A stretch of 64,000 nucleotides of DNA from Arthrobacter sp. CDRTa11 (GTDB lineage: Bacteria; Actinomycetota; Actinomycetes; Actinomycetales; Micrococcaceae). A program made the translations under genes and the position numbers. The notes under the pieces are model-generated. The model did no database searches. It worked only from the letters and a program-made list of their open reading frames with translations, and had not been told where the DNA came from. The stretch spans positions 620,001-684,000 of the forward strand of contig NZ_CP044532.1 of the NCBI RefSeq assembly GCF_026427775.1. Direction: 5' to 3'. Shown one piece after another: positions 1-64,000 of the stretch. How positions within the stretch are numbered: position 1 is the stretch's first letter; the number at the start of each line of letters is the position of its first letter.

Positions 1-2
1 CC

Positions 3-230
3 ATCGAGCTGGTGACCTCGGCACGGGCCATCGATATCCGGGCCCAGCTGTCTGGCGGGGAACTGACCCCGGGACCAGCCGGTGCCGCAGTCATCGCCTC
101 GCTCCGTTCCGTGGTGGAAGGCCCCGGAACCGACCGGTACCTGTCCCCGGAACTTGAAGCGGCTGACCGGCTTGTGGCGTCGGGGGAGGTACGGGCGGCG
201 GCCGAATCCGCCGTCGGGATCCTCGCCTAA
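3..230 (+). CDS. hutH: Histidine ammonia-lyase, C-terminal fragment
   Basis: This is the 3' end of a gene that enters from the left edge; 75 codons are visible before the TAA. The read-through residues IELVTSARAIDIRAQL match the conserved C-terminal region of histidine ammonia-lyase, which removes ammonia from L-histidine to give urocanate, the first step of histidine catabolism. The catalytic MIO loop (Ala-Ser-Gly) lies outside the window, so activity cannot be judged. hutG, which acts later in the same pathway, lies at 13480-14460 on the other strand, so the hut genes here are not one operon. The family call is fairly firm, although only the tail is seen. Confidence 0.8.
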   Translation: MELVTSARAIDIRAQLSGGELTPGPAGAAVIASLRSVVEGPGTDRYLSPELEAADRLVASGEVRAAAESAVGILA

Positions 231-392
231 AAGGGAATAATCTTCAGTCTGGCTTACTATTTTTGCTGCCTCCCGAAATATGTGTCGACACGGTCGGAGA
301 CGGCGCGCGAAGTGTAGTAGAACTGAAGGTGTAGTGAAAGTCACATCAAAGAGGCTGTGGCGCAGAACGTATACAAAGGGGTAGAAGTTCAG

Positions 393-629
393 ATGAAAGC
401 ACGTGGGGCAGTCTTATCGAGGCGCAACGCCCATCCGGCCACCATTTCAGACTGGGGAACCCTCAGTCCTGGAGATCGGGTGGAGATCATCAAGCACGCA
501 CATGTCGTTGCATCGGGTGAAGTGGAAGAAGTGTCAAAGAGCGGAAACGTGCTCTGGCTTGTGCCGGCCAGCCCGTCCGAAAAGCAGCTCTTCCTGAAAT
601 CCGACGGTGTGCAGGTGCGCAGGAGCTAA
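393..629 (+). CDS. Small hypothetical protein
   Basis: A 78-residue protein of unknown function. I chose the ATG at 393 because an AAAGGGG ribosome-binding-like run ends about 11 bases upstream. A GTG at 357 in the same frame would give 90 residues but has GAGG almost touching it. The sequence is basic at the N terminus and then reads like a small beta-rich domain (DWGTLSPGDRVEI, then SGEVEEVSKSGNVLWL). No transmembrane segment or signal peptide is visible. The gene stands alone and is followed by a strong hairpin terminator at 647-711. The regularly alternating strands and the PGDRVEI turn suggest an SH3-like or KOW-like barrel, but that is a guess. Confidence 0.65.
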   Translation: MKARGAVLSRRNAHPATISDWGTLSPGDRVEIIKHAHVVASGEVEEVSKSGNVLWLVPASPSEKQLFLKSDGVQVRRS

Positions 630-646
630 CCCCAAACTGCCGACGC

Positions 647-711
647 AAAGAAGTCCCCGGCGCCGGGCATCCCCCTTGGAGGAGGAAGCCTGGAGCCGGG
701 GACTTCTTTTT
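647..711 (+). terminator. Rho-independent-like terminator after the small gene
   Basis: A perfect 15-bp inverted repeat (AAAGAAGTCCCCGGC at 647-661 and its complement at 695-709) runs into five T residues. The loop is long, about 33 bases. The mirrored A-rich left flank could also serve the convergent gene ending at 765. Confidence 0.75.
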
Positions 712-764
712 GTGCAGTGGTGCCGTAAAAGCAGTGGTGCCGGAACGGCAGGAGGCGGCGGTTC

Positions 765-1022
765 TTAGGCCGCGATGCTCTCGTACGTCTCGCCGAAAGG
801 CACTGAATCATCCAGTGCCACAATGTACCGTCCGGGGTGCAGCCGGGTGACAAGGATGCCGCACGCGGCGTCCTTGGCGGCTGTCTCGATCAGGGTGGCA
901 ACAGCGTTATCCAGGCCTTCGTGCATCTCGTCCGCACTGGAAAAGTGGAGGTCGATGGACGGAAGTTCGGGAGTATCCACTGCCGGCGAACTGGCCACAG
1001 GGCGTTCCAAGGTGGTGGTCAT
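765..1022 (-). CDS. Small hypothetical protein
   Basis: An 85-residue acidic protein starting at ATG 1022, with no signal peptide and no membrane segment. The first 30 residues look disordered (Thr/Pro/Ala/Val-rich). The remainder looks like a compact alpha/beta fold: EMHEGLDNAVATLIETAAKDAACGILVTRLHPGRYIVALDDSVPFG. It lies between the terminator at 647-711 and a sugar importer operon on the same strand, separated from the importer by about 140 bases, so it is probably a separate transcription unit. I do not recognise the family. Third-position GC bias on this strand supports it as a real gene rather than the overlapping frames on the plus strand. Confidence 0.6.
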   Translation of the reverse strand: MTTTLERPVASSPAVDTPELPSIDLHFSSADEMHEGLDNAVATLIETAAKDAACGILVTRLHPGRYIVALDDSVPFGETYESIAA

Positions 1023-1160
1023 AATGGTGAAACTTTCTTCTCATGCGTGCCGGAGTGAGTGTGCCAAGCCTACCGTCACCGGTTTACAAATGTAAGATGT
1101 CTGCTGTTTAGCTGTCCCCGCAGGCCGTTTATTAGGCTATCAGTCGGAACGGTTGCGGGG

Positions 1161-2135
1161 TTATTTCAGGCTGCCCATCGCCACTCCCGAGCGCCAGTAG
1201 CGCTGCATGGCCACCATCAGGATCACCATGGGAATCGTGGCCACCAAGGAGCCGGTAATGACCATCCCCGTGAGGTCCACCGTGGAGTCGGTGCCACGCT
1301 GCAGCCAGGAATACAGCCCCAGCATCACGGGCCATTTGTCCGCTCCGCGCAGGAACACCATGGGACCGAAGAAAGCATTCCAGGAGCCCACGAAGTGCAG
1401 GAGGAAGATGGTGGCGCCGGCTGTGGTCAGCAGGCGGAACGCAATCTGGAAGAAGATCCGGTATTCGCCTGCCCCGTCAATCCGGGCCGCTTCCAGAAGC
1501 TCACTCGGAACAGCACCCTCGGCGTAGATCTTGGCCAGATACACCGCAAACGGGCTGAAGAATGCGGGGATGATCATGGCCCAGATGGTGTCGTAGAGGC
1601 CCATCTGCACAAAGAGCAGGTAGGACGGAATGGTCAGCAGGGCGCCGGGAATCAGGAACGAGCCGATGATAAAGCCCATGGTGGTGCCCTTGCCCCGGAA
1701 GGAGTACATGGCCAGCCCATACCCCGCAGCCAGGGAGACCAGGGTATGGCCGATGGAACCGGCAAACGCATAGAGGGTGGAGTTCCACATCCAGACTCCG
1801 AAGATGCCGTCCTGATAGGTGAAGAGGGAGGACAGGTTGTCGAACAGGCTGAAGTTGGCGAACCACATGGCGTCAGTGGTGTACAGGTCTTCTTTTGTCT
1901 TGGTTGACGAAACAATCAGCCACCATGCGGGACCTATGGAATATAAGGCGAACAGCACCAGGCCGATGATGACAGTAAGACGGGAACCTCCACGCTTGCC
2001 CGACAGTTCGGTGGAGTCAGCGGCCGCTTCTGCTTTTCTTTGCAGCCGCCGTTTTTGGCGGCTGGCCTTGGGTTCCATCTTTGGGGTGTCTTCTTCAGGG
2101 CCGGTTGCCTTGGAGCGGATTGAAGTGAGGGTCAT
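1161..2135 (-). CDS. Sugar ABC transporter permease (MalG/CUT1 type)
   Basis: A 324-residue inner-membrane permease of the binding-protein-dependent carbohydrate importers. After a charged cytoplasmic N terminus (about 45 residues, Lys/Arg-rich) come six hydrophobic segments. The EAA loop that contacts the ATPase reads EAARIDGAGEYRIFFQI. The protein ends GSLK, as many MalG-type permeases do. Its ATG overlaps the stop codon of the upstream permease by four bases (ATGA), indicating translational coupling. It is the last gene of a binding protein-permease-permease set. No ATPase gene follows, so a shared ATPase of the MsiK type is inferred. The substrate is not known. Confidence 0.92.
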   Translation of the reverse strand: MTLTSIRSKATGPEEDTPKMEPKASRQKRRLQRKAEAAADSTELSGKRGGSRLTVIIGLVLFALYSIGPAWWLIVSSTKTKEDLYTTDAMWFANFSLFDNLSSLFTYQDGIFGVWMWNSTLYAFAGSIGHTLVSLAAGYGLAMYSFRGKGTTMGFIIGSFLIPGALLTIPSYLLFVQMGLYDTIWAMIIPAFFSPFAVYLAKIYAEGAVPSELLEAARIDGAGEYRIFFQIAFRLLTTAGATIFLLHFVGSWNAFFGPMVFLRGADKWPVMLGLYSWLQRGTDSTVDLTGMVITGSLVATIPMVILMVAMQRYWRSGVAMGSLK

Positions 2136-3118
2136 GAGTCGACCTTTTTCGTCAGACGGTAGATGAGCACTGAAGCTACCCCCACCACGGCGGCGAGGAT
2201 GATGGACTGGGCGGCCGCGTAGTTGAGGTTTCCAACCTGGAATGCCTGGTTGAAGATCACCATGCTGGGGGTGAAGTCCTTCGTGATGGTTTCCGGAGAG
2301 ATGGACCTGAAGAGCGTCGGCTCAGCGAAGATCTGCAGCGTTCCGATGATTGCGAGCAACCCGGTCAGCACAAGGGATGTCTGAACATAGGGCACCTTGA
2401 TGGAGAGGGCTATTCGAAGCTCGGAAGCCCCGTCAACCCTGGCGGCATCGAAGATCTCCCGCGGCACCGCCTGCAGGGCCCCGTAGAGGATGAGCATGTT
2501 GAAGCCGATGGCGCCCCAAACCGAGAGGTTGCCAATGGACACCCAAATCATTTCGCCGCTGAAGAAGTCAACATCCAGGCCGAAGAATTTCAGGACAGGC
2601 GTCAAAGGGCCCACGATGGGGCTGTAGAGGTAGATCCAGATCATCGTCGCCACAATCCCCGGAATCATGTAGGGCACCAGCAGGATCAGGCGGAACCTGT
2701 TGGCCACGCGCCGTTGTACGGCATCAATGAGCAGGGCAAGCATGAGGCTGACCACTTGCGTCACTGGGACGATGACCACGGCATAGATGCTGACCCGGAG
2801 CATCGATTCCCAAAAAACCGTGTCCACGAGCCCGCGGGCAAAGTTGTCAAAGCCGGCGAAACTGACGGTTGGGGTGCCGAATCCGAGTCCCGTGGTCTTT
2901 GAGGCGTACAGGCTCTGGGCCAGTCCGACTACCACGGGAAGAAGGGTAAAAACGGCGAAGCCAACTACAAACGGCCACGTGAACGAGGCGCCCTTGACCC
3001 GTTGGATGCTGCGCCACGACCAGCGGGGAGACGCGGAGCTTCCTTGTGTCCGTGCCGGCCTGGAAGGCTCCTGCCTTTTGCCGTCTAGGGTTTTACGGAC
3101 TTCTAAACTGGAAGACAT
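2132..3118 (-). CDS. Sugar ABC transporter permease (MalF/CUT1 type)
   Basis: A 328-residue permease partner. A cytoplasmic N terminus of about 45 residues precedes the first membrane segment (FVVGFAVFTLLPVVVGLAQSL). The EAA-type loop is IFDAARVDGASELRIALSIKVP. An AGGAG ribosome-binding site sits six to seven bases before the ATG at 3118. The gene lies 45 bases downstream of the binding-protein gene and overlaps the MalG-type gene, so the three form one operon read from the intergenic operators at 4607-4726. It forms the heterodimeric membrane channel with its neighbour. Confidence 0.92.
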   Translation of the reverse strand: MSSSLEVRKTLDGKRQEPSRPARTQGSSASPRWSWRSIQRVKGASFTWPFVVGFAVFTLLPVVVGLAQSLYASKTTGLGFGTPTVSFAGFDNFARGLVDTVFWESMLRVSIYAVVIVPVTQVVSLMLALLIDAVQRRVANRFRLILLVPYMIPGIVATMIWIYLYSPIVGPLTPVLKFFGLDVDFFSGEMIWVSIGNLSVWGAIGFNMLILYGALQAVPREIFDAARVDGASELRIALSIKVPYVQTSLVLTGLLAIIGTLQIFAEPTLFRSISPETITKDFTPSMVIFNQAFQVGNLNYAAAQSIILAAVVGVASVLIYRLTKKVDS

Positions 3119-3163
3119 CCGCGTCTCCTCTCTGTAGCGGATCTCCGAAGAGAACCGGGGTAG

Positions 3164-4507
3164 TTACTTGCTGACCTCGTACTTGATGCCCTTGGTGTCC
3201 AGGTCCTTGGTGATGAAGGTCTGGACGTTGGCCATGGCCTCCTTCAGGGTGATCTGCTTGGCCATGGCCTTGCCCCACTGGTCCTGCATCTCGGGGAACC
3301 AGGCGTCGTAGTTCGGACCGCGCTCGAACTTGCCAACGGCTGCATTCTGGGCCTTGGCGATGACCTTGCCTACCTCGGCGGCGGGCTGGTCTCCGAAGAT
3401 CTTGTCGGGGACCACGTCGTCGGTGTATTCGGACACGTCAGCCAGGTGGGCGGGAACTCCAATTGCCCCGGTCTTCTTGTTTCTGCCGGCTTCGATGGCT
3501 TCCTTGGAGCTGGCTACCCAATGGACGTATTCGATGGCAGCGGCGGGGTTTTCGCAGCCGACCGGAACGAAGCCGGGATCTGCCATGCCGGAGCTAACAA
3601 ACTCCTTGGCACCCTTGAACTGAGGAACGTCAACTGCTTCCCACTGACCGAGGGAGGTTTTGAAGTTGGTCTGGTATCCGGCCATTGACCACCAGGCGAG
3701 AGGAACCGTGGCAAGCTGGCCACTGTCAAAATAGGAGTACAGGGCCGGCCTGTCCTGGTAGGTCTGGTGGGCTACGAGGTCGTTGTCCACCATCTGCTGG
3801 ATGACGTCCACGGCCTTCATGGTGGCGTCGTCCTGGAGGTTGACTTTCCACTTGTCCCCATCGATCTCGAACCAGCTGGCACCGGCCTGCTGGGACATCT
3901 GCAGGAGTGTTGAGGGGTCTTCTCCGGCGAGGTTCATCACCGTCACACCATGCTTCTTCAGCTCCTTGCCGGTGGTGACAAACTCTTCCCACGTTTTCGG
4001 AACGGCCAGTCCGTACTTCTCATAAACGGCCTTGTTGGCCATCATGAACGTTGCCGAGGGTCCCGCCGGGAAGCCGAAGAACTTGCCCTCAACCTGTGCA
4101 GCCGCCTGCGCGCCCTTGCTGTAAACGTCCTTGATCGGCTCTACGTACTGGGTGATGTCCTGGGCCCAGCCGTTGACCAGCGTGGTGGCCATGGGCCCGA
4201 TGCCCGGCAGGTAGCAGGGGATGTCCTTCTTCGACTCCATGACGTTCCTGAAGTTCGTCTGGGTGGCCTTGAGGCTGGCCTGAAGAACGTAGTTAACCGT
4301 GATCTTGTCCTGGCTCTCGTTGAACGCGGCCACCACGTTCGGGGTGGATTCGGCGTCCCAACCCCAGACATCGATGGTGACCGGGCCGGAGTCGGCTGCG
4401 GGAGCGGCCGCCGGCGTCGGGGCGCCGCCGCAGCCTGCCAGGAGGCCGATTGCTGCGGCCGCTGCCGAGATGGACAGCGCTTTCCGCTTGGTGTTTTTCA
4501 GGCTCAT
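3164..4507 (-). CDS. Sugar ABC transporter substrate-binding lipoprotein
   Basis: A 447-residue extracytoplasmic solute-binding protein of family 1 (the maltose/multiple-sugar type). The start at ATG 4507 is preceded by AAGGAAG at good spacing; an in-frame ATG at 4570 lacks that support and would bury the signal peptide. The N terminus has a Lys/Arg patch, a hydrophobic stretch and the lipobox LLAGC, followed by an Ala/Pro/Gly linker. The mature part opens with VTIDVWGWDAESTPNVVAAFNE, typical of this family. It captures a sugar outside the membrane and delivers it to the two permeases encoded immediately downstream. The operon is probably repressed by a LacI-family protein acting at the palindromes in front of it. 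Confidence 0.92.
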   Translation of the reverse strand: MSLKNTKRKALSISAAAAAIGLLAGCGGAPTPAAAPAADSGPVTIDVWGWDAESTPNVVAAFNESQDKITVNYVLQASLKATQTNFRNVMESKKDIPCYLPGIGPMATTLVNGWAQDITQYVEPIKDVYSKGAQAAAQVEGKFFGFPAGPSATFMMANKAVYEKYGLAVPKTWEEFVTTGKELKKHGVTVMNLAGEDPSTLLQMSQQAGASWFEIDGDKWKVNLQDDATMKAVDVIQQMVDNDLVAHQTYQDRPALYSYFDSGQLATVPLAWWSMAGYQTNFKTSLGQWEAVDVPQFKGAKEFVSSGMADPGFVPVGCENPAAAIEYVHWVASSKEAIEAGRNKKTGAIGVPAHLADVSEYTDDVVPDKIFGDQPAAEVGKVIAKAQNAAVGKFERGPNYDAWFPEMQDQWGKAMAKQITLKEAMANVQTFITKDLDTKGIKYEVSK

Positions 4508-4606
4508 CTGTTCACTTCCTTGTGGTGTTTCTTCGGGTGGAGACTGTCGCGGGATGGTTTTATCCGGCAACTGGCCTGCCGCCTCGCCGCCTACTTGCCT
4601 GCAGCG

Positions 4607-4622
4607 AGGAAAACGTTATCCT
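4607..4622. promoter_or_regulatory. LacI-type operator palindrome 1
   Basis: AGGAAAACGTTATCCT is a near-perfect 16-bp palindrome with a central CG, the usual form of LacI-family operators. It lies 100 bases upstream of the binding-protein start at 4507. A matching site lies at 4711-4726. Confidence 0.6.
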
Positions 4623-4710
4623 TGCCGCTGATACTGTCACGTGATGGCCCCCACATTCAAGACCTGAAGCCGAGTTTCTTTTCCTGCCAGGCGTCATTCG
4701 CCCACTATTT

Positions 4711-4726
4711 AGGAAATCGTTATCCT
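4711..4726. promoter_or_regulatory. LacI-type operator palindrome 2
   Basis: AGGAAATCGTTATCCT matches the site at 4607-4622 in all but one base. The two sites are 104 bp apart, about ten helical turns, which would allow looping. This one is nearer the divergent SDR gene at 4854. Confidence 0.6.
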
Positions 4727-4853
4727 TGTGGGTTGCCAAGGATGGCCGGCGGCAGGAACAGGGGGAAACTTCGTAGCCTTCCCCTCTTGATCACCCGTCA
4801 TCCTTCGAAGCACCATCAAAGGGGAACCGTCCAAGTCAAGAGAGGGCAGGCGC

Positions 4854-5609
4854 ATGACCGAGCTGCAGGGCCTGGTGGCCATCGTGACCGGAGGGTCCTC
4901 CGGCATCGGCGATGCCGTCGTCCGGCGGTTTCAGGCGCTCGGCGCCGAAGTGGCGGCCCTGGACCGCCACCCTGGCCGGTCCGCCCCCGGCGCTTTCCAT
5001 GCCGTTTGTGACGTGGGCGACGACGCCTCCGTCCATGCCGCCGTCGGCTCCGTCGTCGCGGAGTTCGGCCGGCTGGACATTGTGGTGAACAACGCTGGCG
5101 TGGGCGCCCAGGGCACCGTGGAGGACAACACTGATGACGAGTGGCACAGGGTGTGGGACGTTAATGTCGTTGGGATGGCCCGGGTCAGCAGGGCGGCGCT
5201 TCCGGCGCTGCGGCAGTCAGCCTCCGCTGCCATCGTGAACATCTGTTCGGTGGCGGCTACGGTGGGCCTTCCCCAACGGGCACTGTACTCAGCCACGAAG
5301 GGCGCCGTGCTGTCCCTGACCCGGGCCATGGCAGCGGATCACCTCCGCGAAGGGATCCGGGTGAACTGCGTCAATCCCGGCACCGCGGATACACCCTGGA
5401 TCTCCCGGCTCCTGGACTCTGCCCCGGATCCCGCTGTGGAGCGCGCCGCCCTTGAAGCCCGCCAGCCGCACGGCCGGTTGGTGTCGGCGGATGAGGTGGC
5501 CGGGGCTGTTGCGTACCTCGCCAGCCCGCAGTCCGGCTCCACCACCGGTACATCAATAACGGTCGACGGCGGCATGCAGGCCCTGCGGTTGCGCGCGCTT
5601 CCGCATTAA
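4854..5609 (+). CDS. SDR-family NAD(P)-dependent oxidoreductase
   Basis: A 251-residue classical short-chain dehydrogenase. The cofactor motif TGGSSGIG is at residues 12-19, NNAG at 79-82, the structural Asn at 104, and the catalytic Ser132, Tyr145 and Lys149 (YSATK) are all present. The C terminus has the usual GTSITVDGG. The ATG at 4854 follows GAGAGGGCAGG. It diverges from the sugar importer and shares the operator-bearing interval with it, so it probably oxidises the imported sugar or a derived acid, as SDR enzymes do in non-phosphorylating deoxy-sugar pathways. That role is inferred from context; the sequence alone does not give the substrate. Confidence 0.9.
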   Translation: MTELQGLVAIVTGGSSGIGDAVVRRFQALGAEVAALDRHPGRSAPGAFHAVCDVGDDASVHAAVGSVVAEFGRLDIVVNNAGVGAQGTVEDNTDDEWHRVWDVNVVGMARVSRAALPALRQSASAAIVNICSVAATVGLPQRALYSATKGAVLSLTRAMAADHLREGIRVNCVNPGTADTPWISRLLDSAPDPAVERAALEARQPHGRLVSADEVAGAVAYLASPQSGSTTGTSITVDGGMQALRLRALPH

Positions 5610-5621
5610 TGAAGTTGCCTG

Positions 5622-5691
5622 ACACAAAAAATCCGAGGCTTGTCCGCAGAACCGCGCCGTGAAGGCGGGGAACCGCGGACAAGCCCCGGAT
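5622..5691. terminator. Terminator between convergent SDR and usp genes
   Basis: GGCTTGTCCGC (5637-5647) pairs with GCGGACAAGCC (5675-5685), with further pairing outside (ATCC/GGAT). On the minus strand the hairpin is followed by TTTTTT (5630-5625), so it best fits a rho-independent terminator for the Usp gene. It can also stop transcripts of the SDR gene. Confidence 0.75.
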
Positions 5692-5709
5692 TAGTCGGAG
5701 CGGGCGGAC

Positions 5710-6102
5710 CTAACTGGCCTTGACCGCCAATACCGGGCAGTCCGCCTCCAGCAAAATGCGCTGCGACGTGCTGCCCATGATCAGCTTGCCCACCGGCGTG
5801 CGGCGGCGCAGGCCGATCACAATCAGATCGGCATTGTGCTCCTCCGCGGCATCGAGGACCTCCGCTGCCGCGTCATGCCCACGGACCGGCTGCTTGATCA
5901 CGTGGTCTATTCCCTGGGTTGCCAGTCGGTCCTCGATGCTCTGGATCTCCGGCTCCTGGGCGTATCTGTTGTCCACCAGGGCATCGCCCTTGGACGAATT
6001 GATGACCAGCAGGGTGGTGCTGTTTTTCCGGGCCTCCAGAATGGCCTGGGTCAGCGCCGCTTCGCCCTCTGGTGTGGGGACGTATCCCACCACGATCGTC
6101 AT
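5710..6102 (-). CDS. Universal stress protein (UspA family)
   Basis: A 130-residue single-domain Usp protein. It opens MTIVVGYVPTPEGEAAL and closes with the ATP-binding stretch VIGLRRRTPVGKLIMGSTSQ, which follows the G-2X-G-9X-G(S/T) pattern with Arg-rich replacements in the first part (GLRRRTPVG). The family binds ATP and is induced by starvation or stress. An AAGGAG ribosome-binding site lies seven bases before the ATG. It is a single-gene unit, bounded by a terminator on the 3' side and by a heptamer repeat (6114-6155) just upstream of the ribosome-binding site, which could affect its promoter or leader. Confidence 0.9.
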   Translation of the reverse strand: MTIVVGYVPTPEGEAALTQAILEARKNSTTLLVINSSKGDALVDNRYAQEPEIQSIEDRLATQGIDHVIKQPVRGHDAAAEVLDAAEEHNADLIVIGLRRRTPVGKLIMGSTSQRILLEADCPVLAVKAS

Positions 6103-6113
6103 GGTTGCTCCTT

Positions 6114-6155
6114 GTGGTCAGTGGTCAGTGGTCAGTGGTAAGTGGTCTGTGGTTT
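6114..6155. repeat. Six tandem copies of a GTGGTCA-type heptamer
   Basis: Three perfect GTGGTCA units (6114-6134) are followed by GTGGTAA, GTGGTCT and GTGGTTT. The array lies between the 5' end of usp (6102) and the 3' end of tctA (6204). A 7-bp period in non-coding DNA is prone to slippage. Confidence 0.85.
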
Positions 6156-6203
6156 GGACTGTTGTTTCCTCCCACGAAGGCGGGAGGCTGGGGCCCGGAC
6201 GTA

Positions 6204-7817
6204 CTAGCCGCCGTCGCCCCCGTCACCGCCATCGCCGCCACCGTCGCCGCTGTGGTGTGTGTCCGCCCGGCGGCCGCTGGCCACGTCCGTCGGCTCGTTT
6301 CCGCGGGTGGCGTTTGCGGACAGGAGGGGAGCCGGGCGGTTGCGGCGGTACAGCTTGAACAGCAGCGGCCAGGCCAGGATGATCGCGATGAGGATGTAGG
6401 TGCCCACGGCAATCGGCTCGCTCCACAGGCCGGCGGGGTCACCGGCGCTGAGCTGCAGGCTCTTGCGCAGCTGGCCTTCGATCCGCGGCCCAAGGATAAC
6501 GCCGAGGATAAGCGGCAGCACGGGGAGGCCGAAGCGGCGCATCATGAATCCCAACGCGCCGAGGGCCAGCAGGAGCACCAGGTCGAACGCCTGCAGGTTC
6601 ACCGAATAGGCGCCCAGCGTGGCGAAGAAGAGGATGCCTGCGTAGAGGTAGGGCCGGGGGAGCTGCAGGAGCTTGGCCCACAGCGGCGCGAGCGGAAGGT
6701 TGATCAGCAGCAGCAGGAAGTTGCCGATGAAGAGGCTCGCGATCAGTGCCCAGACCAGGGGTCCCTCGTTGGAGAACAGCAGGGGTCCTGGCTGGATGCC
6801 GTAGGACGTAAAGGCTGCCAGCATCACGGCAGCCGTGGCGTTGGTGGGCAGGCCCAGGGCCAGCAGCGGGGTCATGGTGCCGGCGGCCGCAGCGTTGTTG
6901 GCTGCCTCCGGCCCGGCCACACCCTCGATGGCGCCCTTGCCGAACTCTTCGGGGTGCTTGCTGAGGCGTTTCTCCGTGACATACGACAGGAACGTGGGGA
7001 TCTCGGCGCCGCCGGCCGGAAGTGCACCGAACGGGAAGCCGTAGGCCGTTCCGCGGAGCCAGGGCTTCCAGGACCGCTTCCAGTCCTGTTTGCCCATCCA
7101 GGGACGTCCCACCGGGATGATCTGCAGCGGGTTGCGGCGCAGGTGCGCGGCAACCCAAAGTGCCTCGCCCACCGCGAAGATGGCCACTGCCACCACCACG
7201 ATGTCCAGGCCGTCAGCCAGCAGTGGCTGGCCGAAGGTGAGGCGCCGCTGGCCCGTCACGGAATCCATGCCGATCAGGCCGATCGCCAGCCCCAGGCCCA
7301 GGGAGGCGAAGCCCCTCAGGCGGGATGAGCCAAGGACGGCGGTCACCGCCAGGAGGGCGAGCACCATGATGGCAAAGTAGCTGGGCGCTCCGAGGCTGAC
7401 GGCGAACTCCACCACAATGGGTGCGCAGACGGCGAGCAGAGCGGTGCCGATGGTGCCGGCAACGAATGAGCCGATGGCCGCCGTCGCCAGGGCCTGGGCG
7501 GCCCTGCCGGCTTTGGCCATCCTGTTGCCTTCGATGGCCGTCACCACTGACGACGATTCGCCCGGTGTGTTGAGCAGGATGGAGGTGGTGGAGCCGCCGT
7601 ACATGCCGCCGTAGTAGATGCCGGCGAACATAATAAACGCGCTGGTGGGTTCCAGGGCATACGTGACCGGGAGCAGCAAGGCCACCGTCATGGCCGGGCC
7701 CAGGCCCGGGAGGACGCCGACGGCGGTGCCCAGCAGCACACCGATGACCGCGTAGAGGAAATTCATGGGGGTCAGGGCGGTGGCAAAGCCGTCCATGAGG
7801 GAGGAGAAGACGTCCAT
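6204..7817 (-). CDS. tctA: Tripartite tricarboxylate transporter permease TctA
   Basis: A 537-residue polytopic membrane protein, the large subunit of the TTT (tctCBA) secondary transporters for citrate-like tricarboxylates. Family hallmarks are the early [21 protein letters not shown] segment, [18 protein letters not shown], and the later [17 protein letters not shown] repeat of that motif. Its ATG shares one base with the tctB stop (ATGA). The extreme C terminus is unusual: after a normal cytoplasmic tail it ends in a run of Gly-Asp-Gly-Gly units encoded by a 9-bp repeat. The gene is last in the tctC-tctB-tctA operon, which diverges from a CitA/CitB-like two-component system that probably controls it. 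Confidence 0.95.
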
Positions 7818-8329
7818 CAGAGAATCCCTTTCAGGAGGCCTGCGGGCAGCGGAATACCGAGGCCCAGGTAGAAGCCGTAAAAGGTGATCACGGAGAGGGC
7901 CAGGGAAATGATGCCGTCACGCACGTAGTGCCGGCTCCCCAGTGCCCAGGCGCTGCCCCAGAACAGGATGGTCCCGGAGATCACCCAGCCTGCCAGGTCG
8001 ATCAGCAGGATGTTGGCCACGAAAGCTCCCACCAGCGGCAGGACCGTCTTCCAGTCGGCCGGGTGGGTCAGGTCCACGTCCTCGCCGCCTTCTGCTTCGC
8101 CCTGTCCGCCGCGCAGCACGTTGATGGCCAACAGCACTGCACAGACGATCAGCATGGCGGACACGATGTACGGCAGGGTCTTGGGTCCCACCGGATCCGA
8201 CTGCGAGTACGGGGTTACCAGGGCGATGGCGTCCAGCAGGACCAGGACGCCCACCACTCCGAGCAGGAGGGCTACCCCCAGCTCGGAGCGGCCTTTGAGC
8301 CTGGAGGCCAAAGTTGGGGAGGAGCTCAC
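7817..8329 (-). CDS. tctB: Tripartite tricarboxylate transporter small subunit TctB
   Basis: A 170-residue protein with four predicted membrane segments ([43 protein letters not shown], and two in the C-terminal half around [28 protein letters not shown]). This layout is typical of TctB, the small membrane subunit that works with TctA. A short acidic loop ([11 protein letters not shown]) separates the two hairpins. It overlaps tctC by four bases and tctA by one, so the three genes are translationally coupled. Its exact role in transport is not settled in the family. Confidence 0.92.
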
Positions 8330-9333
8330 GCCAGGCCAAGCTTCTTGAGGACGTCCGCCACCCGCTTGTCCTGGTCGGTCAGGAAGGTTTTGAACTCATC
8401 GCCGGTGATGAAGGCGTCAGTCCAGCCATGGGTCTTGAGTGCTTCCTTCCAGCCATCGGTGCCGTGCATCTTTTCCAGGGCTGCGATCAGCTTGGTCTTG
8501 TCGTCCTCGCTGATTCCCGGAGGAGCCACGATGCCACGCCAGTTGGTGAATTCCAGGTCGATGCCGGATTCCTTCAGCGTGGGTGCATCCACGCCCTCCA
8601 GCCGCTTGGAGCCGCTGGTTGCCAACACGCGGACTTCACCGGACTGGATCTGCTGCATGTACTCTCCGGCGCCGGAGGCTGCGAAGCCAACCTTGTTGCC
8701 CAGGATGGCCGGGAGAAGGTCTCCACCGCCGTCGTAGGATACAAAGTTCACCTTGGTGGCGTCGATCCCCACGGCTCCGGCGAGCTGCATGGGCAGCAGG
8801 TGGTCCGGGCCGCCGGGGGAGGAGCCGCCGCCGACGCTGATGGAACCGGGGTCTGCCTTCCAGGCTTTGACCAGGTCATCGATGGTTTTGTATTGCGAAT
8901 CCTTGTTGACCATGATGGCGCCCGGCTCTTCAATGAGCTTGGCCAGGGGGGTGGTTTCGGTCAGTTTGGACTCGGACTTGTTGGTGTAGCTCGCACCCAC
9001 CACGCCCAGGCCCATCAGCATGGTGAGATCGCCGTTGCCCTTCTCGTTGACGATGCGGGCCAGGCCAACCGTTCCGCCTGCCCCGGCGAGGTTGAAGACC
9101 TCAGTGTTGGTGGCCACCTTCTCGTCGTCGAGCACCTTTGCTGCGACGCGGGCGGTGGTGTCGTAGCCGCCGCCCGGAGTGTTGGGGACCATGATCTGGA
9201 GATTGGTTACCGGGCCGGCAGCAGCGCCGGGGCTGGCGGTGTTGGTGGAGCCCCCGGTGGCACCGCAGCCGGTGGCCATCAGGGCGATGCCGGCGGCGAC
9301 GGCGGCGACTCGCATTGCGCGGATCTGGCGCAT
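8326..9333 (-). CDS. tctC: Tripartite tricarboxylate transporter receptor lipoprotein TctC
   Basis: A 335-residue extracytoplasmic solute receptor of the Bug/TctC family. A short signal (MRQIRAMRVAAVAAGIALMATGC) ends in a lipobox, so the mature protein is probably a lipoprotein anchored outside the membrane. The mature part begins VTNLQIMVPNTPGGGYDTTARV, and the loop around PNTPGGGYDTTAR is the carboxylate-binding P-loop region of this family. GGGSSPGGPDHLLPMQLA is also typical. It is the first gene of tctCBA. Citrate or a related tricarboxylate is the likely ligand, supported by the divergent citrate-type sensor kinase, but the ligand is not proven by sequence. Confidence 0.93.
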   Translation of the reverse strand: MRQIRAMRVAAVAAGIALMATGCGATGGSTNTASPGAAAGPVTNLQIMVPNTPGGGYDTTARVAAKVLDDEKVATNTEVFNLAGAGGTVGLARIVNEKGNGDLTMLMGLGVVGASYTNKSESKLTETTPLAKLIEEPGAIMVNKDSQYKTIDDLVKAWKADPGSISVGGGSSPGGPDHLLPMQLAGAVGIDATKVNFVSYDGGGDLLPAILGNKVGFAASGAGEYMQQIQSGEVRVLATSGSKRLEGVDAPTLKESGIDLEFTNWRGIVAPPGISEDDKTKLIAALEKMHGTDGWKEALKTHGWTDAFITGDEFKTFLTDQDKRVADVLKKLGLA

Positions 9334-9580
9334 GGTGTTCCTCTTCTCGTTGGTAAATACTCGTAGAAACTGACTTGTGCTCTGATGCTAGGCCTGGAAG
9401 TGACCCGAATCACTCTTATGTACGCAGAAAAAGTTAAGTTCATTGCGTTCACGTTTCCGGCGTCCCACCCCCTGAGCCGACGCGGTATAGTTCCGGTAGC
9501 CAGCGCGGAACCACGGCCCAAGGCGGATTTCCACGTCACCCACCGCCGCATCTGCGAAAACATCAGAGGAAACAACAACA
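9334..9580. promoter_or_regulatory. Divergent promoter region of tctCBA and the two-component system
   Basis: A 247-bp non-coding interval between two divergent starts. It is more AT-rich than its surroundings (for example TCTTATGTACGCAGAAAAAG near 9414). I see no perfect palindrome. A CitB-type response-regulator site is expected here from context. Confidence 0.5.
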
Positions 9581-11176
9581 GTGACTCGACGAAGAGGAAT
9601 GTCCCTCGCTGGGCAGTACCTGGTTCTGCAGTTGCTGATAGTCCTGGCCGTGCTGGTGGCTGTTGTGGCCATCTCGCTGGCACAGTCAGCCGCCGCCTTT
9701 GAACGGATCGAAGGGCGCCGGGCGCTGTCCGCGGCCGAATCCCTGGGCAGCAACCCCACAGTCCGTGCCTTGCTGCCGTCAGCCGAGCCGCGGGCCGGCG
9801 CGGCGCTTCCGGCCGTGGTGGAGACCGTCACCACCGTTTCCGGGGCACCCCAGGTGGTGCTGGCCAAAATGGACCGGACGGTGGTTGCTTCCTCTGACCC
9901 GGGCCTGCTGGGCCAGCCGCTGGAACTTGGCGGAAGCCGTGTGCTGGAAGGCAGGGCCTGGACCGGGGTGGTGGGCGGATCCGGCAGTGCTTTCCTGTCA
10001 GCCCACGTCCCCGTCCTGGACGACACCGGAAAAATGATCGGCATCGCCTCCGTCAGCCGGAACTACCCCTCCACGTTGGAGCGGCTGGGCGACGCCATCC
10101 CCAACCTGCTCACGTACCTGGGGGTTGCCAGCGTGCTGGGCGTGGCCGGCTCACTCCTGTTGGCCCGCCGGGTAAAGCGGCAGACGCTGGGCATGGAGCC
10201 GAGCGAAATCACCGGGCTGGTGGAGAACCGCGAGGCCATGCTCCACGGCCTGAAAGAAGGCGTGGTGGCGCTTGATCCGCACGAACGTATCACCGTGGCC
10301 AACGACAGCGCCCGTGAACTGCTGGGCCTGCCGGCAGACTGCGTGGGCAAAAAGGTGGGCGCGCTCGCGGTGGACCCGGCGCTGAAGGAAGTCCTCACAC
10401 GCGACCAGCCGGGCCCTGACCGCCTGGTCCTGGTGGGCGACCGGATGGTGGTGCTGAACCGCGTCCCCATCCGTTCCCACGGCCGGGACATCGGCTCTGT
10501 GACAACGTTGCGCGACCGCACCGAGCTCTCCTCCCTGGAGCGCGAACTTGGTGCCACCCGGACCGCCACCGACACCTTGCGAGCCCAGGCGCACGAGTTC
10601 GCCAACCAGCTCCATGTGATCTCCGGGCTGATCCAGATCGGTGAGTACGATTCGGTGGTCCAGTTCGTTAATGGCGCCACGGTGGACAGGACCCGGCTGA
10701 ACGATGAAGTGACCAGCCGCATCGAGGACCCGGCGCTGGCGGCCCTCCTGATCGCAAAATCCAGCCTTGCCACGGAACGCGGCGTGGCCCTCCAGCTGGA
10801 CCCGGACTCAGCGCTGGGGCGCATTGACGATGACCTTTCCCGGGACCTGGCCACCGTCGTCGGGAACCTGGTGGATAACGCGTTCGACGCCGTCTCCGGG
10901 CTGGCCGGGGCCTCGGTCCGGGTGCTGGTGGAAGAGGAGGACCACGCCGTCACCGTGACCGTCCGGGACTCCGGTCCGGGCGTGGCCGCCGGAAACGTCG
11001 AGGAGATCTTCCGGCAGGGCTTCACCACCAAGGGGACCGGCCCCGGGGGCGGCCGGGGCTTTGGACTGGCGCTCTCGCGGGTGATTTGCCGGCGAACCGG
11101 CGGTGACCTGACGGTGGCCAATGACAACGGAGCAGTCTTCACCGCACGGCTGAATCAAAGGAGACCACAGCCATGA
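9581..11176 (+). CDS. CitA/DcuS-type sensor histidine kinase
   Basis: A 531-residue membrane sensor kinase. The order is: first membrane segment (about residues 10-32), an extracytoplasmic PAS-like (PDC) sensor to about residue 165, a second membrane segment (LTYLGVASVLGVAGSLLLA), a cytoplasmic PAS domain (NREAMLHGLKEGVVALDPHERITVANDSARELLG), a short H box with His338 (AHEFANQLHVISG), and an HATPase_c domain with NLVDNAFDA and GRGFGLAL. This architecture is that of the citrate/dicarboxylate sensors. The GTG start at 9581 has AGAGGA ten bases upstream. It overlaps the response regulator gene by four bases and faces tctCBA, so it probably senses the tricarboxylate that the transporter imports. 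Confidence 0.93.
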   Translation: MTRRRGMSLAGQYLVLQLLIVLAVLVAVVAISLAQSAAAFERIEGRRALSAAESLGSNPTVRALLPSAEPRAGAALPAVVETVTTVSGAPQVVLAKMDRTVVASSDPGLLGQPLELGGSRVLEGRAWTGVVGGSGSAFLSAHVPVLDDTGKMIGIASVSRNYPSTLERLGDAIPNLLTYLGVASVLGVAGSLLLARRVKRQTLGMEPSEITGLVENREAMLHGLKEGVVALDPHERITVANDSARELLGLPADCVGKKVGALAVDPALKEVLTRDQPGPDRLVLVGDRMVVLNRVPIRSHGRDIGSVTTLRDRTELSSLERELGATRTATDTLRAQAHEFANQLHVISGLIQIGEYDSVVQFVNGATVDRTRLNDEVTSRIEDPALAALLIAKSSLATERGVALQLDPDSALGRIDDDLSRDLATVVGNLVDNAFDAVSGLAGASVRVLVEEEDHAVTVTVRDSGPGVAAGNVEEIFRQGFTTKGTGPGGGRGFGLALSRVICRRTGGDLTVANDNGAVFTARLNQRRPQP

Positions 11177-11847
11177 TCAAAGTCCTGATAGTCGATGACG
11201 ACTTTATGGTGGCGAAGGTCCACGCGGGATTCATCCAGCGCACGCCGGGATTTGAAGTCGTCGGCGCGGCCCACACGGGCGCCCATGCGGTGGCTGAAAC
11301 GGCCCGCCTGATGCCGGACCTGGTGCTGCTGGACATTCACCTGCCGGACATCAACGGGCTGGACCTGATGCAGAAACTGCGCGACGTCGCCCCCGAACTC
11401 GATGTCCTGGTCATCAGCGCTGCCCGCGAGGTGGAAACCGTCCGAAAAGCGCTGCGGGGCGGTATTGTCCACTACCTCATCAAGCCCTTCTCACAGACGG
11501 ATCTCCAGGAACGCCTGGAGCATTACCGCAACGCCTATCAGAGCCTGGATTCGTCAAAGGATGTGGCGGAGCAGTCTGACGTCAACCGGGTTTTTGGCCT
11601 GGACCGGAGCGAGCGGCCGCTGCCCAAGGGGTGCAGCATCGAAACCCTGAAGCTGGTGGAAGCGGCCCTGCAGGAGGCGGACGGGGACCTCTCGGCCGCC
11701 GAGGTTGCCGTCCTGCTGGGCACGTCCAGGGTCAGTGCACGCCGGTACCTGGAGTATTTGTACGACGTCGGCGAACTGGAGGTCCGGCTCAGATACGGAG
11801 CGGGACGGCCCGAACGGCGGTACGTCCTCAAGGGAGCCGAGGCGTAG
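11173..11847 (+). CDS. CitB/DcuR-type response regulator
   Basis: A 224-residue two-component regulator. The receiver domain has the acidic pocket (VDDD, residues 7-10), phospho-acceptor Asp54 in LLDIHLPDING and conserved Lys104 in YLIKPFSQ. The C-terminal part (from about residue 150) holds a helix-turn-helix: EADGDLSAAEVAVLLGTSRVSARRYLEYLYDVGELEVRLRYG, as in the CitB/DcuR group. It is the cognate partner of the kinase encoded just upstream (ATGA overlap) and probably activates tctCBA across the divergent interval. Confidence 0.93.
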   Translation: MIKVLIVDDDFMVAKVHAGFIQRTPGFEVVGAAHTGAHAVAETARLMPDLVLLDIHLPDINGLDLMQKLRDVAPELDVLVISAAREVETVRKALRGGIVHYLIKPFSQTDLQERLEHYRNAYQSLDSSKDVAEQSDVNRVFGLDRSERPLPKGCSIETLKLVEAALQEADGDLSAAEVAVLLGTSRVSARRYLEYLYDVGELEVRLRYGAGRPERRYVLKGAEA

Positions 11848-11863
11848 GCCACAGGTTCGACAC

Positions 11864-12874
11864 TCAGCGCTCACCGCCGGAGGTGGGTCCGGGCAGGAAC
11901 TCCGACGGAAGTTCAGCGACCGGGACCAGGACCATGTCCTGGACCTTCCAGTCCATCCCGATGCAGGCAAGGCGGGCAGCTTCGAGCTGTTCCAGGGTGG
12001 GCATCCGGCCTGCTGCCGGGACCACAAACGATTCCACATGGAACACGTGGCCCTCATCCCGGATCCTGGACTGGGCACTCTCGGTCCAGTCCAGGCCGCG
12101 AAGGTACTCGTCCAGCCGGCGCCCAATCGGGTGCGGCTCGGCGTCGTCGTACGTGCGGGCCCGTTTGTCCATCAGGGCAGAGACGGCGGCGCGGGTGTTC
12201 CGGAAGCCGTCCTGCAGGATGCTGGCGGAGATCAGCAGGGCTGCGGCGTAGTCCGCCCACCACAGGCCAAGGCCGATGCCGGCCACCCCCACCGCGGCGG
12301 CAAGAGCGGTCATCCAGTCGGCTTTGTTCATGTCGGCGTCGGCGTACAGGACCTTGTCGTGCAGCTTTTCCGCCAGTTTCATCTTGACCCGGCCCAGATA
12401 GATGGGCGGGACGGCGGTGAAGATCATGGCGCCAATCATCAGCCAGCCAAGCCAGATTGTCTGGCCAAAGAAGTCGAAACCGCCGATGGTGGGGTGCTCG
12501 TTGCCCAGGAGTCCGATGGCCGAATCCACAATGAGGTAGGCGCCCATCACCGTGAGCGCCACAGCGGCCACCACATGGGCGATCCCGACGGCGCGGTGGT
12601 ACCCGTAGGGATGTTCCTCGCTGGGGCGCTTGCGGATCACGCGCGCGGCCAGCAGGAAGGCCAACGGCGGCAGGAAGGACAGGACATCCTCCACCCAGGC
12701 GGCCTTCATGGCCTGCGAGTTGCCCAGCACGGCGAAGACCAGTGCGGTGGAGACAGCCAGGAAGCCGATGGTGATCCATTCGAACTTCACGGCCCTGCGG
12801 AGCGCCTCCCGCTGTTCGTCCGGCAGCTTGGTGTGGCCAAAGCTTGCGGCCCGGCCGTTCTTCACGGTGGTCAT
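11864..12874 (-). CDS. Cation diffusion facilitator family transporter
   Basis: A 336-residue membrane protein of the CDF metal-efflux superfamily. Segments include IGFLAVSTALVFAVLGNSQAMKAAWVEDVLSFLPPLAFLLAARV (Asp in EDVLS and the HPYGYHRA loop after the second segment) and the conserved late region NKADWMTALAAAVGVAGIGLGLWWADYAAALLISASI. A cytoplasmic domain of about 110 residues follows, with VHVES-like DEGHVFHVESFVVP. The set is consistent with a Zn/Co/Fe/Mn exporter of the larger CDF class; the metal is uncertain. It overlaps the upstream lipoprotein gene by four bases, so the two proteins are made together. Confidence 0.88.
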   Translation of the reverse strand: MTTVKNGRAASFGHTKLPDEQREALRRAVKFEWITIGFLAVSTALVFAVLGNSQAMKAAWVEDVLSFLPPLAFLLAARVIRKRPSEEHPYGYHRAVGIAHVVAAVALTVMGAYLIVDSAIGLLGNEHPTIGGFDFFGQTIWLGWLMIGAMIFTAVPPIYLGRVKMKLAEKLHDKVLYADADMNKADWMTALAAAVGVAGIGLGLWWADYAAALLISASILQDGFRNTRAAVSALMDKRARTYDDAEPHPIGRRLDEYLRGLDWTESAQSRIRDEGHVFHVESFVVPAAGRMPTLEQLEAARLACIGMDWKVQDMVLVPVAELPSEFLPGPTSGGER

Positions 12875-13371
12875 TGTGCGGCCCCCGCTTCCTTCAGGAA
12901 GCTGTCCAGCTCCAGCAGGAACGCATTCTCACCCATGGGCACCAGCATCACGTGCCTGTGCCGGGAGCCGTGGCCGTCAACGGATTCGGTGTACGGCATG
13001 GTCAGGCCGGCATGCGTGGACCAGGGAGTCTTGTCGTCAAGGCCGCCGATCACCAGGTCAAGGTTCCCGCGCTTGAGGTCTTCGGCCAGGACGTACTCCG
13101 TGCCGGACACCCAGTCGATCTCCGCTCCCAGCTTCGCGGCGAAGCGCCGCACCAGCTCGGCCTCGCTGCCCTGCACGTCCTCGTCGCTGACGTCGCCGCC
13201 GCCTGAGGAGACCTCCACCCAGTCCGCGTTGGAGCTGGCACCAACCCGAAGGGTGCCGTCCGTGACCCGGCCCAGGGTTCCCGACGGATCGGCAGGATAG
13301 GCGGTGCCGCAGCCGGTGAGGGCCAGCGCGGAGAACAACGCCAGGGCTGCTGAACTGCGCGGATATCTCAT
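12871..13371 (-). CDS. Short lipoprotein with a solute-binding-protein family 3-like domain
   Basis: A 166-residue predicted lipoprotein (signal SAALALFSALALTGC). The mature part resembles the first lobe of family 3 (amino-acid type) binding proteins: GRVTDGTLRVGASSNADWVEV, then GSEAELVRRFAAKLGAEIDWVSGTEYVLAEDLKRGNLDLVIGGLDDKTPWSTHAGLTMPYTES. Full-length members have about 250 residues or more, so the second lobe is largely missing here. It is translationally coupled to a CDF metal transporter (overlap 12871-12874) rather than to ABC permeases, which is unusual. A role in presenting or sensing a ligand for the CDF partner is possible but speculative. Confidence 0.8.
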   Translation of the reverse strand: MRYPRSSAALALFSALALTGCGTAYPADPSGTLGRVTDGTLRVGASSNADWVEVSSGGGDVSDEDVQGSEAELVRRFAAKLGAEIDWVSGTEYVLAEDLKRGNLDLVIGGLDDKTPWSTHAGLTMPYTESVDGHGSRHRHVMLVPMGENAFLLELDSFLKEAGAAQ

Positions 13372-13479
13372 GATGGCCGGCTCCTTCGCGTGCAGGTGTC
13401 CATAAACTTCATTAGACAGCCTACTTAGCTTGTTCCAGCGGTTTGGCCAACACAGCGGTTTGGCAGCGCAGTAGTTTGG

Positions 13480-14460
13480 CTAGCGCAGCAGGGTGTTCAC
13501 CAGCCGGGCCGCAACCTTCGCCGTGCGGGAGTCGATGTCGAACTCCGGATTTAGCTCGGCGACGTCCAGGTGCAGCAGTTTTCCGCTCGCAGCCACCTGC
13601 CGGCAGACGGCGCTGATAACGGCCAGCGGAACACCATAGGCTGCCGGCGCGCTCACGCCGGGGGCCACCGACGCCGGCAGCACGTCAAGGTCGATGGTCA
13701 GGTACAGCACATCCACCCGTTCCAGGAACTCCGCCACAAACGCCTGCACGCGCGCTTCCGTGCACTCCTCGTCCAGCAGGTACTGGACACCCAGCCGCTT
13801 GGCTGTGCCAAACAATGCCCGGGTATTGTTCGGCTCTGAAATTCCGACGACGGCGTACCGGAATTCGCGCCCCGCGGCGGCTTCTGCTTCGGCCATCTGC
13901 AGGAACGGGGTGCCCGAACTGGGCACTGGTTCATCGCGGAGGTCGAAGTGGGCATCCAGGTTCAGGATGCCAAGCCTCTGGCCGCCGCGGACGGCCTCGG
14001 ATCCGGCGAGTCCCAGATAACTGGCGAAAGCTGTCTCGTGTCCGCCGCCCAGAACTACGGTGAGGCGGCCGGCGTCGAGCATGGCAGCTATTGCCAGCCC
14101 CGCACGTGCCTGGCCGGCCTCCAGGGCGCCGTTCCGGACCTCCATGTCGCCGGCGTCGGACACGGTGCGGTCCAGGTGGAAGGCCAGCGGGCCCAGGGCG
14201 CCGCGGATTGCGGCCGGGGCCAGTGCCGCGCCGGGGCGGCCCTTGTTCCGCCGGACGCCTTCGTCGCTGGCAAACCCCAGAAGCACGGCCGGGCGCTCCG
14301 GCCCACCCGCCTGGGGGCTGGACGGCGTTGCCGGGAAGGGTTCACCGGGTGCCAGCGGCGAAACTGCCTGCCACCAGCGCCGGTGCTCCCCGCCGTCGCC
14401 GTCGAACCTCCCGCTCCAGGGCCGGGGTGGGACGTCAGCAGTGAGTGCGGGAAATGGCAT
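13480..14460 (-). CDS. hutG: Formimidoylglutamase (arginase family)
   Basis: A 326-residue arginase/agmatinase-superfamily enzyme. The binuclear Mn site is complete: His141 in GGGHE, Asp169/His171/Asp173 in NLDAHFD, and Asp257/Asp259 in TIDLDV. The N-terminal region (WSGRFDGDGGEHRRWWQAV, then VLLGFASDEGVRRNKGRPGA) is characteristic of HutG, which splits N-formimidoyl-L-glutamate into formamide and L-glutamate in histidine catabolism. The presence of hutH at the left edge supports this over agmatinase. It stands alone on the minus strand, between the CDF pair and a divergent antiporter. Confidence 0.9.
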   Translation of the reverse strand: MPFPALTADVPPRPWSGRFDGDGGEHRRWWQAVSPLAPGEPFPATPSSPQAGGPERPAVLLGFASDEGVRRNKGRPGAALAPAAIRGALGPLAFHLDRTVSDAGDMEVRNGALEAGQARAGLAIAAMLDAGRLTVVLGGGHETAFASYLGLAGSEAVRGGQRLGILNLDAHFDLRDEPVPSSGTPFLQMAEAEAAAGREFRYAVVGISEPNNTRALFGTAKRLGVQYLLDEECTEARVQAFVAEFLERVDVLYLTIDLDVLPASVAPGVSAPAAYGVPLAVISAVCRQVAASGKLLHLDVAELNPEFDIDSRTAKVAARLVNTLLR

Positions 14461-14671
14461 AATCCAAGCTCACCGCATACCTGGGGCAAAAGCGAGCGGC
14501 GCCGCCGTGGCGGTGTCTGGAATTCCGGAAATGCGTACCGGAACCGGCGGGCTTACCCTGTGGGCCGTGGCCCTAACTATTGTGCATCGTCAGGCGCCGG
14601 GGGATTCTGGGGAGGGCAATCCCGCCCACGGGCCATCACCCGCCGGAGACCAGACAGGCCGGAGCAGCACC
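14461..14671. promoter_or_regulatory. Divergent hutG / antiporter interval
   Basis: A 211-bp non-coding interval. A frame open across it continues into the antiporter, but codon usage and a good ribosome-binding site at 14661 indicate that the gene starts at 14672. No clear operator was seen. Confidence 0.4.
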
Positions 14672-15976
14672 ATGTTTGAAGCCCCCAGTATCCTGTTCGC
14701 GGCAGCCGGAGCCGCCGTCTTTGTCGCCGCAATCCTCCCCAAGATCCTGCTCAACGTCCCGTTCTCGATGCCCATGGTGTTCCTGGGCGCCGGGATGGTG
14801 GCCTTCGCCCTGATTCCCACACTGCCCGATCCGGATCCTGTCCTGCATGGCGATTTCACCACCCACCTGGCGGAAATCTGCGTCATCATCTCCCTGATGG
14901 GTGCGGGGCTGGCCATCGACCGGCCGTTCGGCCGCACCAACTGGGCCACTACCTGGCGGCTTCTGGCGATCGCCATGCCGCTGTGCATTGTTGTCCTGAC
15001 GCTGCTGGGCCTCTGGTTCCTGGGACTGGGGCTGGGAGCTGCCCTGCTGGTCGCTTCAAGCCTGGCACCCACGGACCCCGTACTGGCATCCGAGGTGCAG
15101 GTGGGCGAACCGGCCGACGAACCCGACGATGCGGACAAGGAGGACGAGGTCCGGTTCGGCCTGACATCCGAGGCCGGCCTGAACGACGGCCTTGCCTTCC
15201 CGTTTGTGTACCTGGCCATAGCCATCAGCATCGCGGGAGCGTCGCCGTCGGAGTGGTTGCCGGCCTGGTTGGGGATCGATGTGGTGTGGCGGCTGACCAT
15301 CGGGGTGGTGCTGGGCTGGGGTATCGGGAAACTGCTGGCGCTGTTGTTCTTCACGGCGCGGAAGGAAAGCATCCGTCTCTCAAACCATTCGGAAGGGTTC
15401 GTTGCCCTGGCCGCAACGTTCCTTGCTTATGGACTAACGGAAATGATCGAAGGCTACGGGTTTATTGCCGTTTTTGTCTGCGCGGTGACCATCAGGGCTG
15501 CCGAGCACACGCATGGCTACCACCGGGTGCTGCACTCCTATGTTGAACAGCTGGAGCGGCTCATGACGGTGGTGATCCTGATCCTGCTGGGCGGCGCAAT
15601 CGCCCGGGGCCTGCTCGCCGACGTCGGTTGGCCCGAGGTGTTCGTGGCGTTGGCGTTCCTGCTCCTGGTGCGGCCGCTGGCAGGTTGGGTGGGACTGCTG
15701 GGCGGCAAGACAGGTCCGCGGGAGCGCATCGCCCTGTCCTTCTTCGGGATCCGCGGGATCGGTTCCCTCTACTACCTTTCCTACGCGCTGGGAAAAGGAC
15801 AGTTCGCCGGCCAGGCCGAGGAGCTGTGGGGGATCGTCGGGCTGGTGGTTGCACTGTCCATCGTGATCCATGGGGCCACCACGTCGCCGCTGATGAACCG
15901 GCTGGACCGGCTTCGCGAACGGCGCGCGCTGGCGGAATCCGGTGACGAGGGGAAGGCGCCCAACACTCCGGTCTGA
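14672..15976 (+). CDS. CPA1-family sodium/proton antiporter
   Basis: A 434-residue polytopic protein of the monovalent cation:proton antiporter-1 family. There are about twelve hydrophobic segments. The core carries SLAPTDPVLASEVQVG and, after an acidic loop (ADEPDDADKEDEVRFGLTSE), EAGLNDGLAFPFVYLAIAI, with the ND pair expected at the ion site of this family. FFGIRGIGSLYYLSYAL near the C terminus is also conserved. The start at ATG 14672 is preceded by GGAG at eight bases; a longer open frame upstream lacks that support. It exports Na+ (or K+) in exchange for protons and would help with pH and salt balance. Confidence 0.93.
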   Translation: MFEAPSILFAAAGAAVFVAAILPKILLNVPFSMPMVFLGAGMVAFALIPTLPDPDPVLHGDFTTHLAEICVIISLMGAGLAIDRPFGRTNWATTWRLLAIAMPLCIVVLTLLGLWFLGLGLGAALLVASSLAPTDPVLASEVQVGEPADEPDDADKEDEVRFGLTSEAGLNDGLAFPFVYLAIAISIAGASPSEWLPAWLGIDVVWRLTIGVVLGWGIGKLLALLFFTARKESIRLSNHSEGFVALAATFLAYGLTEMIEGYGFIAVFVCAVTIRAAEHTHGYHRVLHSYVEQLERLMTVVILILLGGAIARGLLADVGWPEVFVALAFLLLVRPLAGWVGLLGGKTGPRERIALSFFGIRGIGSLYYLSYALGKGQFAGQAEELWGIVGLVVALSIVIHGATTSPLMNRLDRLRERRALAESGDEGKAPNTPV

Positions 15977-15987
15977 GGAGCCCTGCG

Positions 15988-17430
15988 CTACATGCCCAGG
16001 GCGGCCTCGATCGGACCCACCGCGAAGAAGAGCAGGAACGCGCCCGCCACCGCCCACATCAGGGGATGGACGTCGCGGACCCTGCCCTGGATGGTGCGGA
16101 TCAGGACATACGCGATGAAACCCGCGCCCAGGCCGTTGGCGATCGAGTAGGTGAACGGCATCAGTGTGAAGGTCAGGAAGGCCGGGATGGCGATGCCCCA
16201 GTCCTGCCAGTCGATCTTCCCCACCTGGGACACCATCATGAAACCGACCACCACCAGGGCCGGCGCCACAGCCTCGAACGGGACCAGGTTGATCAGCGGG
16301 GTGAAGAACATCGCCACGAGGAACAACAGGCCTGTGACGATGGAGGCGATGCCGGTCCGGGCTCCTTCGCCGATGCCGGCCCCGGCCTCCACGTAGATCT
16401 GGTTGGAGGACACGGAGGCCCCGCCGCCCACTATCGCGCCGAGGGCGTCCACCTGCAGAACGCGGTCAACATCGGGGATGTTTCCGTGCTCGTCCACCGT
16501 CCCGGCCTCGTTGGCAAGCCCCACCATGGTGCCCATCGCGTCGAAGAAGATGCTCAGCAGGATGACAAACGCCAGCAGCGTGGCGGCCACAAAGCCCAGG
16601 TGCTCAAACGCGCCGAACGGGTTGGCCTTTCCGATCAGGGACAGGTCAGGCGCTGCCCACTCCGAAAAGGTGGGCGCTACCAGGGACCAGCCCTGCGGGT
16701 TGAACGGTTTGCCCGGAGCGACGCTGGGGCCGATGTGCAGGGTCGTTTCAAGAATGACGGCGATGACGGTGGAGGTGATGATGCCAATCAGGATGGCACC
16801 CTTCACCTTCCGGACCACCAGGCCGAGTGTAAGGATCAGGCCGAACACAAACACGGCGGTAGGCCAGCCCAGCAGTTTCCCGTCGAAGCCCAGGCCCACG
16901 GGGACGGTAGTTCCGGCGACGTCCGGGATGCGGCGGACGAACCCGGCGTTGACCAGCCCGATCAGGGCGATGAACAGGCCAATGCCCACCACGATGGCCG
17001 TCTTGAGGCCATCCGGCACCGCCTTAAACACCGCGGTCCGGAAACCGGTCAGGACCAGGATCAGCATGGTCACCCCGGAGATCACCACCAGGCCCATCAT
17101 GTCCGGCCATGTGAGGCCCGGGTTGGTGGCCACGGTGACAGCCACGAAGGCATTGACGCCGAGCCCTGTGGCCAGGGCGAAGGGGTGCTTGGCCCAGGCT
17201 CCCATCAGGATGGTGAGGACGCCGGCCACAAATGCTGTCACGGCGGCCACCGCGGGGAAACCGAGGGAGTTGCCGCTGGAATCGGCGCCGGAGAGGATCA
17301 GCGGGTTCAGCACCACGATGTAGCTCATGGCAAAGAAGGTGGCGAAGCCGCCGCGGACCTCGCGGGAGAGGTTGGACCCGCGTTCGGTGATCCTGAAATA
17401 CCGGTCCAGGGCAGAGCCTTGCTTAAGCAT
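15988..17430 (-). CDS. AzgA-type purine permease (NCS2 family)
   Basis: A 480-residue membrane transporter. It has the AzgA-group features: an N-terminal YFRITERGSNLSREVRGGFATFFAMSYIVVLNP, GLGVNAFVAVTVATNPGLTWPDMMGLVVISG, and the late signature VEAGAGIGEGARTG, a hallmark of hypoxanthine/guanine/adenine-specific permeases as opposed to xanthine/uracil ones. It imports nucleobases by proton symport. It is a single-gene unit convergent with the antiporter (11 bases between their ends). No purine riboswitch is recognisable in its short leader. Confidence 0.9.
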   Translation of the reverse strand: MLKQGSALDRYFRITERGSNLSREVRGGFATFFAMSYIVVLNPLILSGADSSGNSLGFPAVAAVTAFVAGVLTILMGAWAKHPFALATGLGVNAFVAVTVATNPGLTWPDMMGLVVISGVTMLILVLTGFRTAVFKAVPDGLKTAIVVGIGLFIALIGLVNAGFVRRIPDVAGTTVPVGLGFDGKLLGWPTAVFVFGLILTLGLVVRKVKGAILIGIITSTVIAVILETTLHIGPSVAPGKPFNPQGWSLVAPTFSEWAAPDLSLIGKANPFGAFEHLGFVAATLLAFVILLSIFFDAMGTMVGLANEAGTVDEHGNIPDVDRVLQVDALGAIVGGGASVSSNQIYVEAGAGIGEGARTGIASIVTGLLFLVAMFFTPLINLVPFEAVAPALVVVGFMMVSQVGKIDWQDWGIAIPAFLTFTLMPFTYSIANGLGAGFIAYVLIRTIQGRVRDVHPLMWAVAGAFLLFFAVGPIEAALGM

Positions 17431-17543
17431 TAGTCCTCCGGGGCAGTCTGTGGGGATACCTGAATCCTATGGGCCGTCCGGAAGAATGCCCGCCAAACTC
17501 GCCTAGTCTGTAAGGAAGCCAACACAAAGGGAGCAGTCCAGAC

Positions 17544-18209
17544 ATGCGTTCCATCCGCCATTTGCTGAGCCTTGCGCTCGGGATCTTTTTCGCCGCCGCC
17601 ATCCTGGGGGTTGCGGGCCCGGCCAGCGCGCACGACGCCGCTGAATCCAGCACCCCGGCCCAGGGCGCAACGGTGGCCGCACCGCCGGAAAAGGTCTCCG
17701 TGACGTTCAACAGGAACCCTTTGGCCATCGGCTCGCAGTTCTCCGTGAAGGATTCCACGGGGACTGAGTGGGCGGAAGGCGCCGTCGAGATCGTGGACAA
17801 CGTGGTCAGCCAGAAGCTCAGGGGCGGCGCGCCGGCGGGGGCATACACGGTCACATGGCGGGTGGTCAGCTCCGATTCACACCCCATCGAGGGGACGTTC
17901 GGCTTTACGGCCACCGCTGCGGCTGCGGGGGCTGCGCCCTCCGCTTCGGCAACAACGGGTTCGACGGCGGCTGGTTCAGGAGCAGCGGGGGCGACGACGG
18001 CCGCAGCCGTTCCCGGCATGGGCACCCCGCAGCCCGGGGTCACCTCGCCCGGTGAGCCTGCGGCTGACGCCTCGGAGCCGTTTCCGTGGAGCCTGGTGGT
18101 TTTTGCCGCCGTGGCCATCGGGCTGCTCGTAGCAATCGCGGTCACGGCAAGGCGCAGGCTCATGGGCGGCAGGGAAGAAGAGGACGTTGAGGAGCCCACG
18201 CTGAGGTAG
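17544..18209 (+). CDS. copC: CopC/YobA-type copper-binding protein with C-terminal membrane anchor
   Basis: A 221-residue exported protein. The signal peptide ends ...GPASA, leaving His as the predicted first residue of the mature chain (HDAAESSTPAQGATV). An N-terminal His is the key Cu(II) ligand in CopC. A second conserved feature, DSHPIEGTFGF, closes the beta-sandwich at about residue 125. A Thr/Ala/Gly/Pro-rich linker follows, then one membrane segment (SLVVFAAVAIGLLVAIAVTA) and a short basic/acidic cytoplasmic tail. CopC is often fused or adjacent to CopD; no copD is nearby, so this is a stand-alone, membrane-anchored periplasmic-side copper carrier. Confidence 0.9.
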   Translation: MRSIRHLLSLALGIFFAAAILGVAGPASAHDAAESSTPAQGATVAAPPEKVSVTFNRNPLAIGSQFSVKDSTGTEWAEGAVEIVDNVVSQKLRGGAPAGAYTVTWRVVSSDSHPIEGTFGFTATAAAAGAAPSASATTGSTAAGSGAAGATTAAAVPGMGTPQPGVTSPGEPAADASEPFPWSLVVFAAVAIGLLVAIAVTARRRLMGGREEEDVEEPTLR

Positions 18210-18216
18210 CCGGGCT

Positions 18217-18258
18217 GGGCTGGTTTGTCTGCGCTGGTTTGTCTGGGCTGGTTTGCCT
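18217..18258. repeat. Three tandem copies of a 14-bp GGGCTGGTTTGTCT-type unit
   Basis: Units at 18217-18230, 18231-18244 and 18245-18258 differ at one or two positions. They lie between the convergent copC and flavoprotein genes. No clear hairpin forms, so this is a simple tandem repeat rather than a terminator. Confidence 0.8.
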
Positions 18259-18274
18259 GTGTTGTCTGGGCTTG

Positions 18275-18922
18275 CTAGCCCGGGACGATGGCGAAGCTTC
18301 CGGTCAGGATGGTGGGAGCGCTCTCCGGATAGACCTTGGACGAGATAGCCTGGCCCACCGTTTTGGCCTGGCGCAGCACTTCCTTGGGAGAGGGCGTAAT
18401 GAGCTCGCCTACGCCCACCAGATAGATGCCGATGGCGCGCATCGCGGCAATCAGGTTGTGCCCCACAGTGATGCCGAAGTCGCTCAGCATGCGCCGCAGC
18501 TGGCTGTGCGCGCACCGGGTCAGCACAATGTGTTCAGCCACCAGGATGCCGTTGGGAGTGTGGACCTCCCACTGCCGCGAGCGGCCATCCGTGGCCGGGT
18601 TGTCCTGCGGGCCGTGCACCATGGTCAGCTTGACCGCGCGGATGGTGCTGCGGACGTCCATGTTGTGGCTGGCCGCGTAGTTGCGCAGGTGCCGAAGGAT
18701 TTCGTTCCGTTCCCGCAGGGAATCGGAGTCTGCAGCATCACAGCGCTGCAGCGAAGCTGTGTTGGCCGGCTGCCCGGCGCCCAGGATGTCGAGTCCGTCC
18801 ACAACGATGGAGTCCACGCCCCGCCGGCGCAGCTCTGCGGCCACGGCCAGGCCGGAAAGGCCCGTGCCAATGATCACAGTGGTGGTCTGTTCGGTCCCGC
18901 CAATCAAAGGCATGCTTGACAC
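18275..18922 (-). CDS. Short FAD/NAD(P)-binding flavoprotein
   Basis: A 215-residue protein with a clear dinucleotide-binding fold: TTVIIGTGLSGLAVAAELRRRGVDSIVVDG (GxGxxG, then the acidic residue ending strand 2). The region SLRERNEILRHLRNYAASHNMDVRSTIRAVKL resembles flavin monooxygenases and TrxB-like reductases. It is less than half their usual length and has no second nucleotide-binding motif, so it may be a reduced or degenerate member. I placed the start at GTG 18922, nine bases after AAGGAGG. The downstream ATG at 18913 is possible, but its spacing is poor. It sits alone upstream of a 407-bp interval. Confidence 0.75.
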   Translation of the reverse strand: MSSMPLIGGTEQTTTVIIGTGLSGLAVAAELRRRGVDSIVVDGLDILGAGQPANTASLQRCDAADSDSLRERNEILRHLRNYAASHNMDVRSTIRAVKLTMVHGPQDNPATDGRSRQWEVHTPNGILVAEHIVLTRCAHSQLRRMLSDFGITVGHNLIAAMRAIGIYLVGVGELITPSPKEVLRQAKTVGQAISSKVYPESAPTILTGSFAIVPG

Positions 18923-19329
18923 TACAGTTTTCCTCCTTCGAAGCTTCCGGCTTACGCAGGCGTCGTCGCCCTGCACGCGTTCCGTTACCCCCAAAGTGCG
19001 GTCGCAGTACCTGGCCCGGGCCTGCCTTGACACGGCACATCCCGGACCAACAATGCCTCGAAGACTACAGAACATTTATTGACATGGATAGCCCAAACCC
19101 AAACATTCCGAAAGGAATGTTTGCGCTCACCATTTTGTCCAAAGGCTGTGGATAACTGTTGCCGCTGCAGCCTTGCGCATGCTTGCTAAGTGTCTGCGGA
19201 CCGAGAATAGTGAGAAGTGGAGGCGGGCTTTCCTGATCTGGCGCGTGGCGGCCGGACGGGTGCGGGTGGAACGGGCTGCTTCTGGCAGAATAGCCGCAAT
19301 ATCAGGCAGTATCGCGAGGAGGCGGCCCA
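18923..19329. promoter_or_regulatory. Long divergent interval with a putative operator
   Basis: A 407-bp interval between the flavoprotein and tandem Usp genes. It contains TTGACA at 19079-19084, followed 17 bases later by AACATT, which lies within a 24-bp perfect inverted repeat at 19100-19123. The rest shows no coding signal I trust. Confidence 0.5.
19100..19123. promoter_or_regulatory. 24-bp perfect inverted repeat overlapping a putative -10 region
   Basis: CAAACATTCC, then GAAA, then GGAATGTTTG: ten perfect base pairs around a four-base centre. Its position 17 bases after a TTGACA suggests a repressor site for the rightward promoter that drives the Usp gene at 19330. It is not followed by a T tract. 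Confidence 0.5.
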
Positions 19330-20364
19330 ATGGGCGCAGAAGAGATGCATCCGGACCCGGAGCGGGACGGCGGTGCCAGTTCTGCTCCGCAAGGGATTGT
19401 TGTGGGCGTGGACGGATCGGACCACGGCCAGTGCGCCCTTGTCTGGGCGGCACGCGAGGCGGAGCGCCGCCGTCGGCCCCTTCATATCGTGACCGCATAT
19501 TCGGTGCCGATCTTCGCAGCGTCCGGACTGGACGGCGGCTACGCCACGGTGGATGACTCGGTCATCCGTGAAGGCGCCGAAGCCATCGTCAAGCAGGCCC
19601 TGGACAAAGTGGCCGGCTATAACATCGACGTCGATGCCTCGGTTGAGAACGGTGACGCGGCCGGGGTGCTGCTGGGGCTGTCCGAAACCGCCGAGCTCCT
19701 CGTTTTCGGAACCCGAGGCAGGGGTGGCTTTGTAGGGCGGCTTCTCGGTTCGGTCAGCAGCGCCCTGCCGGCCCACGCCAAGTGCCCCACCGTGACTGTC
19801 CCGCTGATCTGCGCCGACCGTCTCGGCGAAACCACCGAGGACAGGCGGATCAAGGCCGAGCAGGCCAAATCCGGGCACCAGCGCGTCGAGAACGTTGTGG
19901 TGGTGGGCGTAGACGGTTCCGAGCAGGCCCGCGTGGCAGTCCTGGAGGCTGCGGCCCAGGCCGAAAGGCTGGGAGCAACCCTGCGGGTCATTTGCGCGGT
20001 GCCGCAGTACAGCGGTTCGCTCGCCTGGGTGCCGGCGCCGATGGACCGCAAAGCGCTTTTTGCGGACATCCAGGTACAGCTGGATGCCGGCATGGCCTGG
20101 CTCAAAAGCCACTATCCCCACCTCCCCATCGAGTCCGTGCTGAAGGATGGTTCCCCCGTGGAGGTGCTGGTGGAGGAAAGCCGGCATGTCGAACTCGTGG
20201 TGGTGGGAACCCGTGGCCGCGGCGGCTTCGCCGGCATGCTCCTGGGTTCCACGTCGGATGGAGTTCTCCACCACGCCAAGGGCCCCATCCTGGTGGTGCC
20301 GGACCGGGAGGACCCACGGCTGGCGGACAGGGCCAGCTTCGGTCCCATCCTCGGCGCGGCTTAA
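19330..20364 (+). CDS. Tandem universal stress protein (two Usp domains)
   Basis: A 344-residue protein with two Usp domains, about residues 16-155 and 178-335. Both carry the ATP-binding pattern in full: VFGTRGRGGFVGRLLGSVSS in the first and VVGTRGRGGFAGMLLGSTSD in the second. Each opens with VVGVDGS. ATP-binding tandem Usp proteins of actinobacteria are induced by hypoxia, starvation or other stress and may sense ATP. The gene lies 30 bases upstream of a large PEP-synthase-like gene on the same strand, so the two are probably co-transcribed. A palindrome overlapping a promoter-like sequence is found about 210 bases upstream. Confidence 0.93.
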   Translation: MGAEEMHPDPERDGGASSAPQGIVVGVDGSDHGQCALVWAAREAERRRRPLHIVTAYSVPIFAASGLDGGYATVDDSVIREGAEAIVKQALDKVAGYNIDVDASVENGDAAGVLLGLSETAELLVFGTRGRGGFVGRLLGSVSSALPAHAKCPTVTVPLICADRLGETTEDRRIKAEQAKSGHQRVENVVVVGVDGSEQARVAVLEAAAQAERLGATLRVICAVPQYSGSLAWVPAPMDRKALFADIQVQLDAGMAWLKSHYPHLPIESVLKDGSPVEVLVEESRHVELVVVGTRGRGGFAGMLLGSTSDGVLHHAKGPILVVPDREDPRLADRASFGPILGAA

Positions 20365-20394
20365 CGTCCAGCCTTCCAATCTGGAGGCGTGCAG

Positions 20395-23268
20395 ATGCCG
20401 GATATCACTGGTGCAGCACCTCGCGGTTCCCAGGCAGCAACCAGGGAAGTGCGGCAGCCGGAGAGCGGAGCGCCGGACGGAAAGCTCGTTCTGGACCTCA
20501 GGCAGGTCCATGCCGGACTGGTGCCCCTGGTGGGCGGCAAGGCAGCCAACCTCGGCGAGCTGATAACCGGCGGCTTGCCTGTCCCGGACGGCTTCTGCCT
20601 GACCACCGACGCCTACCGGCTGGCAACCATGCCCTCGCCGGCCAAAGGATCCGGGCCAGCCACGGAATCCGGATCAGCCACGGAATCCGCGCACCGTGGA
20701 GTGGAAAGCCTTGACGACGTCCTCGGCGCACTGAGGTCCACGGACCCGGCGAGCCTAGCGGAGTTGGCGGACCTGGCCGGCAGGGCGCGGCAGATCATCG
20801 GACGGGTAAGTATTCCGGCCGAGGTGGCTGCAGCGGTGACCCAGGCCTACGCGGAACTGGGGGAGGACGTCCCGGTGGCCGTCAGGTCCTCGGCCACAGC
20901 AGAAGACCTTCCGTCCGCCAGCTTTGCCGGCCAGCAGGACACGTACCTCAACGTGGTGGGGGCCGACGCCGTCCTGACGGCCGTGCGCGACTGCTGGGCT
21001 TCGCTCTGGACCGACAGGGCTGTCAGCTACCGGGCCAGCAGGGGGATCGACCCCGCATCCGTGGCGCTCGCCGCCGTCGTCCAAAAAATGGTGGACGCCG
21101 CTGCCGCTGGTGTGATGTTCACGGCCAATCCAGTCACCGGGCGGCGGCAGCAGACCGTCATCGATGCCAGCCCGGGTCTGGGGGAAGCTGTGGTGTCCGG
21201 TGCCGTTAACCCGGACCACTATGTGGTGGATCCGCTGGAGGGAAGGGTGTTGGAGCGTCGGGTCGGGGATAAACGGTTGATGGTCAGGCCACTGCCCGGT
21301 GGCGGGACAGAGAGCGTGCAGTTGCCGGACTCCGGCGCTCCCTGCCTCACCTACGGACAGGCGGCCGAGCTGGCTGCCCTTGGCCTGCGCGTGGAGGGGC
21401 TTTTCGGTTCGCCGCAGGACATCGAATGGGCCATCGATCACGCCGGCCGGCTGTGGCTGACCCAGTCACGGCCCATCACCACCCTGTACCCGGTGCCGGA
21501 GCGGGCCACCGCCGCCGCGGGTGCGCGCGTCTATCTCTGCTTCAGCCTGGCCCAGGGCCTCACCCGCCCTATCACCCCCATGGGCTTGGCGGCCGTCCGG
21601 CTCATTGCCTCCTCCGTGGCGCGGGCAGCGAAATTCGACGTGACGGAGCCGCACCGCGGGCCATCCCCGTACGCGGAAGCCGGCCAGCGCATCTACTTCG
21701 ACCTGACAACGGTGGCCCGGAGCACCACCGGCCGGCGAATTGTTCCCCGGGTCTTCGACGTGATGGAAGCCCGTTCCGCGGTGCTGCTGCGCCGGGTCTT
21801 CGAGGACCCCAGGTTTTCGGTGACCCGCAGGACACCGTTAGGCCTGCTGCGCCATGTTGTGCCTGCGGCGGCGCATGCCCGCGCTCCTGAAACCCTGCTC
21901 CGTGCCCTGTTCCGGCCGCAGGCGGCGCTCCGGCGGCTGAACCGGTTTACCCGTGAGTTCAATGACTCGCTGCAGCTCAACCGTGATGCCACCCCGGCGG
22001 AACGCCTGGACCATGCCGAGCGGCTCCTTGGCACGCGCCTTTTCACGATTGTGCCGGCCGTCCTTCCGCTGCCCGCACTGGGATTCGCCATGCTGGCCGT
22101 GGCAGGGAAACTGCTGGGCGGCGCAAACAGCGGATGGGACCAGCTCCAGCAGGTGCTCCGCGGGCTGCCCAACAACGTGACCACCGAGATGGACCTGGAA
22201 CTGTGGCGGCTCGCCACCGTCATCAGGGACGACGCCGAATCCGCTGCTGCCGTAAGAGGGCTGGAACCGGCGGCCTTGGCCAGCCAGTTCGGCGCGGGGC
22301 AGCTCCCGGCAGTCCTGCAGGCGGGGCTGGTACGTTTCCTGGGCCGTTACGGGCACCGCGCCGTGGCCGAGATCGACGTCGGGATGCCCCGCTGGTCCGA
22401 TGTTCCCACGCACATCCTTGGAGTCCTGGCCAACTACCTTCGCCTCGATGACCCAGGCATGGCTCCGGATGTTCAGTTCGCCAAGGCGGAAGAAGAAGCA
22501 GACGCGCACGTGGCACGCCTCGTGTCCCTGGCGCGCAACCGCGGACGCCTCCGCGGTGCCATGGTGCAGGCCGCCCTGCGGCGGACCCGGCTCTTCGCCG
22601 GGCTGCGCGAGCTGCCAAAAAACCAGATCGTGATGGGCCTGGCCGAAGTACGGACGCAGCTGCAGCAGGTGGGGGCGGCCCTGGCCGCTGCCGGCGCCAT
22701 CGCAGATCCGGAGGACATCTTTTTCCTTGATTTCGAGGAGGCGCGGGAAGGGCTTGGACAGGGTGCGGGAAGTAATTCGGCGGGAAGCCCTTCAACAGGG
22801 AACACTGACCTGCGCGAACTCGTCCAGGCACGGAAGGAGGCATATGAGCGTGAGCTCGAACGGCGCCATGTGCCGCGGCTGTTGCTCTCGGACGGAACTG
22901 AACCGGAGGCGCTGCCAGGCCCGGATGTGCTGCCTGGTTCACAACAGACACCCGGAACCCTTAGCGGCAGCCCCGCCTCGGCGGGAACAGCAACGGCAGC
23001 AGCGCGAGTCATCCTGGATCCGATCGGGGCGCATCTGGAACCCGGCGAGATCCTGGTGGCGCCTTCAACAGATCCCGGCTGGACCCCATTGTTCCTCACC
23101 GCCGGCGGCCTGGTCATGGAGATGGGCGGCCCCAACTCCCACGGTGCTGTGGTGGCGCGGGAGTACGGCATCCCCGCGGTGGTCGGTGTTGCAGACGCCA
23201 CCATCCGGATCTCCACCGGACAGAGAATAACGGTCGACGGCGGTGCCGGGACCGTGGTGCCTGAATAA
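20395..23268 (+). CDS. PEP synthase / rifampin phosphotransferase-like enzyme
   Basis: A 957-residue enzyme with the parts of the PEP-utilising family. An N-terminal ATP-grasp (PPDK_N) domain carries GGKAANLGELITGGLPVPDGF and VRSSATAEDLPSASFAGQQDTYLNV. A long central region opens with VYLCFSLAQGLTRPITPMGLAAVR. A C-terminal swivelling domain has catalytic His916 in GGPNSHGAVVAREYGIPAVVG, only 41 residues from the end. True PEP synthase has a PEP-binding TIM barrel after the His domain; this protein does not. The order ATP-grasp, central acceptor domain, terminal His is that of Rph rifampin phosphotransferase. The acceptor is unknown. I chose ATG 20395 over GTG 20389 because GGAGG is seven bases before the ATG. 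Confidence 0.85.
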   Translation: MPDITGAAPRGSQAATREVRQPESGAPDGKLVLDLRQVHAGLVPLVGGKAANLGELITGGLPVPDGFCLTTDAYRLATMPSPAKGSGPATESGSATESAHRGVESLDDVLGALRSTDPASLAELADLAGRARQIIGRVSIPAEVAAAVTQAYAELGEDVPVAVRSSATAEDLPSASFAGQQDTYLNVVGADAVLTAVRDCWASLWTDRAVSYRASRGIDPASVALAAVVQKMVDAAAAGVMFTANPVTGRRQQTVIDASPGLGEAVVSGAVNPDHYVVDPLEGRVLERRVGDKRLMVRPLPGGGTESVQLPDSGAPCLTYGQAAELAALGLRVEGLFGSPQDIEWAIDHAGRLWLTQSRPITTLYPVPERATAAAGARVYLCFSLAQGLTRPITPMGLAAVRLIASSVARAAKFDVTEPHRGPSPYAEAGQRIYFDLTTVARSTTGRRIVPRVFDVMEARSAVLLRRVFEDPRFSVTRRTPLGLLRHVVPAAAHARAPETLLRALFRPQAALRRLNRFTREFNDSLQLNRDATPAERLDHAERLLGTRLFTIVPAVLPLPALGFAMLAVAGKLLGGANSGWDQLQQVLRGLPNNVTTEMDLELWRLATVIRDDAESAAAVRGLEPAALASQFGAGQLPAVLQAGLVRFLGRYGHRAVAEIDVGMPRWSDVPTHILGVLANYLRLDDPGMAPDVQFAKAEEEADAHVARLVSLARNRGRLRGAMVQAALRRTRLFAGLRELPKNQIVMGLAEVRTQLQQVGAALAAAGAIADPEDIFFLDFEEAREGLGQGAGSNSAGSPSTGNTDLRELVQARKEAYERELERRHVPRLLLSDGTEPEALPGPDVLPGSQQTPGTLSGSPASAGTATAAARVILDPIGAHLEPGEILVAPSTDPGWTPLFLTAGGLVMEMGGPNSHGAVVAREYGIPAVVGVADATIRISTGQRITVDGGAGTVVPE

Positions 23269-23376
23269 CCTTGGCTGGCCGGCGTCAGCAGGGGCAGGCA
23301 CGGCAAAAAGGGGTGTGGACGGCCAGCGTCAGGCGTACCCTGAATCTATGGGCTGCAAGGACGAAGCGGGGCCAAG

Positions 23377-24702
23377 ATGAGCCGTGCCTGGCTGCGGTGG
23401 ATGCCAGCCGCAGCAGTACCTGCTGTGATTGCCGCTGGTGTGCTGGCGGGGTCCATTCCGGCGCGGGCCGGTGACCCCCTCCCCGAGAAGACTCCCGCGC
23501 AGGTCCTTGCCCTGGTGGCCGGGCACACCACCAAGACTTTCTCCGGAACAGTGGAACAGACCTCTGACCTGGGCCTGCCTGAACTCCCGGCGCCAGGACC
23601 CACCTCTGGACCGGCCTCCGCGGGAGGGGCAGCCTCAGCCCTGGAGCTTTTGACCGGCCAGCACACAGCCCGAATTTTTATGGACGGACCGGCTAAAGTG
23701 CGGATCCAACTGGTGGACCGGCTGGCTGAACGGGACCTGATCCGGCGGGACAGCGACGTTTGGTTCTACTCCTCCAAGGACAACACCGCAGCCCACCTCA
23801 CGCTGCCCGCGAAGGCCAGTGACCTGCCGCTGCCGCAGCCTGAAGCCCCGGTGCCGCCCACTCCGGACGAGCTGGCCAGCAGGCTCCTGGCCGCAGCCGA
23901 TCCTTCCACTGAAGTGACGGTGGGACCGGACGTTGAGGTTGCCGGCCGCGCTGCCTACAACCTGGTGCTTGAGCCGCGGACCGAAGGAACCCTGGTGGGC
24001 AGTGCCGCCATCGCGGTGGACAGCGAAACGGGCATGCCGCTGAGGGTTTCGGTAACGGCGCGGGGCCAGGCAGAGCCGGCCTTCCAGAGCGGTTTCGCGA
24101 GCCTGTCGTTGGAGCCGCCGGACGATTCGCGGTTCAGCTTTGTTCCACCGCCGGGGGCCACGGTCAAGGAGCTCCAGCCGCCGGCCCCGGGCATGCACTG
24201 GCCGTCCACGCCAGCCATCCCGGGATCTCCGGGCACGACCACCCCCGGCCAGGTTGAGCCGGATCAGGTTGAGCCCGGCCAGGTTGAGCCGCAGCCGGCC
24301 CCGCCCCTGCCCGGCGACGTCCCGGCCGTCCCGCCGAGCCCAGCGGACAAACTGCCGCCGGACCAGCCTCCCGCGGACCAGCTTCCGCCGGAGCTTCAGG
24401 ACGGGCAGGTCCCGCCTGACAAGCCCAGCTGGGACAGAAAGGCCATGCCCCGGCCGTCCGTGACCGGCAGCGGCTGGGAGACAGTGATTGGTATCCCGGC
24501 CGCAATGGGCGGGCAGGGGTCAGTCCTGAGTGAGTCACTGCTGAATGATCCGCTCCTGGCCCAGGCCGCCGTCGTCGTTCCCGGGGGACGGTTGCTGTCC
24601 ACCGCCCTGGTTAACGTCCTGTTCACCGACGACGGACGCGTCTTCGTGGGGATGGTTCCGTCCGAGAGGCTGCAAGCCGCCGCCGGCGCAGTGGCCCCGT
24701 GA
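23377..24702 (+). CDS. Exported LolA/MucB-like protein with a Pro-rich region
   Basis: A 441-residue secreted or membrane-anchored protein. A signal peptide (MPAAAVPAVIAAGVLAGSIPARA) is followed by a LolA/RseB-like beta-rich domain, about residues 38-255: HTTKTFSGTVEQTSDLGLPELP, RIFMDGPAKVRIQLVDRLAERDLIRRDSDVWFYSSKDNTAAHLTLP, and YNLVLEPRTEGTLVGSAAIAVDSETGMPLRV. A long Pro/Gln/Glu-rich linker (about 265-370) leads to a conserved C-terminal end. Its stop overlaps the ABC ATPase start (GTGA), so the three genes 23377-26652 form one unit. LolA-like folds bind lipid or acyl groups, so a role in handling a lipidated cargo with the ABC transporter is possible. Confidence 0.8.
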   Translation: MSRAWLRWMPAAAVPAVIAAGVLAGSIPARAGDPLPEKTPAQVLALVAGHTTKTFSGTVEQTSDLGLPELPAPGPTSGPASAGGAASALELLTGQHTARIFMDGPAKVRIQLVDRLAERDLIRRDSDVWFYSSKDNTAAHLTLPAKASDLPLPQPEAPVPPTPDELASRLLAAADPSTEVTVGPDVEVAGRAAYNLVLEPRTEGTLVGSAAIAVDSETGMPLRVSVTARGQAEPAFQSGFASLSLEPPDDSRFSFVPPPGATVKELQPPAPGMHWPSTPAIPGSPGTTTPGQVEPDQVEPGQVEPQPAPPLPGDVPAVPPSPADKLPPDQPPADQLPPELQDGQVPPDKPSWDRKAMPRPSVTGSGWETVIGIPAAMGGQGSVLSESLLNDPLLAQAAVVVPGGRLLSTALVNVLFTDDGRVFVGMVPSERLQAAAGAVAP

Positions 24703-25718
24703 CGGGCTCCGGCGCCGCCGCTGTGACGGGCGTTCAGGAGAACGGGACGTCGGGACTGACCATTGAAACTAAGGGCCTGAGTAAGAGGTTCGGCCACCAA
24801 TTGGCCGTTGATTCGGTGGATCTGGCGGTGCCGCACGGCTCGGTGTTTGGGTTCCTGGGGCCCAACGGGTCAGGAAAGACCACCACCATCCGCATGATGC
24901 TGGGCCTTGCGGCGGCCTCGGCCGGTACAGTCAGCGTGCTTGGCCTGGAGATGCCGGGCCGCCTCCACGACGTCCTTCCGCGAGTAGGCGCACTCGTGGA
25001 AGGCCCTGCTTTTTATCCCTTCCTGTCAGGTGCCGCCAATCTTCACAGGCTTGACGCCGCCAGCCGGCATGCTGCGCCGGCCACGCGTAAAGCGAGGGTC
25101 CAGAATGCCTTGGAGCGGGTGGGCCTGGCCCACGCGGCCGGGAAAAGGGTGCACGCCTATTCATTGGGCATGAAGCAGCGGCTGGGCATCGCCAACGCCT
25201 TGCTGTCCCCGCGGGAACTCCTAGTCCTGGACGAGCCCACTAACGGGCTGGATCCACAAGGCACCCGGGAGGTCAGAAGCCTGGTCCGTTCCCTCGCTGC
25301 CGACGGCGCCACCGTGTTCGTGTCCAGCCACCTGCTCGCAGAGGTGGAGCAGATCTGCACCCACGCGGCCATCATGAGCGCAGGGCGGCTGGTGGCCCAG
25401 GGGCCCCTGGCGGAGCTCCGCCAGGCTGGTGAAACACGGATCCGCCTCATAACGCCCGACGCCGGAGCAGCCTCTGATGTCCTGCGCCGGCTGGGAATGG
25501 ATCCTGCTCAGGGGACGCCGGCGCCCGAAGGCGACGTGGTGACCGCCGTGGCCGCCGTTTCCCCAGAAGCCGCGGGGTCAAACGGCACGGCGCCGGAGAA
25601 TGTTGTGGCGCGCCTGGTGGAGGCAGGTGTCAGGGTCCGCGGATTTTCGGTGGAGCGGGAGAGCCTGGAGGACCGGTTCGTGGCCTTGACGGGGGAGGGG
25701 TTCGACGTTGCCCAGTAG
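24699..25718 (+). CDS. ABC exporter ATP-binding protein
   Basis: A 339-residue ATPase of the drug/lantibiotic-exporter (BcrA/CcmA-like) group. Walker A is GFLGPNGSGKTTTIRM, the signature YSLGMKQRLGIANALL, Walker B LLVLDEPTNGLDPQG, and the switch His lies in VFVSSHLLAEVEQIC. The C-terminal 100 residues, with MDPAQGTPAPEGDVVTAVAAVSPEAAGSNG, form the poorly conserved tail seen in this group. The GTG start at 24699 overlaps the preceding stop. It pairs with the permease encoded from 25708 to export an unknown compound. Confidence 0.93.
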   Translation: MTGSGAAAVTGVQENGTSGLTIETKGLSKRFGHQLAVDSVDLAVPHGSVFGFLGPNGSGKTTTIRMMLGLAAASAGTVSVLGLEMPGRLHDVLPRVGALVEGPAFYPFLSGAANLHRLDAASRHAAPATRKARVQNALERVGLAHAAGKRVHAYSLGMKQRLGIANALLSPRELLVLDEPTNGLDPQGTREVRSLVRSLAADGATVFVSSHLLAEVEQICTHAAIMSAGRLVAQGPLAELRQAGETRIRLITPDAGAASDVLRRLGMDPAQGTPAPEGDVVTAVAAVSPEAAGSNGTAPENVVARLVEAGVRVRGFSVERESLEDRFVALTGEGFDVAQ

Positions 25719-25767
25719 CAGGTTGCCCAGTAGCAGATTGTCCAGTGACAGATTGCCTAGTAACAGT
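25708..25767 (+). repeat. Four tandem 15-bp units carrying start codons
   Basis: Units TTGCCCAGTAGCAGG, TTGCCCAGTAGCAGA, TTGTCCAGTGACAGA and TTGCCTAGTAACAGT begin at 25708, 25723, 25738 and 25753. Each starts with an in-frame TTG. The first also contains the stop codon of the upstream ATPase gene (TAG, 25716-25718). Confidence 0.9.
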
Positions 25768-26652
25768 GTGCCCGGGAGCGTACAGGGACGTGAGGCCGGC
25801 GGCCGGCCCGGAGCCGCACGAGGCGGCGCGGCCGCGCCATCAAGCCTGTCGCTGCTGGCGTCCGAACTGAAGGTGCTGTTCCGCCGCCGGAGAACCTGGG
25901 CGATGCTGCTGGCACTGGCCGCGATACCGGTGCTGATCGCCGTCGCCGTCCGGCTTTCTTCCACGGTGCCGCCGGGGCGGGGGCCCGCTTTCCTGGACCG
26001 GATCACCCAGAACGGGCTCTTTGTGGCGGTCACCGCCATGCTGGTTTCGGTTCCCCTGTTCCTGCCCCTCACCATCGGGGTGGTTGCCGGCGACACGATC
26101 GCCGGCGAGGCGAGCCTTGGCACCCTGCGCTATCTCCTGGTGGCTCCTGCCGGGAGGGTGCGGCTGCTCCTGGTGAAGTACGCCGGTGCGCTGGCCTTCT
26201 GCGTCGCCGCGCCCGTTACCGTGGCCCTCGCGGGAACTGCGATTGGGGCCTCGCTGTTTCCTATCGGCCCGGTGACGCTGCTGTCCGGGGACGTGGTCCA
26301 ACCACCGGAAGCGGCACTGCGGCTGGTGCTGATCGCGTGTTATCTCTCGGTGTCCCTTGCCGGTCTCTCGGCAATCGGCCTGTTCCTGTCCACCCTTACC
26401 GTGGTCCCTGTCGGTGCGATGGCGGCCACGGTGGTGGTGTCGGTGGTGTCACAGGTCCTGGACCAGTTGCCGCAGCTCGAGTGGCTGCACCCCTGGCTTT
26501 TCAGCCACTACTGGTTTGGCTTTGGAGATATCCTGCGGGAGCCTGTGCTGTGGGATTCGTTTGCCAGCAATGCCCTGCTGCAAGCCGGGTATGTGGCCGT
26601 GTTTGGCGCGCTGGCCTACGGGAGGTTCGTCACCAAGGATGTGCTCTCCTGA
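25708..26652 (+). CDS. ABC exporter permease (ABC-2 type)
   Basis: A 314-residue membrane protein with six predicted segments, for example TWAMLLALAAIPVLIAVAVRL, FVAVTAMLVSVPLFLPLTIGVVAGDTIAGEASLGTLRYLL and the YLSVSLAGLSAIGLFLSTLTVVPVGAMAATVVV hairpin. Conserved AGEASLGTLRYLLVAP is typical of ABC-2 permeases such as ABC-2_2/NatB-like. The start is a TTG at 25708, seven bases after GGGGAGGGG. The first twenty codons are four near-identical 15-bp repeats, so the protein begins with LPSSR-like repeats, and three more in-frame TTG codons could also start translation. It overlaps the ATPase gene by 11 bases. Confidence 0.88.
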   Translation: MPSSRLPSSRLSSDRLPSNSVPGSVQGREAGGRPGAARGGAAAPSSLSLLASELKVLFRRRRTWAMLLALAAIPVLIAVAVRLSSTVPPGRGPAFLDRITQNGLFVAVTAMLVSVPLFLPLTIGVVAGDTIAGEASLGTLRYLLVAPAGRVRLLLVKYAGALAFCVAAPVTVALAGTAIGASLFPIGPVTLLSGDVVQPPEAALRLVLIACYLSVSLAGLSAIGLFLSTLTVVPVGAMAATVVVSVVSQVLDQLPQLEWLHPWLFSHYWFGFGDILREPVLWDSFASNALLQAGYVAVFGALAYGRFVTKDVLS

Positions 26653-26695
26653 GGGGGCCGCTCGGGTTCTTTTAGCTGGAAGTCGTTAGCAAGGG

Positions 26696-28162
26696 CTAGT
26701 AGCGGGCGGCGTAGGGATGAAGCTGCATGCCGGCCATCCGGCTCAGCTGGGTCACGGCGATTCCTTCATTCGGATTCAGGGCCTGCACCACCTGGCCGTT
26801 TCCCAGGTAAATTGCCACGTGATAGAAGTTCGGCGCCGAGCCCCACACCAACAGGTCGCCTCGCTGGGCCTGCGAGATGGGTACATGCACCGGGGCTGAG
26901 GAATACTGCTGCGCCGCCGTGCGGGGCAGGTATTTGCCGGCCGCGGCGAATGCTGTCTGCACCAGGCCGGAGCAGTCAAAGCCATACGGCCCGGTCCCGC
27001 CCCATTGGTAGAAGTAGGGTGCTCCCACCTTGGTCATTGCCACGGAGATGGCGGTCTCATTGGAACCTCCGGGCGAAGGCGAAGGCGAAGGCGCAGGCGC
27101 AACGGGAGCGGGTGCAACGGGAGCAGGAACTAGTGGAGCGGGAGCTGCCGGAACGCCGGGAGCTGGAACTGCAGGAGGCTGTGGAGCGGGAGCGGGAGCG
27201 GGAGCCGGAGCAGCTGGGCCGGGAGCAGCGGGGCCGGGGACCGCAGGCGCGGGAGCTGCCGGTGCCGGCGCGGCAGGTGCGGGAGCAGCCGGCGCCACAG
27301 CCCGTGGACCAGCCGCCCGACCAGCCGCCGCCTCTGCTGCTGCGGCCTGATCCGCTGCTGCGGTCAGTGCGGCAAGCCTGGCCGCGTCCCGCTGCCTGTC
27401 CAGGGCATCAACGCGCGCAGATTCCAAGGCAACCGTGGTGTTCCTCAGCTGTGCCAGCTGATCCACCAGGACTGCCCGCTGTGCCGTAGCCTCCGCTACG
27501 GCCTTCACCTGGGCGGCGTTGGCCTGTTCAGCCTCCTCCTTGCGGACTTCAGCGTTCCTTGCTGCATCTTCTGCCGCCCGGTTGGCATCATCGGCGGCAG
27601 CAGTCAGGGACTTGAAGGTGGTGGCGGCAGTTTCGGCTGACTGGAAGGCGCGGCTCCGGCTGGCCGAGATGGCCTCCAGTGTGGCGGCCTGCTGCAGGAC
27701 GTCGCCGCCCCCCATGAACGTGCTCAGGGCCGGGTTCATGCCGCCGTTGCGGTAAAGATCGCCGGCAAGCTGCCCCACCTCCTTGCGCGTTTTGTCCTGC
27801 TCGTGCTGGGCTGCCTGGGCTCTCGCCGTGGCAGCCACCGCGGCGGACTGCCGGGACTGCTGCTCAACCAAGGCGTCGCCATAGGAGTTATTTGCCTGCA
27901 GTGACAACGCGAAAGTGGCCTGCTGGGCTGTGGCTGCGTCCGACAGGATGCGCTCGATGGCCGCCACCTGATCCGCCGTCGCGCTTTCACTGGCTTTGGC
28001 CGCGGCGATGTCCTCGGGGCTGGGAATCTCCGGGGCGGCCGGAAGCTGGACGGCGGGTGCCTGTGGCAGGGGAGCGGCTTGAGCCGGCAGTGCGAGAGTT
28101 CCCAGAAGCACGACGGCGGCGCACCATACGGCGGCCTTCCGGCCCGGTGCGGTCAAACCCAT
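26696..28162 (-). CDS. NlpC/P60-family peptidoglycan hydrolase
   Basis: A 488-residue secreted cell-wall hydrolase. A signal peptide (AAVWCAAVVLLGTLALPAQA) is followed by an Ala/Gln/Glu-rich coiled-coil region (about residues 45-290), then a low-complexity Pro/Ala linker of about 100 residues, then the C40 peptidase domain. Catalytic Cys lies in FDCSGLVQTAF, catalytic His in FYHVAIYLGNG, with the third polar residue expected near VVQALNPNEG. This layout is like RipA/RpfA-associated endopeptidases, which cut stem peptides during division. The ATG at 28162 has GAGG seven bases before it. It is a single gene, divergent from the DUF692 operon, and no c-di-AMP riboswitch is seen in its leader. Confidence 0.93.
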   Translation of the reverse strand: MGLTAPGRKAAVWCAAVVLLGTLALPAQAAPLPQAPAVQLPAAPEIPSPEDIAAAKASESATADQVAAIERILSDAATAQQATFALSLQANNSYGDALVEQQSRQSAAVAATARAQAAQHEQDKTRKEVGQLAGDLYRNGGMNPALSTFMGGGDVLQQAATLEAISASRSRAFQSAETAATTFKSLTAAADDANRAAEDAARNAEVRKEEAEQANAAQVKAVAEATAQRAVLVDQLAQLRNTTVALESARVDALDRQRDAARLAALTAAADQAAAAEAAAGRAAGPRAVAPAAPAPAAPAPAAPAPAVPGPAAPGPAAPAPAPAPAPQPPAVPAPGVPAAPAPLVPAPVAPAPVAPAPSPSPSPGGSNETAISVAMTKVGAPYFYQWGGTGPYGFDCSGLVQTAFAAAGKYLPRTAAQQYSSAPVHVPISQAQRGDLLVWGSAPNFYHVAIYLGNGQVVQALNPNEGIAVTQLSRMAGMQLHPYAARY

Positions 28163-28439
28163 GTCAAAACCTCGCAGCACAGTAAGGCTGGTGATCGAGG
28201 CTTGTATGCGGCACAAAGATGCCCCGCTGCCCATCGCCCAGCAGTCCGAGGCTACGTGACAGGATGCACAATGGCAACAACTGTCACATCAATAACATTA
28301 ACAACAGGCGGTTGGCGGGCTGGTTATTTGCCTCGGCGTGTCGGCTTCATTTGAGCCGGGCACATGGACAGTCCAACCCATAACGGAACGCCGTTCGGGC
28401 CCGTAACATTGGGGAACGACAACACTGACAGGGGGGCTA
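28163..28439. promoter_or_regulatory. Divergent interval, NlpC/P60 and TIGR04222 genes
   Basis: A 277-bp non-coding interval with an AT-rich patch near 28270-28310 (AACTGTCACATCAATAACAT) that probably holds promoters in both directions. I see no palindrome or riboswitch fold. Confidence 0.4.
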
Positions 28440-29348
28440 GTGGAGCCGACATGGGGCATTGAGGGCGCGGATTTCCTGGGGTGGTATCTGAGCATTGGGC
28501 TGTTGCTGGCCGCCACCATTTTCCTGGTCCGGCTGTTCACCGGCGGTCTGATACCCGTTCGTCCAAAAGTTGACCCCCACACCCTCCTGCCGCTCGATCT
28601 GGCGTACCTGAGCGGCGGCCCGTTCCACGCCGTGGCAATCAGCCATTGGGTATGGACGGATCACAAGGCGGGGCGCCATGGCGAGGAAGCGGAGTTCCTG
28701 CGAGCAAACCGGCTGGACCCTTTGCTGCAGGCAGTTGCCGGTCCCGTGCTGAATTCCACTGCCTCCATCAGGGAGTGCCTGCTGGATCCGGCCGTTTCGT
28801 TCCAGCTCAGGTCCAGGCATCAACAGCTCGCCGGGCGGGGACTGCTGCGCAGCCGCGGAGTCATGGGTTTTCTGCGGATCCTGAAATGGGTTGCCATCGG
28901 GTTCCTGGCGCTGGGTGTTGCCCGGATCGTCGCAGGGATGATCAACGGCAGGGACACCGCGTATCTGGTGGGTGCGGTCATTGCGGGCGTCTTCCTGCTG
29001 TTTGTACTGGCCGTCAAGATCCCCACCATCACTCATCCAGGAATCAAGGCGCTGCGCGAACTGCGGCGCGAGAACCAGGACCTCCGGCCCGGCAGGAAAG
29101 CGGGCTACGACGGCGTTCGTCCCGCCCGGGTGGCACTTGGGGCGGCGCTCTTTGGCACAGCCGGGTTATGGATTGCGGCTCCGGCCTATGCCTCGGCCAT
29201 GGGGATCCCCGCCGCAGGGACAGCCGCCGGCGGTGGAATGTACTACGGCGATTCCGGCTCATCCTCCGCATCCTCCTCATCGTCCGGAAGCTCCTCATGC
29301 AGCAGCGGCAGCAGCGGTGGCTGCGGCGGCGGCGGTTGTGGTGGTTGA
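28440..29348 (+). CDS. TIGR04222-type membrane protein with Ser/Gly/Cys-rich tail
   Basis: A 302-residue membrane protein. One segment near the N terminus (FLGWYLSIGLLLAATIFLVRLF) is followed by a cytoplasmic domain of about 100 residues opening DLAYLSGGPFHAVAISHWV, then two adjacent segments (RILKWVAIGFLALGVARIVAGM and AYLVGAVIAGVFLLFVLAVKI) and a later hydrophobic stretch. The last 30 residues are almost only Ser, Gly and Cys, with Cys287, Cys295 and Cys300. This matches the TIGR04222 family, whose domain precedes low-complexity tails. The GTG start at 28440 follows AGGGGGG. Immediately downstream is a DUF692 enzyme, so the Cys tail is a candidate modification substrate. Confidence 0.85.
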   Translation: MEPTWGIEGADFLGWYLSIGLLLAATIFLVRLFTGGLIPVRPKVDPHTLLPLDLAYLSGGPFHAVAISHWVWTDHKAGRHGEEAEFLRANRLDPLLQAVAGPVLNSTASIRECLLDPAVSFQLRSRHQQLAGRGLLRSRGVMGFLRILKWVAIGFLALGVARIVAGMINGRDTAYLVGAVIAGVFLLFVLAVKIPTITHPGIKALRELRRENQDLRPGRKAGYDGVRPARVALGAALFGTAGLWIAAPAYASAMGIPAAGTAAGGGMYYGDSGSSSASSSSSGSSSCSSGSSGGCGGGGCGG

Positions 29349-30243
29349 GGCAGGACTGCTTCAGCCGGGCCTGGGCATCGGCTGGCGTTCCAGCCTGGCA
29401 GAGTCCATTGGCCGCCTGAACGGCCTGTCTTTCGTTGAGGTTGTGGCCGAGAACCTGCATGATCATGGTTCCGGAATAGACGTGCCTCCTGACCTCCAAC
29501 AGCTGGTCGACGGCGGCAGCACCGCCGTCGCGCATGGAATCTCACTGTCGCTGGGCTCGGCCGCAGAGGTGGACCAGTCCCGCCTGGCGCATTTGCGCCG
29601 GGTGGGGGAGGCCATCCGGGCGCCCCTGGTCAGCGAACACATTGCGTTCGTGCGGGCCGGGAGTCCTGCCCCGCCGGGGGCCCCGCATGCGGACATGCTC
29701 GAGGCCGGCCATCTGCTGCCGGTGCCGCGGAGCCTTGACTCGCTATTGGTGCTGACGGCCAACATCCGGCAGGCTGTGGACGGGCTGGAGGTTCCGCTGG
29801 CACTGGAACCCATCGCGGCGCTGGCCGAGTGGCCGGACAACACCATGACCGAGGGCCAGTTCCTGACCGAGCTGCTGGAACGGACAGACGCTTTGCTGGT
29901 GCTCGACGTCGCGAACGTGTATGCCAATGCAGTGAACCATGGCCGCGACCCGCTTGCGGCGTTGCTTGAGTTTCCGCTTGAGCGCATCGCCTATTGCCAC
30001 ATTGCGGGAGGAAGCGTGATGGACGGTCTCTACCAGGACACCCATCAGGACCCGGTCCCGCGGGAGGTCCTGGAACTCGGCGGCGAACTCCTTCAATCGA
30101 CAGGACCCGTGCCGCTGATGCTCGAACGCGACGGCAAGTTCCCTCCCGAAGCGGTGTTTTTTGCCGAGCTGGACGCCATCGCCGACGCCGCAGGCCTGCC
30201 CCGTGTCACCCCCGGTGCAACGGCCGGGCAGCTTCCGGAATGA
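29338..30243 (+). CDS. DUF692 (MNIO-family) metalloenzyme
   Basis: A 301-residue TIM-barrel protein of the DUF692 family, which includes MbnB, TglH and ChrH, multinuclear iron oxidases that modify Cys residues of peptides. Likely metal ligands are visible in family positions: AHGISLSLGS, VSEHIAFV, LEPIA, VLDVANVYANAVNHG, YCHIAGG, DTHQDPV and LMLERDGKF. The start is uncertain: GTG 29338 and GTG 29341 both lie inside the last codons of the TIGR04222 gene, and no strong ribosome-binding site is present, so translation is probably coupled to that gene. The partner gene downstream overlaps the stop by four bases. Confidence 0.87.
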   Translation: MVVEAGLLQPGLGIGWRSSLAESIGRLNGLSFVEVVAENLHDHGSGIDVPPDLQQLVDGGSTAVAHGISLSLGSAAEVDQSRLAHLRRVGEAIRAPLVSEHIAFVRAGSPAPPGAPHADMLEAGHLLPVPRSLDSLLVLTANIRQAVDGLEVPLALEPIAALAEWPDNTMTEGQFLTELLERTDALLVLDVANVYANAVNHGRDPLAALLEFPLERIAYCHIAGGSVMDGLYQDTHQDPVPREVLELGGELLQSTGPVPLMLERDGKFPPEAVFFAELDAIADAAGLPRVTPGATAGQLPE

Positions 30244-30809
30244 CTGCAGGAACAGGCAGTCCCTCGGATCCGGACGGCGTGGACTCCGGAAGCTGGGACG
30301 GTACTGGCGCGCAGGTGCTCGCCGCTGCGCGTTTACGCCTCGCCGCCAGCCAGCGGGAGCTCGTTGAGGCGCTCGTGGCGAAGGGGCCGGTGCCTGAAGG
30401 CTTCGACCCCCTGCAGGTGGCGGCCGTCCGGCGTGGCCTTGAACGCAAGAGGCTGGGCGGCATTGGCTACCACTTTCCAGCCCTGGCGGGCGCCATCCGG
30501 GCAAACCCCGGCTTGATGGAGTTGTTTGGCAGCTGGCACAGTGCCAATCATCCGGGCGAAGGTCCGGAACCTGGCTATTACGCCGACGGGGTGAGGCTGA
30601 TCGGCTTCCTGGAGGGCATCGGCAGGCTGCCCGGCGACGCCACCCGGGAAGTGCTGATGTTGCGGATCGGGACAAGTGCGGCGCCCGACGGTCACCGGAT
30701 CCCGGCGCGGTGGGCGGGGCTGCGCCGTGTTGGCGTTGATGGCAAGACGTGGTGGGTGGCCGGCAGCCATCGCCGCTGGGTGTGGCTGCGAAGCCCACGC
30801 TGCCCGTAA
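30240..30809 (+). CDS. SCO6045-like partner protein of DUF692
   Basis: A 189-residue soluble protein whose ATG overlaps the DUF692 stop (ATGA). The N-terminal part, after a disordered stretch, is helical: LAAARLRLAASQRELVEALVAKGPVPEGFDPLQVAAVRRGLERKR. The C-terminal part is basic and Trp-rich (RIPARWAGLRRVGVDGKTWWVAGSHRRWVWLRSPRCP). The pattern recalls actinobacterial SCO6045-like proteins that sit next to DUF692 genes. Other DUF692 enzymes need a partner (MbnC, TglI) to recognise the substrate, so this could be the recognition subunit. That role is inferred from gene order only. Confidence 0.75.
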   Translation: MTAGTGSPSDPDGVDSGSWDGTGAQVLAAARLRLAASQRELVEALVAKGPVPEGFDPLQVAAVRRGLERKRLGGIGYHFPALAGAIRANPGLMELFGSWHSANHPGEGPEPGYYADGVRLIGFLEGIGRLPGDATREVLMLRIGTSAAPDGHRIPARWAGLRRVGVDGKTWWVAGSHRRWVWLRSPRCP

Positions 30810-30819
30810 AGCGTTGAGG

Positions 30820-31740
30820 TTAGGCGTGCTGATGCGCCTCGTGTTCAAGGTGGCTGGCGGGCTCAAGCTGGAACGTGCAGTGCTCGGTGTCGAAGTGGGA
30901 GCCAAGGCAGGTGATGAGCTTGTCCAGCACCTGGTCGGCGCCGCGGGCAGTGAGCACTCCATCCTCAAGAACCACGTGGGCGGAGAACACCGGTACCCCG
31001 GAGGTGATGGTCCAGATGTGGATGTCGTGAACGTCCACCACGCCCTCAACGGACAGGATGTGCTCGCGGATCATCTGAACCTCCACACCCTTGGGGCTCG
31101 CTTCAAGCAGGACATCCACCACATCGCGGAGCAGGCTCCAGGCGCGCGGCAGGATCATCAGGGCAATGAGCACGGAGGCAATGGTGTCAGCGGCGTGGTA
31201 ACCCGTGGTCAGGATCACCACTGCGGCCACAATGACTGCCAAGGACCCCAGCAGGTCGCCCAGTACTTCCAGGTAGGCTCCCCGGACGTTCAGGCTGTCT
31301 TGGTGTGCACCCCGCAGGATCAGCAGGGACACCAGATTGGCCAGCGCTCCCAGGATGGCAGCCCCCAGCATGATGTCCGTTTGTACCTCGGGAGCAGATC
31401 CGAAACGCCGGATCGCCTCGGTGAAGATGATCACGGAGATGACGATCAGGATCAGGGCGTTGGCCAGCGCCGCCAGGACCTCGGCCCGCTGGTAACCGTA
31501 CGTTCTCAAGTCGCTGGCCGGACGGCCCGCAATCCACGACGCGAGAAGCGCAATGGTGACGCCCGCAGCGTCGGACAGCATGTGGCCTGCGTCAGCCAGG
31601 AGGGCCAGGGACCCGGAGAGCGCCGCCCCTGCCACCTGGACCAGGACCACAGCCAGTGTGATGGCCAAAACGGCTACAAGGCGCTTGCGGTGCCGGCCCG
31701 TGGCCGTGATCCCATGCGTATGGCTGTGGTCGTGTCCCAT
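30820..31740 (-). CDS. CzcD-type cation diffusion facilitator
   Basis: A 306-residue Zn/Co/Cd efflux protein of the CDF family. It starts with a His-rich tail (MGHDHSHTHG) and has six membrane segments. The second has the metal site LADAGHMLSDAAG (HxxxD). The fifth reads YLEVLGDLLGS, with Glu where CzcD and ZitB have His, so the transport site would be HxxxD/ExxxD. The cytoplasmic C-terminal domain (VEGVVDVHDIHIWTITSG) is the usual ferredoxin-like fold. It exchanges metal for protons across the membrane. It is convergent with the DUF692 operon (11 bases apart). Confidence 0.93.
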   Translation of the reverse strand: MGHDHSHTHGITATGRHRKRLVAVLAITLAVVLVQVAGAALSGSLALLADAGHMLSDAAGVTIALLASWIAGRPASDLRTYGYQRAEVLAALANALILIVISVIIFTEAIRRFGSAPEVQTDIMLGAAILGALANLVSLLILRGAHQDSLNVRGAYLEVLGDLLGSLAVIVAAVVILTTGYHAADTIASVLIALMILPRAWSLLRDVVDVLLEASPKGVEVQMIREHILSVEGVVDVHDIHIWTITSGVPVFSAHVVLEDGVLTARGADQVLDKLITCLGSHFDTEHCTFQLEPASHLEHEAHQHA

Positions 31741-31805
31741 GCCTCTAAGGCTAGTCCCAGATGGGCCGGCTCAACGTGAGGTAAACAGTGACTGGCCCGC
31801 TCAGG

Positions 31806-32234
31806 TTAGTCCCAGCCCAGCTCGTGCAGCCGTTCTTCACCAATGCCGAAGTGGTGGGCGATCTCATGAACCACCGTCACGGCCACCTCCTCAATCACCT
31901 CGTCACGGGATCCGCAGATCTCCAGGATGGGCTGGCGGAAGATGGTGATTCGGTCCGGGAGCGAACCCGCGTCCCACCACGAGTCACGTTCAGTCAGCGG
32001 CACGCCCTCGTAGAGTCCCAGCAGGACGGTGTCCGGATCTTCGCCGGGCCGGGGCACGTAGTCATCCTCGATGAAGACTGCCACGTTGTCCATGGCGCTC
32101 GCAATCTTGGCGGGAATCCGGTTGAGGGCATCGGTGACAGCGGATTCAAAGTCGTCGTCGGACATGTCAAAAGGTCCGGAATCCGGTGGACCATCCGGGA
32201 CGATGGGAAGTCCGGGCGGCAGGTTGGCGGGCAT
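31806..32234 (-). CDS. Zincin-like metallopeptidase family protein
   Basis: A 142-residue small zinc-peptidase-like protein (the DUF1025/MMP family). The zinc motif HEIAHHFGI, i.e. HExxH followed by a downstream Glu in EERLHELGW, is intact at the C terminus. VFIEDDYVPRPGEDPDTVLLGLYEGVPLTERDSWW is the conserved core. It has no signal peptide, so it is probably cytoplasmic. The ATG at 32234 has no ribosome-binding site but is preceded by TAGAGT and six bases, the arrangement of a leaderless transcript. A shorter start at 32165 is possible. Confidence 0.85.
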   Translation of the reverse strand: MPANLPPGLPIVPDGPPDSGPFDMSDDDFESAVTDALNRIPAKIASAMDNVAVFIEDDYVPRPGEDPDTVLLGLYEGVPLTERDSWWDAGSLPDRITIFRQPILEICGSRDEVIEEVAVTVVHEIAHHFGIGEERLHELGWD

Positions 32235-32240
32235 ATTCTG

Positions 32241-32246
32241 ACTCTA
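32241..32246 (-). promoter_or_regulatory. Putative -10 element of a leaderless transcript
   Basis: On the minus strand TAGAGT is followed by six bases and then the ATG of the metallopeptidase gene, so transcription would begin at or next to the start codon. Confidence 0.5.
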
Positions 32247-32301
32247 GCGGGAAAGCCGGAACTTCCCTGCCGCTGAGGCGGCGGCGGTCAAGGACAAACA
32301 G

Positions 32302-33264
32302 TCAAGACACGGAGGGTGTGCGGGATTTGCGCCGGGTGAGGCCGACGCCCACCAGGCAGACCACGCCTCCCACCAGGCCCCAGATGGTGGGGATCTCGCT
32401 GAGGACCAGCCACGAGATCAGGATGGTGGCGCCTGGCACCAGATACGTGGTGGCGGCCATTTTTCCGGCGTCGATCAAGGACAACGCATACGCCCATGTG
32501 GTGAAGGCGATCGCGGTGGGGAAAACACCCAGATACACAAGCCCCAACGTTGCCGGCAGCGGTGCCGCCTGCAGTTCGGACACCAGTTGCCCCGTGAACG
32601 GCAGGCAGCACAGGGCGCCCACCACGATCCCGAACCAGGTGGCCTGGCCCGCCGGGAACTTCCGCAGCACGGGCTTCTGGATGATCACGCTGACCGAGGC
32701 GAGAACAGCGGCAAGGAGGCATAGCAGCACGCCCGCAACATACGACGTCGAACTTTGCCCCGCTGCGGGAGCTGCGCCGGATCCGAGGGCGATCAGCGCT
32801 ACCCCGCCGAAGGCCACCAGGCTGCCAATAATCAGCCAGCGGGGGAAGCCTTCCTTGAGGAAAAATCCTGCCAAAACGGCGATGAGGATGGGGGAGACGT
32901 TGATCAGCATGGCACTGGTCCCGGCGTCCAGGAGGTGCTCGGCGGCGTTGAGCGCAACGTTGTAGCCGCCGAACCACATCACGCCGTAGGCCACGATGGG
33001 CCACCATTCCCGGCCCTGCGGCAGAAGCCTGCTCTTCAGCAGCTGTGGAAGCACCAGGACACCAAGCACGACGGCGGCAACCGCCAGCCTGCCCAGCGTC
33101 AGGGGGCCGGGGGAAAAGTCGGGGCCGATGGCCCGGATACCCACAAAAGCTGATGCCCAGAGGACCACAGTTACCACGACGGCCGCCACGCCAAGAGCGT
33201 TGACCGGGTTGCCTGCAGGGAGGGGGGCCGAGGAGCGTCGAGTGCGTGTTCGGGTGGAAGCCAT
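32302..33264 (-). CDS. EamA/DMT-family transporter
   Basis: A 320-residue membrane protein with ten predicted segments arranged as two EamA repeats. The first begins VAAVVVTVVLWASAFVGIRAIGPDFSPGPLTLGRLAVAAVVL and the second near AGVLLCLLAAVLASVSVIIQKPVLR. A basic tail (TRTRTRRSS) is at the N terminus. Members export amino acids, nucleobases or metabolites; the substrate cannot be read from sequence. It is probably its own unit, since 67 bases separate it from the metallopeptidase start downstream and that gene appears to have its own promoter. Confidence 0.92.
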   Translation of the reverse strand: MASTRTRTRRSSAPLPAGNPVNALGVAAVVVTVVLWASAFVGIRAIGPDFSPGPLTLGRLAVAAVVLGVLVLPQLLKSRLLPQGREWWPIVAYGVMWFGGYNVALNAAEHLLDAGTSAMLINVSPILIAVLAGFFLKEGFPRWLIIGSLVAFGGVALIALGSGAAPAAGQSSTSYVAGVLLCLLAAVLASVSVIIQKPVLRKFPAGQATWFGIVVGALCCLPFTGQLVSELQAAPLPATLGLVYLGVFPTAIAFTTWAYALSLIDAGKMAATTYLVPGATILISWLVLSEIPTIWGLVGGVVCLVGVGLTRRKSRTPSVS

Positions 33265-33400
33265 GCTGCCAATCTAGCGCTGCGCCGCCGCGGACAGCTG
33301 GCGGAAATCGGCCACGTCTAGTCGAGTTTCTGCCAATGTCGTTGAGCGTGGTTAGCGGCCGTGCTCCAGCAGCCACTGGCCGGTGCGGTGACGGAGTTTC

Positions 33401-34456
33401 CTAGCCCCGGGACCACTCCAGAAGCCGCTCCAGGGGCCAGGTGGTCACGATGCGCTCCGCCGGCACGTTGTTCAGCTCGGCACGCGCCGCGCCGTACTGG
33501 AGGAAATCCAGCTGCCCCGGGGCATGGGCATCGCTGTCGATGGAAAACAGGCAGCCGGCGTCGAGGGCCAACTGGATCAGCTCGTCCGGCGGGTCCTGCC
33601 GCTCCGGGCGGGAGTTGATCTCCACGGCCACGTTGTTTTCGGCGCAGGCGGCGAAGACCTTCCTCGCATCGAATTCAGAAGGCGGCCGCAGGCCGCGCGA
33701 TCCCTCCACCAGTCGTCCGGTGCAGTGGCCCAGGACGTTGGTGTGCGGGTCCTGGATGCCTTTGAGCATGCGCCTGGTCATGGTGGTGCGGTCGGAGCGG
33801 AGCTTGGAGTGGACACTTGCCACTACAACATCCAGCCGGTCCAGCAGCTCCGGAGCCTGGTCCAGTTCACCGGTCTCCAGGATGTCCACCTCGATTCCCG
33901 TCAGGAGACGGAAATTGTTTCCGGCTGTGGACCCACTTCCTGTGGCGCCACTGCCTGTGGTGCCGTCCGAGTTGATGGCGGCAACGACGTCGAGCTGTTC
34001 CATGAGGCGCTCCGCGCTGAGGCCGTTGGCGATTTTTAGATTGGGCGAGTGGTCGGTGAGCGCCAGGTACTCCCTGCCCAGGACGCGCGCTGCCTCAGCC
34101 ATGGCGGCAATGGGGGAGCCGCCGTCGGACCAGTCACTGTGCGTGTGCAGGTCGCCGCGAAGGGTGCGCAGGAGCTCACCGCCGCCTTCGGCAAGCGCAC
34201 CGGTTCCGCGCTGCCGCAGGTCCTGGAGGTAGTCGGGAACCTCCCCGTCCACGGCCTGGCGGATGACCTGATAGGTCCGGTCCCCGATGCCCTTCATGCT
34301 TTTGAGCCGGCCATCACGTGCCCTGGCCGCGAGCTCGTCCGGCTCCAGGGCGGCAATGGCGGCGGCCGCTTTACGGAACGCCTGCACCTTGAAGGTGGCA
34401 GCCCGTCCACGTTCCAGCCAGAACGCAATCTCATTCAGTGCGGCAACGGCATCCAT
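33401..34456 (-). CDS. PHP-domain phosphoesterase with N-terminal HhH domain
   Basis: A 351-residue protein built like the C-terminal half of bacterial PolX. An N-terminal helical/helix-hairpin-helix part (AALNEIAFWLERGRAATFKVQAFRKAAAAI, LKSMKGIGDRTYQVI) is followed by a PHP domain with RGDLHTHSDWSDGG, YLALTDHSP, LTGIEVDIL, VVASVHSKL, LGHCTGRL, EINSRPERQDPP and SIDSDAHAPGQLDF, which supply the metal ligands. The PHP active site is therefore complete. Members hydrolyse phosphoesters or act in DNA repair. I start it at ATG 34456; a GTG at 34492 would add 12 residues. Confidence 0.88.
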   Translation of the reverse strand: MDAVAALNEIAFWLERGRAATFKVQAFRKAAAAIAALEPDELAARARDGRLKSMKGIGDRTYQVIRQAVDGEVPDYLQDLRQRGTGALAEGGGELLRTLRGDLHTHSDWSDGGSPIAAMAEAARVLGREYLALTDHSPNLKIANGLSAERLMEQLDVVAAINSDGTTGSGATGSGSTAGNNFRLLTGIEVDILETGELDQAPELLDRLDVVVASVHSKLRSDRTTMTRRMLKGIQDPHTNVLGHCTGRLVEGSRGLRPPSEFDARKVFAACAENNVAVEINSRPERQDPPDELIQLALDAGCLFSIDSDAHAPGQLDFLQYGAARAELNNVPAERIVTTWPLERLLEWSRG

Positions 34457-34509
34457 CTGTCCATCTTCGCCGCTGACTGCTGCTTTGTTCACCTAGCCGG
34501 AAGCCGATT

Positions 34510-34538
34510 TTGGATAATTCCCACCAAGGCCCTATAGT
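34510..34538 (+). promoter_or_regulatory. Promoter of the tRNA cluster
   Basis: TTGGAT (34510-34515), a 17-bp spacer and TATAGT (34533-34538) form a sigma-70-type promoter about 90 bases upstream of tRNA-Glu. Confidence 0.6.
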
Positions 34539-34625
34539 TTTAGAGTCCAGTTCGGAGGAACAGCAAAGGACAAAGACTGAGAGCCTCGGCTTGAAGCCTT
34601 TTTATTTTGCTCCGAACGGGTTCTG

Positions 34626-34698
34626 GCCCCCATCGTCTAGCGGCCTAGGACACCGCCCTTTCACGGCGGCGGCACGGGTTCGAATCCCGTTGGGGGTA
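34626..34698 (+). tRNA. tRNA-Glu (anticodon TTC)
   Basis: A 73-base cloverleaf: acceptor GCCCCCA pairs with TGGGGGT (a G-U pair at the end), the anticodon loop is CTTTCAC, and the T arm holds GGTTCGAATCC. The CCA end is not encoded. It is the first of three tRNAs read from one promoter. Confidence 0.95.
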
Positions 34699-34790
34699 CG
34701 CAAGGAGCTGGTCAGGCCGGATGTGAAAGTCTGGTAGGCTGGAAGCCTTGAAAAAAGCGGTAGAGATACCGCGGAAGCAAGAAAAAGCAA

Positions 34791-34864
34791 GGCCCTGTAG
34801 CGCAGTTGGTTAGCGCGCCGCCCTGTCACGGCGGAGGTCGCGGGTTCAAGTCCCGTCAGGGTCG
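34791..34864 (+). tRNA. tRNA-Asp (anticodon GTC)
   Basis: A 74-base cloverleaf: acceptor GGCCCTG pairs with CAGGGTC, the anticodon loop is CTGTCAC, the D arm contains AGTTGGTTAG and the T arm GGTTCAAGTCC. The discriminator base is G, as expected for Asp. The CCA end is not encoded. Confidence 0.95.
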
Positions 34865-34912
34865 CTCTGATTGCCGGAAGCAATTCCGGCCGTCATGGTG
34901 ACTAGTCACCTA

Positions 34913-34988
34913 GGCTCTGTAGCTCAGTTGGTAGAGCGTTCGACTGAAAATCGAAAGGTCACCGGATCGACGCCGGTCGGAGCCACCA
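34913..34988 (+). tRNA. tRNA-Phe (anticodon GAA), CCA encoded
   Basis: Acceptor GGCTCTG pairs with CGGAGCC, and the anticodon loop is CTGAAAA within the stem CGACTGAAAATCG. Discriminator A and CCA follow (34985-34988), so unlike its two neighbours this gene encodes its 3' CCA. Confidence 0.95.
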
Positions 34989-34993
34989 CTGGG

Positions 34994-35026
34994 AAGCATC
35001 AGTTCTTCGGAACTGGTGCTTTTCTT
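34994..35026 (+). terminator. Terminator of the tRNA cluster
   Basis: AAGCATCAGTTC and GAACTGGTGCTT pair around a TTCG tetraloop (one G-U pair) and run into TTTTCTTCTT. This is a classic rho-independent terminator. Confidence 0.9.
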
Positions 35027-35117
35027 CTTAACCAGACCTGTCCTCAACCACGAGGGCCTCTTTCCTTAACCGGCCCGTGCGTCCGCCGTTGAGGGTTACT
35101 GGGCGGACGCGCTGCCT

Positions 35118-37508
35118 TTAGTCCTGCGGCTGGTTACCGGAGCGGGAGCCCAGAGGACTGATTAGGTAGGACTGTCCGGCGGCGGCCGTCCAGGAGATAC
35201 CTGTCCGCCCCGCAATTGCCGGCCGTTGGGAAGCCTGGACCTGGGCACCACTGTCATCGACCACGGCTAAATCCTCCTGGCCATGGGGCACTTCGATCCA
35301 GACCTCGCTGTCCCAGGACGGCCGGACCGACGCGCGGACCAGCGCACCATCGGCCCATTCGACGTCAACGCTGTGACCACCTCTGGCCCTGATTCCGGAA
35401 ACGCGCCCGGCAGTCCACGCGGTGGGTACGGTTTTGAGCAGGCTGATTGGACCTTCGTGGCTCTGCACCAACAGTTCGGCGAGTCCGGCAATTGCACCCA
35501 GGTTCCCGTCGATCTGAAAGATGTTGCCGCCCGGCCATTCAGGATGAGGGTGCAGGTCCAGCAGGGATTCTGAGCTGAGCTGGTGCACCAGTGTAGAGAT
35601 GGACCTTTCCGCAAGCTGCCGGTCCCTGAGCCGCGCCGCCAGGCACAGCACCCAGGCCTGGCTCCAGCCTGTGTGACCGCTGCCGTGCGCGAGCCTGGTG
35701 TCCAGCGCCCGGCGTACCGCCGCGAAGTCTTCGGGCGTTCCTGCCTCCGTGATGCGGGTACCTGGATAAAGACCATAGAGGTGTGACAAATGACGGTGTC
35801 CGGGTTCAGCGGGCTCTTTCGATTCATCGCCCCATTCGAGGATGGCGCCATCATTGCCTGTGCGGATGGGGAGGATGCGTGGAAAGGCCAGCCGTGCCCT
35901 GTCCACGATGGCAAGGTCTGCGGCTGAGCACGTCTTTGCCAGGGACAGATAGTGGCTGAGGAGTTCGTGGACAAGTTCCTGGTCCATGGCACTTCCGGAG
36001 GTGACGCTGGCGGTGTCGCCACCGGAATGGAAGCGGTTTTCAGGTGAGGTGGAAGGACTGAAGGCGAGGCCGCCGTCGCCGTTGTCCTGAAGCATTTCGA
36101 GGGCGAACACGACGACCGGCTCCAGGACAGCAATGGTGGCCTTATCAGCCACAGGGCTGGCATCGGCAAAGTCGGTCCGGTCCCAGAAATGGGTGGCAAG
36201 CCACATCAGGCCAGAGGGCCAGTTGGCCCACTGCGGTTCACCGGAAACCGGGGTGGTGAAGCGCCAGATGTCGGTGTTGTGGTGCACCACGCTGCCTTTC
36301 ACGCCGTAATACGCGTATGCCGTTTCCGCGCCCTTTATGGCAAGGTCCCGGGTCAGCTCCAGCAGCGGCTGGTGAAGATCCTGGAGCGCCGTGATCTCCG
36401 CGCCCCAGTAGTTCATCTGGGCATTGATGTTCGTTGTGTAGTTCGCACTCCAGCCTGGGCGCACATCGGCGTTCCAGATCCCCTGTAGATTCGCGGGTGC
36501 GGTGCCGGGGCGTGAGCTTGAAATCAGGAGGTATCTGCCGAAATGGAAATACAGTTCGGCGCGGGATGCCTCAGAGGCTCCTGCACCGCTGGATGCTGTG
36601 AGATCAAGGTCGACGCGGTTGAAGTAGCTCTGGTAGTCGGAGATGTGCCGCCTCCGGAGATCCTCGGTGCTTCGCACCTGTGCCGCGCGGACCCTTTCCT
36701 CTGCACCCCTGAGGAGGGACGCGACGTCGGCGCTGGGACGTTGGTCATATCCCCGGAATCCGGTCTCGATGGCGGCGATCAGCCGCAACGTGCCGTCGTC
36801 GATCCTTTCCATTGATGCGACGAGGGCAAACCCCATCCCCGCATCAACCAATCCTTGATCATCCGGTTCGTCGTCCGCGTAAACGATAGGGGCGGGATCC
36901 TGGACGTAGTTGGGAAATACGCTTGCCGGCGCCCTGCCCGAAACGAACAGGAACTCGGTGGCATCTTCAACCCGCCGCTCCACCCGGGTATGTGGATGCG
37001 GGGCGTCGAAATCGAGCGAACCAAGAACTTCTCCTGTATCTGGCACTGTGGCGGTGGAAACAAGGACGCCATCCGGCGCGGAGATGAAGGAGTCCATGCG
37101 GACCCATCCGCTGTCGGACTTATATTCCGTGGTGGCAATTGCTTGGGACACGTCCAGGAAGCGCCGATACTCCCCAATCCCTTCGTTCCCGTAGGTCCAG
37201 AGCAGTCCGCCGACGGGCTGATAGGACTGCGTCCACGAATTTCCCTGCAACACCACGGCAGCCGCATCTGCGCCGAGATGGTCGCCGCACTGAATGGCCT
37301 CGCGGAGGGCGGCAAGACGTTCCGCCCCTCCTTCGATCGAAGGTTCAGGAAGTGGACCGCCGGACCACAACGTATCGGCGTTCAACTCAAAACGCTCCCG
37401 GGCCGGGGTGCCGTATACGGCTGCCCCTGTCGAACCATTGCCAAGGAGGAAAGAGTTGATGAACAGGGTTGCGGGCCTGTTGAGGAGGACGCGGTGTCGC
37501 ACGGACAT
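35118..37508 (-). CDS. Glycoside hydrolase family 95 (alpha-L-fucosidase type)
   Basis: A 796-residue enzyme with the GH95 three-part layout. An N-terminal beta domain holds FLLGNGSTGAAVYGTPARERFELNADTLWSGGP. An (alpha/alpha)6 catalytic barrel holds GIWNADVRPGWSANYTTNINAQMNYWGAE and, later, HGSGHTGWSQAWVLCLAARL. A C-terminal beta domain is rich in RARGGHSVDVEWADG. The two Asn of the NINAQMNYW motif correspond to those that activate water in characterised fucosidases. There is no signal peptide, so it would act on imported oligosaccharide. Related enzymes act on alpha-L-galactosides as well. It diverges from a GH43 gene, with a large hairpin in between. Confidence 0.92.
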   Translation of the reverse strand: MSVRHRVLLNRPATLFINSFLLGNGSTGAAVYGTPARERFELNADTLWSGGPLPEPSIEGGAERLAALREAIQCGDHLGADAAAVVLQGNSWTQSYQPVGGLLWTYGNEGIGEYRRFLDVSQAIATTEYKSDSGWVRMDSFISAPDGVLVSTATVPDTGEVLGSLDFDAPHPHTRVERRVEDATEFLFVSGRAPASVFPNYVQDPAPIVYADDEPDDQGLVDAGMGFALVASMERIDDGTLRLIAAIETGFRGYDQRPSADVASLLRGAEERVRAAQVRSTEDLRRRHISDYQSYFNRVDLDLTASSGAGASEASRAELYFHFGRYLLISSSRPGTAPANLQGIWNADVRPGWSANYTTNINAQMNYWGAEITALQDLHQPLLELTRDLAIKGAETAYAYYGVKGSVVHHNTDIWRFTTPVSGEPQWANWPSGLMWLATHFWDRTDFADASPVADKATIAVLEPVVVFALEMLQDNGDGGLAFSPSTSPENRFHSGGDTASVTSGSAMDQELVHELLSHYLSLAKTCSAADLAIVDRARLAFPRILPIRTGNDGAILEWGDESKEPAEPGHRHLSHLYGLYPGTRITEAGTPEDFAAVRRALDTRLAHGSGHTGWSQAWVLCLAARLRDRQLAERSISTLVHQLSSESLLDLHPHPEWPGGNIFQIDGNLGAIAGLAELLVQSHEGPISLLKTVPTAWTAGRVSGIRARGGHSVDVEWADGALVRASVRPSWDSEVWIEVPHGQEDLAVVDDSGAQVQASQRPAIAGRTGISWTAAAGQSYLISPLGSRSGNQPQD

Positions 37509-37842
37509 GCTGTTGGATCCTTGCTCGGGAGAGAGGTGCCGCTGCGGATGAGGGGGACAGGATCGGTGTGACTACCCCTTGTCCCACCAACAGCCTCCAC
37601 AAAAACTACAACGATGGAGATCGGCTGTCCATATTATTGGAGAAGTTCCTACAACCTATCCGAGCGAGGGAATACATCGGATGATTACGCGGGCTGGTAA
37701 TTTGGTTGCTAGCAATAGCTGGCTCCACGCCGTGGCTAGCCAGCTACCCTTATAAAAATTCATTTGACCTTTAGGCTCCAGTCATTTCACGAATGTGGGC
37801 AAGTATTGTTTACGTCCTGAACAGAAAGAGTGATCCCGATCA
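37509..37842. promoter_or_regulatory. Divergent GH95/GH43 interval
   Basis: 334 bp of comparatively AT-rich non-coding DNA with no coding signal. The most striking element is the 31-bp palindrome at 37716-37746; a TTGCTAGCAA palindrome is just left of it (37706-37715). Promoters for both genes are expected here. Confidence 0.55.
37716..37746. promoter_or_regulatory. 31-bp palindrome / hairpin between GH95 and GH43
   Basis: TAGCTGGCT (37716-37724) pairs with AGCCAGCTA (37738-37746); between them CCACG and CGTGG pair around a single C, with a two-base bulge. It may be an operator or an RNA hairpin in the GH43 leader. Confidence 0.55.
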
Positions 37843-38838
37843 ATGAGTTCCAGCCATGAGTATGCGGGGTACCTCTTCGTCCACTTCAAACATGAAGCAG
37901 CGGACGGTGAGCAGATTTATTTTGCCCTGAGCGAGGGGAACCACCCGCTTCGCTTCCACGATCTCAATGGCGGCAAGCCGGTCCTGTTCTCGGCTTTGGG
38001 GGAATGCGGGGTACGCGACCCTCACATCGTCCGTTCCCCTGATGGCGAGCGGTTTTACATGGTTGCCACGGACCTGTGCCTCTACACGAGCCTTGACTGG
38101 GACCGGCACCAGCGCCGGGGCAGCCGCTCCATCATGGTCTGGGAGTCGAGGGATCTGGTGGACTGGGGGGAAGGCCGCCTTGTTGAGGTCGCGCCACCCG
38201 AAGCGGGTAACACCTGGGCGCCGGAATCGGTCTGGGATCCTGAGCAGGAGGCCTATCTGGTCCACTGGTCCTCGAAGCTCTATGACAATGTTGAGCACGA
38301 AGGCGAGAGCTACAACCGGATCATGTACGCCACCACCCGCGACTTCCGCGAGTTCTCCAAGCCACGCGTCTGGATCGACCGGGGCTGGGCCACGATCGAC
38401 ACCACCGTGATTTGCCACGAAGGCCTCTACTACCGCTTCCTCAAGGACGAGCGCACCCGCAGCGGAGAGGCGCCCAACGGCAAATCTGTCTTCTGTGAGA
38501 CCGCCGACTCCCTGACAGCGGCCGACTGGAAGCTGCTGGCTGAAGGCATCGGCCTCGGTGCGATCAGCCGGGGCGAGGGCCCGCTGGTCTACAGGTCGAA
38601 CACCGAGGACAAGTGGTTCCTCTGGCTGGACGAGTTCACCCCGGAACGCCGTTACGTTCCCTTCGAGACGACCGATCTGGCCGGCGGCCAGTGGACTCCC
38701 TCCAAGGACTTCCGGCTGCCGAAGGACCCCTGCCACGGTGTGGTGCTGCCGGTGACGGCCGAAGAGTACGAACGGCTCAGCACCGCGTGGGGAGACCGGG
38801 TTCGCAGCAACGTGTCGCAGGGCTCACTGGGGAGGTAG
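37843..38838 (+). CDS. Glycoside hydrolase family 43-like protein
   Basis: A 331-residue five-bladed beta-propeller enzyme of the GH43 type. The catalytic base is probably Asp59 in GVRDPHIVRSPDG, and the acid Glu128 in NTWAPESVWDPEQEAYLVHWSS. FVHFKHEAADGEQIYFALSEGN at the start and SRGEGPLVYRSNTEDKWFLWLDEF near the end are also typical. It has no signal peptide and is therefore probably cytoplasmic, acting on short oligosaccharides (arabinosides or xylosides are usual). Divergent from GH95 and likely regulated with it. The substrate is not determined by sequence. Confidence 0.85.
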   Translation: MSSSHEYAGYLFVHFKHEAADGEQIYFALSEGNHPLRFHDLNGGKPVLFSALGECGVRDPHIVRSPDGERFYMVATDLCLYTSLDWDRHQRRGSRSIMVWESRDLVDWGEGRLVEVAPPEAGNTWAPESVWDPEQEAYLVHWSSKLYDNVEHEGESYNRIMYATTRDFREFSKPRVWIDRGWATIDTTVICHEGLYYRFLKDERTRSGEAPNGKSVFCETADSLTAADWKLLAEGIGLGAISRGEGPLVYRSNTEDKWFLWLDEFTPERRYVPFETTDLAGGQWTPSKDFRLPKDPCHGVVLPVTAEEYERLSTAWGDRVRSNVSQGSLGR

Positions 38839-39339
38839 TGCTACCCCCTCTGGAGTCTCCCGTGTCCGCAGTCCGCTGTAGGCCGCACCGGCACCTGCAA
38901 CGAATATGAGGACGGCGAGGTAGACCGGACCCAGGTGCTCCAGCGTCGCCAGGCCAAATGGGTAGTGTGCGGGGACGGAAATGGCGAGCCCGACAACCGG
39001 GACGATAACCGCTGTGGTGAAGGCCCAGCTTTCTCCTCGTCGCACGCCGTACCAGGACAGGCCCGCGATGGCCAGCCCTGTCGCCGCAATGAAGCCGCTG
39101 ATGGCGAGGTGGAGATGGCTGATGTAGTGATACAGCTGCGGGCTGAACTCCTCCACATCAGCCTTCCCCTTGTCCACCTGATCGGGGCCGATGCCCAACT
39201 CGAGGAAGCTGCCCGTGAAGTTGAGCACCAGGAAGACGGCGGCGTAGCCCACGAAGGCCAGCCCGGCCAGCGTCATGAGGGCGGCACCTGTGCGGAGGCG
39301 GCGGGACTGTTTCCCGTGGGGAGCCTGGACGGAAGACAT
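38824..39339 (-). CDS. Four-helix integral membrane protein, unknown function
   Basis: A 171-residue protein with four predicted membrane segments: GAALMTLAGLAFVGYAAVFLVL, LYHYISHLHLAISGFIAATGLAIAGL, WAFTTAVIVPVVGLAISVPAHYPFG and GPVYLAVLIFVAGAGAAYSGL. His residues in YHYISHLHLAIS lie inside or beside the second segment and could bind heme or metal, but I do not recognise the family. The ATG at 39339 has AAAGG seven bases upstream. Its 3' end overlaps that of the convergent GH43 gene by 15 bases. Confidence 0.75.
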   Translation of the reverse strand: MSSVQAPHGKQSRRLRTGAALMTLAGLAFVGYAAVFLVLNFTGSFLELGIGPDQVDKGKADVEEFSPQLYHYISHLHLAISGFIAATGLAIAGLSWYGVRRGESWAFTTAVIVPVVGLAISVPAHYPFGLATLEHLGPVYLAVLIFVAGAGAAYSGLRTRETPEGVALPPQ

Positions 39340-39498
39340 GGCCACCACACCTTTCCAATACAACCGGCTACCTAAATACGAAGCCGTCTACCTCAAGCCT
39401 GAACCTAACCTTGTCCGCGGAACAGGCCCTTCAAGGCTCCGATCTGCCAACAAGCTTCTGAATGCCGCCGGCCCCTCAAGTTAAACCTGCCCAAGGCG

Positions 39499-39528
39499 TT
39501 GACAGGAATCAACTAACGCGCGTAACCT
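39499..39528 (+). promoter_or_regulatory. Promoter of the lacI-importer operon
   Basis: TTGACA (39499-39504), an 18-bp spacer and TAACCT (39523-39528). The first operator (39512-39527) covers the spacer and the -10 element, so binding would block RNA polymerase. Confidence 0.55.
39512..39527. promoter_or_regulatory. LacI operator O1
   Basis: ACTAACGCGCGTAACC contains the palindrome TTACGCGCGTTA with one mismatch. It overlaps the putative promoter and faces an inverted copy at 39545-39560. Confidence 0.65.
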
Positions 39529-39544
39529 AAATCACAACGCAGCT

Positions 39545-39560
39545 GGTAACGCGCGTTAGT
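39545..39560. promoter_or_regulatory. LacI operator O2
   Basis: GGTAACGCGCGTTAGT is the inverted copy of O1 with one difference and has a perfect TAACGCGCGTTA core. The centres are 33 bp apart, about three helical turns. Confidence 0.65.
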
Positions 39561-39616
39561 AACTCAGAGCAGGCCGGTCTCCCGACTGGCTCCAAAGCAG
39601 AATCCCGGAGCATTCA

Positions 39617-40723
39617 ATGGCGAACAGCAACGCACGCGCACAGGCTGTGGATGGCGGCACGTCCGCACCGTCGGCGTCGGGAGCCCCTGCACAACGCGGC
39701 GTCACCATGGCGGATGTTGCCAAGCATGCCGGAGTGTCCCGCACCGCCGTCTCGTTCGTCCTGAGCAACCGGGGGGACACCAGCATTTCGCAGGAGACCA
39801 AGCACCGTATCCTCGAAGCCGTGCAGACCCTAGGGTACCGGCCGAACGCCGGCGCCCGGGCCCTGGCTTCGCAGCGCAGTGACTGGTATGGAATCGTCAC
39901 TGAGATCGTCACGGCACCGTTCGCCGTCGACATCATCAAAGGCGCGCAGGACCAGGCCTGGCTGGACCGCAAGTTCCTGCTCATCGCCCCGTCAGACCAG
40001 GCCGATGCCGTAGGACCGAACCAGGGCCTGGAAGATGCCGCTGTGGAAAAGCTGCTGGAACAAAGGGTGGAAGGACTTCTGTACGCGGCCACCTTCCACC
40101 GGCCCGTGCACGTTCCGAAAAGCACCCATGAGGTGCCCACTGTCCTGATCAACTGCTTCGACGCGGACGGGAAGCTGCCTTCGATCGTGCCGGACGAACG
40201 CGCCGGCGGCCGGATCGCCGTCGAGCGTTTGCTCCAGGCCGGCCACAAGAGGATCGGTGTCATCAACCTGGATCCGAACATCCCCGCCGCCGTCGGACGA
40301 CTGGAGGGGTGCCGTGAAGCACTCGCCGAAGCAGGGCTGGAACTGGACCCTGATCTTGTGGTCTCGGGATACGCGACGGCGGACGGCGGCTACGAGGCAG
40401 CGTGCGAAATCCTCGATAAATTTCCGGCCGGAGCAGGCAGGCCAACGGCACTGTTCTGCCTCAATGACCGGATGGCCATGGGCGCCTATGACGCCATCAA
40501 GGAACGTGGACTGGCCATCCCCCAAGACATCGCCGTGATCGGCTTCGACAACCAGGAACTCATTTCGGCCTACCTCAGGCCCAAACTGACAACGGTTGCG
40601 TTGCCCTTCCAGGAGATGGGTGCGCTGGGTGTCCAGACACTCGCAAGCCTTACAGCAGGACAGCCGATCACCGCACACCAGCAAATGGTCGACTGTCCGC
40701 TGCTAGAACGCTTTTCAGTCTGA
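39617..40723 (+). CDS. LacI-family transcriptional regulator
   Basis: A 368-residue repressor. The N-terminal helix-turn-helix and hinge read VTMADVAKHAGVSRTAVSFVLSNRGDTSISQETKHRILEAVQTLGYRPNAGARALAS (about residues 31-87). A periplasmic-binding-protein-like effector domain follows (VPTVLINCFDADGKLPSIVPDERAGGRIAVERLLQAGH and VIGFDNQELISAYLRPKLTTVALP). The N terminus is longer than usual by about 25 disordered residues. It is first in an operon with a peptide-type ABC importer and GH32, and its own promoter carries a matching operator pair, so it probably represses itself and the operon until a fructose-containing ligand binds. Confidence 0.94.
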   Translation: MANSNARAQAVDGGTSAPSASGAPAQRGVTMADVAKHAGVSRTAVSFVLSNRGDTSISQETKHRILEAVQTLGYRPNAGARALASQRSDWYGIVTEIVTAPFAVDIIKGAQDQAWLDRKFLLIAPSDQADAVGPNQGLEDAAVEKLLEQRVEGLLYAATFHRPVHVPKSTHEVPTVLINCFDADGKLPSIVPDERAGGRIAVERLLQAGHKRIGVINLDPNIPAAVGRLEGCREALAEAGLELDPDLVVSGYATADGGYEAACEILDKFPAGAGRPTALFCLNDRMAMGAYDAIKERGLAIPQDIAVIGFDNQELISAYLRPKLTTVALPFQEMGALGVQTLASLTAGQPITAHQQMVDCPLLERFSV

Positions 40724-40800
40724 CGGCAAATCAACAACTGAAGAGCAACCCCAACCACACCTTCACCTTCAGCGATGAAGAGAGGAAAGAGATATCCATC

Positions 40801-42474
40801 ATGACACAATCGCGATTCCTCAGGTCTGCCCGCATCACCGCGGCCAGCCTGGCAGTAGGTGCCCTGCTGCTCACCGGCTGCTCGGCCAACCAGGGCAGCC
40901 AGTCCAACGCCGGCGGTTCGGCTGAAAGCGCCCTCCTGACCATTCCGCGGGAGGACATGGGCACCTTCGTCAGGAACTTCAACCCGTTTGCCCCCACCGT
41001 GGCCCCCATGACGCAACAGGCCATCTACGAATCCCTGTTGATCTACAACCCCGCCAAGGGTGAAACCACGCCGTGGCTTGCCAGCGAGTGGAAGGCTGCA
41101 GAGGACGGCAAGTCCGTCGTCTTCACGCTCCGTGAGGGTGTGAAATGGTCCGACGGCCAGCCCCTCGTTCCCGCTGATGTGGTGACCACGTTCGCGCTGC
41201 AGAAGAAAATCAAGGGCGGCTACGAGTATCTGGATACGGTTGCTGCCGAGGGCACGAACCAGGTGAAGTTCACGTTCAAGACTGCCTGGTCGCCGGCCCT
41301 GTTCGACCTGGGCCAGCTGAGTATCCTGCCCGACCACGTCTGGTCCAAGATCGCCGATCCTGAGAAGGACGCCAACGAAAAGCCCGTGGGCACCGGCCCC
41401 TACACCGAGGTGGACACCTTCCAGGCGCAGTCCTTTGTGCTGAAGAAGAACCCGAACTACTGGCAGCCGGAAAAGCAGAAGATCGCCGGCATCAAGATGC
41501 TCGCGTTTGCCGGAAACGACGGCGCCAACCTCGCCGCTGCCAACGGCGACGTGGACTGGGCTCCGCAGTACATGCCCAACATCGAAAAGACGTTCATCTC
41601 CAAGGACCCGGACCACCGCAGGTACTGGTTCCCGCCCACGGGTTCGATGATCAACTGGCAGCTGAACACCACCAAGGCCCCGTTCGATGACGCGAACGTC
41701 CGCAAGGCCCTCAGCATGGCCGTGGACCGTGAACAGGTCACCAAGATCGGCATGAGCGGCTACACCAAGCCCGCCGACTGCACGGGGCTGTCCGGGAACT
41801 ACGAAACATGGAAGAACAAGAAGGTCCAGGAGGACTGCGACTGGACCAAGCTGGACGTCGACGCGGCGAACAAGCTGCTTGACGACGCCGGCTACGCCAA
41901 GGGCGCGGACGGCAAGCGTGTCTTCAAGGACGGCAAGCCCTTCGAATTCAAGATTTCCGTGGGTGCCGCTTCCTCTGACTGGCTCTCCGTGGCCAACGTG
42001 ATCGCGCAGAACCTCGCCGAGGTGGGCGTCACCGTCAAGGTGGATTCCCCGGACTGGGCCGCCGTGGTGGCCGGCTATGAGACGGGCGACTTTGACTCCG
42101 GCATTGTGTGGAGCGCCAACGACCCCAGCCCGTACAAGTTCTTCGCGGGCCTGATGGGAACGTCCACGGTGAAGCCGGTGGGGGAGAAGGCCTTCGAGAA
42201 CTACCACCGCTTCGGTGATCCGACGGCGGACGGCCTCCTCACCGAGTTCGCCGCCGCGGCGGACGAGGACACCCAGCACGCCGTCGCGGACAAACTCCAG
42301 GAGGAGTACAGCGCCGAGGCCCCGGTCATCCCGCTGTTCGCCGGCCCGGAATGGGGCGCCTACAACGACACCCGGTTCACGGGCTGGCCCACCGAGGACA
42401 ACCCGTACGCCACGCTGTCAGTGCGGGCGCCCACCACGGTGCTGGTCCTGACGTCGCTGGAACCGCGCAAGTAA
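40801..42474 (+). CDS. ABC transporter substrate-binding lipoprotein, family 5
   Basis: A 557-residue binding protein of the oligopeptide/dipeptide (SBP_bac_5) family. The signal ends in a lipobox (LAVGALLLTGC). The mature part has IYESLLIYNPAKGETTPWLASEWKAAEDGKSVVFTLREGVKWSDGQPL, the family signature, and LAFAGNDGANLAAANGDVDWA. Although the family is named for peptides, actinobacterial and archaeal members also bind oligosaccharides such as cellobiose. The operon also encodes a LacI repressor and ends with a GH32 fructosidase, so fructo-oligosaccharides are the likely ligand. A strong hairpin after the stop may raise its expression over the permeases. Confidence 0.92.
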   Translation: MTQSRFLRSARITAASLAVGALLLTGCSANQGSQSNAGGSAESALLTIPREDMGTFVRNFNPFAPTVAPMTQQAIYESLLIYNPAKGETTPWLASEWKAAEDGKSVVFTLREGVKWSDGQPLVPADVVTTFALQKKIKGGYEYLDTVAAEGTNQVKFTFKTAWSPALFDLGQLSILPDHVWSKIADPEKDANEKPVGTGPYTEVDTFQAQSFVLKKNPNYWQPEKQKIAGIKMLAFAGNDGANLAAANGDVDWAPQYMPNIEKTFISKDPDHRRYWFPPTGSMINWQLNTTKAPFDDANVRKALSMAVDREQVTKIGMSGYTKPADCTGLSGNYETWKNKKVQEDCDWTKLDVDAANKLLDDAGYAKGADGKRVFKDGKPFEFKISVGAASSDWLSVANVIAQNLAEVGVTVKVDSPDWAAVVAGYETGDFDSGIVWSANDPSPYKFFAGLMGTSTVKPVGEKAFENYHRFGDPTADGLLTEFAAAADEDTQHAVADKLQEEYSAEAPVIPLFAGPEWGAYNDTRFTGWPTEDNPYATLSVRAPTTVLVLTSLEPRK

Positions 42475-42511
42475 CACGCAACTAACCACGCAAGTATCCA
42501 CTTGCCTCCAC

Positions 42512-42552
42512 GCGGACCCGTGCTGCCGCTCAACGCAGCAGCGCGGGTCCGC
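42512..42552 (+). terminator. Intercistronic hairpin after the binding-protein gene
   Basis: GCGGACCCG (42512-42520) pairs with CGGGTCCGC (42544-42552), and TGCTGC (42521-42526) with GCAGCA (42535-42540) inside it. There is no T tract, so it is more likely a partial terminator or an RNA-stabilising stem within the operon. Confidence 0.7.
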
Positions 42553-42590
42553 CATCCAAACTTTCCGCAATTCCCGAATGGAGGGAAACC

Positions 42591-43568
42591 GTGCGCTTTA
42601 TCCTGCGCCGCCTGGGTTTCTACCTGATTGCCTTCTGGGTGTCCATCACTTTGAATTTTCTGCTCCCGCGCTTTATGCCCGGAGATCCCGTGTCCCGCAT
42701 GTTTGCCCGCACCCAGGACCGGATGCAGCCCGAACAGATCGAGGCGCTCCGCAAGCTCCTCGGCGTGGACGACCGGCCCCTGTGGGAGCAGTACATCGGT
42801 TACCTGCACAACATGCTCACCGGGCAGATGGGTGTCTCCATCTCCCGCTTCCCCACCCCGGTGACAGAGGTCATTGCCTCCCAAGTGGGCTGGACGCTCC
42901 TGCTGGGCGGGACCGCACTGGTGATTGCCGCCGTCGTGGGCAACCTGCTGGGAATCCTGGCGGCGTGGCGGCGTGGAGGCGCCATCGACTCCGCCCTCCC
43001 GCCGATCCTGATTTTCATCGGATCCTTCCCCTACTTCTGGCTCGCCATGGGCGCCCTGTACCTGTTCGGCGTCACCCTGGGCTGGTTCCCCATCCGGCAC
43101 GCCTTCAGCGACACGATTGAGCCCAGCTTCAGCTGGGAGTTTATGTCCGACGTCGGCATGCACCTGGTGCTGCCGGCCCTCACCATCGTGCTGGTCTCGG
43201 TGGGCGGCTGGATGCTGGGCATGCGGAACACCATGATCGCCACCAACGCCGAGGACTACATCACCATGGCAGAGGCAAAAGGGCTGCGGCCGGGGCGGAT
43301 CATGTTCCGCTACGCCGCCCGCAACGCCATGCTGCCGTCGGTCACGAGCTTCGGCATGAGCCTGGGCTTTGTGGTGGGCGGCGCGCTCCTGACAGAGGTG
43401 GTGTTTGCCTACCCAGGAGTGGGCTACCAGCTCCTGAACGCCGTGCAGGGCCTGGACTATCCGCTCATGCAGGGCCTGTTCCTGACCATCACGGCCGCCG
43501 TGCTGCTGGCCAACTTCCTGGTGGACATCCTCTACGTCCGCCTCGACCCGCGCGTGCGCAGCAACTAG
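42591..43568 (+). CDS. ABC transporter permease, DppB type
   Basis: A 325-residue permease with six membrane segments. It starts MRFILRRLGFYLIAFWVSITLNFLLPRFMPGDPVSRM, as DppB proteins do, and has the permease loop ITMAEAKGLRPGRIMFRYAARNAMLPSVTSFG (EAxxxG-type contact with the ATPase). The GTG start at 42591 has GGAGGG six to seven bases before it. It forms the membrane channel with the DppC-type protein encoded next. Confidence 0.94.
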   Translation: MRFILRRLGFYLIAFWVSITLNFLLPRFMPGDPVSRMFARTQDRMQPEQIEALRKLLGVDDRPLWEQYIGYLHNMLTGQMGVSISRFPTPVTEVIASQVGWTLLLGGTALVIAAVVGNLLGILAAWRRGGAIDSALPPILIFIGSFPYFWLAMGALYLFGVTLGWFPIRHAFSDTIEPSFSWEFMSDVGMHLVLPALTIVLVSVGGWMLGMRNTMIATNAEDYITMAEAKGLRPGRIMFRYAARNAMLPSVTSFGMSLGFVVGGALLTEVVFAYPGVGYQLLNAVQGLDYPLMQGLFLTITAAVLLANFLVDILYVRLDPRVRSN

Positions 43569-43580
43569 GAAGGACGGACC

Positions 43581-44624
43581 ATGACAAGCTCCATCGCAAC
43601 CACAGCCTCCACCATTTCGGCAGAGACCCTCGCCGGCTCCCGTCCCGGCAAATCGTCAGGACAGACGTCCGACGGCGGCGCCGGACTTCCGCCCCAAGGC
43701 TCAGTCCGGCAGCCCAACAGGACACTCCTGCACGGGCTGCTGACCAACAAGAAGGCCATGGCCGGCACCGCCATCCTGCTCATCTTCATCGCCCTGGCGC
43801 TGCTCGCCCCCGTGCTGTATCCGGACAACCCCTCCAAGATCACGGGCATGGCATCCCAGGAACCCGACGCTGAATTCTGGCTGGGCACCACAGCCAAGGG
43901 CCAGGACGTCCTGGCGCTGACCATCCACGGGGCGCGCAGCTCACTGCTGGTGGGCCTGACCGTGGGTTTTGCCTCCACGTTCATCGGCATCCTGGTGGGG
44001 CTGGCCTCCGCGTACTTTGGCAAGTTCATCGACGAGGCCCTGTCCCTGACCACCAACGTGTTCCTGCTCCTGCCGGGACTGCCGCTGCTGGTGATCCTGG
44101 CAGCTTTCCTGCCGCCGGGCCTTGGCACCGTGATCCTGGTCCTGGTGGTCACCGGCTGGGCGGGTTCGGCCCGGGTGCTGCGCTCGCAGGCCCTGTCCAT
44201 CCGCTCCAAGGACTTTGTTGCCGCCGCCGTGGTGACCGGTGAACGGCCGCTGCGCATCATGTTCCGGGAGATCCTGCCCAACATGGCCTCCATCGTGATG
44301 GGCACGCTCCTGGCCTGCATCATCTACGGAATCGGCGCCCAGGCCGGCCTGGAGTTCCTTGGCCTGGGGGACGTCAGCACGGTCTCCTGGGGCAACAACC
44401 TCTACTGGGCAGGCAATGAAGGCGCCCTGCTGACAGGCAGCTGGTGGGTGTTCATCCCGTCCGGCCTGTGCATTGCCCTGGTCGCCTTCTCGCTGTCGCT
44501 TATCAATTACGCGGTGGATGAGGTCACCAACCCTCGACTGAGGAAAATCAGACTGCGGAAGATCCGGAAGACCAAGCCGGCAGCCACCAAGTCCGCTACC
44601 TCCGGAAAGCGAGCAGCAGCATGA
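43581..44624 (+). CDS. ABC transporter permease, DppC type
   Basis: A 347-residue permease. After a 50-residue cytoplasmic N terminus (Ser/Thr/Gly-rich) come six segments. It carries DAEFWLGTTAKGQDVLALTIHGARSSLLVGL and the coupling loop RVLRSQALSIRSKDFVAAAVVTGERPLRIMFREILPNM, both typical of DppC/OppC. A basic C terminus (RKIRLRKIRKTKPAATKSATS) is unusually long. Its stop overlaps the next ATG by four bases. Confidence 0.94.
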   Translation: MTSSIATTASTISAETLAGSRPGKSSGQTSDGGAGLPPQGSVRQPNRTLLHGLLTNKKAMAGTAILLIFIALALLAPVLYPDNPSKITGMASQEPDAEFWLGTTAKGQDVLALTIHGARSSLLVGLTVGFASTFIGILVGLASAYFGKFIDEALSLTTNVFLLLPGLPLLVILAAFLPPGLGTVILVLVVTGWAGSARVLRSQALSIRSKDFVAAAVVTGERPLRIMFREILPNMASIVMGTLLACIIYGIGAQAGLEFLGLGDVSTVSWGNNLYWAGNEGALLTGSWWVFIPSGLCIALVAFSLSLINYAVDEVTNPRLRKIRLRKIRKTKPAATKSATSGKRAAA

Positions 44625-45556
44625 CCGTTTCCCAAACTTCCTTCGGTTCCCACGAACCGGTGCTGGAGATCAAGGACCTCACCGTGAAGTACCGCGGTGA
44701 CACCCGGTCCACCATTGCCGTCGACCGCGTTTCCTTCAGCATCGGCGTGGGCGAAATTTTCGGCCTGGCTGGCGAGTCCGGCTGCGGCAAGTCCACCATT
44801 GCCAACGCCATCATGCGGTTGCTGCGCGACCCCGCGGAGATCTCCGGCGGCAGCATCCGCTTCGGCGGCAAGGATGTCCTGTCCATGGGCAGCGAGGAGC
44901 TGCGGCGCTTCCGCTGGCAGGACGTGGCCATGGTGTTCCAGTCGGCCATGAACTCGCTGAACCCGGTGATGACCATCGGGGACCAGATCGTGGATATCTA
45001 CACCACGCATGCTGGCTATTCCCGGAAGGAGTCTTTGCGGCGGGCCGCGGAACTGCTTGAGCTGGTCCGGATCGACCCTGCCCGGCTGAAGTCGTATCCG
45101 CACCAGCTGTCCGGCGGGATGCGCCAGCGTGCGGTGATCGCCATGGCCGTGGCATTGAAGCCCTCGCTGCTGATCCTGGATGAACCAACCACCGCCCTGG
45201 ACGTGGTGGTGCAGCAGGAGATTATGGCCCAGATCAAGGAACTGCAGCACGAACTGGGCTTTTCGGTCCTCTTCATCACCCACGACATGTCCCTCATGGT
45301 GGAGCTTTCGCACCGGATGGCCGTGATGTACGGCGGCCGGATTGTGGAGACTGCGCGGGCCAAGCACATCCACACGGCTCCGCTGCACCCGTATACGCAG
45401 GCCCTGATGGGGGCCTTCCCGCCGCTCACCGGCCCCCGGGTCCCGCTGACAGGCCTGGCGGACGGCGTGAAGTTCAGCGACATTGCGGACCTCCAAGAGG
45501 TCACGCCCGGGCACTTCGTATCTCCTCTTCCCGTTCTGCAAGGAGCGCAGCCATGA
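44621..45556 (+). CDS. ABC transporter ATP-binding protein, DppD type
   Basis: A 311-residue ATPase. Walker A is GESGCGKSTIANAI, the Q loop lies in MVFQSAMNSLNPVM, the signature is LSGGMRQRAVIAMA, Walker B is LLILDEPTTALD, and the H-loop His is in LFITHDMSL. A C-terminal OppD-type extension (HPYTQALMGAFPPLTGPRVPLTG) is shorter than usual and lacks the four-Cys iron-sulfur motif of many OppD proteins. It energises the DppBC-type channel as half of a heterodimer with the next protein. Confidence 0.94.
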   Translation: MTVSQTSFGSHEPVLEIKDLTVKYRGDTRSTIAVDRVSFSIGVGEIFGLAGESGCGKSTIANAIMRLLRDPAEISGGSIRFGGKDVLSMGSEELRRFRWQDVAMVFQSAMNSLNPVMTIGDQIVDIYTTHAGYSRKESLRRAAELLELVRIDPARLKSYPHQLSGGMRQRAVIAMAVALKPSLLILDEPTTALDVVVQQEIMAQIKELQHELGFSVLFITHDMSLMVELSHRMAVMYGGRIVETARAKHIHTAPLHPYTQALMGAFPPLTGPRVPLTGLADGVKFSDIADLQEVTPGHFVSPLPVLQGAQP

Positions 45557-46632
45557 GCACCAACACCCCTGCCCAGCAGGTTCCAGCCCTGGAGGTGCGC
45601 GGCCTGGTCAAGGACTTCCACAGCGGCGGACTGTTCTCCCGGGCATCCGTGCGGGCCCTGGGCGGTGTGGACCTGGCCATCGGCAAGGGCGAGATCGTGG
45701 CGCTTGTTGGCGAGTCCGGCTCAGGCAAGAGCACCCTGGCCCGCTGCGTGGCCCGGCTTGAAAAGCCCACGGCCGGCCAGATCCTGGTCAACGGCGTCAA
45801 CGTCCTGAAGCGGGACCGCTTCCAGGCCTCCAGGGAATACCGGTCGCAGCTGCAGATGGTGTTCCAGGACCCGTTCGGTTCACTGAACCCGGTCCACCGT
45901 ATCGAGCACTTCCTCACCCGGTCACTGACCCTCCACGGCAAGGCAGGGACCCCGGACCAGCTGCGGACGCGCCTGGATCAGCTCATGGCCACGGTGGGCC
46001 TGACGCCGGACATGCTCAACTCCTACCCGCATGAGCTTTCCGGCGGGCAGCGGCAGCGGGTAGCCATCGCCAGGGCGCTCGCCGTGGAGCCGGACGTGAT
46101 CCTGGCTGACGAACCGACGTCCATGCTCGATGTCTCCGTCCGGATCGGAATCCTCAACCTGATGCGCCAACTGCGGGACAGCCAGGGGATCTCCATGCTC
46201 TACATCACCCATGACCTGGCGTCTGCCCGCTATTTGGCGGACCGCATCGCCGTGATGTTCGCAGGTGAAATTGTGGAGGAAGGCGAATCGCTTGATCTGC
46301 TGGCCAACCCGGCCCACCCCTACACCCGGCTCCTGGTCTCTGCCGTGCCGGATCCGTCACGCACCGGCTCCTACGATCCCGCCGAACGGGCAGCACTGCG
46401 GGCTGCGGTGATGGAATCGGCGTCGTGCGCTTTCGACGGCGATCCGCAGCAGCGCTGCTCCGCCACCGGACCGGTGCGGCATGCCGTGGGTGATGCGGCC
46501 AACCGGCACTGGGTGCGCTGCCACCTGTACCGGCCGCCGGCCGCCGCGGCCGGCCACGCACTTTCCTCCGATGCCTTAGCTGCCCTCGCGGCGGCAGACG
46601 GCTCCCTCACAGAATCCAAGGCATCCGCATGA
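45553..46632 (+). CDS. ABC transporter ATP-binding protein, DppF type
   Basis: A 359-residue ATPase. Walker A is GESGSGKSTLARCV, the signature LSGGQRQRVAIARAL, Walker B VILADEPTSMLD, and the switch His is in LYITHDLASARY. The oligopeptide-type C-terminal tail includes CAFDGDPQQRCSATGPVRHAVGDAANRHWVRCHLY, which keeps Cys residues at about the positions of the OppF/DppF extension. It overlaps both neighbours by four bases, so importer and fructosidase are made from one coupled message. Confidence 0.94.
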   Translation: MSTNTPAQQVPALEVRGLVKDFHSGGLFSRASVRALGGVDLAIGKGEIVALVGESGSGKSTLARCVARLEKPTAGQILVNGVNVLKRDRFQASREYRSQLQMVFQDPFGSLNPVHRIEHFLTRSLTLHGKAGTPDQLRTRLDQLMATVGLTPDMLNSYPHELSGGQRQRVAIARALAVEPDVILADEPTSMLDVSVRIGILNLMRQLRDSQGISMLYITHDLASARYLADRIAVMFAGEIVEEGESLDLLANPAHPYTRLLVSAVPDPSRTGSYDPAERAALRAAVMESASCAFDGDPQQRCSATGPVRHAVGDAANRHWVRCHLYRPPAAAAGHALSSDALAALAAADGSLTESKASA

Positions 46633-48182
46633 CTGAACTGACCCATCCCCTGGCCACCGTCCCCCGGGACGAGCTGGTGGCCCGGGCCGAAGCGGACCCG
46701 CACCGGCCGCGTTTCCACTTCGTCTCTCCCGGCGGGTGGCTGAATGACCCCAACGGTGTGGGTCAGTGGAATGGCACCTATCACCTCTTCTACCAGTACA
46801 ACCCGGAGGGAGCCTTTCACCACCGCATCCTGTGGGGCCACGCCACCAGCGAGGACCTCGTGAACTGGACGGACCAGCCTGTTGCGTTGGAACCCACTGC
46901 GGGGCCGGATGCGGACGGCTGCTGGTCGGGAGTGCTGGTGAACGACGACGGGACGCCCACCCTGGTCTACTCCGGCCGGCAGGGTGAGCGTGAGCTTCCC
47001 TGCGTGGCAACAGGTTCCCCGGACCTCCTGACCTGGACCAAGTTTGATGCAAACCCCGTCATCCCGGGACCGCCCGCGGGTGTGGACATCACGGCCTACC
47101 GCGACCATTGCGTTTGGCGCGAAGGATCCCGCTGGCGGCAGCTGGTGGGCTCGGGCATCCGGGGGAGGGGCGGCACCGCCTTCCTCTACGAGTCCGAGGA
47201 CCTGCGGTCCTGGACGTATGTGGGGCCGCTCTTCATTGGTGACGCCTCCGCGGGGGATCCGGCAGGCACCAGCTGGGAAGGCACCATGTGGGAGTGCGTG
47301 GATCTCTTTCGAGCCGGCACCGGGACACTGGGCGACGGGGCCGACGGCGGCGACGCGCAAGTGGACGCCCTGGTGTTCTCCGCCTGGGACGACGGCGCCA
47401 CCCGCCATCCGCTGTACTGGACCGGCCGCTACAGTGGGGATTCGTTCACACCACGCCAATTGCACAGACTGGACTACGGCGGCCGTTACTTCTACGCGCC
47501 CCAGTCGTTCGCTGACGAATCCGGCAGGCGGGTGATGTTCGGCTGGCTCCAGGAGGGCCGCACGGACGCGGCGATGGTGGAGGCAGGCTGGTCCGGCGTG
47601 ATGAGCCTGCCGCGCATTGCCACCCTGGACCCTGCGGGGGAGCTGGTATTTGCCCCGGTACCTGAAATCGAATCCCTGCGCTACGGCCACGTCCGGCTGG
47701 GCCCGGAAGCTCTCAGCGGCTTCAAGGTGCTGGACGGCGTCGACGGAAACCAGCTGGATCTTGAACTGGATCTGGACCTCGAACCTGGAAGTGTCTTCAG
47801 GCTCGGCATTCTCGGCACGCCCTCGGGAACCGGAGACATGGCTGAGGAAACCGTCATCGAGGTGGGCTGCCAGGCAGCTAACGGTACCGAAGGGTCATAT
47901 CTGCGGCTGGACCGCACGCGCAGCAGCCTGGACACATCCGTGGATGTTGAGGAACTGTCCGGCCCGGTTGCCCTCCCGGACGGCAGGCTGCGGCTTCGCG
48001 TCATCGTGGACCACTCTGCGCTGGAGGTTTTTGCCAACGGTAAACCCCTGACCGCGCGGGCCTACCCCACCCTCGGCGGCGGCAGCGTGCGCCTGTCCGC
48101 TGTCGGACCGGTCCGGCTGCGGCAACTCGACGCCTGGCGGATGGAAGACGTTTTCGACGGGCCACGCCCGCTCTTTCCCTGA
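46629..48182 (+). CDS. Cytoplasmic GH32 beta-fructosidase
   Basis: A 517-residue GH32 enzyme without a signal peptide. The nucleophile is Asp40 in GGWLNDPNG, the transition-state Asp159 lies in AYRDHCVW (usually RDP) and the acid/base Glu222 in MWECVDLF (usually ECP). The WSGVLVNDDG and five-bladed propeller segments and the C-terminal beta-sandwich (VIVDHSALEVFANG) are also present. It hydrolyses sucrose or fructo-oligosaccharides from the non-reducing end. Its start overlaps the DppF-type ATPase gene by four bases, so it works on what that transporter brings in. The RDH and ECV variants keep the catalytic Asp and Glu. Confidence 0.93.
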   Translation: MTELTHPLATVPRDELVARAEADPHRPRFHFVSPGGWLNDPNGVGQWNGTYHLFYQYNPEGAFHHRILWGHATSEDLVNWTDQPVALEPTAGPDADGCWSGVLVNDDGTPTLVYSGRQGERELPCVATGSPDLLTWTKFDANPVIPGPPAGVDITAYRDHCVWREGSRWRQLVGSGIRGRGGTAFLYESEDLRSWTYVGPLFIGDASAGDPAGTSWEGTMWECVDLFRAGTGTLGDGADGGDAQVDALVFSAWDDGATRHPLYWTGRYSGDSFTPRQLHRLDYGGRYFYAPQSFADESGRRVMFGWLQEGRTDAAMVEAGWSGVMSLPRIATLDPAGELVFAPVPEIESLRYGHVRLGPEALSGFKVLDGVDGNQLDLELDLDLEPGSVFRLGILGTPSGTGDMAEETVIEVGCQAANGTEGSYLRLDRTRSSLDTSVDVEELSGPVALPDGRLRLRVIVDHSALEVFANGKPLTARAYPTLGGGSVRLSAVGPVRLRQLDAWRMEDVFDGPRPLFP

Positions 48183-48203
48183 AATCTCCGCGGATACTCC
48201 CTG

Positions 48204-48248
48204 CCTGCCGCTCATACCTTCTTCGTGGTGAAGCGCATGAGCGGCAGG
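48204..48248 (+). terminator. Hairpin between the two GH32 genes
   Basis: A 12-bp perfect stem (CCTGCCGCTCAT at 48204-48215 with its complement at 48237-48248) encloses a 21-base loop. No T tract follows. It may reduce read-through from the importer operon into the levanase gene or stabilise RNA ends. Confidence 0.65.
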
Positions 48249-48297
48249 GAGGGATGCACACCGCTGCCCACATTTCCCAGGATCAAAGGTGATCTGA

Positions 48298-51200
48298 ATG
48301 CCGAAAAGACTTGTCGCAGGAATCGCCGCAGCCGCCCTTGGGCTCGGCACGCTGACCGCGGGGGCCGTCCTGGCTCCGGCAATCCTCGCCGGACCTGCGC
48401 AGGCTTCCGGCCAGGCGCCCGTCACGGTGAACAGCACTACCAGTCCCGTTCCCGATGCCGTTGCCCTGCCGGACAGCGGCACCTGGACCCGGACCGCGGA
48501 CGCCGGGTACACCGCCGTGGTCCCGGCCGGACAGAACGGCACGGCCATCAGCGAACAACGGATCAGCGGCACTGCCCGGTACACCGCCGGAGTGTCCGTT
48601 GACCCCGGGACTCCCTACGGCGTGGGGACGCTGCTTTTCAGGGCCGCGGCAGACGGCAGCGACGGCTATGCGGTGGCCATCGATCCCAACCTTGACCGGG
48701 TCAGGCTGTTCGACCTCGCCACCGGGCAAGACGTGGTTCCGTCAGCAGCCGTGCCGCTGGACACCGGCCGCACCTACTCCGTGGACGTTCATGTGGACGG
48801 CCCGCGCATCTATGTTGCGGTGGACGGCGTTGAACGCCTGGATGTCCTGGACCAGCGGTATCAAAGCGGGCATCTGGGCCTGCTTGCCTACAACGGCAAG
48901 GTCCAGTTCGGGCAGCCCTCAGCCCGCTCCGTGGAGGCGAACGTCACCGGCTGGACCACTTCCGGCCCCGGCTGGCAGGCGACCGCCACCGGCTTGCGTG
49001 GCTCGGCCGGGTCCGGCGCCAACCTCCGGACCATTGCCACCGGCCAGACCGCGCAGGTCACGGATTTCACCGCGGACATCCAGATCCGTTCCGCGCATGC
49101 CGTTGGAGCGGTCCTCTTCCGCAGCAACAGCACCGGCAGCACAGGTTACGCTGCGGAAGTGGACCCGAACGCCGGGCGGCTGCGGCTCTACCGGATCGGC
49201 GACAACGCGACTTTGGGCACCTACAACACACCCATTACGGTCAACAACGTTTATCGGCTCCGGGTGACGGCCGACGGCGGCAAGCTTGCCGTCCACTGGC
49301 AGACCGACTTCCTTGATCCGAACGGCTACGCCCCGGTCATCACAGCCCAGGACGCCTCCCATGGTTCCGGCCACGTCGGACTTCTGTCCTTCAATGGGGA
49401 ATCGGTCTTCCAGGGGATGACGCTCAAGGGCCTGGAGAGTTCGCTCCAAGGCTGGCGTACTGCCGCCGGCAGTTGGGAACCTGACGCCAGGGGCATGCGC
49501 GGCGCGGTGGACGGCTTGCCGGCGGGCGGGGAAGCCGCGCGCTTCATTCCGGCGGTGGCCTCCGACGTCGTGGTGTCCCTTGACCTGGACGTTGCGTCCC
49601 CGGCCACGGCCGCCGTGGTGGTCCGCGGCAATGCTGACGGCAGCGGCGGCACTGAATTGAGGATCGACCCCGGCGCCGGGACGGTTGTCCTGAAGGACCG
49701 GGCCAGCGGAACTGTCCTTGCATCCGGCGCAATGCCGCCGCACAGCTTTGCCGCCGGCCAGCTGAACCGGGTCCAGCTCACCGTTCAAGGGACACAGGCC
49801 ACTGCCCTGGTCAACGGCATTCAGGCGCTCAGCGGGACGGCCGGGACTGCCGCAGGAAAGGGCTTCGGGCTGCTCGTCGGCGGCGGCGGAGCCTACTTCC
49901 AGAATGTCCGGGCGGACGATGTGGCGGCGTACATGAACGGCCTGTACCAGCCCGGCTTCCACTACAGCCAGAACTCCGGCAACAGCTCAGACCCCAACGG
50001 TCTGGTGTATTTCGACGGCGAATACCATTTGTTCCACCAGGACCGCGGCCGCTGGGCCCACGCCGTGAGTACCGACCTGCTGCACTGGAAGCAGTTGCCC
50101 ATCGCCCTGCCGCACCTGGCGGCCGGCGAATCATGGTCCGGGTCCGCGGTGGTGGACGCCACGGATTCCACCGGACTCTTCGGCGGCGGGCAGGGCCTGG
50201 TGGCGTTCTACACGAGCTTTAATCACGATGCACCCAACGGAAACCAGTCGGTGCGCGCCGCCTACAGTGCGGACCATGGCCGCACGTGGCAGGTGGCGCA
50301 GGCCCCACCCGTGGTGCAAAATCCCGGAGGGCCCGACGGCGGCTGGGACTTCCGGGATCCGAAGGTCACCTGGGACAGCGCCACCGGTCAGTGGATCATG
50401 GTGGTGGCCGCCGGGGACCACCTGCGGTTCTACACCTCCACAGACCTGCTGCACTGGACCTTCGCCAGCACCTTCGGATACGGCAACTGGGTGCGCGGCG
50501 GAGTGCTGGAATGTCCGGACTTTTTTGAACTACCCGTCGAAGGCCAGCCCGGGGTGAAGCGCTGGGTGCTCTGGTGGAGCACCGGAGCAGTGCGGTCAAC
50601 GAACGGCTCGGCCGCCCAATATGTCACCGGCACCTGGAACGGAACCGCCTTCACACCGGATACCGGTCCTGACCAGGTGCTGCAGGCGGATGCCGGCCGG
50701 GACTACTACGCCGCCATGAGCTTCTTCGGCGCTCCGGACGGCCGGCGCATCATGCTCGGATGGATGAGCAACTGGGACTATGCCTTCAGCCCGCCCACGG
50801 GCCGCTGGAACGGCCAGCTGAGCGTTCCGCGTGAGATCAGCCTGAAAGACGTTCCGGGCGCCGGGCTCAGGCTGGCCCAGGAACCCGTTCCGGAGCTCAA
50901 CGGCCTGCGGAGCTCCTTATGGCAGGCCTCGGATGTCCTGGTGACGCCCACGTCGGCCAATCCCCTGGCTGGAGCCTCCGGACGGTCTTTGGAACTGGAG
51001 GCCGAGGTGGCCGTTCCCTCATCCGGGGGCGCGTCGGCCTTTTCCTTCGGACTCCGGAAGGGGACTGTGGACGGCGTGGTCCAGGAAACCCTGCTCCGCT
51101 ATGACACCGGCGCGGGAACGCTCACCCTGGACCGGGGCCGGTCCGGCCGGGAGGATTTCACCAGGTACTTTGCCGCTGATCCGGCGGACAACGCCGGCAC

Positions 51201-52029
51201 ACGGTGGAGTTCCTCCACGGTTGCGGTGGCAGGCGGCGGCACGGAACGCCGGGTCAGGGTGCGGGTGCTGGTGGACTCCTCATCCGTGGAAGTCTTTGGC
51301 GGGGACGGAACGGCGGCCCTAACGTCGCTCATCTTCCCCGGCCCGGACTCCACCGGATTGTCCCTGAACGCCGACGGCGGGAACGTCAGGCTGGTTTCCG
51401 CCACGGTCCATCAGCTGGCCGACACCTCCAGGCTGACCAGCGCGCCGCCGTCGGCCGTTCTGCCGCCGGCAACCGGCGCAGCACGGCATAACCTGGGCGC
51501 CTATACAGTGGTGCCTGGCGGCCGGTGGGAAAGCACAGGAGCGGGGCTGGTGGGAACATTCGACAAAGACTCAACGGCGCTGAGTGCGGGAACATACGCC
51601 AATGTGAAGGTGGAGGCGACGGTGCGCTTCGGCGGGGAAGCCTATGCCGGGGCCATGCTCAACGGTGATCTGGCGCCCGAGCGCGGGGATGGCGGCGCCG
51701 GCTCCGTGCTGCTTCGGGCGTCGGCTGACGGATCTACCGCCTACTACGTCAATCTGGATCCAAACCTGCGGCTGGTGCGGATTTTCAAGCTTGAGAACGG
51801 CTCCTTCAATCCCGCCACCAGCATCTTGGCCAGCGTCCCGGTGCTGCTCACGCATGGCCTGAGCTACCGGCTGGAGGTCCAGGCCGACGGCGGCAGGCTG
51901 ACGGTGAATCTGGACGGCGCCCGGCTGATCGATGTGGTGGATAACAGCCTGGCGTCGGGCCGGGTGGGACTGAATGTCTTCGACGGACGGGCGGGGTACC
52001 AGGACGTGCGGGTCACTGCGCTGTCCTGA
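48298..52029 (+). CDS. Secreted multidomain GH32 levanase/fructanase
   Basis: A 1243-residue secreted enzyme. After a signal peptide (LVAGIAAAALGLGTLTAGAVL, cut near AQA) come three related beta-sandwich modules (about residues 60-215, 216-384 and 385-545), then the GH32 catalytic propeller with Asp565 (NSSDPNGLVYFDG), Asp687 (FRDPK) and Glu738 (LECPDFF), the GH32 beta-sandwich, and a fourth module (about 1075-1243). The modules share a pattern such as LLFRAAADGSDGYAVAIDPN and resemble CBM66/concanavalin-like domains that bind levan. The usual WMND is SSD here. No LPXTG anchor is visible. It would degrade levan outside the cell; exo-levanase, levan fructotransferase and inulinase remain alternatives. 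Confidence 0.9.
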   Translation: MPKRLVAGIAAAALGLGTLTAGAVLAPAILAGPAQASGQAPVTVNSTTSPVPDAVALPDSGTWTRTADAGYTAVVPAGQNGTAISEQRISGTARYTAGVSVDPGTPYGVGTLLFRAAADGSDGYAVAIDPNLDRVRLFDLATGQDVVPSAAVPLDTGRTYSVDVHVDGPRIYVAVDGVERLDVLDQRYQSGHLGLLAYNGKVQFGQPSARSVEANVTGWTTSGPGWQATATGLRGSAGSGANLRTIATGQTAQVTDFTADIQIRSAHAVGAVLFRSNSTGSTGYAAEVDPNAGRLRLYRIGDNATLGTYNTPITVNNVYRLRVTADGGKLAVHWQTDFLDPNGYAPVITAQDASHGSGHVGLLSFNGESVFQGMTLKGLESSLQGWRTAAGSWEPDARGMRGAVDGLPAGGEAARFIPAVASDVVVSLDLDVASPATAAVVVRGNADGSGGTELRIDPGAGTVVLKDRASGTVLASGAMPPHSFAAGQLNRVQLTVQGTQATALVNGIQALSGTAGTAAGKGFGLLVGGGGAYFQNVRADDVAAYMNGLYQPGFHYSQNSGNSSDPNGLVYFDGEYHLFHQDRGRWAHAVSTDLLHWKQLPIALPHLAAGESWSGSAVVDATDSTGLFGGGQGLVAFYTSFNHDAPNGNQSVRAAYSADHGRTWQVAQAPPVVQNPGGPDGGWDFRDPKVTWDSATGQWIMVVAAGDHLRFYTSTDLLHWTFASTFGYGNWVRGGVLECPDFFELPVEGQPGVKRWVLWWSTGAVRSTNGSAAQYVTGTWNGTAFTPDTGPDQVLQADAGRDYYAAMSFFGAPDGRRIMLGWMSNWDYAFSPPTGRWNGQLSVPREISLKDVPGAGLRLAQEPVPELNGLRSSLWQASDVLVTPTSANPLAGASGRSLELEAEVAVPSSGGASAFSFGLRKGTVDGVVQETLLRYDTGAGTLTLDRGRSGREDFTRYFAADPADNAGTRWSSSTVAVAGGGTERRVRVRVLVDSSSVEVFGGDGTAALTSLIFPGPDSTGLSLNADGGNVRLVSATVHQLADTSRLTSAPPSAVLPPATGAARHNLGAYTVVPGGRWESTGAGLVGTFDKDSTALSAGTYANVKVEATVRFGGEAYAGAMLNGDLAPERGDGGAGSVLLRASADGSTAYYVNLDPNLRLVRIFKLENGSFNPATSILASVPVLLTHGLSYRLEVQADGGRLTVNLDGARLIDVVDNSLASGRVGLNVFDGRAGYQDVRVTALS

Positions 52030-52618
52030 CCCGAACATTTGGCGGGCTGGCAGGCCCGTTCTGATGCGGCTTCCCCATGAGAAGAAGCTGTCCCAGGGTT
52101 ATGAGTTCGCTGCGGAGAGCTTCATCGTCGATGTCGGCCAGGGCCGGATCTATGCCGACGCTGGCAAGTCCTCCGCCGAACAGGGAAACAGCCACCCTGT
52201 GGCGGGTGTCTGGTTCGGGCCCCAGGAGCATCCCACCTAACTGCAAGATGAGCTGGGCTGCCTCGCTGTGCGTCTCGAGGAAGCGGCGGACTTCCGGATC
52301 ATGGCTGAGTGCCGCCACCACTTCCCGTTGGGCGATCACAAGGCCGGAGAGTCCCACGATGGCCGCCTCCTGAGGTGACTGTGAAGTGTCGGCGTCGGCG
52401 ATGATGCGGCGCATCTGTGCGAAGGCGGGCGCGAGGACCGCTTCGATGATGCCTTCCTTGGTCTTGAACTGGTAATAGACGGCGGCTTTCCCGATTCCCA
52501 GGCGATCGGCAATCATCTGCAGGGAGGTCCCGCTGACGCCCCGCTCGGAGAAAAGTTCGAGGGCTGCCGCAACCACTCGGTCGCGTCCCTGGCCTCGCGG
52601 TGCTTTTGGTTTCCCCAC
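52013..52618 (-). CDS. TetR-family transcriptional regulator
   Basis: A 201-residue repressor. The helix-turn-helix is VVAAALELFSERGVSGTSLQMIADRLGIGKAAVYYQFKTKEGIIEAVL near the N terminus; the rest is the helical ligand domain. The start is uncertain: GTG 52618 follows AGGGGGG at four bases, while a TTG at 52699 and a GTG at 52684 extend it by up to 27 residues of poor quality. Its 3' end overlaps that of the convergent levanase by 17 bases. It faces an MMPL transporter across three palindromic operators, so it most likely controls that pump and itself. Confidence 0.88.
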   Translation of the reverse strand: MGKPKAPRGQGRDRVVAAALELFSERGVSGTSLQMIADRLGIGKAAVYYQFKTKEGIIEAVLAPAFAQMRRIIADADTSQSPQEAAIVGLSGLVIAQREVVAALSHDPEVRRFLETHSEAAQLILQLGGMLLGPEPDTRHRVAVSLFGGGLASVGIDPALADIDDEALRSELITLGQLLLMGKPHQNGPASPPNVRVRTAQ

Positions 52619-52702
52619 AGTCCCCCCTGATCGCGGCAGGCACGATACGCCTGCATCCGCTCCTTCGTCCGAAGCACTTGTCACCCATTCTACGCACAAG
52701 TT

Positions 52703-52761
52703 AGCCGAACGGCTTGTAAAAGCTGAGCCGATTGGCTAACTTGATAGTTAGCCAATCGGCT
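52703..52761. promoter_or_regulatory. Three TetR-type operators
   Basis: AGCCGAACGGCT (52703-52714), AGCCGATTGGCT (52726-52737) and AGCCAATCGGCT (52750-52761) share the frame AGCC-N4-GGCT and are spaced 23-24 bp apart. The second and third form an inverted pair over 16 bases. TTGTAA and TAACTT around the second site look like the promoter of the MMPL gene. Confidence 0.65.
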
Positions 52762-52814
52762 TGGATGTGAACGAATCCTCCATCCACACAAAATCCCTTC
52801 CAGGAGGTCCTGTC

Positions 52815-55058
52815 ATGGCTGCTTTTCTGTACCGTTTTGGGCGCTGTATGTTCCGGCGCCGGCGTCTGGTCCTCATCCTGTGGGCCATGGTTCTTGCCGG
52901 GCTTGGTGCTGGCGCCGCAACGTTGTCCGGTCCCGTGTCCAATTCGGTTTCGATTCCAGGTACGGAGTCGCAGCGCGCGCTTGACTTGCTCACGTCGCGA
53001 ACAGGGGCTAACGCAGATTCGGCTACAGCAAGGGTGGTATTTGTCGCGGCCGAGGGCCAGACCCTGGCAACACCGTCAGCGCAGGAGGCAATCCAGACTG
53101 CGGTGAAGAACGTCTCAGAGCTTCCACATGTCAGGGCGGTGGCAGATCCTTTCGTTTCACGCGCGGTTTCGCCCGACGAACGCACGGCGTTCGCGACTGT
53201 CAGCTATGCCGTGAAGGCCTCTGACCTGGGAACGGCGGAGCGTGAAGCGCTCTTCCAAGCAGGCCGCAGTGCCGAGTCCGCCGGCCTGACTGTTGAATTC
53301 GGTGGCGATGCCGTCACGGCATCCCCGGAGCAGAGTGCCACGGAGGGAATTGGCGTCATCATGGCAGCGCTGGTCCTCCTGATCACCTTCGGAGCGCTCG
53401 TCGCGGCCGGACTGCCGTTGCTGACTGCGATTATCAGCGTCGGTGCCGGGATGCTTTGCATCCAGATCGCCAGCGGCTTCTTCGAACTCGGTTCCAACAC
53501 CTCGTCCCTGGCCCTCATGCTCGGCCTGGCCGTGGGAATCGATTACGCCCTGTTCATCGTCTCGCGGTACCGGCATGAGCTGATCGAAGGTCATTCCCCG
53601 GAAGAGGCGGCGGGCCGGGCGGTTGGGACGGCTGGATCGGCCGTCGTGTTCGCAGGGTTGACCGTCATTATCGCCCTCGCCGCGCTGTCTGTGGTGGGCA
53701 TCCCGTTCCTGATGCAGATGGGCCTGGCTGCCGCCGCAACTGTCCTGGGAGCAGTTGCTATTGCTATCACCCTGCTTCCGGCACTGCTGGGCTTCGCCGG
53801 AGAAAGTGTCCTTGGCCGGAAGGGCCGCGCGGCCCGGGCAGCCGGAGGAAACGGAGCGCAGGCGGCAGGGAAGGTCCCTTTGGGGGAGCGGTGGGCCCGT
53901 GGCGTGCTGCGCCACCGCGTCCTGGCGGTGCTGGGTGTCATCATCACGCTCGGCGTCGTGGCAATACCTGCACTGGACATGCGCCTTGGGCTGCCTTCCG
54001 ACGCGACCGCCTCTGCCCGGACCACCGAGCACAAGGCCTACCAGGCCCTGGCTGACGGGTTCGGGGCCGGCTTCAACGGCCCTCTTGTGATCGTTGCCGA
54101 CCTCGCCAATGCTGAGGCTCCCCAGCAGGCGGCACAGACCATTGGCGAGGACCTGTCCAAGATCGCCGGTGTCGCCGTCGTAACCCCGGCGGCGTTCGGT
54201 CAGGGCGGCGACACCGCAGTGATCACCGTGATTCCGAAGAGCGGGCCAGCCAGCGTCCAGACGGAGGACCTTGTCCATACCATCCGTGACGATTCCGGCG
54301 ACTGGCGGTCCCAGACCGGCGCGCAGGTCTACGTGACCGGAACCACCGCTGCAGGCATCGATGTCTCGCAGAAACTCTCTGATGCCCTTGTTCCTTATCT
54401 TGCTGTCATTGTCGGGCTCGCGTTCGTTCTTCTGATGCTCGTCTTCCGCAGCATTCTCATCCCGCTCAAAGCCGTCGGCGGTTTCCTCCTCAGTGTTATG
54501 GCAGCTTTCGGCGCCGTGGTGGCGGTATTCCAGAATGGCTTCGCCGCCAGTATCCTCGGCATCGACAATCCCGGACCCATCATCAGCTTCCTGCCGATCC
54601 TTCTGGTGGGCATCCTCTTTGGCCTCGCCATGGACTATGAAGTATTTCTCGTGACCCGGATACGCGAGGAGCACGTCCATGGCGCGACCGCCGACGAATC
54701 GATCGCCCTCGGATTCCGCCACGGGGCGCGTGTAGTCACGGCCGCGGCCCTGATCATGGTCGGCGTGTTCGCCGGGTTCATCACGGCAACCGAGCCGGTG
54801 GTCAAGTCCATCGGCTTCGCCCTTGCCATCGGCGTATTCGCTGACGCATTCCTGGTACGGATGACCCTGGTTCCTGCCCTGATGTCACTGCTCGGCAACA
54901 GGGCGTACTGGCTGCCCCGGTGGTTTGAGCGTGTCCTGCCCGACCTTGATGCGGAAGGCAGCAACCTCACCAAATCCCTTGACACGGCGCCCGCGACATC
55001 AGCACCCGTCAGCAATAACGACGGGAACGACCGGGAACCTGCGGCATTGCGGCACTGA
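52815..55058 (+). CDS. MMPL/RND-type transporter
   Basis: A 747-residue exporter with twelve predicted membrane segments in two halves. Segment 1 (VLILWAMVLAGLGAGAATLSG) and a 130-residue extracytoplasmic domain lead into five segments; this pattern repeats from about residue 385. The paired MmpL proton-relay motifs GIDYALFIVSRYRHEL and AMDYEVFLVTRIREEH are both intact. The ATG at 52815 follows AGGAGG at eight bases. It exports lipids or drugs by proton motive force. Divergent TetR control fits an inducible efflux pump. Confidence 0.92.
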   Translation: MAAFLYRFGRCMFRRRRLVLILWAMVLAGLGAGAATLSGPVSNSVSIPGTESQRALDLLTSRTGANADSATARVVFVAAEGQTLATPSAQEAIQTAVKNVSELPHVRAVADPFVSRAVSPDERTAFATVSYAVKASDLGTAEREALFQAGRSAESAGLTVEFGGDAVTASPEQSATEGIGVIMAALVLLITFGALVAAGLPLLTAIISVGAGMLCIQIASGFFELGSNTSSLALMLGLAVGIDYALFIVSRYRHELIEGHSPEEAAGRAVGTAGSAVVFAGLTVIIALAALSVVGIPFLMQMGLAAAATVLGAVAIAITLLPALLGFAGESVLGRKGRAARAAGGNGAQAAGKVPLGERWARGVLRHRVLAVLGVIITLGVVAIPALDMRLGLPSDATASARTTEHKAYQALADGFGAGFNGPLVIVADLANAEAPQQAAQTIGEDLSKIAGVAVVTPAAFGQGGDTAVITVIPKSGPASVQTEDLVHTIRDDSGDWRSQTGAQVYVTGTTAAGIDVSQKLSDALVPYLAVIVGLAFVLLMLVFRSILIPLKAVGGFLLSVMAAFGAVVAVFQNGFAASILGIDNPGPIISFLPILLVGILFGLAMDYEVFLVTRIREEHVHGATADESIALGFRHGARVVTAAALIMVGVFAGFITATEPVVKSIGFALAIGVFADAFLVRMTLVPALMSLLGNRAYWLPRWFERVLPDLDAEGSNLTKSLDTAPATSAPVSNNDGNDREPAALRH

Positions 55059-55111
55059 TCCAAGACCGGCTTGCTCGACGGCGGTGGCAGTGAACCCCTG
55101 TAAAGGACCTC

Positions 55112-55543
55112 CTACAGATACTTATTGTAGGCTTCCCTGAACTTGAGCAGGATGCCGTACTGCGAGTCGGGATCGGCCGGGTCCAGGGTGAACTCGCTGA
55201 TCAGCGCACCTTGCCCGTTGTACTCCTTCTCATCGATGCGGACGCCCCATTCATAGTTGCCGTCCTCGGCGAGCTGGCCGTTGGCATGCCACTTCTTGCG
55301 ATTGCCGTGCATGGCGCCAAGGCGGCAGGTGAACTGCGCACGCAGCTGCCCCTGCTCGTCCCAGCTGCGCGACAGGCCGTCACTGAGGCCATCCTTGTAT
55401 GTCGTTTCGCTCTCGATGGCTCCGTTCGGAAAGCGCCACACTTGGATTCCGGTGAATGGCTCATCGTTCCAGGTCTGAAGTTGGCCCTCCCACTCGAGAT
55501 CGTCGCCTTCGACGCGCGGCAACGATGGGGATCTACTGTCCAT
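55112..55543 (-). CDS. YwqK/MORN-like repeat protein
   Basis: A 143-residue soluble protein with four or five short repeats of the YwqK/MORN-variant kind: FTGIQVWRFPNGAIESETTYKDGLSDGLSRSWDEQGQL, RLGAMHGNRKKWHANGQLAEDGNYEWGVRIDEKEYNGQGALI. The YwqK family has been named as antitoxins of YwqJ-type deaminase toxins, but no toxin gene is next to it, so here it is an orphan. GGAGG lies nine bases before the ATG at 55543. It is possibly co-transcribed with the lipoprotein gene upstream (30 bases apart). Confidence 0.8.
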   Translation of the reverse strand: MDSRSPSLPRVEGDDLEWEGQLQTWNDEPFTGIQVWRFPNGAIESETTYKDGLSDGLSRSWDEQGQLRAQFTCRLGAMHGNRKKWHANGQLAEDGNYEWGVRIDEKEYNGQGALISEFTLDPADPDSQYGILLKFREAYNKYL

Positions 55544-55573
55544 ACTTGAGGTCCTCCGGGAGGTGTTGTGTGC

Positions 55574-56170
55574 TCACTCTGCGGCCGGTTCAGCACTTAC
55601 CGGCGGGAATCCGCCAGTCGGATAGACCGTGATTCCGGTGATTTGGGCAGGCACCTCCGGTCCCACCAGGACAAAGTTCTTGACCTCCAGGGGCGAGGCA
55701 TCATCGAGGTAGGCATCCGAGAGCTCAATGAACCTGTTGAACACTTCGGATGGAGCATCCGGGGGGAGCATGCGGCGCAGATCATCGACATAGGGGCTGG
55801 CCCCTTCGTACTTCAATTCCTTGCCCTCAGGAGTGTAAATTCTCAGCGAATACATGTTGATGGCCTTGGTTCCTTCCCGGTTATCAACTGCTGCCGAGAT
55901 GTAGGTGACCGGCGGGGCGCCCACCATCGTCCGGAGCTCCTCAATATCGGAGGCTGCCGGCCCCGGCACCTGCAGGGTGCCGGTGCCGCCGCCGTCGGCC
56001 GTGAAAGTGTACGTGCCGGGGCCCGTGAATGGCCGAGGTTCTGAGGAAGCGGTCGCCGCACCCGTGGGAACCGGTGATGCGTGTTGCGTGGCGTCCACAG
56101 TGGATCCGCCATCGCAGCCCGTAAGTGCGATGAGCAGCGCCGACCCAGCCAAAGCAAGACGAGCTTTCAC
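55574..56170 (-). CDS. Predicted lipoprotein, unknown function
   Basis: A 198-residue lipoprotein. The signal (KARLALAGSALLIALTGC) ends in a lipobox, followed by a Ser/Thr/Ala/Pro linker. The globular part opens GPGTYTFTADGGGTGTLQVPG and then reads like a small alpha/beta domain: VTYISAAVDNREGTKAINMYSLRIYTPEGKELKY. I do not recognise the family. The GTG start at 56170 has AAAGG eight bases upstream; a longer reading to 56287 would push the signal peptide 39 residues inside. It lies just upstream of the YwqK-like gene on the same strand. Confidence 0.75.
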   Translation of the reverse strand: MKARLALAGSALLIALTGCDGGSTVDATQHASPVPTGAATASSEPRPFTGPGTYTFTADGGGTGTLQVPGPAASDIEELRTMVGAPPVTYISAAVDNREGTKAINMYSLRIYTPEGKELKYEGASPYVDDLRRMLPPDAPSEVFNRFIELSDAYLDDASPLEVKNFVLVGPEVPAQITGITVYPTGGFPPVSAEPAAE

Positions 56171-56391
56171 TGATCTGCCTTTCAGATACGTCAAGGCGCG
56201 CGCACCACCAGGAGGTGTAGCTAAATCCTCGATATAAAAAAGTCTAGAACAGGGCCTTATCAGAAACACGCGTCCCTCCATTCCCACACTCTAAGGGGCA
56301 TCCAGGACGTGAATCTGCTCACTAACCCGGATTTTTCGGGCCACATTTGACGAAGGCCAAACCGATATGGCACGCGCGCGCGATTGCGGTA

Positions 56392-56405
56392 TGTAAGCGC
56401 TTGCA
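56392..56405. promoter_or_regulatory. CcpA/LacI-type palindrome upstream of levansucrase
   Basis: TGTAAGCGCTTGCA fits the catabolite-responsive consensus TG-N-AA-N-CG-N-TT-N-CA perfectly. It is 257 bases upstream of the levansucrase start, and nearly identical to the site at 63368-63381. Confidence 0.6.
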
Positions 56406-56544
56406 TTTGTTCACGCTCACATCAATTTTGGCCCTCCGAAACCCAGGTTTGAAAGGCCGGCGGAGGCTGCATAACGTGGAGGCAGGCCAGGAAAGCAGTA
56501 CCACCTGGACCACATTGCGGGGCCCTACCCATGCCCCCAACCCC

Positions 56545-56585
56545 TCGACACAACGGCGTCCTCGATGACGCCTGCCGTGTTGTCG
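56545..56585 (+). promoter_or_regulatory. Leader hairpin of levansucrase
   Basis: GGCGTC (56555-56560) pairs with GACGCC (56567-56572) around CTCGAT. Outside it, CGACACAACGG pairs imperfectly with CCGTGTTGTCG. It lies about 75 bases before the start codon and could stabilise or control the message. Confidence 0.5.
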
Positions 56586-56661
56586 GGTCCGCCGGAGTTT
56601 CAAGGGCCAGGGCACCTGCCCGTCTTCCACGAATAGTTACAACTCCGCGAGAAGAGCAAAC

Positions 56662-58257
56662 ATGCACAAGCACCCCAATTCACCCCGGATGCTGCGGTGG
56701 CGTTCTGCCGCCGCAGCTCTGGCGGCGGCCGTTGCCGCGTCGGCCTTCCTGGCCGTTCCGTCGGCCCAGGCCAACGAACCATCTGATCCGCCGGCCACAC
56801 AGCAGATGCCGGCCCCGACCCCCGGCTTCCCGCTCCCCACGACGCACACACAGCAGGCCCATGATCCGGCGTCGGACTTCACCGCAAAGTGGACCCGCGC
56901 GGACGCCAAGCAGATCATGGCCCAGAGCGATTCCACCGTGGCTCCCGGCCAAAACTCCATGAGCCCGGACGTCACCATGCCGGAGATCCCCGAGGATTTC
57001 CCCACCATGAACGAGGACGTCTGGGTCTGGGACACCTGGTCCCTGACCGACGAGCACGCAAACCAGATCAGCTACAAAGGCTGGGACGTCATCTTCGCGC
57101 TCGTGGCGGACCGTCACGCCGGCTACGGCTTTGACCAGCGCCACTGGAACGCCCGGATCGGCTACTTCTTCCGCAAGACCAATGCAGACCCCGCCACTGA
57201 CAAGTGGAACTACGGCGGCCACATGTTTGCCGAGGGTGCCTCCATCGGCAACACCGAATGGTCAGGGTCCACCCGGCTGATGCAGGGTGACCAGGTCAAC
57301 GTCTTCTACACGGCAACCACCTTCTACGACGTGGCCGAGCGCAACGCAGGCGGCGGCGGAATCGCCCCCGATGCGGCCATCGCCAAGGCGCTGGGCAGCA
57401 TCCACGCCGACAAGAACGGCGTTACCTTCGACGGCTTCGAGCACACCAAACTGCTGGAACCCGAGGGCAAGATGTACCAGACAAAGGAACAGAACCCGGG
57501 TTTCGCCTTCCGTGATCCCTACACCTTCGCGGACCCGGCGCACCCCGGCAAGACCTTTATGGTCTTCGAAGGCAACACCGGCGGCACCCGCGGCGAATAC
57601 CGCTGCGAGCAGGAGGACCTGGGTTACCAGCCGGGCGATCCGAACGCTGAAAGCCTGGAGCAGGTCAACAACACCGGCGCCTGGTTCCAGACTGCCAACG
57701 TGGGCCTTGCTGTGGCCGAGAACAAGGACCTGACCAAGTGGTCCTTCCTGCCGCCCATCCTGTCGGCCAACTGCGTCAACGACCAGACCGAACGCCCGCA
57801 GATCTTCATCCAGAACGAAAATGGCAAGAACAAGTACTACCTGTTCACCATCAGCCACCAGTTCACCTACGCTGCCGGAATGCGCGGCCCCGACGGCGTC
57901 TACGGCTTTGTGGGCGACGGCATCCGCTCCGACTACCAGCCGATGAACAACAGCGGCCTGGCCCTGGGTTCCCCGACCGACCTGAACATGCCGGCCAACG
58001 CCCCGGAAGGTCCTAACCCGCTCCAGAACGGCCGCCAGTTCCAGGCCTACTCGCACTACGTGCAGCCCGGTGGCCTGGTGCAGTCCTTCATCGACAACGT
58101 GAACGGTGTCCGTGGTGGATCGCTGTCACCCACCGTGAAAATCAACTTCCGCGACGGTATCTCGCAGGTTGACCGCACGTTCGGCCAGAACGGCCTCGGC
58201 CCGTTCGGCTACCTGCCCACTAACCTCAACGTAGGCGGTGCCGGCCACTACAAGTGA
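56662..58257 (+). CDS. Secreted levansucrase (GH68)
   Basis: A 531-residue secreted enzyme that transfers fructose from sucrose to levan. The signal peptide ends near AVPSAQA; a Pro/Thr-rich stretch of about 40 residues precedes the catalytic propeller. The catalytic triad is complete: nucleophile Asp124 in VWVWDTW, transition-state Asp285 in FRDPYTF and acid/base Glu377 in DQTERPQ. The sequence type (EPEGKMYQTKEQNPGFAFRDP) is that of actinobacterial and Gram-negative levansucrases. The reading start ATG at 56662 follows GCGAGAAGAGC. It supplies levan to the secreted GH32 encoded at 48298-52029, and the palindrome at 56392 suggests sugar control. Confidence 0.95.
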   Translation: MHKHPNSPRMLRWRSAAAALAAAVAASAFLAVPSAQANEPSDPPATQQMPAPTPGFPLPTTHTQQAHDPASDFTAKWTRADAKQIMAQSDSTVAPGQNSMSPDVTMPEIPEDFPTMNEDVWVWDTWSLTDEHANQISYKGWDVIFALVADRHAGYGFDQRHWNARIGYFFRKTNADPATDKWNYGGHMFAEGASIGNTEWSGSTRLMQGDQVNVFYTATTFYDVAERNAGGGGIAPDAAIAKALGSIHADKNGVTFDGFEHTKLLEPEGKMYQTKEQNPGFAFRDPYTFADPAHPGKTFMVFEGNTGGTRGEYRCEQEDLGYQPGDPNAESLEQVNNTGAWFQTANVGLAVAENKDLTKWSFLPPILSANCVNDQTERPQIFIQNENGKNKYYLFTISHQFTYAAGMRGPDGVYGFVGDGIRSDYQPMNNSGLALGSPTDLNMPANAPEGPNPLQNGRQFQAYSHYVQPGGLVQSFIDNVNGVRGGSLSPTVKINFRDGISQVDRTFGQNGLGPFGYLPTNLNVGGAGHYK

Positions 58258-58314
58258 CCGGCAAGCTCGGTGGCCAGCGCCCTGACGGGGCGCATTGGAT
58301 AATGCCTTGAGTAA

Positions 58315-58350
58315 ATGGGGACGTCCGCGACTTTGCGCGGGCGTCCCCAT
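58315..58350 (+). terminator. Hairpin downstream of levansucrase
   Basis: ATGGGGACGTCCGCG pairs with CGCGGGCGTCCCCAT around a five-base loop, with one mismatch in a 15-bp stem. It lacks a long T tract, so it may be a terminator of the GC-rich, U-poor type. Confidence 0.7.
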
Positions 58351-58364
58351 GTTCGTCTTCAGCT

Positions 58365-58402
58365 ATGACAGGTCTTCCGCTCTTAACGGAAGGACCTGTC
58401 AT
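58365..58402. terminator. Second hairpin downstream of levansucrase
   Basis: ATGACAGGTCTTCCG pairs with CGGAAGGACCTGTCAT around CTCTTAA with a single bulge. It follows the hairpin at 58315-58350 and lies 78 bases before the Asp23-family operon. Confidence 0.6.
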
Positions 58403-58479
58403 TCGGAGTTGCGGTGGATTCGACGCACGTTGTCACATGCAGGGGATAGGGTTGGGATCAACAGAAGGGGGAGTGCCTG

Positions 58480-58968
58480 ATGGAATACCAGAACCCACAA
58501 CCCGATGCGGTTGTCCGTAACCACGCCGCCGCAAGTCCTGCGCAGCCACCGGTTCCGGGCCACGGCCGCACCGTCATCTCTGAAACTGCCGTTGCCAAGG
58601 TCGCCGGCATTGCCGCCCGCGCCATACCCGGTGTCTACTCGCTGGGTTCCGGGTCCTCCCGTGCGCTCGGCGCCATCCGGGACGCCGTTGGCAGCTCGGA
58701 CCATGCTGCAGGCGTCCACGCAGAGGTGGGCGAGACGCAGGTGGCAGTGGACATCAACCTGGTTGCCACCTATGGCACGCCCCTGCATTCGCTGGCAGAT
58801 CAGGTCAGGTCTGCCGTTTACCGGGCCGTCGAAGAGCTGGTGGGACTTCAGGTCATTGAGGTAAACGTTGAAATCACGGACGTTTATGTGGCGCCGCCGG
58901 TGAAATCCCCAGCTGGGACCGGAACCGCCGGGGCAGTGGGCACCACCGAAAGAGAGGGACTCCTGTGA
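58480..58968 (+). CDS. Asp23/Gls24-family envelope stress protein
   Basis: A 162-residue member of the alkaline-shock protein 23 family. The core reads TVISETAVAKVAGIAARAIPGVYSLGSG, then VHAEVGETQVAVDINLVATYGTPLHSLADQVRSAVYRAVEELVGLQVIEVNVEITDVYV. The flanks are disordered. In firmicutes Asp23 lies at the membrane and is tied to it by AmaP; here the small membrane proteins encoded next would play that role. GGGGAG precedes the ATG. It is the first gene of a five-gene overlapping operon to 60812. Confidence 0.9.
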   Translation: MEYQNPQPDAVVRNHAAASPAQPPVPGHGRTVISETAVAKVAGIAARAIPGVYSLGSGSSRALGAIRDAVGSSDHAAGVHAEVGETQVAVDINLVATYGTPLHSLADQVRSAVYRAVEELVGLQVIEVNVEITDVYVAPPVKSPAGTGTAGAVGTTEREGLL

Positions 58969-59156
58969 ACCTGACCGTCGTGGGAATCGCCATTGGCGCC
59001 TTCGTAGCCTTTATGTCCTTTGAGTTCGGGCTTTGGGGCTTCCTGGTTTCGCTGCTCTTTATGGCTATTGGTGCCCTGCTGGGCCGCGCCGCCGAAGGGA
59101 AACTGGATCTTCGCGGCGTCCTGGATGCCATCACCGGCCGGCGCTCCTCGTCATGA
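58965..59156 (+). CDS. Small two-helix membrane protein (DUF2273-like)
   Basis: A 63-residue protein with two hydrophobic helices (LTVVGIAIGAFVAFMSFEFG and FLVSLLFMAIGALLGRAAEG) and a basic C terminus. GTG start 58965 overlaps the upstream stop. Small DUF2273 proteins accompany Asp23 homologues in other bacteria. Confidence 0.8.
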   Translation: MNLTVVGIAIGAFVAFMSFEFGLWGFLVSLLFMAIGALLGRAAEGKLDLRGVLDAITGRRSSS

Positions 59157-59533
59157 GCTCGCCGGCACCGGCCTTACCCGGGCAGGTATTGAACGGCCAT
59201 AACCGCATCAGCACTCAAGCCCTGACCAGCCTTGCCAAGGCAGCGGCCGCTGATGCGCTGGGCGTGGACGCCCAGGATATCCGGGCAGACTGGTCCGACG
59301 ACGACGGCCTGCTTGCGCTGTCTCTCGTCGCACCTATCAAAATCCCGCCGCTCAAGGCAGTGGCACGGGACCCCGGCCGCGTGGCCGCCTTCGGAGGAAC
59401 CATCAGGGACCGGGCAGTCACGGCCAAGGCGCAGATCCTGGCAACTGTAGCCGCCCTCAGTGGCGCCAGCCTGAGCAGGGTGGACATTCGGATCAGCGGT
59501 GCCCGGATCAGCGAAGGAGGCCGCGTCCAGTGA
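59153..59533 (+). CDS. Second Asp23-like operon protein
   Basis: A 126-residue soluble protein. It resembles a diverged Asp23-type domain: HNRISTQALTSLAKAAAADALGVDAQDIRADWSDDDGLLALSLVAPIKIPPL, then a long helix and RVDIRISGARIS. ATG 59153 overlaps the upstream stop (ATGA); the downstream GTG 59530 overlaps its stop. Function is inferred from the operon only. Confidence 0.75.
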   Translation: MSSPAPALPGQVLNGHNRISTQALTSLAKAAAADALGVDAQDIRADWSDDDGLLALSLVAPIKIPPLKAVARDPGRVAAFGGTIRDRAVTAKAQILATVAALSGASLSRVDIRISGARISEGGRVQ

Positions 59534-60204
59534 GGCAGGGGCAGGATGACCTGGTGTCAGTGAACTTACGGCCACGTCGGCAGGACAGGGAGAACCCGGG
59601 CGCAGAAGAACAGGGGCCGGATATGCGGCGGATCCTGCACCGCGAGACCCATTCATCCCGTGCAGCAGTTGCCACGCTGGCTGCCGTCCTGGTGATGGTG
59701 CTGGCTGCCTATGGCCTTCTCGAGGCTGCGGTGCACGCTATTGGGCAGCCGGCGTGGCTGATCGAACCCCAGTTGGCTGCGGAGCGCATCGTGGCGCTGC
59801 CGGCTGGACTGCCGCCCTTGCTGCTCGGCGCCCTGGGGGCAGTCCTTGCGATGGTGGGGCTGTTTTTCTTCCTCAACGCTGTTCTTCCCGGCAGGCGTGC
59901 CAGGCATGTGCTGGTCGGCCCCGGCCCGGATCCGGAAAACACGCCGGCAGTGGTGGTGGATGATGAGGTCATTGCTTCAGCGCTTGCCCGCAGCGCCCGG
60001 CTCGCCGCGAACGTTACGCCCGAGCAGGTCATGGTGGTGGTCTCCAGGCGCCAGGTCATCGTGAATGTCCGGCCCACGTCAGGGGTGCCCGTGGATGAAA
60101 CCGCCGTCCTCGCCGCAGTTCAGGAAGAACTTGGCCAAATGGCACTGGTTCCGTCACCTGAGGTGCAGGTCAATGTCGCCACATCGGGGGTGATTGGCGC
60201 ATGA
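59530..60204 (+). CDS. DUF6286-type membrane protein
   Basis: A 224-residue protein. A charged cytoplasmic N terminus (about 40 residues) leads to two membrane segments (AVATLAAVLVMVLAAYGLLEAAVHAIG and LLGALGAVLAMVGLFFFLNAVL) separated by about 35 residues, then a soluble C-terminal domain (VVDDEVIASALARSARLAANVTPEQVMVVVSRRQVIVNVRPTSG). The domain matches proteins annotated DUF6286 beside Asp23 genes in actinobacteria. The GTG at 59530 has AAGGAGG ten bases upstream. Confidence 0.78.
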   Translation: MRQGQDDLVSVNLRPRRQDRENPGAEEQGPDMRRILHRETHSSRAAVATLAAVLVMVLAAYGLLEAAVHAIGQPAWLIEPQLAAERIVALPAGLPPLLLGALGAVLAMVGLFFFLNAVLPGRRARHVLVGPGPDPENTPAVVVDDEVIASALARSARLAANVTPEQVMVVVSRRQVIVNVRPTSGVPVDETAVLAAVQEELGQMALVPSPEVQVNVATSGVIGA

Positions 60205-60812
60205 ACAGTACACCCGCGCTGCTCAACCGGATCCTGATAGGCATCCTGGGTGCTATGTTGCTGGCTGTTGGCCTGCTGCTGATTCTGCTGGCTACGGTTC
60301 CCGCAGTAGCAACGTGGTGGCATTCGTGGTCCGGCTCAGCCTGGAACGGAATCAGACAGGCATTCGACAGCACCCGGTTCCCCGGCAGGCCGGAAAGCTG
60401 GTTATGGATCCTGGTCGCGTTTGCCCTGTTGGTGCTGATTGGGCTCATGGTTGCCTGGATTGCCCAGCAGGGAAAGGGCCGGAGCAACCTGCTGGTCTCC
60501 GAATACGACCCCGGTACGGTACCCGGTGACGTGCGGATTGGCGGAGGTGTGGCCGAGCAGGCCCTGAAGCAAGCTCTCGCCGGGCGCGCGGACCTGGCCG
60601 GTGCCACAGTGACAACCTACGACGTTCAGGGCAGCCCCGCCCTGAAGGTCAGGCTGCAGCCACGTCAGGGAGTGGCGCCCCACCTCCTGGCAGCCGAAGT
60701 GGTTTCCCTGGTGGATGCCCTGGATGCCGTGGTGGGCAAACGAACCCCCGTTCTGATCCACATTGGCGCCGGCGCCCGGACACGCTTCAGCCGGGCCGAG
60801 CGCGTCCGCTGA
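60201..60812 (+). CDS. AmaP-like membrane protein
   Basis: A 203-residue protein with two membrane segments (ILIGILGAMLLAVGLLLILLATVPAVA and WLWILVAFALLVLIGLMVAWIA) and a soluble C-terminal domain (VAEQALKQALAGRADLAGATVTTYDVQGSPALKVRLQPRQGVAP), the architecture of AmaP, which anchors Asp23 to the membrane. It overlaps the preceding gene (ATGA) and is the last of the tightly coupled set. The sequence similarity to firmicute AmaP is weak, so the name rests on layout and context. Confidence 0.75.
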   Translation: MNSTPALLNRILIGILGAMLLAVGLLLILLATVPAVATWWHSWSGSAWNGIRQAFDSTRFPGRPESWLWILVAFALLVLIGLMVAWIAQQGKGRSNLLVSEYDPGTVPGDVRIGGGVAEQALKQALAGRADLAGATVTTYDVQGSPALKVRLQPRQGVAPHLLAAEVVSLVDALDAVVGKRTPVLIHIGAGARTRFSRAERVR

Positions 60813-61028
60813 CCTCCGCTGCACTTCGCTTGCCCGCATTACCGGCCGTTGCAGGCTTTGTCATGTCAACGTGACCCCGTGACCTGCTCCTGGCGCGGAT
60901 GTTGCAAAGGGCGGGAGCTGTGGCCGTAGTGTGAGGCGGGGGACACCTGATCTTCCCGATGCCGGACACTGTCCGTCGCCGGGGACCACCGTCCGGACTA
61001 AATTGCCCGGGGAACCAAGGAGAACACC

Positions 61029-61376
61029 ATGAGCGAAGAAGTAACTGGCAGCGGATCAGCCAAAGACGGAGTGGAAGGTGCGGCCGTCAAGGCCAAGGAA
61101 GTGGTGGGCGAAGCCGCGGAAAACGTCAAGGAGTTTGCGGGCGAGGCTACCGGGAAGGCCAAGGAGTTCGCTGGCGAGGCCACCGAAAACGTCAAGGAGT
61201 TCGCTGGCGAGGCTACCGTGAAGGCAAAGGAATTCTTTGCCGGCGACGTGGCTGAGAACGCGAAGGAACTGGCCGGTGATGTTACCGGGAGTGCCAAGGA
61301 ACTAGCCAGTGATGTTGCTGAAGGCGCCAAGGGTCTCGGCGCACGGATCGCCGGGCTGTTCAAGGCCGGCAAGTAG
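61029..61376 (+). CDS. LEA-like protein of eleven-residue repeats
   Basis: A 115-residue, highly charged, Cys-free protein. Residues 20-108 are eight copies of an 11-residue unit such as ENVKEFAGEAT, GKAKEFAGEAT, ENAKELAGDVT and GSAKELASDVA; one copy has an inserted Phe. The 11-mer period gives an amphipathic helix with Ala/Phe/Val on one face, as in group 3 LEA proteins. Such proteins protect membranes or enzymes during drying. AAGGAG lies six bases before the ATG. It follows the Asp23-type operon after 216 bases, perhaps with its own promoter. Confidence 0.85.
   Translation: MSEEVTGSGSAKDGVEGAAVKAKEVVGEAAENVKEFAGEATGKAKEFAGEATENVKEFAGEATVKAKEFFAGDVAENAKELAGDVTGSAKELASDVAEGAKGLGARIAGLFKAGK
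61086..61352 (+). repeat. Eight 33-bp coding repeats
   Basis: Each unit encodes one 11-residue LEA-like repeat (one unit is 36 bp). Units resembling AACGTCAAGGAGTTTGCGGG recur at 33- and 66-bp intervals. Confidence 0.85.
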
Positions 61377-61422
61377 ACCGGGCTTCCTGCCCAGGCTTGT
61401 CTAATTGGCAAGTCTGTTTAAT

Positions 61423-61460
61423 AGATGACGCCGCGCTCCGGACGGGGCGCGGCGTCATCT
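61423..61460. terminator. Bidirectional hairpin between LEA-like and GH13 genes
   Basis: A perfect 14-bp inverted repeat: AGATGACGCCGCGC (61423-61436) and its complement (61447-61460) around a ten-base loop. It lies between convergent genes. Confidence 0.75.
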
Positions 61461-61469
61461 GTGTGAATC

Positions 61470-63341
61470 TCAGTCCGCCAGCAGGTATACCGTGCAGTCT
61501 GGCTGCACCTTGGTGAGGCCTGCGGCTGCCTGGGAAGCCGGGCCGCTGGACAGTGCCGGTGAGTAGCCGGCCGGAACAGGGACCGGCCCTTCGCCGAGGT
61601 TGCAGATCACCAGGAGGCCGCCATTGTGGAAGGCCAACACGCCCTCAGCCGGCCGGTGGATGTCCGCCCACCGGAACCTTCCCGTCCCCAGATTATGGGC
61701 GGCGCGCAGTGCCAGCGCCGAACGGTAGAGCTCCAGCGTAGACCCTGCTACACCTTCCTGCCTGTCGGCAGCCAGCTCACCGAAAGACTCGGGCTGCGGG
61801 AGCCATGGGGCCGCCGGGCGGTCCGGACCGCCGACGCTGGGGGCGGGGCCGCCGTCGTCTGGAGTGCCGCCGTCGTGCCTTACAGCACCGGTGACCATGT
61901 CGGAGAAGCCGTAACCGGGCTCGTCCGCTTTCCACGGAAGCGGAACGCGGCAGCCGTCCCTGCCGGTTTCCACGCCCTTTGTGCGGAAGAACGTGGGATC
62001 CTGGCGGGCATCGTCCGGAAGGGTGGTGTGCTCGGGAAGGCCAAGTTCCTCGCCCTGATAGATGTAGGCGGAGCCCGGCAGGGCAAACATCACCAAAGTG
62101 GCGGCGCGGGCGCGTGCCAGGCCGCGGGCAGCGTCCGGCTGCTCGTCCCCGCCCGCGATCCCGTTAGGGAATATGGTGGGGTCCTTCAGGCCGAAGCGGC
62201 TGGCATGACGGACGGTGTCGTGGTTGCTCAGGACCCAGGTTGAGGGTGCCTCCACGGAAGCGGCCGCCTTCAGCGACGCGTCGATGGCATTGGCCATACG
62301 CTGGGCATTCCACCCGGCCAAGAGGAAATCGAAGTTGAACGCCTGCTGCATTTCGTCCTTGCGGATGTACCGGGCCAGACGTTCTGCCGGCTCCACCCAG
62401 GCTTCGGCTACCAGCATCCGGTCCCCGCCATAGGATGCCAGCAGCCGGTTCCAGTCACGGTAGATGTCGTGGACCCCGTCCTGGTCAAAGAACGGCGACG
62501 GCGGATACAGCGGCGACCTTGCCCGGTGTGGTTCCTCGGCGTCGGTGTGGGCCCCGGGCGCTTCGCCCGTGGTGCGACGGGGATCCGGGGCAGCCGCGGA
62601 GGTACCCTCCACCATGGCCGCCACCCCATCCCAGTCCGGAAGGCCCTCTGCCTTAACCATTCCGTGCGCAACGTCCACCCGGAAACCGTCAACGCCGCGG
62701 TCAAGCCAGAAACGCATGACAGAGCGCATCTCCTCCCGGACCTCGGGATTGTCCCAGTTCAGGTCCGGCTGTTTGGTGTCAAACAGATGGAGGTACCACT
62801 CTCCCGGGCTGCCGTCGGCCTCGGTGACCCGGCTCCACGCGGGGCCGCCAAAGATGGACCTCCAATTGTTTGGGGCGACGTTTCCGTCGCCGGACCCGGG
62901 AACCCTGTCCCGCCCCGGGCGGAAGATGTAACGGTCCCGCTCCCTCGATCCCGGGCCGGCCGCAAGGGCCTCCTGGAACCACACGTGTTCGTCAGAGGTG
63001 TGGTTCGGGACCAGGTCCACAATAACTTTCAGTCCCAGGCTGTGAGCCTTCTGCAACATGGTGTCAAAGTCAGCAAGAGTCCCGAAAAGGGGATCCACCT
63101 CGCGGTAGTCCGCCACGTCATAACCTGCATCAGCCTGTGGGGATTTATAGAACGGTGAAAGCCAGATGGCGTTGACGCCAAGACGCTGAAGATAGGGCAA
63201 ATGCACCGTAACTCCGGGCAGATCGCCCATCCCGTCGCCATTGGAGTCAGCGAAGGAACGCGGGTAGATCTGGTAGACGACAGCACTCGCCCACCACGAT
63301 CCTAACGTGGAATCCGGGGCGGGAACGTCTGTGTGGACCAT
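61470..63341 (-). CDS. GH13 alpha-glucosidase
   Basis: A 623-residue enzyme of the oligo-1,6-glucosidase/alpha-glucosidase subfamily. The four conserved regions are present: VIVDLVPNHTSDEH, GFRVDVAHG with nucleophile Asp223, LVAEAWVEP with acid/base Glu313 and WVLSNHDTVRH with Asp375. QPDLNWDNPEVREE is also typical. It has no signal peptide, so it hydrolyses imported malto- or isomalto-oligosaccharides, trehalose or sucrose in the cytoplasm. AGAGGA lies six bases before the ATG at 63341. It diverges from a sugar importer, with a CcpA/LacI-type palindrome in between. Confidence 0.94.
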   Translation of the reverse strand: MVHTDVPAPDSTLGSWWASAVVYQIYPRSFADSNGDGMGDLPGVTVHLPYLQRLGVNAIWLSPFYKSPQADAGYDVADYREVDPLFGTLADFDTMLQKAHSLGLKVIVDLVPNHTSDEHVWFQEALAAGPGSRERDRYIFRPGRDRVPGSGDGNVAPNNWRSIFGGPAWSRVTEADGSPGEWYLHLFDTKQPDLNWDNPEVREEMRSVMRFWLDRGVDGFRVDVAHGMVKAEGLPDWDGVAAMVEGTSAAAPDPRRTTGEAPGAHTDAEEPHRARSPLYPPSPFFDQDGVHDIYRDWNRLLASYGGDRMLVAEAWVEPAERLARYIRKDEMQQAFNFDFLLAGWNAQRMANAIDASLKAAASVEAPSTWVLSNHDTVRHASRFGLKDPTIFPNGIAGGDEQPDAARGLARARAATLVMFALPGSAYIYQGEELGLPEHTTLPDDARQDPTFFRTKGVETGRDGCRVPLPWKADEPGYGFSDMVTGAVRHDGGTPDDGGPAPSVGGPDRPAAPWLPQPESFGELAADRQEGVAGSTLELYRSALALRAAHNLGTGRFRWADIHRPAEGVLAFHNGGLLVICNLGEGPVPVPAGYSPALSSGPASQAAAGLTKVQPDCTVYLLAD

Positions 63342-63367
63342 TTGGTTCCTCTCATGTAACTATTTGA

Positions 63368-63381
63368 TGTAAACGCTTGCA
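63368..63381. promoter_or_regulatory. CcpA/LacI-type palindrome between GH13 and importer
   Basis: TGTAAACGCTTGCA fits TG-N-AA-N-CG-N-TT-N-CA perfectly and differs from the levansucrase-upstream site at one base. It is 26 bases from the GH13 start and about 87 from the importer start, so one site could control both. Confidence 0.65.
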
Positions 63382-63468
63382 TTTCTCACGGCAACGTTAC
63401 TAGTGTGATGGTCACCACATCAAGCGCACTGTCGACATACTTGTCACTCAGCGAGGAGCTTCAAGCAA

Positions 63469-64000
63469 ATGAAAACCCGTAAATTCTTATTCCCGGCAGC
63501 TACTGCCGGCATCCTGGCCCTGACCCTTTCCGCCTGTGCGGGCGGCGGCGGCGGGGGGACCACGGGCGGTGGTGGCGGCGACGCCGATAAAGGCCTTGAC
63601 GGCCGCGGCCCCATCACCTATGTGCAGGGCAAGGACAACAGCAACGTTGTGCGTCCCCTGATTGAAAAGTGGAACGCTTCCCACCCTGATGAACAGGTCA
63701 CCTTCAAGGAGCAGACCGACCAGGCCGACCAGCAGCACGATGATCTGGTCCAGAACTTCCAGGCCAAGAACGCTGATTACGACGTCGCTGCCGTTGACCT
63801 GGTCTGGACGGCCGAATTTGCGGCGAAGGGCTGGCTGCAGCCCCTCAAGGACAAGATGGCAATCGACACGTCCAAGATGCTGAAGTCCACCGTTGAAGGC
63901 GCCTCCTACAACGGAACCCTCTACGCTGCACCGCAGAACTCCGACGGCGGCATCCTGTACTACCGCAAGGACCTGGTTGCCACGCCTCCCAAGACCTGGG
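63469..64000 (+). CDS. Sugar ABC transporter substrate-binding lipoprotein (partial)
   Basis: The first 177 codons of a binding protein that runs off the right edge. The signal ends in a lipobox (ALTLSAC), followed by a Gly-rich spacer with ten Gly in a short run. The mature part (GPITYVQGKDNSNVVRPLIEKWNASHPDEQVTFKEQTDQADQQHDDLVQNFQAKNADYDVAAVDLVWTAEFAAKGWL) is typical of family 1 trehalose/maltose-type binding proteins. GAGGAG lies about ten bases before the ATG. Paired divergently with the GH13 gene, it probably feeds alpha-glucosides to that enzyme. Confidence 0.92.
   Translation, partial: MKTRKFLFPAATAGILALTLSACAGGGGGGTTGGGGGDADKGLDGRGPITYVQGKDNSNVVRPLIEKWNASHPDEQVTFKEQTDQADQQHDDLVQNFQAKNADYDVAAVDLVWTAEFAAKGWLQPLKDKMAIDTSKMLKSTVEGASYNGTLYAAPQNSDGGILYYRKDLVATPPKTW

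Follow-up and report, generated by a model that had tools for sequence, protein, structure and literature searches.

We propose that three overlapping genes in Arthrobacter sp. CDRTa11 form a self-contained modification system, in which cysteines in the C-terminal tail of a TIGR04222 membrane protein would be oxidised in the cytosol before export and would then provide a membrane-anchored metal site. We put the probability of this reading at roughly two in three. The window analysed is the whole stretch of 64,000 nucleotides, and inspection of its open reading frames shows a compact operon at positions 28440-30809, with three genes on the + strand that each overlap the next. The first (28440..29348, +; GTG start, 302 residues) encodes the TIGR04222 protein, the proposed substrate. 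The second (29341..30243, +; 300 residues, start codon uncertain) encodes an MNIO (DUF692) enzyme, and the third (30240..30809, +; ATG start, 189 residues) a proposed MNIO partner that resembles PME-type 2. With GTG chosen as the MNIO start, the first two genes overlap by 8 bases, and the MNIO stop shares an ATGA overlap with the start of the third gene. The arrangement given in the preliminary description, a TIGR04222 protein with a Ser/Gly/Cys tail, a DUF692 enzyme and a small partner in overlapping genes, is thus confirmed by the frames and by profile scores well over the cut-offs for TIGR04222 (NCBIfam TIGR04222.1, 80.8 bits against 43) and for the MNIO family (Pfam PF05114, MbnB_TglH_ChrH, 239.9 bits against 25). 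Its statement that no small precursor gene lies adjacent also holds, as none was seen beside the operon here. A scan for promoters found none, terminator-like sites numbered 2 against 1.8 in shuffled sequence, Rfam gave no match at gathering score in 28000-31000, and PADLOC had no match for any of the three proteins.

The operon and some 130 bp upstream of it behave as a self-contained, clean insertion between two unrelated genes. A Pfam scan identified its direct neighbours as an NlpC/P60 gene and a cation-efflux gene. Nine of 12 same-genus genomes carry these two genes at most 216 bp apart with no operon between them; of the remaining three, two lack a clear pair and in the third the genes are separated by 3.3 kb of other DNA. 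BLAST comparison with seven of the nine sites defines the extra segment in the window as 28307-30817, which would reflect insertion here or loss there. The left edge lies at 28306 in six of the seven sites and at 28343 in the seventh, and the right edge at 30818-30822 in all seven. Gain of the operon here is likelier than repeated loss, since TIGR04222 exceeds its cut-off in only one of 61 genomes of the genus, that of the window itself. A role in metal handling had been read from the adjoining cation-efflux gene (30820-31740). This was dropped: the gene is uninformative about the operon, because it pairs as closely with NlpC/P60 where the operon is missing. At one further site (L149; G010, 343000-347500) different DNA lies between the same NlpC/P60 and cation-efflux edges, with frames that by eye resemble an ABC transporter and a HAD-type protein, and the site may be an insertion hotspot. 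Within the window, beyond the NlpC/P60 gene, two frames at 24699-26652 resemble by eye an ABC transporter ATPase and permease, with no link to the operon shown.

Hydropathy places four hydrophobic stretches in the TIGR04222 protein (residues 10-40, 140-170, 171-202 and 231-249; 28467..29186, +). Lysine and arginine together number 0 in the N-terminus, 11 in loop 1, 1 in loop 2, 9 in loop 3 and 0 in the tail, from which the positive-inside rule predicts that the N-terminus and the tail lie outside, on a topology drawn from simple hydropathy and charge counting rather than a trained predictor. The AlphaFold2 model has a mean pLDDT of 82.6, and the tail (residues 262-302; 29223..29345, +), the proposed site of modification, is disordered, with pLDDT below 50 at 262-291 and 293-302. 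It is of low complexity and variable length in the family and ends here in ...SSSCSSGSSGGCGGGGCGG. Its cysteines stand 16, 8 and 3 residues from the C-terminus: Cys287 (29298..29300, +), Cys295 (29322..29324, +) and Cys300 (29337..29339, +), the last within a terminal GCGG. The window protein and all 18 of its closest homologues (48-95% identical) have exactly three tail cysteines, the last two at -8 and -3. At the other end of the protein, a conserved TWGI motif precedes the first hydrophobic stretch. It is part of a short conserved element, TWGIxGxxFL (window 28449-28478), just ahead of the first membrane helix, and this is a possible recognition site. A PDB fold search with the protein gave no informative match; weak profile matches to winged-helix regulators (E 0.28 and above) are a lead only. 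A PHROGs search with the first and third proteins gave a single match, unnamed and weak (E 0.0044), which fell in the low-complexity tail, and tblastn of the membrane protein against plasmids found none.

The enzyme appears intact. Nine positions (H65, H100, E156, D189, N192, H220, D233, H235 and E262), which we take to be the metal ligands, are identical in all 85 rows of an alignment in which the window supplies three rows and from which one locus with a split MNIO (L097) was excluded, in keeping with the earlier remark that the DUF692 metal-ligand motifs are preserved. In that Micromonospora locus (6689-7714) the MNIO is divided over two frames, either because the gene is broken or because the assembly is wrong there. 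Among curated subfamilies the window's MNIO comes closest to BufB, at 164.7 bits, far under the BufB cut-off of 310.

The third gene is very probably the partner of the MNIO. Of 85 MNIO loci, 84 also encode its domain, and the one that does not lies at a contig end; in a Streptomyces-like group and in one Frankia the enzyme and this domain form a single fused protein. The third protein matches neither a Pfam nor an NCBIfam family at E≤1. Used as the sole query it retrieved no homologue other than itself, and its family was therefore assembled from the loci. Structure comparison with its model ranked MbnC and TglI, both MNIO partners, at the top with weak Z scores; the best Foldseek E value was likewise weak (1.2), and the third-gene profile had no sequence match in the PDB to MbnC/TglI partners. 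The DUF2063 signature is absent from the window's third protein and was detected weakly in one of 45 family members (E 0.024). In a profile comparison the resemblance to DUF2063 is weak (probability 1.5%), and this, like the weak structure scores, counts against the proposed reading. Located 3' of the MNIO and lacking that signature, the gene fits the definition of a PME-type 2 partner. By its model, the protein would lack a full RRE-like domain.

The MNIO and TIGR04222 genes travel together. In a set of 296 phylum genomes, TIGR04222 exceeds its cut-off in 11 and an MNIO occurs in 15; 10 genomes have both, in every case within about 2.1 kb on one contig. The pattern that the preliminary description named as speaking against its idea, DUF692 mostly without TIGR04222, is therefore not the one found. 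None of the 38 phylum genomes with sub-threshold TIGR04222 matches alone has an MNIO. An MNIO occurs in six of 248 genomes of the window's order, and in four of these (the window's own, G398, G489 and G588) a custom profile detects a TIGR04222-like gene adjoining it.

Further loci came from a contig scan with an N-terminal motif taken from an alignment (A1); a first scan with the window protein alone had found no relative. The best 80 of 130 confirmed loci, chiefly from Micromonospora, Actinoplanes-type genera, Nocardia, Pseudonocardia and Frankia, make up the named loci, which are interrelated and biased towards relatives of the window protein. Because the scan motif is N-terminal, the scan did not select for tails. 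The preliminary description singled out gene order and tail cysteine number for a survey. In 71 of these best 80 loci an MNIO lies downstream of TIGR04222 on the same strand, and the closest homologues all carry three tail cysteines, as noted above. Seven of the other nine loci are at contig ends and two (L085 and L088) have no MNIO in the DNA examined; the tail has one cysteine in L088 and four in L085 (Phytohabitans). The 71 MNIO loci, again from the best 80 of 130, encode 82 complete proteins; 79 of these have two or more cysteines among their last 45 residues, and no locus is without a protein of this kind. Across all 86 complete proteins from the best 80 of 130 loci, 75 end in GCGG and 76 have cysteine at -3, against a mean of 7.5 and a maximum of 18 in 2,000 rounds of random drawing that ignored relatedness.

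Sub-threshold relatives from MNIO-less genomes served as the control. The sample comprised 21 loci, from 19 of the 38 sub-threshold genomes plus two further loci, and three (L002, L003 and L031) were excluded as having no Gly/Ser tail. None of the remaining 18 proteins has a cysteine in the last 45 residues; three have one 56 residues from the end, ahead of the tail. In this sample, therefore, the Gly/Ser tail exists without an MNIO but the tail cysteines do not.

Some features of the loci stand apart from this association. In eight loci (L046, L049, L064, L076, L082, L090, L091 and L093) a single MNIO gene is preceded by TIGR04222 genes in tandem whose tails differ, which suggests one enzyme for several tails. 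Of 119 flanking frames picked at other loci, 71 were scanned; 14 of these proteins were TetR, and no recurrent metal-related family appeared among the 25 listed of 67 families, which counts against the proposed reading. In 14 named loci, presumably all Micromonosporaceae, the gene directly 5' of TIGR04222 encodes a TetR-family regulator (L035, 5309-5881, is an example). These frames are apparently the ones 76-97% identical to a frame in L033, and none was seen upstream in the window.

Taken together, gene order, co-occurrence, the cysteine-less control and the partner fusions argue that the tail of the full-length membrane protein is probably the MNIO substrate, the central claim of the preliminary description. 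The most serious competing explanation, though an unlikely one, is that the MNIO and its partner act elsewhere, on a separate peptide or on some other region of the membrane protein, with TIGR04222 as a scaffold or delivery factor and a Cys tail that stays unmodified and binds metal or forms disulfides. Several exceptions would be expected if this were so. Two of the six MNIO genomes of the window's order (G441 and G549; loci L129 and L130) have the MNIO and partner, and within 11 kb neither a TIGR04222 gene nor a Cys/Gly/Ser-rich frame end was found, which counts against the tail as substrate. The four-cysteine tail of L085, in DNA where no MNIO was found, counts in the same direction. In the Streptomyces-like group (L119-L125), where MNIO and partner share a single reading frame, the adjacent TIGR04222 protein is tail-less in four of seven genomes, has eight cysteines in one and was not found in two. 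Three of these genomes encode a distant second TIGR04222 copy with one cysteine close to a Gly-rich end, and in this group either the substrate is supplied in trans or the enzyme has another target. Against a different target stand the tail cysteines present at every MNIO-bearing named locus and the retention of the Gly/Ser tail, without cysteine, in MNIO-less relatives. A search for Cys/Gly/Ser-rich frame ends, which covered 12 regions separate from the named loci, recovered chiefly TIGR04222 tails (L123, L126 and L128), with one other frame each in L127, just before the MNIO, and in L124, about 2.6 kb from it. Just ahead of the MNIO in L127 (about 5400-5770) the TIGR04222 domain is read in one frame and a Cys-rich tail in another, a split that points to an assembly error or a broken gene.

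The sequence ...IAAPAYASA directly ahead of the tail of the window protein raises another explanation, in which the last membrane helix acts as an internal signal peptide and cleavage by signal peptidase behind the A-x-A-like site frees the modified tail for secretion. By the rule for signal-peptidase-compatible residues, 80 of 121 proteins have a compatible residue in the matching motif. Such a site is not general, because the corresponding residue is E, D, K, Q or M in 14 of the 121 and the motif is missing from another 27; we rejected release of the tail on this ground and regard it as improbable. It is far less probable still that the tail cysteines are mutational noise in a GC-rich Ser/Gly repeat and the operon a chance neighbourhood. 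A single step separates the codons AGC, GGC and TGC from one another, and a low-complexity tail with 0-7 cysteines in its last 45 residues (86 proteins from the best 80 of 130 loci) is what noise might leave; the preferred -3 position, the cysteine-less control tails and the recurrent gene order make this explanation poorly compatible with the data.

Modification of the tail by an MNIO has precedent as a proposal. Antoine et al. 2025 (Microb Genom, PMC12452194) gathered more than 3,500 TIGR04222 proteins, noted MNIO neighbours, predicted that the Cys-bearing C-terminal regions are extracytoplasmic and proposed subsets of these proteins as MNIO substrates. The central idea is thus not new, and the suggestion in the preliminary description of a different kind of system does not stand: families, extracytoplasmic Cys/Ser/Gly tail, substrate proposal and PME-type 2 partner are common to the clusters of that survey and to the present operon. 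Two figures reported in the same survey count against the tail as substrate, since one third of TIGR04222-bearing genomes have no MNIO and more than a quarter of TIGR04222 proteins have no C-proximal cysteine. PME-type 2 partners are given there for at least 10% of TIGR04222 clusters, many clusters being apparently partner-less, against 84 of 85 Actinomycetota loci here, some of them fused; the two figures do not describe one set, because the published set is far broader and ours is biased towards relatives of the window protein. The near-constant third gene, the tracking of the MNIO by tail cysteines and the clean insertion are new here. In the literature searched, one other paper mentions TIGR04222, a single time and inside a cluster description, and we saw no experimental test of tail modification.

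Known systems offer partial parallels. In bufferins (BufA/BufB/BufC), as proposed here, an MNIO and a partner act on cysteines of a protein that ends outside, and BufB is the nearest named MNIO model. Unlike the operon, bufferins have a DUF2282-type precursor (no DUF2282 match was among the Pfam matches at E≤1), and the window differs further in its third protein without DUF2063 and its sub-threshold BufB score. A bufferin precursor is also marked by an N-terminal Sec signal peptide; at this place the 302-residue protein here has the conserved TWGI motif and then a hydrophobic stretch. MbnABC (methanobactin) and TglHI share the pairing of MNIO and small partner, whereas the proposed substrate here is a 302-residue membrane protein. 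A further parallel is offered by the MerC-bufferin fusions described in PMC12452194, membrane proteins whose C-terminal domain carries cysteines, is an MNIO substrate and is predicted to lie outside; MerC and bufferin domains are particular to them, and neither matched in the window proteins.

To judge from their near-constant linkage, their fusion and the fold, the MNIO and its putative partner would bind each other in the cytosol. We propose that this complex would oxidise at least some of the three cysteines in the Ser/Gly tail at the C-terminus of the TIGR04222 protein made from the same operon. Peak 19-residue hydropathy is 1.05 for the MNIO and 0.77 for the third protein, against 2.71 for the membrane protein. 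Because neither of the first two has a hydrophobic stretch resembling a membrane helix or signal peptide, the tail would be modified before it crosses the membrane, and the last helix would then carry it across. By analogy with characterised MNIOs, the likeliest products are thiooxazole- or oxazolone/thioamide-type groups, either of which would mean a loss of 4 Da per cysteine, a thiooxazole-type product being a tentative assignment. The modified protein, anchored in the membrane, would then chelate copper or another soft metal outside the cytoplasm. This is the weakest step, and metal buffering as the function is likewise plausible but doubtful. A more specific version, which we consider rather unlikely, places recognition on the substrate itself: the TWGI N-terminus and/or the TIGR04222 cytosolic domain would dock the MNIO-partner complex, and the oxidised tail would stay on the membrane protein, giving a horizontally mobile three-gene surface metal site that has no dedicated leader peptide, protease or exporter.

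To our knowledge, MNIO chemistry has so far been resolved mostly on small peptides. The near-constant partner, its natural fusions and the compact gene set provide a defined list of proteins for co-expression, a point that the published survey leaves unsettled for many TIGR04222 clusters. If cytosolic modification of the tail followed by export is correct, the substrate range of MNIOs would widen to ordinary membrane proteins.
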